Virus record (IMG/VR): IMGVR_UViG_3300032285_001024 | Location: 1 to 32,700 of that record | Reading direction: 5' to 3' (one strand) | DNA: 32,700 nt | DNA from: a virus | In this document: positions 1-32,700 of the stretch, one piece after another | Position numbering within the stretch: the stretch's first letter is position 1 | How the letters are laid out: the number at the start of each line of letters is the position of its first letter | Translations under genes and position numbers: made by a program | The notes under the pieces: generated by a model | The model's database searches: none | What the model saw: only the letters and a program-made list of their open reading frames with translations | Told to the model about the DNA's origin: nothing

Positions 1-78
1 ATTTACGCAACTCTTGTAAAAGCAATTCAAGAACTAAAAGCAGAAGTAGATTCCCTTAAACAACAACTAGGAAAATAA
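1..78 (+). CDS. Tail fibre protein, C-terminal fragment (5' end outside window)
   Basis: An open frame enters from the left edge and encodes 25 residues ending in ELKAEVDSLKQQLGK before TAA. A short amphipathic coiled-coil helix of the type LVKAIQELKAEVDSL is the usual C-terminal end of the intramolecular chaperone (peptidase S74, endosialidase type) that trimerises and then cuts itself off phage tail fibres; this is recognition from memory of the family. The catalytic Ser-Asp region lies outside the window. The unfinished fibre gene at the right edge (32005 onward) is the natural partner, and both are in frame 1 relative to the window ends. Confidence 0.6.
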   Translation: MYATLVKAIQELKAEVDSLKQQLGK

Positions 79-79
79 A

Positions 80-295
80 ATGACAGACTTAGTAGAAGTA
101 ACAGCAGAAGAAGTAGCTCGCCACTATGCGGCAGCTATGGATTCAGTAAACCTATTGCAAGCTGGACAACCTGAAGGCACAACTGACGAAGAATGGGCTG
201 ATACAGTAGCTCGCAATAAAGAGCATCTTAAAATTATGCTTGCTAAAGACTTTTGGACTACAGAAGACTTAGCACCACTACAAGCTGTTCTATGA
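80..295 (+). CDS. Small hypothetical phage protein downstream of tail fibre
   Basis: This 71-residue acidic soluble protein starts one base after the stop of the fibre fragment. I do not recognise a family. It is rich in Glu, Asp and Ala and probably helical, with a C-terminal DFWTTEDLAPLQAVL segment. There is no signal peptide, membrane segment or Cys pair. Its last codons overlap the ATG of the next gene (ATGA at 292-295), so the two are translationally coupled. Genes directly after a fibre gene are often fibre chaperones or small accessory proteins, but nothing here shows that role. Confidence 0.7.
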   Translation: MTDLVEVTAEEVARHYAAAMDSVNLLQAGQPEGTTDEEWADTVARNKEHLKIMLAKDFWTTEDLAPLQAVL

Positions 296-540
296 TTGAA
301 AAAATCATTGCTTTTTTAAACAGTATTCCTGTGGATAAGGTTTACCATTGTCTTGGGGGTGTTGTTTTATTTGCTATCGGTCAGCTATTTGGTTATGGAT
401 TAGCATTAGCGATTATTGGTGCTATCGCTAAAGAAATTTATGATTATTTCCATCAAGACAAGCATACCCCTGATATTTGGGATGCAGTAGCGACCACTCT
501 TGGTGGATTACTAGGTTTTGTTATTTATTTAGGTTATTAA
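292..540 (+). CDS. Small integral membrane protein, holin-like candidate
   Basis: The 82-residue protein begins at the ATG overlapping the previous TGA. A longer reading from 253 is possible but would run 13 codons into the upstream gene. A hydrophobic stretch at about residues 22-46 and another at about 66-82 predict two to three membrane segments. Between them lie the polar motif KEIYDYFHQDK and an Asp-containing DIWDAVATTLGG. The pattern DKVYH, then KEIYD, then DxxAT-GG-G resembles small phage and bacterial inner-membrane proteins of unknown function. A role in lysis or superinfection exclusion is possible. A better holin candidate sits next to the endolysin at 14034. Confidence 0.7.
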   Translation: MIEKIIAFLNSIPVDKVYHCLGGVVLFAIGQLFGYGLALAIIGAIAKEIYDYFHQDKHTPDIWDAVATTLGGLLGFVIYLGY

Positions 541-570
541 AAAGGGTTTGCCGATTGCCCTTTCAATCGG
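541..570 (+). promoter_or_regulatory. Compact pseudoknot-like or switching hairpin in a leader
   Basis: Directly after the stop at 540, AAAGGG (541-546) can pair with CCCTTT (558-563), and CCGATTG (551-557) can pair with CAATCGG (564-570). The arms are interleaved in pseudoknot order with only TTTG (547-550) unpaired. The AGGAG ribosome site follows at 578-582. Either two mutually exclusive hairpins or a short H-type pseudoknot could form. Full pairing of both stems would leave no nucleotide in the last loop, so some end pairs must open. Confidence 0.45.
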
Positions 571-588
571 ACAATTTAGGAGAAAATA

Positions 589-789
589 ATGGGAAAACAA
601 GAAAAGACCCCAATTACTATCGATGATGTTGAATATAAGTTCGAGGATTTAACCCCTGAACAACAACAGTTATTTAACCATTGCATTGACTTAGACCGAA
701 AGATTGGCTCTGCTCAGTTCAATTTGGATCAATTAACTGTAGGCAAGAATGCCTTTATCACAATGCTTAAAGACTCATTAGCTAAATGA
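589..789 (+). CDS. DUF6447-like small phage protein
   Basis: This 66-residue protein has the layout of a family I know as DUF6447 in phages: a short beta N-terminus (ITIDDVEYKFEDLTPEQQQL), then a helix with an invariant-looking DLDRKI, then QL..GKNAF and a C-terminal helix. The function of the family is unknown. It is preceded by a good AGGAG site (578-582) and by the folded leader at 541-570. Its TGA overlaps the next ATG (ATGA, 786-789). The family assignment is from remembered pattern and should be tested by a profile search. Confidence 0.65.
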   Translation: MGKQEKTPITIDDVEYKFEDLTPEQQQLFNHCIDLDRKIGSAQFNLDQLTVGKNAFITMLKDSLAK

Positions 790-1379
790 CAACAGCTTTT
801 CAGTCTAATGCCTTTCAAAACTCTGGTTTTCAGGTCGATCCTGTAACTGGGATTCTGTATGTCGTAGATGAGAATGATAGTGGTAGTTTTGTAGGACAGG
901 TCGGTATTTCAGGGGTTCTCTCTGTTACCGACCAAGATGATTCATGCAATATCCAAGGCACAGTTGCACAGCCAAACAATATGGATATGCACGATGGCTT
1001 TACTCCTGAAGAAATCAAGAGAGCTAGAGCATTAGACAAAAAGATAGCCAAATTAGAAGCTAAGAAGCGACAGGCTATCCTTGACAAGAGATTAAAGAGA
1101 AAACAAGCCCTTAGAGACTTAGTTTCACCACCTGTTGCACAAATACAACAGGAAGAAGTAGAATCCTTATTGGAAGTTCAAGTTGGTAAACCGCCAGTTG
1201 ATCTTAAAAAAGTCAATGCAAACCTTATCCGACTTGAGCAACAGAAAAAACAGTTGCTTAAAGCTGTAGAGTTAAGAATGCAAATTGCACAAGCACAGAT
1301 GCAATTAGCTATTTTTGAAGCTCAGAAAAAAGCAGAAGAACAGGATGAGGAAGAATCAATACTTGCATTACTTTTGTAA
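786..1379 (+). CDS. Coiled-coil structural protein candidate with FQxNAFQ N-terminus
   Basis: The 197-residue product starts with an aromatic repeat (AFQSNAFQNSGFQ) seen at the beginning of many phage virion-associated proteins. A beta-rich segment (about residues 17-60) follows. From about residue 75 to the end the protein is highly charged and helical, rich in Lys, Glu, Gln and Leu, and probably a long coiled coil. Its start is coupled to the upstream stop by ATGA. Its place between fibre genes and scaffold suggests a head or tail accessory role, but this is inference from position. A long minus-strand reading inside it (830-1087) is a shadow. Confidence 0.65.
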   Translation: MTTAFQSNAFQNSGFQVDPVTGILYVVDENDSGSFVGQVGISGVLSVTDQDDSCNIQGTVAQPNNMDMHDGFTPEEIKRARALDKKIAKLEAKKRQAILDKRLKRKQALRDLVSPPVAQIQQEEVESLLEVQVGKPPVDLKKVNANLIRLEQQKKQLLKAVELRMQIAQAQMQLAIFEAQKKAEEQDEEESILALLL

Positions 1380-1406
1380 ATTCCTCGTCTCTACTAGGAG
1401 ATTGAG

Positions 1407-1787
1407 ATGAAGCATATTTGTCCTTTATGCCAAAGTGAATATGAAAAGCCTGAAGAAAAGGCTATGACCGACAAAGAAAAGTTCATTGAATGGTGGACTC
1501 CTACTGTTGGCAAAGAAGCAGCCGAAGCCTCATGGGAAGAAAAGCAAAAACAGCCTAAAAGAATGGCCAATATGGTTATTTCTGATATTGAAGGCTATAT
1601 ATCTCAGGTAGATGGCTCATGGATTGACTCTCGATCCAAACACAAAGCCCATCTAAAACAGCACAAAATGATTGAATTAGGTAATGACCCTATTACTCAG
1701 CACAAAACTGTTGAAATCGACAGAAAATCTCAAGAAGCTAGAAAGCGAGCAATTGCCGAAGCTACTTATGCAAAACTAAGATATTAA
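1407..1787 (+). CDS. Conserved-looking phage protein upstream of scaffold
   Basis: The product is 126 residues. AGGAG at 1396-1400 supports this start, although an internal ATG at 1464 is also possible. It begins HICPLCQSEYEKPEE, a single CxxC that lacks a second pair, so a complete zinc ribbon is not visible. The middle holds KFIEWWTPTVGKEAA and ISQVDGSWIDSRSKHKAHL, and the C-terminus is basic and helical. Proteins with this middle segment are common just before the scaffold gene in podovirus genomes, as I recall. The function is unknown; assembly or nucleic-acid binding are possible. Confidence 0.65.
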   Translation: MKHICPLCQSEYEKPEEKAMTDKEKFIEWWTPTVGKEAAEASWEEKQKQPKRMANMVISDIEGYISQVDGSWIDSRSKHKAHLKQHKMIELGNDPITQHKTVEIDRKSQEARKRAIAEATYAKLRY

Positions 1788-1809
1788 CCCCAACTACTTG
1801 GAGAACAAA

Positions 1810-2856
1810 ATGGCAGACTTAAGATCAGCATTAGAAGAAGCAATGGCTCAGGCAGAATCAGGAGAATTAGAAGCTCCTGTTGAAAAGGAGATTGAAGTTG
1901 ATGAGACACCGAGAAATGAGAAAGGTCAGTTTGTTGCTAAAGAAGAGGTTGAGCAAGAGGTTGAAGAAGCCCCTGTTGCTGAGACTGAGCATCAAGAAGA
2001 GCCTGAGATTGAGGTAGAAGTTAAACCAGCTTTAGCTCGACCAACTACCTGGAAAAAAGACTATCTGCCAATTTGGGACAAGCTTACTACAGGTCAGCAA
2101 TTAACCCCTGAAGAAGCTTTAAAACTAGCCGAATACTCAAATCAAAGAGAATCTGAGTATAAGAAAGGTGTATCTGCATACAAGGCAGAAGCTGACAATG
2201 CTAGAGCTTTAAGAGAAGCTATCGATCCATTTGTTCCTGAATTACAGAAGTCAGGCATTCATCCTGTTGCATGGATTAACAATTTGGGTCGTGCCCATAT
2301 GATTCTTTCAAATGCACCTTATGAACAAAAAGTGCAAATGTTTAACAAATTAGCTCAAGATTATGGTATAACACTAAATAATAATGGGGAAGTGGTGCAA
2401 CAACCGCAAGACCCATATACTCAGCAGTTGATGAGCCAGCTTCAGATGATGAATCAGGAAGTCAGCACAATCAAAAGCCGATATGAGCAAGAAGAGCAAC
2501 AAAGGTTAATGAATGAGATTAACCGAGTAGCATCAGATGTGGATAAGTTTCCGCATTTTGAAGAGTTAAGAGAACAAATGGCTCTATTACTAGAGAAAGG
2601 TTTGGCCTCTGACCTCGAAACAGCCTATGCAAAAGCTGTGCGATTGAATGACGAAGTTTGGCAACAAGAGCAGAACCGACTTCTGCAACAAGCTAAACAA
2701 GAGCAAATCAAAGCACAGAAAGTAGCTAAGGCGAAGGCGGCTGCTGTAAGCCCTAAATCCGTTACACCTAATGGAACTGTAGGCAACTCAGGCGATAAAA
2801 AAGATAGAAGATCCATTTTGGCAGAACAAATGAGCCAATCTGATTCTCGATTTTAA
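1810..2856 (+). CDS. Capsid scaffolding protein
   Basis: This 348-residue protein lies immediately before the major capsid gene, the usual scaffold position. It has typical scaffold composition: an acidic Glu/Val-rich N-terminus (residues 1-70), then KDYLPIWDKLTTGQQLTPEEA, then long charged, Gln-rich helices, and a basic Lys/Ala C-terminal tail that could bind the coat. I chose ATG 1810, nine bases after the start of GGAG at 1800-1803. A TTG four codons earlier would overlap that ribosome site. Scaffolds guide procapsid assembly inside the shell and leave or are cut before DNA fills it. No protease domain is visible. Confidence 0.85.
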   Translation: MADLRSALEEAMAQAESGELEAPVEKEIEVDETPRNEKGQFVAKEEVEQEVEEAPVAETEHQEEPEIEVEVKPALARPTTWKKDYLPIWDKLTTGQQLTPEEALKLAEYSNQRESEYKKGVSAYKAEADNARALREAIDPFVPELQKSGIHPVAWINNLGRAHMILSNAPYEQKVQMFNKLAQDYGITLNNNGEVVQQPQDPYTQQLMSQLQMMNQEVSTIKSRYEQEEQQRLMNEINRVASDVDKFPHFEELREQMALLLEKGLASDLETAYAKAVRLNDEVWQQEQNRLLQQAKQEQIKAQKVAKAKAAAVSPKSVTPNGTVGNSGDKKDRRSILAEQMSQSDSRF

Positions 2857-2881
2857 TTAAACTTTTTTTAAAGGAAATATC

Positions 2882-3862
2882 ATGGCATTTGCTAACTCAG
2901 CGATTACCGATATTATCGCTACCACAATCCAAAGTCGTAGCGGTGAATTGGCAGACAACTTAACACAAAACAATGCAATCCTACAAAGATTGCAACAAAA
3001 GGGTAATATCCGTCCTTTCTCAGGCGGTAATGTAATCTTTGAAGAGATTATGTATAACGACCCTAATACAAACAATGCGAACTCATATTCTGGTTATGAA
3101 GTTCTAAATATTTCTCCTGATAGCCCAATTTCTGCTGCTCAGTATTCAATTACTCAGTATGCTGACTCTGTGACTATGTCAGGTCTAGAAATGTTGCAAA
3201 ACTCAAGCAAAGAAGCAATCATCGACTTGTTAGATGGTCGTATGCAAGTTTCTGAAGCTCGTCTATTAAACCGCATCTCTGGTGACTTATACCTTGATGG
3301 TACTGGTAATGGTGGTAAGAATATTACTGGTTTGGCTGCTGCTGTTCCTGATAATCCTGCTACTGGCACTTATGGTGGTATCAATCGTGCTAACTGGACT
3401 TTCTGGAGACCAACAGTAACTACAGGTACAACAGTTACTGCTGCAAATATCCAAGGTTTGATGACAACTACAGCTATTCAATTAGTTCGTGGTACAGACA
3501 AAGCTGACCTTATCGTAGCTGACAACAATTTCTATTCATTGTATGTTCAGTCATTGCAAGCTATTCAGCGTATCACTAGCGAAGAGTCTGGTGCTGCTGG
3601 TTTCGCTTCATTGAAGTTCTATGGTGGTGGTACTTCTGCTGATGTAGTATTAGGTGGTGGTTATGGCTCACAAGCTACAAGCAACCATATGTGGTTCTTG
3701 AACACTAACTATATCTTCTTGCGTCCACACAAAGAGCGTAACTTCGTACCTATCGGTGGCGAGCGTCAAGCGATTAACCAAGATGCTATCGTTAAGCTTT
3801 ATGGCTGGGCTGGTAATTTGACTTGTTCAAATCAGTTCTTGCAAGGCTTGTTGATTAACTAA
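2882..3862 (+). CDS. Major capsid protein
   Basis: The 326-residue product fits an HK97-fold coat protein. The N-terminus (FANSAITDIIATTIQSRSG) is followed by a loop segment with FSGGNVIFEEIMYND, then a helix rich in small residues, and the motif LLNRISGDLYLDGTGNGGKN that I recognise from many podovirus coat proteins. The spine-helix region and the C-terminal beta domain with WFLNTNYIFLRPH and FVPIG follow. It forms the icosahedral shell. AAGGAAA precedes the start, and the gene sits between scaffold and a small decoration-type gene. The codons look well-adapted and the protein is complete. Confidence 0.92.
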   Translation: MAFANSAITDIIATTIQSRSGELADNLTQNNAILQRLQQKGNIRPFSGGNVIFEEIMYNDPNTNNANSYSGYEVLNISPDSPISAAQYSITQYADSVTMSGLEMLQNSSKEAIIDLLDGRMQVSEARLLNRISGDLYLDGTGNGGKNITGLAAAVPDNPATGTYGGINRANWTFWRPTVTTGTTVTAANIQGLMTTTAIQLVRGTDKADLIVADNNFYSLYVQSLQAIQRITSEESGAAGFASLKFYGGGTSADVVLGGGYGSQATSNHMWFLNTNYIFLRPHKERNFVPIGGERQAINQDAIVKLYGWAGNLTCSNQFLQGLLIN

Positions 3863-3889
3863 TTTGTGATATAGAAAAGGAAAAATATC

Positions 3890-4186
3890 ATGGCATATTC
3901 AATTACCCCTACCGCTGGTATCGATTTAGTGAATGTTGTAAATACAAACACTAACTCTGCTGGTACTGCAATTCCTGTAAATGGCCCATTAGGTTCAGAA
4001 GTATTTGGTTCTGATGGTAAGATTTATGTATTGGGTCAAGCCAATGCTTCAATCCCTGCTTCAACTACAGCTTGCACAGTAAATGCAACAACTTTCTTGG
4101 TTACAGCTTCTGGCGGTTCTTATACTAGCCCAGCTACAGCTTTGACATCAGGTCAGTATGCTTGGTTTGCGAAGGCTTCTGTTTAA
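3890..4186 (+). CDS. Capsid decoration or head-associated protein candidate
   Basis: This 98-residue protein is rich in Thr, Ala, Ser, Asn and Gly, with few charges. It is likely all-beta, with a GSDGKIYVLGQANASIP strand-turn pattern and a C-terminal SGQYAWFAKASV. It has its own AAGGAAA ribosome site and is followed by a strong terminator (4221-4252). A small beta protein directly after the coat gene is typically a cementing protein that binds the outside of the expanded head. That role is assigned from position and composition only. Confidence 0.7.
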   Translation: MAYSITPTAGIDLVNVVNTNTNSAGTAIPVNGPLGSEVFGSDGKIYVLGQANASIPASTTACTVNATTFLVTASGGSYTSPATALTSGQYAWFAKASV

Positions 4187-4220
4187 TTACTAGCAAAAAT
4201 TAGTAATTTCATAGAAAATA

Positions 4221-4252
4221 AGGGGTAACCTCAAAAGGGTTACTCCTTTTTT
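4221..4252 (+). terminator. Rho-independent terminator after capsid block
   Basis: AGGGGTAACC (4221-4230) pairs with GGTTACTCCTT (4238 onward) through nine pairs including one G-T wobble. The loop is short and T-rich sequence follows (CTCCTTTTTTATT). It lies between the decoration candidate and the next gene, and should set the high coat to low downstream expression ratio. Confidence 0.85.
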
Positions 4253-4280
4253 ATTAACCCTAACTACTTAGGAGAAGTAA
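4253..4280 (+). promoter_or_regulatory. Duplicated leader sequence before the 4281 gene
   Basis: The leader ATTAACCCTAACTACTTAGG followed by AGAAG and ATGGC is nearly the same as the one before the scaffold gene (1783-1814, with one substitution and one deleted A). A looser copy, TTAACTAATTACTTAGG, lies before terS (25933-25949). The copies share the ribosome site region and about 15 bases upstream of it, more than ribosome binding alone would require. Confidence 0.5.
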
Positions 4281-4907
4281 ATGGCTATTGAATCAGATAT
4301 TCAAAATGCAGACAGTCGATTGGCAGTCCAATTCTACAATCGAGCAGTAAAGAATGAACCAAAAAGTGCCGAAGCTGGCAGACCTATCTTTGAAGATAAG
4401 ATTTATATCAAGATTGTTGTGCCTGGTGACAATTTAAGCGAAATTGATCGACCAATGTATAATGAAGATAAGGCAAGATTTCCAAAGCATTGGTATGACT
4501 TCCAAAATCGTCATGGAAATGATGAGGTTGTAACAGGCACTCCTGTAGAAGAATGGTCTATTTTGACCAAAGGACAGGCAGAAGAGCTAAAAGGTCTGAA
4601 ATTCCGAACAATCGAGTCTATTGCTAATTGTGCAGATGTCCAATTACAAAGAATTGGCATGATTGCAGGTATGTCTCCCCATGCTTTCCGAGATAAAGCA
4701 AAGGCATTCTTAAATATTGCTCAAAGTTCAGCAGATGTCGAGAAAAGAGAGGCTGAATTAGCTGCTATCAAGGCTGAAAGCGAGAAAATTAAAGCCGAAG
4801 CTGATGCAAAACTAGCTAAGATGCAAGAACAGTTAGAAGCTTTGATGACTTTGGTAGCTGAAAAGAAGAAGCCAGGTAGAAAACCTAAAGAAGTAGAAGA
4901 AGAGTAA
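4281..4907 (+). CDS. Conserved phage structural-region protein with basic AT-hook-like tail
   Basis: The 208-residue protein has a globular N-terminus (residues 1-130) with YIKIVVPGDNLSEIDRP, FPKHWYDFQNRHG and VEEWSILTKGQAEELKGLKFRT. I recognise this arrangement from uncharacterised podovirus head-region proteins. Residues about 150-195 form a charged coiled coil. The tail KKKPGRKPKEVEEE contains PGRKPK, which resembles an AT-hook core. The function is unknown; a head protein that touches DNA is one possibility. AGGAGAAG precedes the start, after the capsid terminator. Confidence 0.7.
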   Translation: MAIESDIQNADSRLAVQFYNRAVKNEPKSAEAGRPIFEDKIYIKIVVPGDNLSEIDRPMYNEDKARFPKHWYDFQNRHGNDEVVTGTPVEEWSILTKGQAEELKGLKFRTIESIANCADVQLQRIGMIAGMSPHAFRDKAKAFLNIAQSSADVEKREAELAAIKAESEKIKAEADAKLAKMQEQLEALMTLVAEKKKPGRKPKEVEEE

Positions 4908-4913
4908 AAAATA

Positions 4914-4936
4914 GGGGGTGAAATTCCCCCACTTTT
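4914..4936 (+). terminator. Weak hairpin, possible terminator
   Basis: GGGGG (4914-4918) pairs with CCCCC (4926-4930) across a 7-base loop, followed by ACTTTTCTATT. The stem is short but pure G-C. It falls between the stop at 4907 and the promoter-like site at 4948-4955, which fits a transcription boundary. Confidence 0.5.
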
Positions 4937-4947
4937 CTATTAGAATT

Positions 4948-4955
4948 GCTATAAT
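4948..4955 (+). promoter_or_regulatory. Extended -10 promoter before adaptor gene
   Basis: TGCTATAAT matches the extended -10 consensus TGnTATAAT exactly (TG at 4947-4948, TATAAT 4950-4955). No good -35 is visible at 16-18 bases, which extended -10 promoters can tolerate. It sits after the hairpin at 4914-4936 and 55 bases before the adaptor start, so it could drive the tail and ejection genes. A small inverted repeat, ACCC...GGGT, follows in the leader. Confidence 0.6.
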
Positions 4956-5009
4956 TGCCCCAAATACCCTTATTACTTTGGGTGAAACTCTCCAAGTAAA
5001 GGAATATTT

Positions 5010-5915
5010 ATGTCATCTACAATGCTAGAGCTTATTCAGGCAACCTCAAATGAGTTGGGTCTTGTAGCACCCACCTCTGTTGCTGGTAATACTTCTCAGG
5101 ATGTAATCCAATTATTAGCCCTAATGAACAGGGTTGGATATGATTTGACTAAAGAGTATGACTGGAGAGCTTTAGAAAAGGAATACCGATTCTATACCCA
5201 AGCAGTTAGCACTACAGGCGATGTAGTCAATGGCTCTTATGACCTTATAAATGTAGCCAATACCACAGGAATTGTTGCTAATAAATGGATGGTTACAGGC
5301 ACAGGCATTCCACAGGATTGCTATGTCGTAGCTGTTAATGGTTCTACAGTAACCCTAAATCAACCTGCTAATGCTGATGCTATTGGCACAAACCTTACTT
5401 TTGGTCAGACTAAGTATGATTTACCGCCTGACTATGAAACTATTACAGACCGCACACAATGGGATAAGACTAAGCATTGGGAAATGTTAGGCCCTGAAGA
5501 TGCTCAACAATGGCAATGGTTAAAGTCTGGTTATATTTCAACTGGCCCTCGCATTCGATGGAGAATCTTAGGTCAATATTTCAATATTTGGCCGATTATG
5601 AATACCCAAGAGTATTTAGGCTATGAATATCGATCAAAAGGATGGGCACAATCATCTTCAGGAGTAGTCAAGAATAGTTTTACTGCTGACACAGACACTA
5701 CTTTCTTTGATGACCAAGTCATGATTTTGGGCACAAAGCTCAAGATGTGGCAGATTAAAGGCTTTGATACAACTTCATTGCAACAAGAATTTGACCGCTA
5801 TTTGTCTGTAGCTAAGGCTAATGACAAGGGTTCTGCAACTCTTAGCTTTGCTCCATATCCATCTAAGGTTCTTATTGGTTATGCCAATATACCAGATACT
5901 GGATACGGATCTTAA
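5010..5915 (+). CDS. Head-tail adaptor (connector) protein
   Basis: The 301-residue protein has an N-terminal helical part (MLELIQATSNELGL, then LLALMNRVGYDLTKEYDWRAL) typical of podovirus head-tail adaptors. It also has the core motif YDLPPDYETITDRTQWD with EMLGPEDAQQWQWLKSG, and a C-terminal helix LQQEFDRYLSVAKANDKG. It is expected to bind the portal and start the tail. Residues about 68-133 look like an inserted small beta domain (GTGIPQDCYVVAVNGSTVTL) splitting the adaptor fold. AAGGAAT precedes the start. The next gene starts two bases after the stop, which fits a shared head-tail unit. Confidence 0.8.
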   Translation: MSSTMLELIQATSNELGLVAPTSVAGNTSQDVIQLLALMNRVGYDLTKEYDWRALEKEYRFYTQAVSTTGDVVNGSYDLINVANTTGIVANKWMVTGTGIPQDCYVVAVNGSTVTLNQPANADAIGTNLTFGQTKYDLPPDYETITDRTQWDKTKHWEMLGPEDAQQWQWLKSGYISTGPRIRWRILGQYFNIWPIMNTQEYLGYEYRSKGWAQSSSGVVKNSFTADTDTTFFDDQVMILGTKLKMWQIKGFDTTSLQQEFDRYLSVAKANDKGSATLSFAPYPSKVLIGYANIPDTGYGS

Positions 5916-5917
5916 TC

Positions 5918-7675
5918 ATGGCAATAGCACAAAGAAGAAATGCTGTAACCGCTAGTATTCCAGCTCCTATTGGTGGTTGGAATGCTAGAGATTCCCTAGC
6001 TAATATGGATTCTATGGATGCAGTTCAAATGGTGAACTTCTTTCCTACTCCATCCGATATTACCCTTAGAAAAGGCTATAGAAAGATTTCTACAGGCATT
6101 ACAGGGCAAGTCCAAAGCTTGATGAATTATGCAGGTGTAAGCTCTCAAACCCTATTTGCTGCTGCTGGCACTAAGATTTATGATACTTCTACAAGCACAG
6201 CGACTCAAAAGGTTACAGGCTTATCTAATGCTAAATTTCAGCATATCAATATGTCCACTACTGGCGGTCATTTCTTAGTAGCTTGTAATGGTGCTGATCC
6301 TGTTCAGATTTATGATGGCACAAATTGGTTTACTGTAGCTACAACTGAAACTGCTCAAACAATTAGCTCAATTACTCATATTGGTGCGGTTGCAACTCTT
6401 ACAACTGCTTCTGCTCATGGCTTGGCAACAGGCAATCGAGTAGTTATTACAGGGGCTGTTGAGGCTGCTTACAATGGTACTTATGTCATTACAGTAACAG
6501 GAACAACTACCTTTACTTATACAATGGCTTCAACTCCTAGTGCGAATGCTTCAGTAGTTGGCACTTATACAGTTTTAGGTATTACAGGGGTCAATTCAAA
6601 TACCTTTATCAATGTCAATCTATTTAAAAACAGGCTTTATTTCACTCAAAAAGATACCCTTAAATGCTGGTATTTGCCTGTTAATTCTATTGGTGGAACT
6701 GCAAGCCCATTAGATTTTGGTGGTATTGCTCGTAATGGTGGCTATTTACAGGCTATGGGTACTTGGACACTAGATGCTGGTCAAGGTGCGGATGATTATG
6801 CAGTATTTGTCACTAATATGGGAGAAATCATTGTTTACAATGGCACAAACCCTGACTCAGCCGATACCTGGGCATTAAAAGGTGTTTGGCAACTAGGTCA
6901 AACCTTTTCTAGAAGATGCTTTTTTAAATGGTCTGGTGACCTTTTATTGCTTACTCAAGATGGTTTAGTGCCTCTTGCTTCAGCTTTGCAGTCTAGCCGA
7001 TTAGACCCAAGGGTAAACCTAACAGACAAGATTTTCTATGCAGTTAGTGTGGCTGCTAGTTCATTCTCTACCTTATTTGGTTGGCAAATTAACTATTATG
7101 CAGGTCAGAATATGCTGATTTTGAGCATTCCAACTGATACAGGAATGCAACAGTATGTCATGCACACAATTACTAAATCATGGGCTAATTTTCAAAATAT
7201 AGAAGCTTATTGTTGGGAAGTCCACAATGAGGATATGTATTTTGGCGGTAATGGCTATGTCGCTAAGTTTTGGGATACTTATGCTGATGCAGGTAATAAT
7301 ATCAATGCTACTGTGCAACAAGCCTATAACTACTTTGACTCTAGGGGTCAGCAAAAGCGATTCACAATGGTTCGACCAATATTGCTTACAGACAATGGAG
7401 TTCCTGGTGTATATGTCGCATTAAATACAGACTATCAAACTCAGAACCAATTAGGTCAGGTGCAATTCAGCCCTTCAGCTTATGCTGTGGGTGTTTGGGA
7501 TTCTTCCTTATGGGATCAAGCGGTTTGGGGTGGTACTTTGACAGTTAATAAAGATTGGCAAGGTGTTACTGGCATTGGATATTGTGGAAGTATTAGTATG
7601 AATATTGCCTCTCAAGGGATTGATGTCCATTGGGCATCTACAGACTTTGTGATGGAAAGAGGTGGAGTGATTTAA
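5918..7675 (+). CDS. Tail tube/nozzle or DNA-stabilisation protein
   Basis: The 585-residue, beta-rich protein opens with PAPIGGWNARDSLANMDSMDAVQMVNFFPTP-type sequence, a start I know from podovirus tail proteins that plug the portal (stabilisation or tubular type). A propeller-like pattern follows (NYAGVSSQTLFAAAGTKIYD, TQDGLVPLASALQSS, MYFGGNGYVAKFWD). Residues about 145-225 look like an inserted immunoglobulin-like domain with SAHGLATGNRVVITGA and YNGTYVITV. The C-terminus ends in HWASTDFVMERGG. It lies directly after the adaptor and overlaps the next gene by TAATG. The family is likely, but the exact tail position is inference. Confidence 0.78.
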   Translation: MAIAQRRNAVTASIPAPIGGWNARDSLANMDSMDAVQMVNFFPTPSDITLRKGYRKISTGITGQVQSLMNYAGVSSQTLFAAAGTKIYDTSTSTATQKVTGLSNAKFQHINMSTTGGHFLVACNGADPVQIYDGTNWFTVATTETAQTISSITHIGAVATLTTASAHGLATGNRVVITGAVEAAYNGTYVITVTGTTTFTYTMASTPSANASVVGTYTVLGITGVNSNTFINVNLFKNRLYFTQKDTLKCWYLPVNSIGGTASPLDFGGIARNGGYLQAMGTWTLDAGQGADDYAVFVTNMGEIIVYNGTNPDSADTWALKGVWQLGQTFSRRCFFKWSGDLLLLTQDGLVPLASALQSSRLDPRVNLTDKIFYAVSVAASSFSTLFGWQINYYAGQNMLILSIPTDTGMQQYVMHTITKSWANFQNIEAYCWEVHNEDMYFGGNGYVAKFWDTYADAGNNINATVQQAYNYFDSRGQQKRFTMVRPILLTDNGVPGVYVALNTDYQTQNQLGQVQFSPSAYAVGVWDSSLWDQAVWGGTLTVNKDWQGVTGIGYCGSISMNIASQGIDVHWASTDFVMERGGVI

Positions 7676-8109
7676 TGCGGAGAGTCACTACTGAAAACCA
7701 AGAATATATGAGAGCTTGGCTTTCAAGAATGGTTCAGATTGACTTTCCAAATAATGCTAGGTTTATCGGACAAGAAATAGATGGAGAAATACAAGCGGTA
7801 GTCGGTTATTGTGGGTTTTTGCCAAATTCTTGCCAAATGCACTGTGCATCTTTGGTGGATAACTGGATTTCTAAAGATTTATTATGGGCATCTTTTGATT
7901 ACCCCTTTAATAAATTAGGAGTCAAGGTTATACTAGCACCATTGCATTCTGGTAATAAAGAAGCAATAAGACTTAACCGACACCTTGGTTTTGAAGTAAA
8001 AGCTGAAATTGAGCATGGTCATATGGATGGTGACCTAACAATTATGGCAATGAAAAAGGAGCAATGCAGATGGTTGACCATCTCTGCTCCATTGAACAAA
8101 GGAGAGTAG
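7675..8109 (+). CDS. GNAT-family acetyltransferase-like protein in virion gene block
   Basis: Starting at the ATG that overlaps the upstream TAA, with GGTGGAG just before it, the product has 144 residues. A reading from 7630 would extend 15 codons into the tail gene. VKVILAPLHSGNKEAIRLNRHLGF at residues 83-106 matches the GNAT acetyl-CoA region and helix: a beta strand, then NxxAIRLNxxLGF. It is followed by EHGHMDGDLTIMAM, the usual final strands. The substrate is unknown. Such genes occur among structural genes of many podoviruses and may modify host or virion proteins, or be adapted as a virion part. Confidence 0.8.
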   Translation: MRRVTTENQEYMRAWLSRMVQIDFPNNARFIGQEIDGEIQAVVGYCGFLPNSCQMHCASLVDNWISKDLLWASFDYPFNKLGVKVILAPLHSGNKEAIRLNRHLGFEVKAEIEHGHMDGDLTIMAMKKEQCRWLTISAPLNKGE

Positions 8110-8110
8110 C

Positions 8111-9730
8111 ATGGGCGGTCAAGGACTTATGGGAAATGTAGCAGGAACAGGAGCATCTGTTCCACAGCCTACTTATGGGCAACAGCCTATGGGCACTAAT
8201 GATGGATTAAATCCATTTACAACAAGTGTTTTAGCTAATCTTCAAAATGATCCAAGCCACAATGCTGGGCTAGATTCTTTTCCATCTTTGTCAAATTTTG
8301 GTAATCCAACAGGCTATGGTTCGGGTTTAACTGCTGCACAGCATGGTCAGATTGACATGGGCAATGGCAACTTTATGCCTACTAATCTTGGAGGTGGTTC
8401 TAATCCACTAGCGGCAGGTTTTGGTACAGGTACAACATTACCAGCAGAAGTAAACCCCAATTACAGGCCTAGTAGCGTAAATTATTTAAGTAATAATCAA
8501 AATACAGGCTATGGTTCAAGTTTAACTGCAGCACAACATGGTGTAATTGACATGGGTAATGGCAATCTAATGTCTACTAATTTAGGTGGCGGTGCTTACC
8601 CATTTGCAGGAGGTTTTGGTACAGGTACAACATTGCCTGAAGGTGTAAACCCAAACTATAGACCTAGTAGTGTTAATTATATTGGCGATAATGTTAGCTC
8701 TACCAATCAAAACACAGGATATAATTCTGGTTTAACTGCTGCACAGCATGGTCAGATTGACATGGGCAACGGCAATTTAATGGCTACTAATTTAGGTGGT
8801 GGAAGCTCTCCTTTTGCTGCTGGGGTAAATCAAAATGCTCCTCAAGGAGTTGGTCAAACCACACCAACACAAAATCCTTATGGAACTAATCCATATCAAA
8901 GTTCTACTAATCCTTTTATTCAAGCTGCTCAACAAACTCAATTCGGTAATGTCCAAGGGGCACAAGCCGCTACTGCTGCTAACCGAGTAAATCAAACAAC
9001 TCCATTCGGTAGCTTAACTTACACACAAACTGGTGTAGATGCTAATGGCAACCCAGTATGGTCTGCTAATCAATCATTTGCTCCTGAAGTTGCAGGAACT
9101 ATGTCGAATATTTCTAATCAAATTAGCAGAAATATTGGACAAGGTTTCAACCCTAATTTACCATCTACAGGCATCAATCCTGGCGAATCTTATTCTGATG
9201 CAATTATGAGAAGATTACAGCCAATTCAAGAAAGGGCACAAAAAGCTCTTGATGCTCAGTTGGCTAACCAAGGGATTATGCCTGGTTCTGAGGCTTATAA
9301 CCAAGCTAAGACTTTGCAATCTCAACAACAGAATGACCAATTAACTAGTGCTATTGTTGGTGGTTTACAAACAGGTTTGGCCGCTAATCAACAAGCTTAC
9401 AATCAAGCTTATCAAAACTATAACTTACCATTAAGTCAGTTATCTGCTTATAGGTCTGCTACTTCTCCTAATTATGTTAATCCATATACTCAAGCTGCTG
9501 TTAGTGGCCCTGATTATTTAGGTGCATACACAACTCAAGCTAATGCTGATTTAGCTGCTCAAAATGCTAAAGCTGCTCAACAAGCAGGATTAACTAGTGG
9601 TTTATTTAATTTAGGATCGAGTGCAATTATTGGAGCAGGTGGTGTTGGCAATTTAGCTAATACTATTGGCACAGGACTTTCTAATGCTGGCACAGGTGTT
9701 AGTAATTGGTGGAATGGATTGAGCTTCTAA
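8111..9730 (+). CDS. Probable ejection or internal virion protein with internal repeats
   Basis: This 539-residue protein is rich in Gly, Asn, Gln, Thr and Ala. Residues about 67-235 hold three copies of a 65-70-residue repeat with the core LTAAQHGxIDMGNGN and TNLGGG. Next come PFGSLTYTQTGVDANGNPVW and a helical Gln/Ala segment (MRRLQPIQERAQKALDAQL, MPGSEAYNQAKTLQSQQQND) that I recall from phage proteins of the ejection block. A hydrophobic glycine-rich end (SSAIIGAGGVGNLANTIGTG) follows. GGAGAG lies just upstream. It starts a run of four to five large genes between tail and lysis modules, the place of DNA-ejection proteins. The role is inferred. Confidence 0.7.
   Translation: MGGQGLMGNVAGTGASVPQPTYGQQPMGTNDGLNPFTTSVLANLQNDPSHNAGLDSFPSLSNFGNPTGYGSGLTAAQHGQIDMGNGNFMPTNLGGGSNPLAAGFGTGTTLPAEVNPNYRPSSVNYLSNNQNTGYGSSLTAAQHGVIDMGNGNLMSTNLGGGAYPFAGGFGTGTTLPEGVNPNYRPSSVNYIGDNVSSTNQNTGYNSGLTAAQHGQIDMGNGNLMATNLGGGSSPFAAGVNQNAPQGVGQTTPTQNPYGTNPYQSSTNPFIQAAQQTQFGNVQGAQAATAANRVNQTTPFGSLTYTQTGVDANGNPVWSANQSFAPEVAGTMSNISNQISRNIGQGFNPNLPSTGINPGESYSDAIMRRLQPIQERAQKALDAQLANQGIMPGSEAYNQAKTLQSQQQNDQLTSAIVGGLQTGLAANQQAYNQAYQNYNLPLSQLSAYRSATSPNYVNPYTQAAVSGPDYLGAYTTQANADLAAQNAKAAQQAGLTSGLFNLGSSAIIGAGGVGNLANTIGTGLSNAGTGVSNWWNGLSF
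8309..8820 (+). repeat. Three tandem in-frame repeats within the 8111 gene
   Basis: Copies begin near 8309, 8504 and 8714, giving spacings of 195 and 210 bases. The third is cut short near 8820. Each encodes GY.S.LTAAQHG.IDMGNGN, then TNLGGG, and copies 1 and 2 also share FGTGTTLP and VNPNYRPSSVNY. Differences are mostly at third positions with some substitutions, so the repeats are old enough to have drifted while keeping the core. Confidence 0.9.
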
Positions 9731-9731
9731 T

Positions 9732-10094
9732 ATGACACCTAGCCAAATCATTTTTGCTGATATTCAGTCTCATGGGAAAGACCCACAGGCTGATTTACAA
9801 GCTATCAATTCTGCTGTTGCAGCCAAAAAAGGCTTCATTATGCAGTCTGGTAATACTGTTTTATTTTTATTAATGATTAGTCCTGAAGCTGCCGAATTGC
9901 ATTTATATACTCAAGACAGGCCTATTGCTGTTGGTAAAGCTTTGCAAAGTTTTATTGATGGTATTAGAAAATCAGGAATTAAAGTTGTTTATGGCTCAGA
10001 AGAACCTCAACAGATTTTAGCTTTATTAAAATTTTTAGATATTCAAATTGAGCCTTCTGATAATCCTAAATATAAATGGATGGCGAGGGTCTAA
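9732..10094 (+). CDS. Hypothetical protein, possibly degenerate GNAT fold
   Basis: The 120-residue protein starts two bases after the previous stop. Strand-helix alternation is clear: NTVLFLLMISPEAAELHLYT, then a helix VGKALQSFIDGIRKSG, then IKVVYG, another helix QQILALLKFL and a final strand KYKWMARV. This order resembles the second half of an acetyltransferase fold without the acetyl-CoA loop. Similar short proteins occur next to ejection genes in podoviruses. The fold is inference from pattern only. The stop overlaps the next start (TAATG). Confidence 0.6.
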   Translation: MTPSQIIFADIQSHGKDPQADLQAINSAVAAKKGFIMQSGNTVLFLLMISPEAAELHLYTQDRPIAVGKALQSFIDGIRKSGIKVVYGSEEPQQILALLKFLDIQIEPSDNPKYKWMARV

Positions 10095-10876
10095 TGGGTG
10101 CAATTAGCGATGTAGTAAGCTCAGTTGGTGATGTCATTGGCGGGGCTGTCGATTTTGTTGGGAATGCCATTGATACAGTTGTTAGCAATCCATTAGAAGC
10201 TGCTGCTTTAATTGGTACTGCTATAATAGCTCCTGAATTATTGCCAGCTTTAGGCGAAACTGCTGCTGGTACTGCTGCTGCTGAAACTGGATTAGCGACT
10301 TTGCCTGAATCTGTGTTATCTGCTGATGCTGCTTTTGGTGCTCCTGCATCTGCTAGTTTAGTTGCTCCTGAAGTTGGGGCTGCTCAAGCTGCTAGTGCAT
10401 CTATGGCATCTCCATCTATAGCAGATGTATTTGCAAATACAATTACTCATCCTGTAGAAGCTTCAACTACTCCAATTACTACAGGAAATGAAATTCCTTA
10501 TGATTGGAATACTATCAATACAGCACCAAATATGACTGCTGTTGATGCTGCTAATGCTGCTGGTGCAGCTGCTTCAAATACTCCTTTGTCAAGCCAGTTA
10601 ATGACAGGCGAAGGTGCAGTTCCATCTAGTTCTTTAACAGATAATTTAAAGCTTCCTAATTCATCACAAACACCGACACAATCTAATTTAAACTTAGCAA
10701 ATGCTTTGAAATCTAGTTCTTTTTTGACACCACAGTTACAGACTTATCGATCACAGAACCCATTTAGTTTTACTCAACAACAACCGATTCAAGGTAATAC
10801 CCCAAATTTTTCAGGGCAAACTGAAACAGCTTTAGGTAATACAAATTTATTGGCTAATTTATTGAAGCAAGGATAA
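10094..10876 (+). CDS. Ala-rich virion protein, ejection block
   Basis: From the ATG overlapping the previous TAA (GAGGG lies just before it) the product is 260 residues; a start at 10076 would add six codons. The N-terminus is amphipathic then hydrophobic (ISDVVSSVGDVIGGAVDFVG, then AAALIGTAIIAPELLPALG), a pattern of proteins that insert into or cross membranes during DNA ejection. The remainder is low-complexity, rich in Ala, Ser, Thr, Asn and Gln, and ends TNLLANLLKQG. I recognise no enzymatic motif. Neighbours and composition point to an internal virion protein. Confidence 0.65.
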   Translation: MGAISDVVSSVGDVIGGAVDFVGNAIDTVVSNPLEAAALIGTAIIAPELLPALGETAAGTAAAETGLATLPESVLSADAAFGAPASASLVAPEVGAAQAASASMASPSIADVFANTITHPVEASTTPITTGNEIPYDWNTINTAPNMTAVDAANAAGAAASNTPLSSQLMTGEGAVPSSSLTDNLKLPNSSQTPTQSNLNLANALKSSSFLTPQLQTYRSQNPFSFTQQQPIQGNTPNFSGQTETALGNTNLLANLLKQG

Positions 10877-10878
10877 TC

Positions 10879-12126
10879 ATGGCTACACCAATCAGAACTC
10901 AGAGTCCTTTTTTACTAGACCCAAACAATCCTATGGCTCAGGAGTATTTGGGCTTAGAAAGACAACAAAAATTAGCTGATTTATTGATTTCTCAAGGTGC
11001 TCAACAACCTCAAGGTCAAATGGTTAGCGGTCACTTTGTTAAGCCTTCTTTGGCTCAAAATATTGCCCCTTTGTTTGCTGGAATAACAGGGCAACAATTA
11101 AGCAAATCTGTTGAGCAAAAACAATTAGCTTTAGCAGACCAATTAAGAAAACAAAAAGCTCAAGGCATCCAAGAATTTATGGCTTCAGGTCAAGAAACTC
11201 CTGCAAGCTATAACTATGGCAACAATGAAGCAGACCAAATTACTACTGTAACTCCTGCTAAACCTGCTATGCCATATGACCAAAGGCTTGCTAATTTGGC
11301 TAGAACAAATCCTGAATTGGCTGATATGCTTATGGCTGAAAGATTCAAGACTCAGAAGAAGGGTGTTGAAGAAGAGCTTTACACTATTGGCCCTGATGGT
11401 AAGCCAATGATTGTTGCACCAGGAACTCCAAAAGATCCAACAGAATATAAAGAATATCTTAAAGCTACACAAGGGCCTAATGGTTTTAAAGGTAATTTCT
11501 TTGAATATCAACAAGCTCTTAAAAGAGCTGGTGCAACGAATGTTAATGTCAGCACAGAAAAATCTTATGGTTCTGCTTTTGGTCAAGGTTTAGCTAAATC
11601 TGACTTAGACTTATATGATCAAGCTAAAAATGCTCCACAAATGCTAGAAAATGTGCAATCAACCAAAAAATTGCTTGATAGTGGAAAAGTTTATACAGGT
11701 CTTGGTGCTAATGCAAAGCTTGATTTGGCTAGAATGGGAACTGCTTTAGGTGTTGCTGGCGAAGGAACTGCTGAAACAGTTGCAAATACTCAACAATTAT
11801 TTGCTAATAGGGCACAAGCTACTTTGGATTCTATTAAATCTTCAGGACTTGGTGCTGGACAAGGATTTTCTAATAAAGATAGAGAGTTTTTGGAAGCTGC
11901 TAAGTTGGGTAATATTACTTATGACAAAGCTTCTTTACAAAGACAGCTTGATATTGAAGAAAGAGTTGCTAGACAAACTGTTAACAAATGGAATAATCGA
12001 CTTAAATCTATTCCTAAAAGTGCTGTTGAACCAACTGGTATTAATGAAATTGTTTTGCCTATGCAAGGTCAAATTAATACTGGAAATGGTAGTGGTCGTG
12101 GGTGGAGACTTAAGGAGAATAATTAA
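10879..12126 (+). CDS. Large internal virion/ejection protein candidate
   Basis: The 415-residue, mostly helical protein begins with a virion-type N-terminus (RTQSPFLLDPNNPMAQEYLG) and has Gln-rich helices (LSKSVEQKQLALADQLRKQK). A central segment GANAKLDLARMGTALGVAGE and SSGLGAGQGFSNKDREFLEAAKLG is familiar from phage ejection-region proteins. The C-terminal helix carries ERVARQTVNKWNNRL. It lacks membrane segments and a lysozyme or transglycosylase motif. AAGGA precedes the start and the stop overlaps the next ATG (TAATG). Several overlapping readings on both strands inside it arise from its low-complexity Leu/Asn/Ala codons and are not genes. Confidence 0.68.
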   Translation: MATPIRTQSPFLLDPNNPMAQEYLGLERQQKLADLLISQGAQQPQGQMVSGHFVKPSLAQNIAPLFAGITGQQLSKSVEQKQLALADQLRKQKAQGIQEFMASGQETPASYNYGNNEADQITTVTPAKPAMPYDQRLANLARTNPELADMLMAERFKTQKKGVEEELYTIGPDGKPMIVAPGTPKDPTEYKEYLKATQGPNGFKGNFFEYQQALKRAGATNVNVSTEKSYGSAFGQGLAKSDLDLYDQAKNAPQMLENVQSTKKLLDSGKVYTGLGANAKLDLARMGTALGVAGEGTAETVANTQQLFANRAQATLDSIKSSGLGAGQGFSNKDREFLEAAKLGNITYDKASLQRQLDIEERVARQTVNKWNNRLKSIPKSAVEPTGINEIVLPMQGQINTGNGSGRGWRLKENN

Positions 12127-13550
12127 TGGCTGAAAAAGAATATACAGTTGTTGCTCCTGATGGCAAAGAAATTACTTTGATTGGCCCTGTTGGGGCTAGT
12201 CAAGAAGAGGTTATTGCTCAAGCTCAACAATTATATAAGCCTAGCTCTCAACAGGTTAAACCTAAATCTATTACAAATTATTTAGCTCCTGTAGTAGAAG
12301 TTCCATTAACAGTTGCTTCAAGTGCTGCTGCTCCTTTTTTAGGTGCTGCAAAAGGAATCTATCAAAATATTCGCCAAGGCACAAATGAAAGAGTAGATCG
12401 ACCTGAGTTAGCTCAAGAGTTTATTTATAAGCCTAGTTCTCCTGTTTCTCAAGAAATCCTTGGGGGCATGGGAAGTGCTTTAGAAGCATCTAAATTACCG
12501 CCTTATATTCCTGGTGCAGGTCAAGCAGGTCAAGCAATTAAACAGGCTACACAATTTAGCCCATTACCATCTTATGCTGCTTCACAAATTGAAAAAGCAT
12601 CTCCTGTAGTTTCTACTGTTACAGATAAAATGGCTAATCTTTTAAAGAAAGAGCCAAAACCATTTACTCCATCAACTAAAGCATTAGAAGAACAATCATC
12701 ATCTTTGTTTAAAAAAGCCAAAGAATCTGGTGTTGAATTAAATTCTGAAGATTTTTCTAATGAGATGAATAATATAACTAGCAATTTAAGAGAGCTTGGA
12801 TATGACCCAAGGCTTCATCCTAAAGTTGCTATTGCTATTGAAAATTTAACTAATCCAGATATTCCAAAAGATTTTAAAGAATTAAAAACTTTAAGAACTT
12901 TTATTAGAAATGCTCAAAAAAGTTCTGATTCAACTGAAAAAATGCTTGGAACTCAGTTAAAGAATGATTTTGATAGCTACATTGCAACAATGCCTGAATC
13001 TTCTGTTGTGGGTGGTTCTAAAGAAGGTTTAGCAGCATGGAAAGAAGCTAGAGATACATATTCTCGATTAAGCAAATCTGAAATTTTTGATGATATGCTA
13101 AGTAAAGCTGATTTAAATGCTTCTAAATATAGTCAATCAGGAGTTGAAAATTATTTAGCTACAAAATTAAGAAATTTAGCTAACAATGATAAACAAATGA
13201 GATTATTTACACCTGCTGAACAAGAGGCTATTAGAGAAGCTGCTAAAGGTGGAAATTTACAAAATATTTTAAGAATGGCAGGAAAATATAGCCCAAGTAG
13301 TGTTATAGCAACTGCTGGTGGATCTTATTTGGGAGCAAGTTTATTAGGCCCTGCTGGGGCTGTAATTGCACCTGCTGTTGGTGCTAGTGCTAAATATGCT
13401 GCTACTCAAATGAGAAAAGGTGATGTTAATAAATTGGCAGAAATGATGAGAAGAGGTCAAGAAACAACACCTATAATAAATTGGCAAAAACCTATCACAA
13501 TGGATGATAGGGTTATTGAATTGTTAAAAAGATTTAATCAAGGGGAATAA
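12126..13550 (+). CDS. Large virion/ejection protein with glycine-rich membrane-like end
   Basis: The 474-residue protein opens with a small beta domain (YTVVAPDGKEITLIGPVGAS, then a helix QEEVIAQAQQLY) found at the start of many phage virion proteins. A hydrophobic Ala-rich stretch comes next (VASSAAAPFLGAAKGIY), then a long charged helical middle with FIRNAQKSSDS and AAWKEARDTYSRLSKSEIFDD. At about residues 395-425 lies GGSYLGASLLGPAGAVIAPA, long enough to enter a membrane. It ends with a basic helix. Translation is coupled to the preceding gene by TAATG. No catalytic motif is visible. Confidence 0.68.
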   Translation: MAEKEYTVVAPDGKEITLIGPVGASQEEVIAQAQQLYKPSSQQVKPKSITNYLAPVVEVPLTVASSAAAPFLGAAKGIYQNIRQGTNERVDRPELAQEFIYKPSSPVSQEILGGMGSALEASKLPPYIPGAGQAGQAIKQATQFSPLPSYAASQIEKASPVVSTVTDKMANLLKKEPKPFTPSTKALEEQSSSLFKKAKESGVELNSEDFSNEMNNITSNLRELGYDPRLHPKVAIAIENLTNPDIPKDFKELKTLRTFIRNAQKSSDSTEKMLGTQLKNDFDSYIATMPESSVVGGSKEGLAAWKEARDTYSRLSKSEIFDDMLSKADLNASKYSQSGVENYLATKLRNLANNDKQMRLFTPAEQEAIREAAKGGNLQNILRMAGKYSPSSVIATAGGSYLGASLLGPAGAVIAPAVGASAKYAATQMRKGDVNKLAEMMRRGQETTPIINWQKPITMDDRVIELLKRFNQGE

Positions 13551-13552
13551 GA

Positions 13553-13831
13553 ATGAGTCGCAATGGATCAGGAGTCTATAACCTTCCTGCTGGTAATCCA
13601 GTAGTTACAGGTACAACCATATCTTCAACCTGGGCTAATAATACCCTTTCAGATATTGCTACTGCTCTTACGGGCTCTGTTGCTGCTGATGGTCAGACTG
13701 CTATGTCAGGCAACCTACAAATGGCTACAAACCTCATTACAGGCTTGGGTGACCCTGTATCTGCTCAAGATGCGGTTACTTTAAATTTCCTGTCTACAGG
13801 GACTTATACAGTTGATGGTGGGAGCTTTTAA
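13553..13831 (+). CDS. Small tail-fibre-like protein (stand-alone fibre domain)
   Basis: This 92-residue protein starts MSRNGSGVYNLPAGNPVVTG and includes TISSTWANNTLSDIATALT, a segment normally found at the start of phage tail fibres. It continues with LQMATNLITGLGDPVSAQDAVTLNFL, a fibre trimerisation-type region. It ends TVDGGSF, very like the TIDGGTF end of the fibre at 30323. Here it is a separate short gene, so it may be an adaptor, a trimmed fibre or a partner of another fibre protein. AGGGGAA precedes the start, and its stop overlaps the next ATG (TAATG). Confidence 0.75.
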   Translation: MSRNGSGVYNLPAGNPVVTGTTISSTWANNTLSDIATALTGSVAADGQTAMSGNLQMATNLITGLGDPVSAQDAVTLNFLSTGTYTVDGGSF

Positions 13832-14034
13832 TGGAAATCGATCCTATTAAATTTGGTGTGACTTGGCAAAAAGTCGAGACTATGGAAACTGAAATGGCTG
13901 AAATTAAACAAGATGTCAAAGAATTACTAGCTCTTGCTAACAAAGGCAGAGGCGGTTTTTGGGTTGGCATGAGCATTGTCTCTGCTTTTTCTACTTTTGT
14001 AGGATATATCACACACTATTGGATGAATAAATAA
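13831..14034 (+). CDS. Tail-anchored small membrane protein, lysis-associated
   Basis: The 67-residue product has a charged helical N-terminal part with a short coiled coil (METEMAEIKQDVKELLALA, residues 18-36) and one C-terminal membrane segment (about residues 42-61) ending HYWMNK. This topology is shared by XhlA-type haemolysin-like proteins that assist holins, though sequence identity to that family is not established. It overlaps both neighbours by single-base TAATG junctions and lies directly before the holin and endolysin. It may be a second holin, an antiholin or a spannin-like partner. Confidence 0.7.
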   Translation: MEIDPIKFGVTWQKVETMETEMAEIKQDVKELLALANKGRGGFWVGMSIVSAFSTFVGYITHYWMNK

Positions 14035-14435
14035 TGGCATTTGACCCTATATCAACAGTATTAGATATAGGTGGAAAAATCCTTGATAGGGTTATTCCTG
14101 ATACCAATGCTAGAGATAAAGCCAAAGAGGAACTAGCAAAGGCTATCAATGACCAAGATTTTCAAATCACTATGGCTCAAATTGCAGTCAATGCTGAAGA
14201 AGCCAAATCTGACAATTTATTTAAAAGCGGTTGGCGGCCTTCTGTTGGTTGGACTTGTAGTATTGCCTTTGCTTTGCATTTTGTTGTTCTTCCAATACTT
14301 AATATTGGGCTTGTCGGTAGTGGCTATAAAGCCATTGCTATCCCTTTTGATATGGACACTCTCTTTACTGTCCTTGGGGGATTATTAGGTCTTGGTGGTT
14401 TAAGAACTGTTGAAAAGATGAAAGGCATTAAATGA
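14034..14435 (+). CDS. Holin (three-TM, gene-transfer-agent type family)
   Basis: The 133-residue protein begins with an amphipathic helical region. The diagnostic SGWRPSVGWTCS (residues 65-76) enters the first membrane segment (71-93), and a second membrane segment follows at about 108-124 (FTVLGGLLGLGGLRTVEKMK). The WRPSVGW motif and GLRTxEK end are characteristic of the holin family PF11351, as I recall. Holins open the inner membrane at the set time for lysis so that the endolysin reaches the wall. Its stop overlaps the endolysin start (ATGA), giving a compact lysis cassette with the 13831 gene. Confidence 0.85.
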   Translation: MAFDPISTVLDIGGKILDRVIPDTNARDKAKEELAKAINDQDFQITMAQIAVNAEEAKSDNLFKSGWRPSVGWTCSIAFALHFVVLPILNIGLVGSGYKAIAIPFDMDTLFTVLGGLLGLGGLRTVEKMKGIK

Positions 14436-14866
14436 AATTGAGTGAGTATTTCACCTTAGAAGAGCTTACTCATTCAGACCTAGCATCTAGAAAAGGCATA
14501 GATAACTCACCAGGTATGCTTGCATCAGCTAATTTAATGAGATTAGCTAAGTTGCTAGATCAGGTCAGAAAGTGCCTCGGCAAGCCTGTTATGGTTAATT
14601 CAGGGTTTCGATGCAAAGAATTAAATACTTTGGTGGGTGGTCAGCCAAACTCTCAGCATTTAGAAGGTTGTGCTGCCGATATTAGAATATCAGGCATGAC
14701 TCCTGATGAAATAGTCAAAGCTATCATTCAATCAGATATTCAATTTGACCAAATGATTAGAGAATTTGACTCATGGGTTCATATTTCTGTAACAAATAGA
14801 GCAGAAGATACTCCAAGGAATCAAATACTTATTATTGACAAGCAAGGCACTAGACCTTATAAATAG
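14432..14866 (+). CDS. Endolysin, M15-type zinc peptidase
   Basis: The 144-residue, single-domain enzyme shows the D-Ala-D-Ala carboxypeptidase/L-alanyl-D-glutamate peptidase signature: SGFRC (57-61), SQHLEGCAADI with His76 and Asp83, and WVHIS with His117. These three residues bind the zinc in the M15 family. The N-terminus FTLEELTHSDLASRKGID is typical of phage M15_3 peptidases. It has no signal peptide, so it relies on the adjacent holin for export. It cleaves stem-peptide bonds in peptidoglycan; the exact bond is inferred from the family. The size is normal for a globular endolysin of Gram-negative hosts. Confidence 0.93.
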   Translation: MKLSEYFTLEELTHSDLASRKGIDNSPGMLASANLMRLAKLLDQVRKCLGKPVMVNSGFRCKELNTLVGGQPNSQHLEGCAADIRISGMTPDEIVKAIIQSDIQFDQMIREFDSWVHISVTNRAEDTPRNQILIIDKQGTRPYK

Positions 14867-14892
14867 CTGTTTTAAATACCTTTAAGGGTTGT

Positions 14893-15903
14893 ATGAATGT
14901 ATCTGATGAGAAATTTATAGCAATTTGGAGAGAAATACAGTCTCCAACTGGAGTAGCTAAAGTTCTAGGTATTGACCCTAGAAATGTCATGAGGCGAAGA
15001 AATTATTTAGAGGGTAAATACAATATTACTCTTGCTACAAATAATCCTACTAAAAAACCTGTTCATATTAATAAAGAAGAATTAAAAGAAAAATTAGAAC
15101 AAAGAATACAACAAGCAGAACACAATGTAAGGCGAGGAATAGCTTTAGAAAAGGGTAGAGTAATTGTTTTTAGTGATGCCCATATCATTCCCGATTACAA
15201 CACTACCGCTTCAAGAGCTTTAATAGAGTGCATCAAAGAGTTTAAGCCTGAAGTCATAGTTTGTAATGGCGATGCTTTTGATGGCCAAAGACTAAGTAGA
15301 TTTCCTAGGATTGGATTTGACCAGACATATACAGTTAAACAAGAATTGGATGCTTGCATTGAATATCTTGGTGAAATTGAAAAAGCATCAACATTTAAAC
15401 AAAACCTTATTTGGACTTTGGGAAACCATGATGCTCGCTTTGAATCACAATTAGCTAATAGTTCTGCACACAATTATGAAGGCATAAAAGGTTTTACATT
15501 AAAAGATCATTTTCCATTGTGGCAGTCTTGTTGGAGTTTTTGGGTAAATGACAATACTCAGATTAAACACAGGCATAAGGGCGGATATAATGCTGGCAGA
15601 GCAAATGTCCAAGCAAGCTCTGTGCATACTGTTACAGGCCATACTCATGTCTTAACTGTGCATCCATTTACAACATTAAATCCAGCATTTACTATGGGAA
15701 CTATTTATGGTGTGCAAACTGGAACTTTAGCAAATCCTTATGGACAACAGTTTAGCTATATGGAAGATTCAGCTAGAGACCATAGAAGCGGTTTTGCTAT
15801 GCTTACTTATGAAAGAGGGCAACTTTTACCACCTGAGCTAATTCAAGTCTGGGATGAAGATGCTGGCGAGGTAACATTTAGAGGAAAAATTTATTCGGTA
15901 TGA
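14893..15903 (+). CDS. Calcineurin-like metallophosphatase with N-terminal HTH-like domain
   Basis: The 336-residue protein has all core motifs of a binuclear metallophosphoesterase: SDAH (94-97), GDAFDG (126-131), GNHD (177-180) and GHTH (249-252). The first 45 residues (KFIAIWREIQSPTGVAKVLG, then DPRNVMRRRNYLE) look like a helix-turn-helix domain, joined by a charged helical linker. Phage members of this layout occur widely near lysis genes, and the substrate is unknown; RNA, nucleotides or phosphoproteins are possible. The ATG follows GGTTGT with no strong ribosome site. Its TGA overlaps the next ATG (ATGA), so the HNH protein is coupled to it. Confidence 0.88.
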   Translation: MNVSDEKFIAIWREIQSPTGVAKVLGIDPRNVMRRRNYLEGKYNITLATNNPTKKPVHINKEELKEKLEQRIQQAEHNVRRGIALEKGRVIVFSDAHIIPDYNTTASRALIECIKEFKPEVIVCNGDAFDGQRLSRFPRIGFDQTYTVKQELDACIEYLGEIEKASTFKQNLIWTLGNHDARFESQLANSSAHNYEGIKGFTLKDHFPLWQSCWSFWVNDNTQIKHRHKGGYNAGRANVQASSVHTVTGHTHVLTVHPFTTLNPAFTMGTIYGVQTGTLANPYGQQFSYMEDSARDHRSGFAMLTYERGQLLPPELIQVWDEDAGEVTFRGKIYSV

Positions 15904-16391
15904 GAACTGAAGCACAGCAAAAAATATATGAGTATAAAAAAGCATGGGCAAAAGCTAATGCGGAAAAAGTGCGAGCTTCTAGAAAAAAATATGAAGAAAA
16001 CAACAAAGAGTTAGTTGATGCTTACAGAAATTCTGATGCTTTCAAAAAAAGAGCTATAGAAAGAGCCACAGCTTACAACAAAAAAAATAAAGATAAAAGA
16101 AAAGCTATTAGCTCAAAATATGCAAAAAATCATCCTCATAAAATTTTAATGAATGTTATGAAAAGAAATGCAAAAAAACTACAAGCAACTCCTAAATGGG
16201 CAGATGAAACAAAAATTGCTTGCCTTTATTCAGTAGCAGCTATGCTCAATAAGTATGGAACTGAAAAGTATCATATAGATCATATTGTTCCATTAAGAAG
16301 CAAAATTGTTTGTGGATTGCATACTTATGAAAATCTTAGAGTTATTACAGCAAAAGAAAACTTACAAAAAAGTAATAAACATCAACCATGA
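15900..16391 (+). CDS. HNH endonuclease
   Basis: The 163-residue protein has a very basic helical N-terminal half (residues 1-100, many Lys) and a C-terminal HNH domain. The domain runs YHIDHIVPLRSKIVCGLHTYENLRV-type from residue 124: His125, Asp127, His128, then His141, Asn145 and Asn154. Zinc-binding Cys pairs are lacking, as in several phage HNH families. Such enzymes cut or nick double-stranded DNA and act as homing endonucleases or packaging helpers. Four-base ATGA overlaps join it to the phosphatase upstream and to the SprT-like gene downstream, so it is embedded in the operon rather than an obvious recent insertion. Confidence 0.88.
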   Translation: MRTEAQQKIYEYKKAWAKANAEKVRASRKKYEENNKELVDAYRNSDAFKKRAIERATAYNKKNKDKRKAISSKYAKNHPHKILMNVMKRNAKKLQATPKWADETKIACLYSVAAMLNKYGTEKYHIDHIVPLRSKIVCGLHTYENLRVITAKENLQKSNKHQP

Positions 16392-16741
16392 AACTAAATC
16401 CCATCATCCTCAAAGAAATCTATGAAATGCTCTATATCTGTGAGCCTTTCAGCAAATGGAATCTACCATTGGCAGATGAGATTAAATTTGAGGTCATTTT
16501 GGATGAGAATGTCATGGGAACTTATCTCTATGATGATGGCGGCAAATATGCCCATACTATTCAAATAAGCTCTGCTAGATGCGGTCATTTAGATACTGTG
16601 ATTAGAACCCTAGCCCATGAGATGATTCATGCTAGTAGGCATGATACTGTGACTGATGCTTGGTTAAAGCATGACAAGACCTTTAGAAGAAGGGCACACC
16701 TAATTAGTTCTGAGCTAGGATTTGATCCACTAGAATTGTAG
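16388..16741 (+). CDS. SprT-like zinc metalloprotease
   Basis: The 117-residue protein carries HEMIH (His77, Glu78, His81), a HExxH zinc site in the context RTLAHEMIHASRHD, and downstream WLKHDKTFRRRAHLI. His95 and the H(D/G)xxF pattern fit SprT/Spartan-like proteases. It lacks the C-terminal zinc ribbon of cellular SprT. Relatives process proteins crosslinked to or bound on DNA; the phage target is unknown. It is the last gene of the rightward late block, starts on an ATGA overlap, and is followed at once by the convergent terminator zone. Confidence 0.82.
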   Translation: MKLNPIILKEIYEMLYICEPFSKWNLPLADEIKFEVILDENVMGTYLYDDGGKYAHTIQISSARCGHLDTVIRTLAHEMIHASRHDTVTDAWLKHDKTFRRRAHLISSELGFDPLEL

Positions 16742-16785
16742 TTCCGTATAAAACTGCATTTTTGTAAACTTTACGGAACTTTTTA
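16740..16785 (+). terminator. Long-loop terminator at the convergent junction
   Basis: AGTTCCGTA (16740-16748) and TACGGAACT (16772-16780) form a perfect 9-bp stem with a 23-base loop. It begins inside the stop codon of the SprT-like gene and is followed by TTTTT on the plus strand, so it should end the late rightward transcript. The loop is unusually long for a simple terminator. Confidence 0.65.
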
Positions 16786-16820
16786 CCTGTTTTTGTAAAC
16801 TATCTGAAACTAGGTAAAAA
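16780..16820. repeat. Second 9-bp inverted repeat of the same geometry
   Basis: TTTTTACCT (16780-16788) and AGGTAAAAA (16812-16820) are perfect arms, again with a 23-base loop, and share base 16780 with the first hairpin. Both loops contain TTTTTGTAAACT (16759-16770 and 16790-16801). The right arm overlaps the stop codon of the leftward gene ending at 16810. No T-run follows on the minus strand, so this one may bind a protein rather than terminate. Confidence 0.7.
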
Positions 16821-17016
16821 CCCTAACAATTCCACCTAGGTACATACCAACCGCTACAGCCTCTACAGTAAAGAGTGCATAGTCTTTGGCTACCAACCCC
16901 TCAACTGTCCATAAAAAACTGCCTATAAGCCCAAATAATAGGTTTAAAGGGTATATATTCAGACTAGTCAATCCTATGCCACAGAGACACAGGATTGTGC
17001 CGATCCATTTAGCCAT
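16810..17016 (-). CDS. Small polytopic membrane protein
   Basis: The 68-residue protein is almost wholly hydrophobic. Membrane segments lie at about residues 4-20 (WIGTILCLCGIGLTSLN), 24-40 (NLLFGLIGSFLWTVEG) and 47-66. I recall close relatives in aquatic phages, with a conserved NIYPLN turn and EAVAVxxYxxG end. They have no known function. It is the last gene of the leftward early operon and overlaps the tiny gene upstream by 8 bases. Confidence 0.75.
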   Translation of the reverse strand: MAKWIGTILCLCGIGLTSLNIYPLNLLFGLIGSFLWTVEGLVAKDYALFTVEAVAVGMYLGGIVRVFT

Positions 17017-17110
17017 TTTTAGCTAAGAACTCAGCCATAGTTTTTAGTATCGCTTCTCTCACTACTGCGAGTTCATCTTCTGAAAGGGTAAAGTCTGGAT
17101 TTAGTGTCAT
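17009..17110 (-). CDS. Tiny acidic ORF between coupled genes
   Basis: This 33-residue reading (MTLNPDFTLSEDELAVVREA, then a helix ending in AEFLAKNG) is below common length cut-offs. Its ATG overlaps the TGA of the upstream gene (ATGA, 17107-17110), and its stop overlaps the start of the membrane protein downstream. It fills a stretch that would otherwise be an unexplained gap in an operon with no spare bases. It is predicted to be mostly helical. The ribosome site is weak (AAGAAAAA), consistent with translational coupling. Confidence 0.6.
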   Translation of the reverse strand: MTLNPDFTLSEDELAVVREAILKTMAEFLAKNG

Positions 17111-17427
17111 TTTTTCTTGGCTTTCTTAGTTTCTATTTGTTGATATACCTGCATGAGAGCATTAAATCTTTCATCAAGGGCTGATTCAAGGCCTTTAATA
17201 GTGTCATATGCAGTCCATAGCGCACCTGATTCATCATCAATTAGTCTTTCAGCGCATATGGAAATTATAGACCTACAGCTATTCAGTTTTGTAGCGATTT
17301 CATCAATTTTATTGATTTGCTCATACAAATAATTTTTAGTTATATCGGATAGCTCAATAGTTCCTTCATATTTAAGCCCTAAGTCATCACCGCATTTTTT
17401 GCAGACAAAAACAAAATCTTCTTTCAT
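17107..17427 (-). CDS. Hypothetical protein with N-terminal CxxC
   Basis: The 106-residue protein opens MKEDFVFVCKKCGDDLGLKY, with one CKKCG knuckle (residues 9-13). Two further Cys lie at about 51 and 58 in a helical region, so a split zinc site is possible. The rest is helical and charged (YEQINKIDEIATKLNSC, ERFNALMQVYQQIETKK) and ends in a Lys-rich tail KKAKKK that may touch nucleic acid. The function is unknown. It is joined to both neighbours by ATGA overlaps. Confidence 0.7.
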   Translation of the reverse strand: MKEDFVFVCKKCGDDLGLKYEGTIELSDITKNYLYEQINKIDEIATKLNSCRSIISICAERLIDDESGALWTAYDTIKGLESALDERFNALMQVYQQIETKKAKKK

Positions 17428-17546
17428 TTTAATTTCCTATGGTAAGCATCAGTTGGATTGTTTTTCATGCTTCTTAATAAATCATCAATGGTTTCAAAAT
17501 ATTGAATGAAATGAAGCCCTGCTGGTGTATATATATCAAAAGTCAT
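17424..17546 (-). CDS. Tiny ORF, 40 residues, in the leftward operon
   Basis: The reading MTFDIYTPAGLHFIQYFETI, then DDLLRSMKNNPTDAYHRKLK, begins on an ATGA overlap with the upstream stop (17543-17546) and ends on an ATGA overlap with the downstream start (17424-17427). It looks like a small mixed alpha/beta peptide without membrane or Cys motifs. Exact coupling at both ends is the evidence that it is translated. I do not recognise a family. Confidence 0.6.
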   Translation of the reverse strand: MTFDIYTPAGLHFIQYFETIDDLLRSMKNNPTDAYHRKLK

Positions 17547-17746
17547 TTAAAAAATTTCCTTAAAATCATTTCGGCATAAATAACAGTCTCTCTGTGTTGT
17601 TTTTTTACAACAAATGAGCCATTAGGCATTCTTGCATTTAGTAAAGTGTGTAATTCATCCGCTATTTCTATCGGATCTACTACCTTTGGCACACAATTAC
17701 AATTTCTACCTTGATTGCAATTTTGATTACAGGTCATATTTTTCAT
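17543..17746 (-). CDS. Small Cys-rich-start phage protein (CNQNCNQGRNCNC)
   Basis: I place the start at 17746 (67 residues). An ATG at 17737 would also serve and begins MTCNQNCNQGRNCNC. A longer reading from 17791 overlaps the upstream gene by 65 bases and is unlikely. The N-terminal CNQNCNQGRxCxC cluster (five Cys in about 15 residues) is a motif I recall at the start of small uncharacterised phage proteins, perhaps metal-binding. The remainder (DPIEIADELHTLLNARMPNG) is helical and ends AEMILRKFFK. It contains a minus-strand copy of the TTGTTGTAAAAAAACAAC repeat (17596-17613). Confidence 0.68.
   Translation of the reverse strand: MKNMTCNQNCNQGRNCNCVPKVVDPIEIADELHTLLNARMPNGSFVVKKQHRETVIYAEMILRKFFK
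17596..17613 (-). repeat. Inverted-repeat motif, copy 3 (TTGTTGTAAAAAAACAAC)
   Basis: On the minus strand this 18-mer differs by one base from the two identical plus-strand copies at 22259-22276 and 25891-25908. It has GTTG and CAAC arms around an 8-base A-rich centre. Here it lies inside a gene and encodes VVKKQ. Confidence 0.75.
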
Positions 17747-18107
17747 TGATTGGGTTGAAGAGCCATGCAGCAGCATAGTCTGGTCGAACAATTACTCTAG
17801 TCGGCTTTCTAGCAGCTTCTCTAGCTTTTAGTCTGAACTTTCTATTGAACTCTTCAGGGGTATAAGCTAATGGCTTTTCAGCATCAGGCTGATTGCCAGC
17901 CATATAAAAAACTGTGAATTGACCTGTAGTTCTCTTGTAATTATGAATATAGATTTTTTTTCTAAATCTTAGTTCAGTAATATATTTGCATACTGACTTG
18001 ACCGACATATTGACCGCATCAGCCATAGTGTGTCGGCTCATGGGTTCTGTTGTCATCTTTTGTAACAAAAACTCAATTTTTGCTTTTTTTGTTTCTTCTT
18101 TTTTCAT
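17727..18107 (-). CDS. Winged-helix-like DNA-binding protein
   Basis: The start is set at 18107 (126 residues), where AGGTG lies 7-8 bases upstream. A longer open frame to 18185 reads through the tRNA gene and is an artefact. Residues 1-60 read as a helix-turn-helix domain: IEFLLQKMTTEPMSRHTMAD, then AVNMSVKSVCKYITELRFRK, then the wing KIYIHNYKR. The C-terminal half has a basic helix (NRKFRLKAREAARKPTR) and RPDYAAAWLFNP, familiar from phage HTH proteins. It probably binds DNA as an early or middle regulator or replication accessory; the target is unknown. It lies right behind the tRNA gene. Confidence 0.75.
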   Translation of the reverse strand: MKKEETKKAKIEFLLQKMTTEPMSRHTMADAVNMSVKSVCKYITELRFRKKIYIHNYKRTTGQFTVFYMAGNQPDAEKPLAYTPEEFNRKFRLKAREAARKPTRVIVRPDYAAAWLFNPINEKYDL

Positions 18108-18124
18108 ATATACACCTATAAATT

Positions 18125-18200
18125 TGGCTGCCTCGGCTGGTCTCGAACCAGCGACCCACAGATTAACAGTCTGTTGCTCTACCAACTGAGCTACAAGGCA
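18125..18200 (-). tRNA. tRNA-Asn (GTT anticodon)
   Basis: On the minus strand a complete cloverleaf can be drawn: acceptor TGCCTTG/CGAGGCA (one G-T pair), D-arm AGCTCAGTTGGTAGAGCA, anticodon arm CAGACTGTTAATCTG with loop CTGTTAA giving anticodon GTT, and T-arm GCTGGTTCGAGACCAGC. Discriminator G and an encoded CCA follow (18125-18128). It is embedded in the leftward operon 17 bases before the next gene, so the transcript must be processed. Phage-encoded tRNAs commonly support AT-rich codon use; many Asn codons are used in the virion proteins here. Confidence 0.95.
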
Positions 18201-18210
18201 AATCCTTTAG

Positions 18211-18342
18211 TTAAACTCCACAACCACAAACTTGCTTACCATTAAAGCCTGTATAACAACGATATGGGGCATATGGTGGGCAAGCTGCCAAAGCATAAGC
18301 AGTTGTAACTAATAATACTAAACCAACTAGAGCTTTTTTCAT
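18211..18342 (-). CDS. Small secreted or lipoprotein-like peptide
   Basis: This 43-residue protein has an excellent AAGGAG site. A basic N-terminus (MKK) and hydrophobic core (ALVGLVLLVTTAYALAA) form a signal peptide, followed by CPPYAPYRCYTGFNGKQVCGCGV. LAAC fits a lipobox with lipidation at Cys21, but cleavage by signal peptidase I just before it is also possible. The mature part is about 23 residues with four Cys, likely disulfide-bonded in the periplasm. I recall similar peptides in phages of beta-proteobacteria. The function is unknown; envelope modification or exclusion are possible. It lies between the SSB-like gene and the tRNA. Confidence 0.72.
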   Translation of the reverse strand: MKKALVGLVLLVTTAYALAACPPYAPYRCYTGFNGKQVCGCGV

Positions 18343-18352
18343 AATTAACTCC

Positions 18353-18595
18353 TTAGAATGGGACATCATCAGCTAAATCTGAGCCACCCTTAAATGGGGC
18401 TTGACCAGCTTCTTTTTTCTGCAAATCATTAAAATACAACCAACCATCAAAGCCTACTGGCAGAGCTTCTAGCTTAACCATTTGGCCTTTAGCAGTTTCC
18501 ATTAGGACTCCTGCTTTGACATACCGAGTCTTTTCTTGACCCTCTTTGTTTGTATAAGTTCCTGCTTTAGCTACTATATCTTTTATTACTGGCAT
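18353..18595 (-). CDS. Small SSB-like single-stranded DNA-binding protein
   Basis: The 80-residue protein has a beta-rich body with AGTYTNKEGQEKTRYVKAG, VKLEALPVGFDGWLYFND and a short linker, and ends SDLADDVPF. The acidic tip ending in Pro-Phe is the hallmark of SSB tails that recruit replication and repair partners. The body is shorter than a normal OB-fold SSB (about 110 residues). It overlaps the exonuclease gene by 10 bases, completing an exonuclease, annealase and SSB recombination set. Identification rests on the tail and the gene context. Confidence 0.75.
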   Translation of the reverse strand: MPVIKDIVAKAGTYTNKEGQEKTRYVKAGVLMETAKGQMVKLEALPVGFDGWLYFNDLQKKEAGQAPFKGGSDLADDVPF

Positions 18596-19203
18596 TTTAA
18601 ACCTTTCAATTTTTCAACTGTTTCATCAACTTCTACCAAAAAGGCAGTTACTTCTTTCTCAAGATTTGCAATATATTCATCATCTCGATCAACTCGAACA
18701 ACAAATAACTGTAAATCTTCAGGAAGTCTTGGGTCAAATGAGACAAAGTCACACCAGGCTCGACCTGTGCAAGCCATTTGAGTCATCATTTGTGGAATAT
18801 ATTTACTAGGGGCTTTACCGCTAAGTAAGGTATCAATATGAGTTTTGCTATTAGGGCACTTAATTTCAATAAGACCGCTATCACCAACAAGCCCATCAGG
18901 GCTGCAACCAAAATTAGGAATGCTAGGATGGTCAATAAAACCTTCTTCATCTACTAATACCCCTTTAAAAGCTTCATAAGCCATGCGAGCTTGAGGCTCT
19001 GTTTCAGTTCCCCATGCCATAGCATCATTACTGTAAAACTCAGCTTGCTGACCTGTTAATCTTTCAACAACTAGGTCTGATAGATAGTTAGCTCTTGATG
19101 CACTAACCCCTGTCTTAGTCTTAGCCATGACATCTGCAACCTTACTAGCAGTTACTTTGCCTAGTCTGGCTTTGAACCATTCTTCTGTTCTTTGTTCCAT
19201 CAT
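18586..19203 (-). CDS. YqaJ-type recombination exonuclease
   Basis: The 205-residue protein matches the lambda-exonuclease/YqaJ family. The N-terminus is QRTEEWFKARLGKVTASKVA, followed by AMAWGTETEPQARMAYE (Glu of the active site, residues 63-79), GCSPDGLVG with Asp103, and LIEIKCP with Glu113 and Lys115. These give the PD-(D/E)XK catalytic set. The enzyme degrades the 5' strand at DNA ends to leave 3' tails for the annealing protein encoded upstream at 19456. AGGAAATAG precedes the double ATG, and I use the first. The tiny upstream ORF ends on this start. Confidence 0.92.
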   Translation of the reverse strand: MMEQRTEEWFKARLGKVTASKVADVMAKTKTGVSASRANYLSDLVVERLTGQQAEFYSNDAMAWGTETEPQARMAYEAFKGVLVDEEGFIDHPSIPNFGCSPDGLVGDSGLIEIKCPNSKTHIDTLLSGKAPSKYIPQMMTQMACTGRAWCDFVSFDPRLPEDLQLFVVRVDRDDEYIANLEKEVTAFLVEVDETVEKLKGLKCQ

Positions 19204-19280
19204 CTATTTCCTAACCAAAGGACTAGGGCTACAAACCCTAACCCCATCAAAAAACCTAATAAAAGGACTAGAACAATCAT
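19200..19280 (-). CDS. Tiny single-pass membrane peptide (26 residues)
   Basis: The reading MIVLVLLLGFLMGLGFVALV, then LWLGNR, is one hydrophobic membrane helix. The ATG overlaps the upstream TGA (19277-19280), and its own TGA overlaps the exonuclease ATG (19200-19203). Four-base coupling at both ends in an operon full of such junctions supports real translation. Its CDS also supplies the AGGAAA ribosome site of the exonuclease. The function is unknown; a small membrane effector or merely a coupling peptide are possible. Confidence 0.55.
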   Translation of the reverse strand: MIVLVLLLGFLMGLGFVALVLWLGNR

Positions 19281-19459
19281 TCTAACTCATCCATTGATTT
19301 TAGGGCATCTGCCAAATCAAGAGATAACTGACTGCATTTTCTTGCACAGTTCTGAGCATCTCCCCATCGGCCTTGTAAGCAGAAATTGTGCATCAATTTA
19401 ACTTCTACTTGCAAATCAATCCAGAGGTCTGAATAGTCTTGTTTTCCATCGATTCTCAT
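19277..19459 (-). CDS. Hypothetical small helical protein
   Basis: This 60-residue protein (start DGKQDYSDLWIDLQVEVKLM) is helical with three Cys in the middle (NFCLQGRWGDAQNCARKCSQ) and an acidic end LKSMDELE. It sits between the annealase and exonuclease genes, joined to both sides by ATGA overlaps. It has no membrane segment. I do not recognise the family; a partner of the recombination proteins is possible from position alone. Confidence 0.65.
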   Translation of the reverse strand: MRIDGKQDYSDLWIDLQVEVKLMHNFCLQGRWGDAQNCARKCSQLSLDLADALKSMDELE

Positions 19460-19989
19460 GCTAACTCCTTTTTCTTTAACTCTTTTGCATCATTGATTAG
19501 TTTTAATGCTTCTTTGTCTTTACTAGCGGCTTTATAAGCTTCAGCAAATGCAACCTTTAGCTCATCCATAGTTGTAGCTCTACCGATTGTTTCAATCAAT
19601 TTAGTGGCATCTACAGGCTCTGCATCTTCCTGTGGGACATCCTCACCAGCATAGATATATAAACCGATACCAAAGCAAGCGATAGCCTTTGCCAAGCATC
19701 TCATCATGGCTTTGTTAATAGCTACTGCATCAGGGTTAGGAATGGCTTGATTTCTGTGATCCATAACAGGCAAGTGCATCTTGATAGTCTTGCCAAAAGC
19801 ATTGACATCACAAAATACCATCAAGCTATCTTTACCGCATGGAGCTGGTTGCTTAAATGACCAGGTAGCCTTTGGATCTTGCAATAATAACTGATCGACT
19901 GCCCATGCCCATGAAAGGTAACTAAGACCATTCTTTTTCTCGATATGCTGACCGACATCAATTTTTCTTAATTCTGCATATTTACTCAT
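19456..19989 (-). CDS. DUF1071/Sak3-type single-strand annealing protein
   Basis: The 177-residue protein begins with the family-typical YAELRKIDVGQHIEKKNGLS and YLSWAWAVDQLL. A beta-rich core follows (ATWSFKQP, DSLMVFCDVNAFGKTIKMHL), then PVMDHRNQAIPNPDAVAINK and MMRCLAKAIACFGIGLYIYAGED. I recognise these as features of DUF1071, the Sak3 branch of RAD52-like annealing proteins. It should coat 3' single strands and promote annealing with the YqaJ exonuclease. The C-terminal 50 residues are a charged, probably flexible helical tail. Its start overlaps the stop of a tiny ORF (ATGA), with AAGGAG just upstream. Confidence 0.9.
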   Translation of the reverse strand: MSKYAELRKIDVGQHIEKKNGLSYLSWAWAVDQLLLQDPKATWSFKQPAPCGKDSLMVFCDVNAFGKTIKMHLPVMDHRNQAIPNPDAVAINKAMMRCLAKAIACFGIGLYIYAGEDVPQEDAEPVDATKLIETIGRATTMDELKVAFAEAYKAASKDKEALKLINDAKELKKKELA

Positions 19990-20093
19990 TTAATTCTCCT
20001 TAAAACACTATTTAAAAAATACCGCCAAACAAAATATAAAGCTAAAGACTGACTCATTCCTGACATCCTTAATCTTATATATTTGCTTATCAT
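19986..20093 (-). CDS. Tiny basic ORF upstream of the annealase gene
   Basis: The 35-residue reading (MISKYIRLRMSGMSQSLALY, then FVWRYFLNSVLRRIK) is strongly basic and amphipathic. Its ATG overlaps the upstream TGA (20090-20093), and its TGA overlaps the annealase ATG (19986-19989). Its last codons contain the AAGGAG ribosome site. Coupled junctions at both ends argue that it is a gene. It may associate with the membrane or nucleic acid; no family is recognised. Confidence 0.58.
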   Translation of the reverse strand: MISKYIRLRMSGMSQSLALYFVWRYFLNSVLRRIK

Positions 20094-20311
20094 TTTTTCT
20101 TAACCTGCTCATCTGGTGTTAATAAAACTACCTTTGAGAACTGTTCGCATTTGAAAGCTGCCTCACCAATTCTAGTAACCCCTGCATAGCGACAGTCATT
20201 GTAGATGCGACCTGAGCCACTAAATACCCCATAAAATGCACCGAATATAAAGCCAAGAACTAAGCCAATTAAAAAGGTTTTAGTGATTTTGTTCCAAGCA
20301 AATTCATTCAT
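20090..20311 (-). CDS. Small single-pass membrane protein
   Basis: The 73-residue protein has a short N-terminal cytoplasmic part (MNEFAWNKITK) and one Gly-rich membrane helix at about residues 12-30 (TFLIGLVLGFIFGAFYGVF). An external domain with two Cys (IYNDCRYAGVTRIGEAAFKC) and a polar tail ending VKKK follow. The Cys pair could form a disulfide outside the membrane. It is coupled by ATGA overlaps to the genes on both sides. The function is unknown; early small membrane proteins of phages often affect host envelope or exclusion. Confidence 0.7.
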   Translation of the reverse strand: MNEFAWNKITKTFLIGLVLGFIFGAFYGVFSGSGRIYNDCRYAGVTRIGEAAFKCEQFSKVVLLTPDEQVKKK

Positions 20312-20544
20312 TTCTCACTCGCTTTCTTTAGTATTGCTCTAGCAATTCTGATTTCATAATCAAAACTTGTTTCAACCTCAGCAGCACTATATTCAATGCC
20401 ATTAAGTGTCTGCATTATTTCCTCATCACTTAACTCTTTTGGTGCTATGTAAAGTGGTATTGAATGTTCTTTTTCATGCGGTTCAATTTCTTCTGTGAGC
20501 CATTGTTTATCCCCATCAATAACTATCCATGCAACAGGTTTCAT
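20308..20544 (-). CDS. Hypothetical early protein
   Basis: The 78-residue acidic protein starts MKPVAWIVIDGDKQWLTEEI and has the segment HSIPLYIAPKELSDEEI, a pattern (IPLYxxPxxLxDEEI) that I recall from small phage and prophage proteins of unknown function. The C-terminal part is a helix (DYEIRIARAILKKASEK). Its ATG directly follows the upstream TAA without spacing, and its end overlaps the next gene by four bases. Confidence 0.7.
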   Translation of the reverse strand: MKPVAWIVIDGDKQWLTEEIEPHEKEHSIPLYIAPKELSDEEIMQTLNGIEYSAAEVETSFDYEIRIARAILKKASEK

Positions 20545-20841
20545 TTAATCTCCAACTAGGTCAATAATTGAGTCAATTTCTGCTCTGCAAGCATTTTTAA
20601 TCAAAGCTAATAAAGCCTGGTCATCACCTTTGATATAAGCTTGTAGCATTAGCCCTGAGTTTTCCCAAACTTTATCTCCAAGATCATTACTATCAAATGG
20701 GGTAAGATTAAATTTATTTAATGCACCATAAGACAATGAATCTTTATTGAGAATTGCATCGCATACCTGTTCATGCAACTCTTCATAATTGTCATCGCCT
20801 TCATATGCAGACTGTAACCAAGCATCATATCTATCCATCAT
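20545..20841 (-). CDS. Hypothetical acidic early protein
   Basis: The 98-residue, strongly acidic helical protein (MMDRYDAWLQSAYEGDDNYE, ending EIDSIIDLVGD) has no recognisable motif. AAGGAGA precedes the double ATG. It lies second in the leftward operon, close to the promoter region. Small acidic early phage proteins frequently bind and inhibit host enzymes or mimic DNA, but nothing specific here shows that. Confidence 0.68.
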   Translation of the reverse strand: MMDRYDAWLQSAYEGDDNYEELHEQVCDAILNKDSLSYGALNKFNLTPFDSNDLGDKVWENSGLMLQAYIKGDDQALLALIKNACRAEIDSIIDLVGD

Positions 20842-20848
20842 ATTCTCC

Positions 20849-20932
20849 TTAACCTAAATAACCAAAAGCCCACAACACTACTGGAAGCATAAAGCAAGCA
20901 CCTAAAAACAAACCCTTAAGAATATCAATCAT
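20849..20932 (-). CDS. Tiny membrane peptide, first gene of the leftward operon
   Basis: A 27-residue reading (MIDILKGLFLGACFMLPVVL, then WAFGYLG) follows a strong AGGAG site and ends 7 bases before the next gene. It is a single hydrophobic helix. The perfect ribosome site and first position in the operon suggest real expression. It may be a small membrane effector or a leader peptide that controls downstream translation. Confidence 0.6.
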   Translation of the reverse strand: MIDILKGLFLGACFMLPVVLWAFGYLG

Positions 20933-21029
20933 TTTTTTCTCCTAAAAACCTAATCGGTACAAAAGACTTTATTGGATTAAACTTACACCAAACTTACAAA
21001 TGCAATTTATTTTCTAGGTATTTTCCCTA
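20933..21029. promoter_or_regulatory. Divergent early control region with 11-bp phased repeats
   Basis: This 97-base A+T-rich gap separates the leftward operon from the rightward one, so both early promoters should lie here. AAACTTACA occurs twice, at 20979-20987 and 20990-20998, exactly 11 bases apart, one helical turn. This is the spacing expected of a protein binding cooperatively on one face. No clear -35/-10 pair matches consensus on either strand, so a phage or host activator may be needed. Confidence 0.6.
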
Positions 21030-21305
21030 ATGAGAGCAAAAAGAGTCGATATTAACCAAAAAGCCATAGTTGAGCATTTAAGAGCTATGGGGGTTTCGGT
21101 ATTCCATTTGCATGAAGTAGGCAAAGGTTGCCCAGACCTACTCTGTGGAATAAATGGTCAGACTTATCTCATTGAGGTCAAGAAAGATGCTAAGGCTAGT
21201 TTTACTCCTGCCCAGGTAGAGTTTCAAGGCAGCTGGAAAGGATCTCCTGTTATCAGGATAAATTCAGTAGAAGAAGCTATTGCATTTGTAAATAATATGG
21301 TTTAA
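21030..21305 (+). CDS. VRR-NUC domain nuclease
   Basis: The 91-residue protein is a single VRR-NUC domain of the PD-(D/E)XK superfamily: an N-terminal helix (INQKAIVEHLRAMGVSVFHL), GKGCPDLLCG with Asp36, YLIEVKKD with Glu49 and Lys51, then a strand VIRINSVEEAIAFV. Stand-alone phage members are structure-selective nucleases, possibly junction-resolving; the substrate here is inferred. It is the first gene of the rightward early operon. The ribosome site is weak (AGGT 14 bases upstream). Confidence 0.88.
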   Translation: MRAKRVDINQKAIVEHLRAMGVSVFHLHEVGKGCPDLLCGINGQTYLIEVKKDAKASFTPAQVEFQGSWKGSPVIRINSVEEAIAFVNNMV

Positions 21306-21397
21306 TCTGATTACTGGCTAGAGTAGCTCTCGAAAAGTGGACTTCATCACACCACCTGCCAGTTCCCTAATTGTGATGCTCTGCTGATGAGGAAAAT
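21306..21397 (+). other. 92-base gap with possible branched RNA fold
   Basis: No ORF is seen. ACTGGC (21313-21318) can pair with GCCAGT (21358-21363), closing a region with two inner hairpins: AGAG/CTCT around TAG near 21321-21331, and GTGG/CCAC (21337-21340 and 21352-21355). An alternative pairing CATCACA/TGTGATG could disrupt it. It ends with GAGGAAA before the ATG at 21398. It could be a structured leader or RNA for the replication gene. Stems are short, so confidence is low. Confidence 0.35.
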
Positions 21398-22165
21398 ATG
21401 CACTATTACTACCACCATATTGGTGATTTTATTAAAGACACTTCATTCTTGACCAATGAAGAGCTTGGAATCTATATGAAGCTAATTTGGCTTTACTATG
21501 ATTCAGAATTGCCATTAGAAAATAATCCATCAACTCTAGCAGTAAAAATTGGAGCTAGAGACAAGGTCAATCAGGTAGAGGGAATCCTCAATCTATTTTT
21601 CAAGCTAGAAAACAATAAATGGCATCAATCTAGGTGCAACAGAGAAATAGAAAACTACAAGAAATTATCTGAGTCTGGCAAAAAAGGTGCTGAAAAAAGA
21701 TGGGGTAATCATAGGGATGCTATAGCCACCCCATTGCCACCCCATAGCCACCCTAATGCGACCCCAATAGCAACCAATAACCAAGAACCAATAACCAATA
21801 ACCAAATAAATACACCTAGCGGTGTAGATGAGTCTATTTGGAAAGATTATTTAAAAATTAGAAAAGCAGCTAAAAAACCGATTACACAAACTGCATTAAA
21901 AGGCTTACAAAGAGAAGCTGATATTGCTAAGAAATCATTGCAAGAAGTTTTAACTATTTGCATAGAAAGATCATGGGTAGGATTTAAAGCAGATTGGATT
22001 GGTAAGGACTCTGTAAGCAAACAAGCGGATGATAAGTCTTGGCAATTTAGCAATGAAGGCATAGTGGCCAAAGCTAATGAGCTAGGATTAAGGTCTGAGG
22101 GGTTGAGTTACCAACAACTTAAAGATAAATGCTTGTATGTCATGACTAATAGGGCTTTGCAATGA
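21398..22165 (+). CDS. DUF1376 replication-initiation/replisome organiser protein
   Basis: The 255-residue protein starts with a typical DUF1376 (YdaU-like) domain: YYYHHIGDFIKDTSFLTNEE, LGIYMKLIWLYYDSELPLE, and further on KWHQSRCNREIENYKKLSE. A basic, Pro/Asn/Gln-rich linker (residues about 92-140) joins it to a C-terminal helical domain (LQREADIAKKSLQEVLTICI, RSWVGFKADWI) like that of phage replication proteins that load helicase. It probably marks or opens the origin and recruits host DnaB; the origin is not identified. Its TGA overlaps the next ATG. Confidence 0.85.
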   Translation: MHYYYHHIGDFIKDTSFLTNEELGIYMKLIWLYYDSELPLENNPSTLAVKIGARDKVNQVEGILNLFFKLENNKWHQSRCNREIENYKKLSESGKKGAEKRWGNHRDAIATPLPPHSHPNATPIATNNQEPITNNQINTPSGVDESIWKDYLKIRKAAKKPITQTALKGLQREADIAKKSLQEVLTICIERSWVGFKADWIGKDSVSKQADDKSWQFSNEGIVAKANELGLRSEGLSYQQLKDKCLYVMTNRALQ

Positions 22166-22308
22166 TTTATGAATTATTTGATGAATTTGGGTTAATCAGG
22201 ATTGTTAAATCAAGGACTGAAGCTAGATATTTAGTTTCATGCCGACCTGATTGGAAAATTGTTGCAAAAAAACAACAGAAACCTGTTTATGAGGATGCAC
22301 CTTTTTGA
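22162..22308 (+). CDS. Small hypothetical protein (48 residues)
   Basis: The reading MIYELFDEFGLIRIVKSRTE, then ARYLVSCRPDWKIV and a basic KKQQKPVYEDAPF end, starts on an ATGA overlap with the DUF1376 gene and ends on an overlap with the next start. It is below the usual 60-codon limit. The pattern LFDEFGxIRIVxSRxEA..LV..RPDW is familiar from short phage proteins of unknown function. It contains copy 1 of the TTGTTGCAAAAAAACAAC repeat (22259-22276). Confidence 0.65.
   Translation: MIYELFDEFGLIRIVKSRTEARYLVSCRPDWKIVAKKQQKPVYEDAPF
22259..22276 (+). repeat. Inverted-repeat motif, copy 1 (TTGTTGCAAAAAAACAAC)
   Basis: This 18-mer is identical to the one covering the terS promoter at 25891-25908. 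It lies inside the coding region of the 48-residue gene, where it encodes VAKKQ, and about 30 bases before the next start. Confidence 0.8.
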
Positions 22309-22493
22309 ATGATCTGTTTGAAGATACAAGCTCAGAACAATACCGATATGAGTGCGAATTGCGGTTTATATCGAGCATGGATTTATCAGGCAGAAGGCAG
22401 TATTTAGGTAAGGTTTTAGAGAAAAGGGGTGTTGTAGCCCTAAACAAACTAAAGGAAGGATTGGAAAAAATATGGGCACAAAAGAAGAAATAA
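22305..22493 (+). CDS. Small hypothetical protein with TTG start
   Basis: The frame opens at TTG 22305, overlapping the previous TGA in the same four-base manner as the ATGA junctions elsewhere. GAGG at 22291-22294 is well placed for it. The nearby ATG at 22309 is in another frame. The 62-residue product (start NDLFEDTSSEQYRYECELRF) has a helical segment LSGRRQYLGKVLEKRG and ends in a Lys-rich AQKKK. I recall similar short proteins near phage replication genes with no known role. A start at the in-frame ATG 22377 would lose 24 residues. Confidence 0.65.
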   Translation: MNDLFEDTSSEQYRYECELRFISSMDLSGRRQYLGKVLEKRGVVALNKLKEGLEKIWAQKKK

Positions 22494-22831
22494 ATGATTC
22501 AATGGTTGCAATCGACCCTAATAAAGCCATCAACTTTATTATTGAAAATGCTCCAAAGTATGCCGAGGCTAAGTCAAACAGGGTTTACCTTGAAAACTTC
22601 TTAAAGGTCAAGAAAGCTCAGTTAATGCAAGACTGCAAGAATGAGCCTGTCAGCCGAGCCGAAGCTTACTCATTAGCTCATCCTGATTACCTAGTCATTG
22701 TTGAAGGCATCAAGATTGCCATGCTAGAAGAAGAAAAGCTAAAGTATTTCCTAGAAGCTGCTAGGTTAAGAGCAGAAATTTGGAGATCACAGGAAGCATC
22801 TAATCGAAACCAAGACAGGCTTACAAAATGA
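22472..22831 (+). CDS. Conserved-looking helical phage protein
   Basis: The 119-residue, all-helical protein has the segment INFIIENAPKYAEAKSNRVY, then LENFLKVKKAQLMQ, SRAEAYSLAHPDYL and a charged helix LKYFLEAARLRAEIWRSQE. I recall this arrangement from small proteins in phage replication and recombination regions; the function is unknown. GGAAGG precedes ATG 22472, though the ATG at 22502 would avoid the 22-base overlap. Its end overlaps the next ATG. Confidence 0.7.
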   Translation: MGTKEEINDSMVAIDPNKAINFIIENAPKYAEAKSNRVYLENFLKVKKAQLMQDCKNEPVSRAEAYSLAHPDYLVIVEGIKIAMLEEEKLKYFLEAARLRAEIWRSQEASNRNQDRLTK

Positions 22832-23259
22832 ATGGAAATAACTCTTTTGCTGAAAGAAATGCTGGTGCAAATCTAGGTGAGGAGTTATTTGAGCAATACT
22901 GTAAAGAAAAACAGGTATTTTTTAAGCGATTAGGCTTTGATGAAAAAAAAGACAAAATATCTGAGTTTTATAAATTGCCTACTTATATTAGAAATTTGCC
23001 TGATTATTTGGTGGTTACCCCTAAAGGCCATAGGCTAATTATGGTGAAAGGAACTGCCAATATAAAGCAAGCCGAAGTCAATATGATTCCATTATTTTTG
23101 GAATGGTATTACAGCAAAGATTGTCCTCTTTACTATGCTTTCTGTTTTAAAGATAAAAAAATAGCCTTCAGAACCCCTGACCAGGTGATTGAATTGTATC
23201 AGGGTGCTACTGATAAACAATGGTCTGATAAAGTAATTTATCGTACACTTGCACTATGA
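22828..23259 (+). CDS. Hypothetical protein, possible degenerate PD-(D/E)XK nuclease
   Basis: The 143-residue protein has an alpha/beta core reminiscent of restriction-endonuclease folds: a helix EELFEQYCKEKQVFFKRLGF, then YIRNLPDYLVVTPKG with Pro-Asp, then RLIMVKGTANIKQAE. In a nuclease, an acidic-x-Lys would be expected in the last strand, but here it is Met-Val-Lys. A helix LFLEWYYSKDCPL and strand YYAFCFKDKKIAF follow. It may be an inactive relative or a holliday-junction-resolvase-like protein with a shifted acidic residue. ATGA overlaps couple it on both sides. Confidence 0.6.
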   Translation: MNGNNSFAERNAGANLGEELFEQYCKEKQVFFKRLGFDEKKDKISEFYKLPTYIRNLPDYLVVTPKGHRLIMVKGTANIKQAEVNMIPLFLEWYYSKDCPLYYAFCFKDKKIAFRTPDQVIELYQGATDKQWSDKVIYRTLAL

Positions 23260-23531
23260 CCAAAGAGCAAAGGAAGCATTATGATCGAGTTGCCAGACTT
23301 GGGTGCGGTGTATGTCGAAGTCTCGGATATGACACAGCCGATGTCGGATGCGAAATTCATCATATTAGACGAGCAGGGAGAAGAGATAGCAGCCCTGTCA
23401 TTGGACTTTGCCCTGAGCATCACCGAGGCAACTCAGGAGTTCATGGAATGGGTCGAAGGGCTTGGGAAAAGAAGTTTGCATTAACAGAAGAATCATTATT
23501 AGAAGAGACTATGAGGTTGTTAAATGATTGA
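23256..23531 (+). CDS. Ref-like HNH nuclease
   Basis: The 91-residue protein has CGVC (residues 17-20), EIHHIRRAGRRDSSPVIGLC (His35, His36), CPEHHRG (Cys52, His55, His56) and GVHGMGRRAWEKKFALTEE. This order matches the HNH family related to P1 Ref, a RecA-dependent nuclease, and to NinG-type phage recombination proteins. It probably binds zinc and cuts DNA in recombination intermediates. It overlaps genes on both sides. A second open reading in another frame of the same DNA (23281-23484) is a shadow. Confidence 0.85.
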   Translation: MTKEQRKHYDRVARLGCGVCRSLGYDTADVGCEIHHIRRAGRRDSSPVIGLCPEHHRGNSGVHGMGRRAWEKKFALTEESLLEETMRLLND

Positions 23532-24237
23532 TTTAAGGCATGGAGATTGTCTTGAGGTAATGAAATCTATTGCTGATAAGTCAATAGATGCCATTATTTG
23601 TGATTTGCCTTATGGCACTACCGCTTGTAAATGGGATACTGTTATTCCTTTTGAGCCATTATGGAAACAATACAAAAGAATCATTAAAGACAATGGGGCA
23701 ATAATTTTATTTGGTCAAGAGCCTTTTAGCACTACTTTAAGAATGTCTAATCTTAAAGATTATAAATATGATTGGATATGGGACAAAGTAAAACCAGGTG
23801 CATTTGCTTCAGCTAAATATCAACCTCTTAGACAGCATGAACTAATAAGTGTTTTTTATAAAAATTTTGGGGCATATAAGCCACAAATGATTAAACGAGA
23901 TAAATCTAAAACATCCAAACAATATAGCGAATCTTTGTCTGCTAATTGCACTATTGATGGAAAAGAAAGAACTTATACGGAATATTATCCAAAAACTATA
24001 CTTAAATATTCTAATGCTAATCAAAAAGGTAAAGTTCATCCTACTCAAAAGCCTGTAGATTTGCTTGAATATCTTGTAAAAACCTATACAAATGAAGGTG
24101 ATACAGTATTAGATAACTGTATGGGATCAGGTACAACAGGATTAGCTTGTAAAAATTTAGGTAGAAAGTTTATTGGTATTGAGCAAGATGCCAAATATTT
24201 TGAAATTGCAAAGAACAGAATAAATGCTGAATCATGA
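23524..24237 (+). CDS. DNA methyltransferase, N6-adenine/N4-cytosine, beta class
   Basis: The 237-residue enzyme shows motif IV as DLPYG (residues 27-31), a known variant of DPPY, before motif I DNCMGSGTTG (197-206), the order of beta-class amino-methyltransferases. HPTQKP (172-177) and the C-terminal GRKFIGIEQD complete the S-adenosylmethionine site. It methylates an exocyclic amino group in DNA; the recognition sequence is unknown. No cognate restriction gene lies nearby, so it is probably an orphan that protects phage DNA or marks it. It overlaps the Ref-like gene by 8 bases. Confidence 0.92.
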   Translation: MIDLRHGDCLEVMKSIADKSIDAIICDLPYGTTACKWDTVIPFEPLWKQYKRIIKDNGAIILFGQEPFSTTLRMSNLKDYKYDWIWDKVKPGAFASAKYQPLRQHELISVFYKNFGAYKPQMIKRDKSKTSKQYSESLSANCTIDGKERTYTEYYPKTILKYSNANQKGKVHPTQKPVDLLEYLVKTYTNEGDTVLDNCMGSGTTGLACKNLGRKFIGIEQDAKYFEIAKNRINAES

Positions 24238-24385
24238 CAAGAATAGAAGTGACCCTACTTTAAGGGTTTGCGATGTATGCAGGAAAAGAAAACCAAGGGA
24301 ATTAGGCAAATATGTACCAAATCCTGACAAATTAACTCAAAAATGGCATTGCCTTCAATGTTGGGATAGAAGAAATCATAGATAA
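24224..24385 (+). CDS. Small zinc-ribbon protein in overlapping frame
   Basis: A 53-residue frame starts at an ATG 14 bases inside the end of the methyltransferase gene, in the +1 frame. It encodes MLNHDKNRSDPTLRVCDVCR, then KRKPRELGKYVPNPDKLTQ and WHCLQCWDRRNHR. Two Cys pairs (CDVC at 16-19, CLQC at 43-46) and the basic surroundings make a probable zinc ribbon that binds nucleic acid. The ribosome site is weak, so coupling to the methyltransferase is likely. Its stop is immediately followed by an extended -10 sequence. Confidence 0.68.
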   Translation: MLNHDKNRSDPTLRVCDVCRKRKPRELGKYVPNPDKLTQKWHCLQCWDRRNHR

Positions 24386-24394
24386 TGATATAAT
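24386..24394 (+). promoter_or_regulatory. Extended -10 promoter before HNH homing endonuclease
   Basis: TGATATAAT matches TGnTATAAT, just behind the zinc-ribbon stop. No strong -35 is seen. The start would lie near 24401, at the beginning of the hairpin (24403-24430). A very similar TGATACAAT follows the homing endonuclease gene (24958-24966). Confidence 0.6.
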
Positions 24395-24402
24395 AAACAA
24401 AA

Positions 24403-24430
24403 CCCTCAAGGTTCGGCTAAACCAAGAGGG
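24403..24430 (+). promoter_or_regulatory. Symmetrical hairpin in HNH gene leader
   Basis: CCCTC (24403-24407) pairs with GAGGG (24426-24430), and GGTT (24410-24413) pairs with AACC (24420-24423), with an AA/AA internal loop between stems and a six-base loop CGGCTA. It is followed by CTTCTAACC, not a T-run, so it is not a typical terminator. The ribosome site GAGGT is 21 bases downstream and not hidden. It would be at the very 5' end of a transcript from 24386-24394 and may protect or regulate it. Confidence 0.55.
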
Positions 24431-24461
24431 CTTCTAACCACCACAATATAGAGGTATTGCT

Positions 24462-24956
24462 ATGGCTGATAAAGATTCTAAACTATCTAAAGAATTATTG
24501 CATACTATTTTTGAATACAAAGATGGTTGTTTGTATAACAAAATATACAGAAGTTCTAAATCAAAAATTGGTGATAAAGCTGGCACTTTAGCTGCAACAG
24601 GTTATTACACAACTTATGTAAATTCAGTAAGATTTTCAATACACAGGCTTATTTTTCTTATGCACCATGGGTATTTGCCCAAAGTTATTGATCATATCAA
24701 TGGCATAAAAACAGATAATCGAATAGAAAACCTTAGAGAAGCCACTAATTCTGAAAATAATTGCAATAGAAAATCAAACAATAAATCAGGTATTAGAGGA
24801 GTTCATTGGAACAAATATCACAAAAAATGGACTGCTGTTTGTTGGAAAGATAGAAAAGCTTATTATTTGGGTCATTTTAAAAATATAGAAGATGCTAAAA
24901 AAGCTATTTTTGAAGGCAGAAAAAAGCATCATAAAGAGTTTGCAAACTATGAATAA
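24462..24956 (+). CDS. Free-standing HNH homing endonuclease with AP2 domain
   Basis: The 164-residue protein has an HNH_3-type core with FSIHRLIFLMHHG (His61), then VIDHINGIKTDNRIENLREA (Asp77, His78, Asn80, Asn86). An AP2 DNA-binding domain (residues about 108-164) follows: SGIRGVHWNKYHKKWTAVCW and AYYLGHFKNIEDAKKA. This HNH-AP2 layout is typical of mobile homing endonucleases of phages. It interrupts an otherwise gap-free operon, has its own leader with extended -10 and hairpin, and lies between two similar promoter sequences, all signs of an inserted unit. GAGGT precedes the start. Confidence 0.93.
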   Translation: MADKDSKLSKELLHTIFEYKDGCLYNKIYRSSKSKIGDKAGTLAATGYYTTYVNSVRFSIHRLIFLMHHGYLPKVIDHINGIKTDNRIENLREATNSENNCNRKSNNKSGIRGVHWNKYHKKWTAVCWKDRKAYYLGHFKNIEDAKKAIFEGRKKHHKEFANYE

Positions 24957-24957
24957 A

Positions 24958-24966
24958 TGATACAAT
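24958..24966 (+). promoter_or_regulatory. Extended -10 promoter before DUF5856-like gene
   Basis: TGATACAAT fits an extended -10 element, 32 bases before the ATG at 24998, with TTGCAA at 24940-24945 as a poorly spaced -35 (15 bases). It lies directly behind the HNH stop codon. Confidence 0.5.
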
Positions 24967-24997
24967 GAATTAGTGAGAAGTGATTTAGGGGAAAGCC

Positions 24998-25387
24998 ATG
25001 CAAGTACCCATTTTTTTGGAGCAGTCGATGGAAAAGCAGATGGCAACCTTTCTTTCAACCCTGTTAAATGCAGGGACTAATGCCCATTTTTTCCATTGGG
25101 CAACCAACTCATACAGTCAGCACAAAGCTTTAGGCAAATTTTATGAAGAAGTCATTGAGCTTACAGATGATTTAGCAGAAGCTTATTTTGGTGTATATGG
25201 TCAGATTAAAGAGTTTCCTAATACTTACCATACTCCTACAGAACCACTTAAATATTTAGAATCTCTACAAAAATTCATTAAAGAAGCAAGGCCTGATCTT
25301 CCTAAAGAGACTGAGCTAATTCAATTAGTTGATAATATTGCAGACTTAGTGGATACAACTGTCTATAAACTCAAATTCCTCAAATAA
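24998..25387 (+). CDS. DUF5856-like, ferritin-fold-like phage protein
   Basis: The 129-residue helical protein has MATFLSTLLNAGTNAHFFHW, then ATNSYSQHKALGKFYEEVIE and LTDDLAEAYFGVYGQI. The spacing of HFFHW, SYSQHKALGKFYE and D-LAEAYFG resembles Dps/ferritin helices, and I recall it as the DUF5856 family that is widespread in phages. Whether a metal centre exists is unclear: His30, His33, His43, Glu50 and Asp57 are candidates. AGGGGAAAG precedes the start. The role is unknown; iron handling or a regulator are possibilities that should not be assumed. Confidence 0.75.
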   Translation: MQVPIFLEQSMEKQMATFLSTLLNAGTNAHFFHWATNSYSQHKALGKFYEEVIELTDDLAEAYFGVYGQIKEFPNTYHTPTEPLKYLESLQKFIKEARPDLPKETELIQLVDNIADLVDTTVYKLKFLK

Positions 25388-25396
25388 GGACTCATC

Positions 25397-25582
25397 ATGC
25401 CATTATGGAAATCAGCCAAAAAAGAAGCAGTAGGCGAGAATATTAAGCGAGAAGAAGCTGCTGGCAAGCCTAAAAAGCAAGCTGTAGCCATTGCATTAAA
25501 TACTCAAAGAGAAGCTGCTAAAGGCAAGAGAAAAGCCAAGCTTGAAGATGCTTATGCTAAATATATTGAGGAAAAAGCATGA
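25397..25582 (+). CDS. Small basic helical protein
   Basis: The 61-residue protein is rich in Lys, Ala and Glu (PLWKSAKKEAVGENIKREEA). It contains GKPKKQAVAIALNTQREAAK, a motif common in small phage proteins (GKPxKQAxAIAL) of unknown function; a family such as DUF6496 comes to mind but is not certain. It is probably helical and nucleic-acid-associated by charge. Its stop overlaps the next ATG (ATGA, 25579-25582). Confidence 0.7.
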   Translation: MPLWKSAKKEAVGENIKREEAAGKPKKQAVAIALNTQREAAKGKRKAKLEDAYAKYIEEKA

Positions 25583-25740
25583 AGTTCTGGAGATTCGAGT
25601 TTAAATATGTAACTCCTGAAAAAGAGGATACAGTTGTTTATTCTCCTACAGAGTTTCCATTCCCTATTAAATCAACAATGCCTAAAAAGCCTGTTGCCAA
25701 GAAAACTGTTGCTAAAAAAACTACAAAGGCTAAAAAATGA
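25579..25740 (+). CDS. Small protein with histone-H1-like lysine tail
   Basis: The 53-residue protein has a mixed N-terminal part (MKFWRFEFKYVTPEKEDTVV, then YSPTEFPFPI) and a C-terminal tail MPKKPVAKKTVAKKTTKAKK. The tail's PKKPVAKK and VAKKTTKAKK repeats resemble linker-histone and bacterial histone-like (Hc1, AlgP) tails that condense DNA. It is coupled to both neighbours by ATGA overlaps. It lies just before the packaging genes, so a DNA-condensing or packaged role is conceivable, but that is inference. Confidence 0.62.
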   Translation: MKFWRFEFKYVTPEKEDTVVYSPTEFPFPIKSTMPKKPVAKKTVAKKTTKAKK

Positions 25741-25886
25741 AGCCAATGGACAGAAAATTTAAAGAAAAAGATGCTTTATTAAGAGAGCATAAAGAAACTA
25801 CTCTTGAGAAGAATCAAGCTCAAAGAATCAAGAGAAGAGAAGCTTTAAACAAGCTATTTAACAAAGAGGTGAAAGACCCTTTCTAG
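25737..25886 (+). CDS. Small charged helical protein (49 residues)
   Basis: The reading MKPMDRKFKEKDALLREHKE, then TTLEKNQAQRIKRREALNKL and FNKEVKDPF, begins on an ATGA overlap and ends at 25886, the last gene before the terS promoter. It is almost one continuous charged helix, basic in balance. I recognise no family. Coupled translation supports the call. Confidence 0.58.
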   Translation: MKPMDRKFKEKDALLREHKETTLEKNQAQRIKRREALNKLFNKEVKDPF

Positions 25887-25890
25887 TAGC

Positions 25891-25908
25891 TTGTTGCAAA
25901 AAAACAAC
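25891..25908 (+). repeat. Inverted-repeat motif, copy 2, overlapping terS promoter
   Basis: TTGTTGCAAAAAAACAAC, identical to 22259-22276 and one base different from the minus-strand copy at 17596-17613. GTTG and CAAC arms flank CAAAAAAA. The -35 element TTGCAA (25894-25899) lies inside it, which is where an operator would repress or an activator would help. Confidence 0.8.
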
Positions 25909-25923
25909 TAAATGTAGTATATT
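25894..25923 (+). promoter_or_regulatory. Promoter of the terminase-portal-fibre operon
   Basis: TTGCAA (25894-25899) and TATATT (25918-25923) are separated by 18 bases, giving a sigma70-like promoter. The start would be near 25930. A leader resembling those at 1783 and 4253 (TTAACTAATTACTTAGG, 25933-25949) leads to the ATG at 25956. The -35 is embedded in the repeated inverted motif. Confidence 0.65.
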
Positions 25924-25955
25924 CAATATATCTTAACTAATTACTTAGGCAAGGT

Positions 25956-26321
25956 ATGAATACAAAGACAAAGCAATTAGAAAATTTAAGCACAGTTTCT
26001 AATCCTGAATACCCTATTGAAGAAGTCAAAAAGCCTAAAGTAGGCGAAAATAGGGGGAATGCAGGGATGGGCAGACCAAAAGGTGTGCCTAATAAGTCCA
26101 CAGCAAAGGCTAGAGAGGCTTTTGCACTATTTGTGGAGAGTAACTCAGAAAGAATGCAAGAATGGCTTGAAGAGATTGCTAGTGATCCTAAGCATGGCCC
26201 TAAAGCTGCCTTTGATTTGTTACTAGCTGTATCTGAATACCATATTCCTAAGCTTGCTAGAACTGAAATGGTTGGAGATGAGCAGCAACCAGTAAGGCAT
26301 ATATATCAATGGAAGAAATAG
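25956..26321 (+). CDS. Terminase small subunit candidate
   Basis: The 121-residue protein has a disordered N-terminus and a basic segment MGRPKGVPNKSTAKAREAFA, typical of DNA-binding small phage proteins next to terL (DUF5681-like). A helical region follows (ERMQEWLEEIASDPKHGPKA, then AFDLLLAVSEYHIPKLARTE). Small terminase subunits recognise phage DNA and load the large subunit. It overlaps terL by 13 bases, the strongest contextual support. The AAGG just before ATG is close, but the leader is shared with other late genes. Confidence 0.78.
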   Translation: MNTKTKQLENLSTVSNPEYPIEEVKKPKVGENRGNAGMGRPKGVPNKSTAKAREAFALFVESNSERMQEWLEEIASDPKHGPKAAFDLLLAVSEYHIPKLARTEMVGDEQQPVRHIYQWKK

Positions 26322-27658
26322 ACTATATTGATGTAGTGCATGAGTTTGAATATGAGTCTAGGCCTGTTTTTGATGATTTCCATGAAAGAGAACAAAGATG
26401 GGCTGTCATTGTTGCTCATAGGCGATGCGGTAAAACTGTTGCCTGTATCAATGACCTAATCAGAAGAGCTTTAGAAGAAGGCAAGCCTGATGGCAGATAT
26501 GCTTATGTAGCTCCTTATTATGGACAGGCTAAGACTATTGCTTGGGATTATCTAAAGAGATATGCCGAGCCAGCCACAGAAAAGGCTAATCAATCTGAGC
26601 TATGGGTAGAACTGCACAATGGTTCAAGAATCAGACTATTTGGTGCTGATAACCCTGATGCTCTCCGAGGCTTATATCTAGATGGCATTGTTTTGGATGA
26701 ATATGCCGATATGAAACCCTCTATTTGGGGTGCGGTTATTCGACCATTACTAGCTGACCGACAAGGGTGGGCTACTTTCATTGGAACTCCTAAAGGCCAT
26801 AATGCTTTTTGGGAAGTCTATAACAATGCTACTAAATCTGATGCCTGGTTTGTCAAGACTCTTAGGGCTAGTCAGACAGGCTTATTGCATGACACAGAGC
26901 TTAGAGATGCTTTCCATGCGATGACTGAGGATCAATACCTACAAGAGTTTGAATGCTCATTTGAAGCAGCTATTCTTGGTGCTTACTATGGTAAAGAGAT
27001 GAGAGTTCTTACTGACCAAAACAGAATCACTAAAGTGGACTATGACCCTATGTTCCCTGTTCATACTGCTTGGGACTTAGGTTATTCAGATGACACCGCT
27101 ATTTGGTGGTATCAGGTAGTGCATGGGGAAATCCGCTTATTGGAATACCATAGCTCTCATGGGCAGACTGTAGCCTACTATACAGGGCTAATTCAGTCTA
27201 AAAACTACCATTATGGAACTCATTGGTTACCCCATGATGCAAGGGCAAAAACACTAGCAAGCGGTGGAAAATCAATTATTGAGCAAATTTCTAACAAAAT
27301 TCCTATAGAATCTATTAAAATAGTGCCAAGTTTGTCGCTTCAAGATGGAATACAAGCAGTTCGACTAGCATTAAACCGATGCTGGTTCGATGCTGACAAA
27401 ACTGAAGATGGTATTGAATGCTTAAGACAGTACCAAAGAGAGTATGATGAGGATAAGAAGGTGTTTAGGGATAAACCTAGGCATGATTGGACTTCTCATG
27501 GTGCTGATGCCTTCAGGATGTTAGCAATAGCTTGGAAAGAAGAAGAGAAACTGCCCTCGAAAGACGACTCGATTAGGGGACTTACTGTTGGTACTAATGA
27601 AACAACTCTTAATGAGATGTGGAGAACAACCCCTAAACAATTTAGTGGAAGAATTTGA
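26309..27658 (+). CDS. Terminase large subunit
   Basis: The 449-residue packaging motor shows an N-terminal ATPase with Walker A AHRRCGKT (residues 36-43), Walker B IVLDE (127-131) and coupling motif TFIGTPKG (156-163). The C-terminal RNase-H-like nuclease begins at AWDLGYSDDTA (Asp256), with LPHDAR and SHGADAFRML carrying further acidic residues. It pumps DNA into the procapsid through the portal and cuts it. The adjacent portal gene completes the packaging machine. The packaging type (headful or site-specific) cannot be decided here; apparent circular permutation suggests headful. Confidence 0.96.
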   Translation: MEEIDYIDVVHEFEYESRPVFDDFHEREQRWAVIVAHRRCGKTVACINDLIRRALEEGKPDGRYAYVAPYYGQAKTIAWDYLKRYAEPATEKANQSELWVELHNGSRIRLFGADNPDALRGLYLDGIVLDEYADMKPSIWGAVIRPLLADRQGWATFIGTPKGHNAFWEVYNNATKSDAWFVKTLRASQTGLLHDTELRDAFHAMTEDQYLQEFECSFEAAILGAYYGKEMRVLTDQNRITKVDYDPMFPVHTAWDLGYSDDTAIWWYQVVHGEIRLLEYHSSHGQTVAYYTGLIQSKNYHYGTHWLPHDARAKTLASGGKSIIEQISNKIPIESIKIVPSLSLQDGIQAVRLALNRCWFDADKTEDGIECLRQYQREYDEDKKVFRDKPRHDWTSHGADAFRMLAIAWKEEEKLPSKDDSIRGLTVGTNETTLNEMWRTTPKQFSGRI

Positions 27659-27660
27659 GA

Positions 27661-29925
27661 ATGGCTGAATCTAAACACAGTTACGAAAAATGGTACAAGA
27701 TCCTTGGGTCTTATGAGAAATCATTTAAGAGATGGGAAGGTCGAGCCGACAAGATTCTCAAGCGATACCGAGATGATTCTAGAACTCAGAATAACCCTAA
27801 TGCTAGGTTCAATATTCTGTATTCCAATGTCCAAACAGTAACCCCAGCTATTTTTGCTAGATTACCTAGACCAGATGTCAGCCGAAGATTCCGAGACAAT
27901 GACCCTGTAGGTCGAGTTGCCTCTATGATGCTTGAAAGAGCTTTGGATTATGAGCTAGAGCATTACACAGATTACAAATCAGCTATGAGTTCTGCTGTAT
28001 TTGACCGCATGATTGGTGGTCGAGGCACAGCTTGGGTTCGCTATGAACCGCATATTGTGGCTGAATCTACTCCTACTTTGGGAATGCCTGAAGATGGTGT
28101 GCAAGTCACAGAAGATATTGATGAAGCTGATGAATCTCAATCAGGCTTAGAGAATGAATCAGTTGAAAGAATTGAGTATGAGTGTGCCCCTGTGGATTAT
28201 GTCCATTGGAGAGATTTTGGTCATACAGTAGCTCGCACCTGGGAAGAAGTAACAGCAGTATGGCGAAAAGTCTATATGAACCGAGATGCTCTAGTAGAGA
28301 GATTCGGTGAAGAATTAGGCTATCAGATTCCTTTGGATACAACTCCACAAGATTCTAAGACTTATGCCCATCAGCAAGATATGAACTCTCAAGCCCTTAT
28401 CTATGAGATTTGGGATAAAGAGACAGGCACAGCCCTATGGATTAGTAAGTCTATGGGCAAGATTCTTGATGAAAGACCAGACCCATTACAGTTAGAGAAT
28501 TTTTGGCCTTGTCCAAAGCCTTTGTATGCTAATTTAACTACAGAGAATCTAGAGCCAATTCCTGACTTTACTATGTACCAAGACCAAGCTAAAGAGCTTG
28601 ACACCTTGGCAGACAGAATTGATGGTCTTATCAATGCCTTGAAAGTTCGAGGTGTTTATGATGCTTCTAGCCCTGAATTAGCTCGTCTATTCTCAGAAGG
28701 CGAGAACAATAGCTTAATCCCTGTGAAGAACTGGATGGCTTTTGCTGAAAAGCAAGGCATGAAAGGTGCTATCGATTTAGTAGATATTGCTCCTATTGCT
28801 CAAGCTTTGACCTATGCTTATCAAGCGATGGATCAGGTTAAGGGTCAAATCTATGAAATCATGGGTATCGCTGATATTCAGAGAGGTCAGACAGACCCTA
28901 ATGAAACTCTTGGGGCACAAATCATCAAGAGCAACAATGCTACTGGTCGATTAAAGAATATGCAGCATGCAGTAGTAGATTTTGCTACTTCATTGCTCTG
29001 CATCAAAGCTCAGATTATCTGCAATCATTTTACCGATGAGACAATCCTAAAGATTTGCGGTGCTGACCAGTTATCTGACCAAGATAAGATGCTTGTTCCG
29101 CAAGCCCTAGAGTTATTAAAGAATGAAGCTGCTAAGAACTTCCGCATCGAAGTTACTAGCGACTCAATGATTTATCAGGATGAGCAACAAGAAAAGCAAA
29201 ACAGAGTAGAGTTTTTACAAGCAGTTAGCCAATTTGTGAATACTGCCCTTCCTGTGGCTCAACAAGTCCCTGAATTGACTCCGATGTTTATGGAAATGCT
29301 TAAATTCGGTGTTACAGCCTTTAAAGCTGGTAAGCAGATGGAAGGTCTTATTGATGAAACTGCTGATAAGTTCAGAGAACAAGCTAAAGCTCAAGAAGGT
29401 CAGCCTAAGCCACCGACTCCTGAAGTTCAGAAGTTACAGATGCAAGCTCAGTTAGAACAGCAGAAAATGCAGTTCCAATCTCAGCTTGAACAACAAAAGA
29501 TGCAAGCTAATATCGAGATGGAAAGAGCTAAACAAGAGTATCAATCTCAAGAAACTCAGCTAAGAATGAGCCTAGAAGCTCAGAGAAATGCTCAGGATCG
29601 AGACCAAGAGTTGAAAGTTGCTCAGATGAAGATGCTTACTGAAAGAAATACTCAGTTAATGCTTGCTCATATTAACAATGGCACTAAGATTGAAGTGGCT
29701 CGCATCGGTGCAGACCAAGATAATGGCGAACAAGCTTATCTTTCTGAAGAAGAAGCAGCAAGAGCTATGGAGCATCCATTACAACCGATAGCAGATGCAA
29801 TTAGTCAGGGAAATCAACAAATGGCTGCCACAATGGGTGCTTTAGTTGATACAATTAACCACCACCACAGCAAGCCTAAGACAGTTATTCGAGGGGCTGA
29901 TGGCAAGGTGATAGGAGTGCAATGA
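27661..29925 (+). CDS. Portal protein
   Basis: The 754-residue protein matches large podovirus (P22-like) portals. N-terminal region SYEKWYKILGSYEKSFKRWE and NARFNILYSNVQTVTPAIFA are family features, followed by the wing (VERIEYECAPVDYVHWRDFG), the stem/clip region (MDQVKGQIYEIMGIADIQRG) and TLGAQIIKSN. Residues about 590-670 form a Gln/Met-rich coiled coil probably extending into the capsid as a barrel. I use ATG 27661 with GGAAG at 27648-27652; a TTG at 27655 is too close to that site. The twelve-copy ring joins head, motor and tail. Confidence 0.9.
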   Translation: MAESKHSYEKWYKILGSYEKSFKRWEGRADKILKRYRDDSRTQNNPNARFNILYSNVQTVTPAIFARLPRPDVSRRFRDNDPVGRVASMMLERALDYELEHYTDYKSAMSSAVFDRMIGGRGTAWVRYEPHIVAESTPTLGMPEDGVQVTEDIDEADESQSGLENESVERIEYECAPVDYVHWRDFGHTVARTWEEVTAVWRKVYMNRDALVERFGEELGYQIPLDTTPQDSKTYAHQQDMNSQALIYEIWDKETGTALWISKSMGKILDERPDPLQLENFWPCPKPLYANLTTENLEPIPDFTMYQDQAKELDTLADRIDGLINALKVRGVYDASSPELARLFSEGENNSLIPVKNWMAFAEKQGMKGAIDLVDIAPIAQALTYAYQAMDQVKGQIYEIMGIADIQRGQTDPNETLGAQIIKSNNATGRLKNMQHAVVDFATSLLCIKAQIICNHFTDETILKICGADQLSDQDKMLVPQALELLKNEAAKNFRIEVTSDSMIYQDEQQEKQNRVEFLQAVSQFVNTALPVAQQVPELTPMFMEMLKFGVTAFKAGKQMEGLIDETADKFREQAKAQEGQPKPPTPEVQKLQMQAQLEQQKMQFQSQLEQQKMQANIEMERAKQEYQSQETQLRMSLEAQRNAQDRDQELKVAQMKMLTERNTQLMLAHINNGTKIEVARIGADQDNGEQAYLSEEEAARAMEHPLQPIADAISQGNQQMAATMGALVDTINHHHSKPKTVIRGADGKVIGVQ

Positions 29926-30326
29926 TGGCTAGTTTAAAGTATTCAAATGGTACTCGTCATGCTCAGAATCAAGGGCTAATTACCTATGCTGGCACAGGTG
30001 CAAAGTTCAATATTTATCAAGGCACAGCCCCTGCTAATGCCAATACAGCCATTACTACACAAACTCTATTGGTTTCATTACCGATTCCTGGTGTATTTGG
30101 CACAGATACAAATGGTACTTTGACTCTAGGAACAGTTACTCCAACTCAGGCTGTAGCTACTGGAACTGCCCAATTTTTCAGAATATTTCAAGCTGATGGC
30201 ATTACTGTAGTGATGGATGGATCGGTGGGAACTAGCGGTGCTGACCTTAATCTAGACAATACAAGCATCAATATTACTCAAACTGTGACTATTTCTTCAG
30301 GCACTATTATCAGGAATAATCAATGA
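29922..30326 (+). CDS. Small beta-rich virion protein candidate
   Basis: The 134-residue protein starts on the portal stop (ATGA). It is Thr/Ala/Gly/Asn-rich and beta-structured: LITYAGTGAKFNIYQGTAPA, then LLVSLPIPGVFGTDTNGTLT and a C-terminal DGSVGTSGADLNLDN stretch. I recall this pattern in phage genes between portal or tail genes and fibres, unnamed in function. Composition suggests a head or tail decoration or a fibre-base protein. Its end overlaps the fibre gene start by four bases. Confidence 0.7.
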   Translation: MMASLKYSNGTRHAQNQGLITYAGTGAKFNIYQGTAPANANTAITTQTLLVSLPIPGVFGTDTNGTLTLGTVTPTQAVATGTAQFFRIFQADGITVVMDGSVGTSGADLNLDNTSINITQTVTISSGTIIRNNQ

Positions 30327-31993
30327 CCATAACAGTCAAACACACCAAAGTCAGTTCAGTTCCTGATACTTTTGATACAAGCCTTGTTAGGCCATCGGAT
30401 TGGAATGCTGACCATACCTTAATTGGGGTGGGAACTGCTGCTAGTTTGGATGCAGGTGTAGCCAATGGTGTGGCTACTCTAGATTCAGGCGGTAAAGTTC
30501 CTGTTAGCCAAATTCCACAGTTAGGCGATTTAAATTATCAAGGCTCATGGAATGCTTCTACAAATAACCCTACTCTGACAAGCTCAGTAGGCACTAAGGG
30601 TTATTACTATGTAGTGAGTGTGGCAGGAACTACAAACCTTAATGGCATTACTGATTGGCAAATAGGCGATTGGGCGGTCTTTAATGGTTCTGTATGGCAA
30701 AAAATAGACAATACTGATGCGGTAACCTCAGTCAATGGCTATACAGGCACAGTAGTTCTTGGATATACAGATGTTGGTGCTTTCCCTGCCACTTCTACAA
30801 CTGGCTCAGGAAATGTCGTATTAGCTACAGGAGCAACCTTAAACAATCCTACTATTGGCAATTATGAAGCATGGACTTCTACAACTAAGCCAAGTTATAC
30901 AGAAGGATTGCAATGGTATGACAGTTCTCAGCATTGTCTTGCTTATTACAATGATTCTGCAAATGCGATAGTCCATATTGGACAAGATTTACAAGTAAAA
31001 GTTATTAACAATACAGGCTCAACTATTCCTAATGGAAGCCCTGTATATATTACTAGCACTTCTAGCGGTCAGACTTATCCAAATATAGCATTGGCTAAAG
31101 CTGATGTCGCTGCTACTTCTGCGGTTATTGGTCTTACAAATGGTGCTATTACTAATGGATCGATTGGCTATGTAACTTCTCAAGGCGGTATAGATGGAGT
31201 AAATACAGGAACTTTTACAGTAGGCCAAGTTCTATATTTAAGCCCATATTCTGCTGGTCAGTTAATGAACACTATCCCACCAACAGGAATTACAGTTCAG
31301 GTTGGTGTAGTGTCTTATGTCGATTCTTCTAATGGCAAAATCTATGTCAAGCAGACTACTCCATTGGCAGTTCCAGCTTCAATCATTACAGGAATTTTGC
31401 CTGTAGCTAATGGCGGTACAGGTGCTGCAACCTTAACAGGCTATGTCAAGGGTAGCGGAACAAGTGCAATGACTGCATCTGCCACTATTCCTACTACAGA
31501 TTTATCAGGCACAGTAAGCAATGCTCAATTAGCCAATTCAGCTATTACTATTAATGGAACTTCTACAAGCCTTGGCGGTTCAATATCAGTAGGCACAGTT
31601 ACTTCTGTAACAGGAACTGCGCCTATTAGTTCATCAGGCGGTAATACACCAGCTATTAGCATTAGCCAGGCAACAACTAGTACAAATGGTTATTTAAGCT
31701 CAACAGATTGGAATACCTTTAACAATAAACAAGCTGCTTTTGGTAGCCAAACAGCTAATTATTTCTATGCTGCCCCTAATGGAAGTTCAGGAAGCCCTAC
31801 TTTTAGAGCTATAGTAGCTGCTGATATTCCTACTTTGAATCAAAATACAACAGGTTCTTCAGGGTCTTGCACAGGTAATGCAGCAACAGTAACAAATGGA
31901 GTATATACAACAGGAAGTTATGCCGACCCTACTTGGATAACTAGCCTTGCTGGTAGTAAAATAAGCGGAACAATCGATGGCGGTACTTTCTAA
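30323..31993 (+). CDS. Tail fibre protein
   Basis: The 556-residue, Ser/Thr/Gly/Asn-rich beta protein has a typical fibre N-terminus (TSLVRPSDWNADHTLIGVGT), then PQLGDLNYQGSWNASTNNPT and GTKGYYYVVSVAGTTNLNG, a segment common in receptor-binding fibres. Repeated fibre elements follow: GILPVANGGTGAATLTGYVK, ISVGTVTSVTGTAPI, STDWNTFNNKQAA and FRAIVAADIPTLNQNTTGSS. It ends KISGTIDGGTF, like the small protein at 13553. It likely forms a trimer attached to the tail. It precedes a second fibre gene, so the two may assemble end to end. Confidence 0.85.
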   Translation: MTITVKHTKVSSVPDTFDTSLVRPSDWNADHTLIGVGTAASLDAGVANGVATLDSGGKVPVSQIPQLGDLNYQGSWNASTNNPTLTSSVGTKGYYYVVSVAGTTNLNGITDWQIGDWAVFNGSVWQKIDNTDAVTSVNGYTGTVVLGYTDVGAFPATSTTGSGNVVLATGATLNNPTIGNYEAWTSTTKPSYTEGLQWYDSSQHCLAYYNDSANAIVHIGQDLQVKVINNTGSTIPNGSPVYITSTSSGQTYPNIALAKADVAATSAVIGLTNGAITNGSIGYVTSQGGIDGVNTGTFTVGQVLYLSPYSAGQLMNTIPPTGITVQVGVVSYVDSSNGKIYVKQTTPLAVPASIITGILPVANGGTGAATLTGYVKGSGTSAMTASATIPTTDLSGTVSNAQLANSAITINGTSTSLGGSISVGTVTSVTGTAPISSSGGNTPAISISQATTSTNGYLSSTDWNTFNNKQAAFGSQTANYFYAAPNGSSGSPTFRAIVAADIPTLNQNTTGSSGSCTGNAATVTNGVYTTGSYADPTWITSLAGSKISGTIDGGTF

Positions 31994-32004
31994 AGGAAAT
32001 TAGC

Positions 32005-32700
32005 ATGACAATAATTATTAAGACAAAAAACAGCACTACAACAACTACTGCTCCATCGAGCTTGGCTCAAGGTGAGTTAGCGGTCAATATTACCGATAAA
32101 AAGCTATGGGTAGGTAATGCAGCAGGAACTCCTGTGCAGATTTTAGGTAGTGGAGCTACTAATATTGCTGGCGGTTCAAACACACAGGTGCAATATAACT
32201 CTAGCGGAGCATTGGCTGGGTCATCTAATCTTACCTTTGATGGAACTGCATTGACTTTAGGTGGAAATCCTACTTTATCAGGCGGTACAGCTAATGGAGT
32301 TCTATATCTAAATGGCTCTAAAGTAGCTACAAGCGGTTCATCTTTTGTATTTGATGGCACTAATTTAGGTGTTGGTGTATCTAGCCCAGCGGTTAAAATT
32401 CAAACAAATGGCTCTTTGGCTGTTGGCTCAGGTCAAAATATTTCTTGGGGTGGTGCTTATGGTGCTGGCATACCTACACTAGCCGCTTCTTCATCAGGAA
32501 TGGACTTTTACCCAGCAGGTAGTACTTCAGGTTTGTCAATGCGCCTAGACTCATCAGGCAACCTAGGTCTTGGTGTCACTCCTAGTGCTTGGCAATCAAC
32601 ATTTAGAGCTTTGCAAGTAGGTTCAGGAACTGTTTTATATAACAATAGTTCATCAAATGGAACTTTTTTAGGTTCAAACTTTTATTGGAATGGCTCTAAC
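32005..32700 (+). CDS. Tail fibre protein, 5' part (runs off right edge)
   Basis: A frame begins at ATG 32005 after AAGGAAA and stays open for 232 codons to the edge. The N-terminus TTTTTAPSSLAQGELAVNIT, then DKKLWVGNAAGTPVQILG, is a standard phage fibre start. Repeated short beta units follow (NTQVQYNSSGALAGSSNLTF and DGTNLGVGVSSPAVKI, SGNLGLGVTPSAWQS). The LGVGxSSP and LGLGVTPS units are typical of fibres ending in an S74 chaperone. The coiled-coil end of such a chaperone is at 1-78. A direct join would be in frame but would omit the chaperone body, so sequence is probably missing between the two edges. Confidence 0.85.
   Translation, partial: MTIIIKTKNSTTTTTAPSSLAQGELAVNITDKKLWVGNAAGTPVQILGSGATNIAGGSNTQVQYNSSGALAGSSNLTFDGTALTLGGNPTLSGGTANGVLYLNGSKVATSGSSFVFDGTNLGVGVSSPAVKIQTNGSLAVGSGQNISWGGAYGAGIPTLAASSSGMDFYPAGSTSGLSMRLDSSGNLGLGVTPSAWQSTFRALQVGSGTVLYNNSSSNGTFLGSNFYWNGSN

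Follow-up and report, generated by a model that had tools for sequence, protein, structure and literature searches.

A conserved inverted repeat at the terminase promoter and in early genes of uncultivated freshwater phages, with a winged-helix protein as its candidate partner

A short inverted repeat, TGTTGY-N6-RCAACA (the dyad), lies on the probable promoter of the small terminase gene (terS) and within early genes of a phage genome in the IMG/VR record IMGVR_UViG_3300032285_001024, of which positions 1 to 32,700 (the window, 32,700 nt) were analysed. It recurs at matching places in related phages, is very likely a conserved functional element, and is probably bound by a phage switch protein, which would make it a new example of ordinary phage gene control. 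On balance, comparison of the sequences favours reading the dyad as the operator of a dimeric, phage-linked regulator that probably delays expression of the packaging and early genes; the leading candidate is a small winged-helix (WH) protein.

The preliminary description of this DNA reported an 18-mer, TTGTTGCAAAAAAACAAC, at 22259–22276 and 25891–25908 (both plus strand), a minus-strand copy at 17596–17613 differing by one base (TTGTTGTAAAAAAACAAC), and GTTG/CAAC arms placed around an A-tract in all three. A motif search confirmed the exact pair and the variant copy. When up to three mismatches were permitted, the 18-mer was found four times in the window against an expectation of 0.22 (sd 0.48), and none of 100 dinucleotide-preserving shuffles of the window reached four matches. 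The core GTTG-N8-CAAC occurs at five sites (1134, 11779, 17596, 22261 and 25893) where 0.36 were expected, a count again reached in 0/100 shuffles, so the view that the repeat exceeds chance despite its A7 run was borne out. The arms also stood, but the A-tract did not: the 6-base centre of the dyad differs among relatives and the A7 run is therefore dispensable. The true unit is the inverted repeat rather than the A-tract 18-mer. Three copies in the window match it perfectly and the one upstream of terS has a single mismatch, at its end (Table 1). No dyad is present at the window's own divergent early promoter.

Table 1. Features of the window associated with the inverted repeat
Feature	Position	Strand	Remarks
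Perfect dyad TGTTGCACAAATACAACA in structural ORF 786–1379	1133–1150	+	Found by motif search
64-aa ORF (FVVKKQHR)	17543–17737	−	Directly downstream of the WH gene; carries the 17596 copy
Perfect dyad in ORF 17543–17737	17595–17612	−	Synonymous sites frozen in 20 distinct homologues
Winged-helix protein, candidate regulator	17727–18107	−	ATG at 18107
Conserved 48-aa early ORF	22162–22308	+	Carries the 22259 copy
Perfect dyad in ORF 22162–22308	22260–22277	+	Codes for IVAKKQQ; probably mostly protein-driven
49-aa ORF	25737–25886	+	Ends shortly before the dyad; tblastn gave 149 matches in loci
Dyad TGTTGCAAAAAAACAACT, proposed operator	25892–25909	+	Upstream of terS; covers the −35 and the spacer's 5' portion
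Probable sigma-70-type late promoter	25894–25923	+	TTGCAA (25894–25899), 18-nt spacer, TATATT (25918–25923)
terS leader, window version CAATATATCTTAACTAATTACTTAGGCAAGGT	25924–25955	+	Strongly conserved in relatives
terS (small terminase)	25956–26321	+	First gene downstream of the dyad; synteny with terL in 69 loci
terL (large terminase)	26309–27658	+	terS–terL synteny

A search with the WH protein as a single query returned no relatives, because its reach is limited to close ones, while an alignment query found 40 loci. In these loci, selected solely for encoding a relative of the WH protein, GTTG-N8-CAAC occurs 46 times, 42 of them with Y..R; twelve other spacings gave 1–17 occurrences (mean 6.6) and everted controls 3–13. 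The same spacing stands out in intergenic DNA of loci fetched regardless of the dyad, with 11 sites for N8 (three of which look coding on inspection) against 0–3 for other gaps. In the crude intergenic count some other N8 dyads equal or outrank GTTG..CAAC; on inspection, CCCT, TGCG and GTAC proved to be conserved coding sequence, and ATTA was attributed, from its sequence, to the conserved terS leader. Intergenic copies of the dyad recur before a VRR-NUC-like early gene (L208, G025, G051, G052) and after tRNA-Asn (G015, G021, G057, G059–G061).

The 25891 copy is intergenic, between the 49-aa ORF and terS, and its earlier placement on the −35 element of the terS promoter is plausible, since the promoter shows 9 of 12 matches in a scan; promoter-like sites in the region are, however, no commoner than in shuffles, so the promoter call rests on the conserved −10 and leader. 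The promoter position and downstream leader are kept in relatives, the leader being found conserved in at least 120 viral contig stretches. Among these relatives, L004, L005/L091 and the L032-type group have the dyad at the identical position over the −35, with the same N8 spacing. In another branch (G049, G052, G055) it lies around the −10; in G049 and G055 the −10 TATATT falls inside it, TTGCTA being found 17 nt upstream. Several lineages thus keep the dyad on a core element of the promoter, −35 or −10 depending on the branch, which fits a repressor operator and supports the original suggestion for this site; repression of terS is reasonably likely.

At terS, the dyad was retained in 14 of 16 promoters (picked without requiring it), with the changes falling in the loop. 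About 95% of terS promoters sampled regardless of the dyad lack it, and several phages encoding the WH protein (G021, G050, G056, G057, G060–G062) have no strict terS dyad. A universal terS element was rejected, as most relatives' terS promoters are without the dyad and have an upstream ORF reaching the −10. An intrinsic terminator was likewise rejected: there was no terminator-like call at the window site or at L292 or L368, and no T-tract follows the dyad, contrary to the GC-rich stem and T-tract of such terminators.

The remaining two copies of the 18-mer lie, as first described, in early genes, and they share the codon phase GTT-GYA-AAA-AAA-CAA-C. This raises the alternative that the repeats arise by chance and coding, from V-A/V-K-K-Q peptides and A-tracts in an AT-rich genome, with the terS copy a coincidence. 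In its favour, coding sequence contains two of the three copies, in identical phase, and relatives that retain the WKIVAKK peptide at the 22259 copy have lost CAAC, so this copy is probably explained mostly by the conserved peptide; the WH-encoding G050 retains the whole dyad there. The 17596 copy behaves differently from this expectation. In 20/20 homologues its valine codons are invariant (V43 = GTT, V44 = GTA); the V52 codons of the same sequences are GTA, GTG and GTT in 10, 6 and 4 cases. Together with the WH association, the shuffles, the intergenic N8 specificity and the repeated placement on terS core promoter elements, the frozen synonymous sites make this alternative very improbable for the set; for the whole element, the shuffles, the controls with other spacings and the placement of the sites led to the rejection of chance or an A-tract artefact. 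Taken singly, the 22259, 1134 and 11779 matches remain best accounted for by chance and coding. Other perfect coding copies occur in a structural gene of G052/G053/G055.

The dyad might instead act as RNA, a small boxB-like stem-loop with a purine-rich loop serving antitermination, processing or translational control. Its arms are complementary, numerous sites are located in leaders or directly after stop codons, early-site dyads are often preceded by a TAGGG..CCCTA inverted repeat, and folding energies of −4.8 to −6.7 kcal/mol were obtained for the L032-, tRNA- and G049-type sites. The short stem, purine-rich loop and position in early-operon leaders also resemble the lambda nut/boxB elements. 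Against this, little folding energy is predicted for the hairpin at the window's terS site (−2.0 kcal/mol, z −1.09) or for the L208-type early sites (−2.3 kcal/mol). On each strand the fifth base is Y regardless of the other strand, which often yields a C..A pair that would not be tolerated in an RNA stem, and no compensatory changes were seen in the GTTG/CAAC arms, so that the stable, compensated stem of a boxB is not found here. Placement on core promoter elements is a further difference from nut/boxB: since it surrounds the −10 in G049 and G055, the dyad there precedes the start of that transcript. The lack of a following T-tract also disagrees with an RNA terminator function. An RNA stem-loop is thus disfavoured by the folding results and is considered improbable, and the dyad likely acts as DNA.

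The winged-helix protein had been offered earlier as an example of a phage regulator that could use the site. A longer reading of its gene from a TTG start overruns into a tRNA. The AlphaFold model (pLDDT 81) displays a helix-turn-helix and wing, and its best PDB matches are ArsR/MarR-type regulators (1uly, ZitR, NolR, AdcR), so the predicted fold is of the winged helix-turn-helix type. No Pfam family matched above the cut-off, the best PDB sequence match had E = 0.034, and no homologues were found in bacterial and archaeal genomes or GenBank phages. Among the genes found, it is the one most strongly linked to the motif. Strict sites are present in 13/13 near-complete phages that encode it (2.5 per genome) and in 6/28 that do not (0.32 per genome), a difference whose strength a Fisher test overstates because related phages are not independent. 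On the other side, the dyad occurs without a detectable WH gene at terS in G016 and the L032-type group, and in the early module of G003 and G006; neither a profile nor the C-terminal motif revealed a diverged version in G016, G003 or G006. The WH protein consequently stays a candidate, with an even chance of being the protein that binds the dyad.

These exceptions would also be expected if the dyad were bound by a transcription factor that the host bacteria have in common, the WH gene being linked to it only through a shared host lineage. The motif is constant while the WH recognition helix is partly variable across subfamilies (SVKSVCKYIT, SVVFVARYIT, SYKSLCKYVS), and the dyad geometry is compatible with many dimeric regulators. 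Sites are, however, several-fold denser in phages with the WH gene than in other related phages, and a host factor is regarded as an unlikely, if credible, explanation.

Under the favoured operator model, each subunit of a dimeric regulator, perhaps the phage's own WH protein, would contact one TGTTGY half-site, the two being about one helical turn apart. A dimer on the late terS promoter, overlapping the −35 or −10, would block RNA polymerase and silence the packaging genes for as long as the regulator is neither diluted nor inactivated. The same protein would also be able to adjust early transcription, either by preventing initiation or through roadblocks, from two further placements of the dyad: the start of the right early operon, as seen in relatives, and the left early operon, where a copy follows the WH gene. 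More tentatively, and as a possibility rather than an expectation, the system may be a new regulator–operator pair of uncultivated, integrase-lacking freshwater phages, in which a small ArsR/MarR-like WH protein times early and packaging transcription through dyads serving as operators and roadblocks, some in coding DNA frozen at synonymous positions, while relatives that lack the gene retain the sites or borrow them. Described regulatory sites are almost absent for uncultivated freshwater phages. The dyad and WH protein offer a concrete, testable site and candidate protein, an example of an operator that may be embedded in coding DNA, and a suggestion of how lytic phages without integrase may hold back packaging genes; with the dyad as a guide, regulated promoters could also be predicted in further metagenomic phages from this group.

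The arrangement resembles that of cluster A mycobacteriophages (L5-type), in which the repressor recognises one short motif that recurs throughout the genome, both on promoters and between genes or at gene boundaries (PMC9283540). The L5 operators and stoperators, to which a monomer binds, are asymmetric 13-mers numbering more than 20 in these temperate phages; they have been proposed to stop initiation and perhaps elongation as well (PMC9283540). Like these, the dyad is a single short motif repeated at promoters and intergenic places; it differs in being palindromic, present at 1–5 sites per genome and sometimes inside genes, rather than as a large set oriented with transcription, and no tyrosine integrase (PF00589) match was found in 15 records. 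The lambda CI/Cro operators are palindromes over the −35 or −10 with an AT-rich centre and half-sites about one turn apart. The dyad shares all of these properties, but the candidate here is an ArsR/MarR-like winged helix rather than a lambda-type HTH, and the sites are single and also found on a late terminase promoter. The late-promoter element of P2 Ogr and P4 Delta is TGT-N12-ACA, in P2 an activator site centred near −55. TGTTGY-N6-RCAACA formally matches it, a resemblance only; the dyad lies over the −35 or −10.

The motif is a genuine and conserved regulatory element, and its most likely function is that of a DNA operator bound by a dimeric regulator. The 32.7 kb window, from an uncultivated virus (IMG/VR), carries terS, terL and portal genes, and its nearest annotated relatives by terL are a Rhodoferax phage, environmental phage records and a Methylophilales phage (~44–46%). 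Two identical 18-mers and a one-mismatch minus-strand copy were confirmed at the positions first reported, and shuffling placed the motif beyond chance, with 4 matches within three mismatches against 0.22 in shuffles. The inverted repeat GTTG-N8-CAAC (the dyad) occurs five times (0.36 in shuffles). Pooled sites gave the fuller unit TGTTGY-N6-RCAACA. On either strand the fifth base can be C or T regardless of the other strand, which makes C..A combinations common. In loci chosen irrespective of the dyad, its intergenic enrichment was specific to the N8 spacing; 3 of the 11 hits look coding on inspection.

Features of the window discussed in the text
Feature	Position (strand)	Context
17596 copy	17596–17613 (-)	coding, FVVKKQH, ORF 17543–17737
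WH, candidate winged-helix regulator	17727–18107 (-)	
tRNA-Asn (GTT)	18125–18200 (-)	left early operon, just upstream of WH gene
ACTTACA direct repeats, 11 bp apart	20981–20998	before right early gene
TAGG..CCCTA inverted repeat	21015–21029	directly 5' of VRR-NUC-like gene start
22259 copy	22259–22276 (+)	coding, IVAKKQQ, ORF 22162–22308
DNA-methyltransferase-like ORF	23524–24237	right early operon, from reading of translation
HNH-endonuclease-like ORF	24462–24956	right early operon, from reading of translation
25891 copy	25891–25908 (+)	intergenic, between 49-aa ORF (end 25886) and terS (25956)
terS -10 and leader	25918–25955	

The probable terS promoter (TTGCAA-18-TATATT) scores 9/12; the left dyad arm contains the -35 element and the right arm lies in the spacer. 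Gene order at the terminase is the same across 80 terL relatives, and the terS -10 and leader, of type TTAACTTATCTTAATCAACCACTTGGGTAAGGT in relatives, is strongly conserved (at least 120 viral-contig stretches); it might double as a packaging or regulator site. The dyad itself is not universal there, as most relatives' terS promoters lack it and in those the upstream ORF reaches the -10. It covers the -35 in a subset (L004, L005/L091 and the L032-type group), and of 16 terS promoters for which only the upstream gene and the -10 served as selection criteria, 14 retain it, with substitutions confined to its centre. In G049, G055, G051 and G052 the terS dyad reads GTTG-TATATTT-G-CAAC, and consensus scans of G049 and G055 identify the TATATT within it as the -10, paired with TTGCTA at 17 nt. 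Placement over different core promoter elements suits a repressor operator. The operator proposed in the preliminary description is largely borne out; most likely, it keeps terS repressed until late. Repeated operators are a familiar feature of phages, as in the operators and stoperators of L5 (PMC9283540); the dyad site, the WH protein family and an operator embedded within coding DNA appear to be new.

Both coding copies share the codon phase GTT GYA AAA AAA CAA C. The case for the 22259 copy is weaker, as homologues retain WKIVAKK and lose CAAC (exception, G050), and this part of the preliminary description is not borne out. The dyad also lies within ORF 17543 homologues of some relatives, and 20 distinct homologues show hardly any variation in the codons GTT GTA AAA AAA CAA CAC, whereas three different codons encode a valine close by. 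This contrast points to DNA-level constraint, although a few other codons in the ORF are likewise invariant.

Elsewhere, the dyad stands immediately 5' of the first right-early gene (VRR-NUC-like) in L208, G025, G051 and G052, and comparison of the window with L208 shows a clean indel, the size of the dyad, lying between CCCTA and ATG. The TAGG..CCCTA repeat precedes the dyad in relatives, including G003 and G006, which lack a detectable WH gene. Repeats similar to ACTTACA, possible regulator or replication sites, occur in L208 and G025. The dyad follows the 3' end of tRNA-Asn in the left early operon of G015, G021, G057, G059, G060 and G061, and in G032 lies upstream of another Nu1-like small-terminase gene. 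A leader hairpin of type ACTGCNNNNNNGCAGT, resembling mobile stem-loop cassettes, precedes the gene following the tRNA/dyad region in G015, G021, G056, G061 and G062, and CTTTATAATGGTAAAG is another recurrent intergenic inverted repeat (L037, L038, L040, L047, L128).

The best candidate for the regulator that uses the dyad is WH, and the suspicion of this protein in the preliminary description is largely borne out. Its AlphaFold model is a winged helix (pLDDT 81) matching ArsR/MarR-type regulators; no named Pfam family was found, nor any match in GenBank phages or GTDB genomes. tBLASTn with WH hit only five of the loci searched, all in dyad-carrying records, and a profile search yielded 40 WH loci, with 46 N8 dyads against a mean of 6.6 at other spacings. 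Among near-complete phages, strict sites occur in 13/13 with WH and 6/28 without (Fisher 1.5e-6, too optimistic because the genomes are related). Against WH, the dyad also occurs without a detectable WH gene, at terS (G016, L032-type phages) and in the early module (G003, G006); several phages with WH lack a strict terS dyad, and the motif stays constant across phages whose WH proteins differ in their recognition helices. The dyad may thus be recognised by some other phage protein or by a host factor. A search of 15 records found no tyrosine integrase. G016 encodes a small Cro/YdaS-like HTH protein (L386/L387, G016 19574–19804), an alternative regulator candidate in a phage with a terS dyad and no detectable WH gene.
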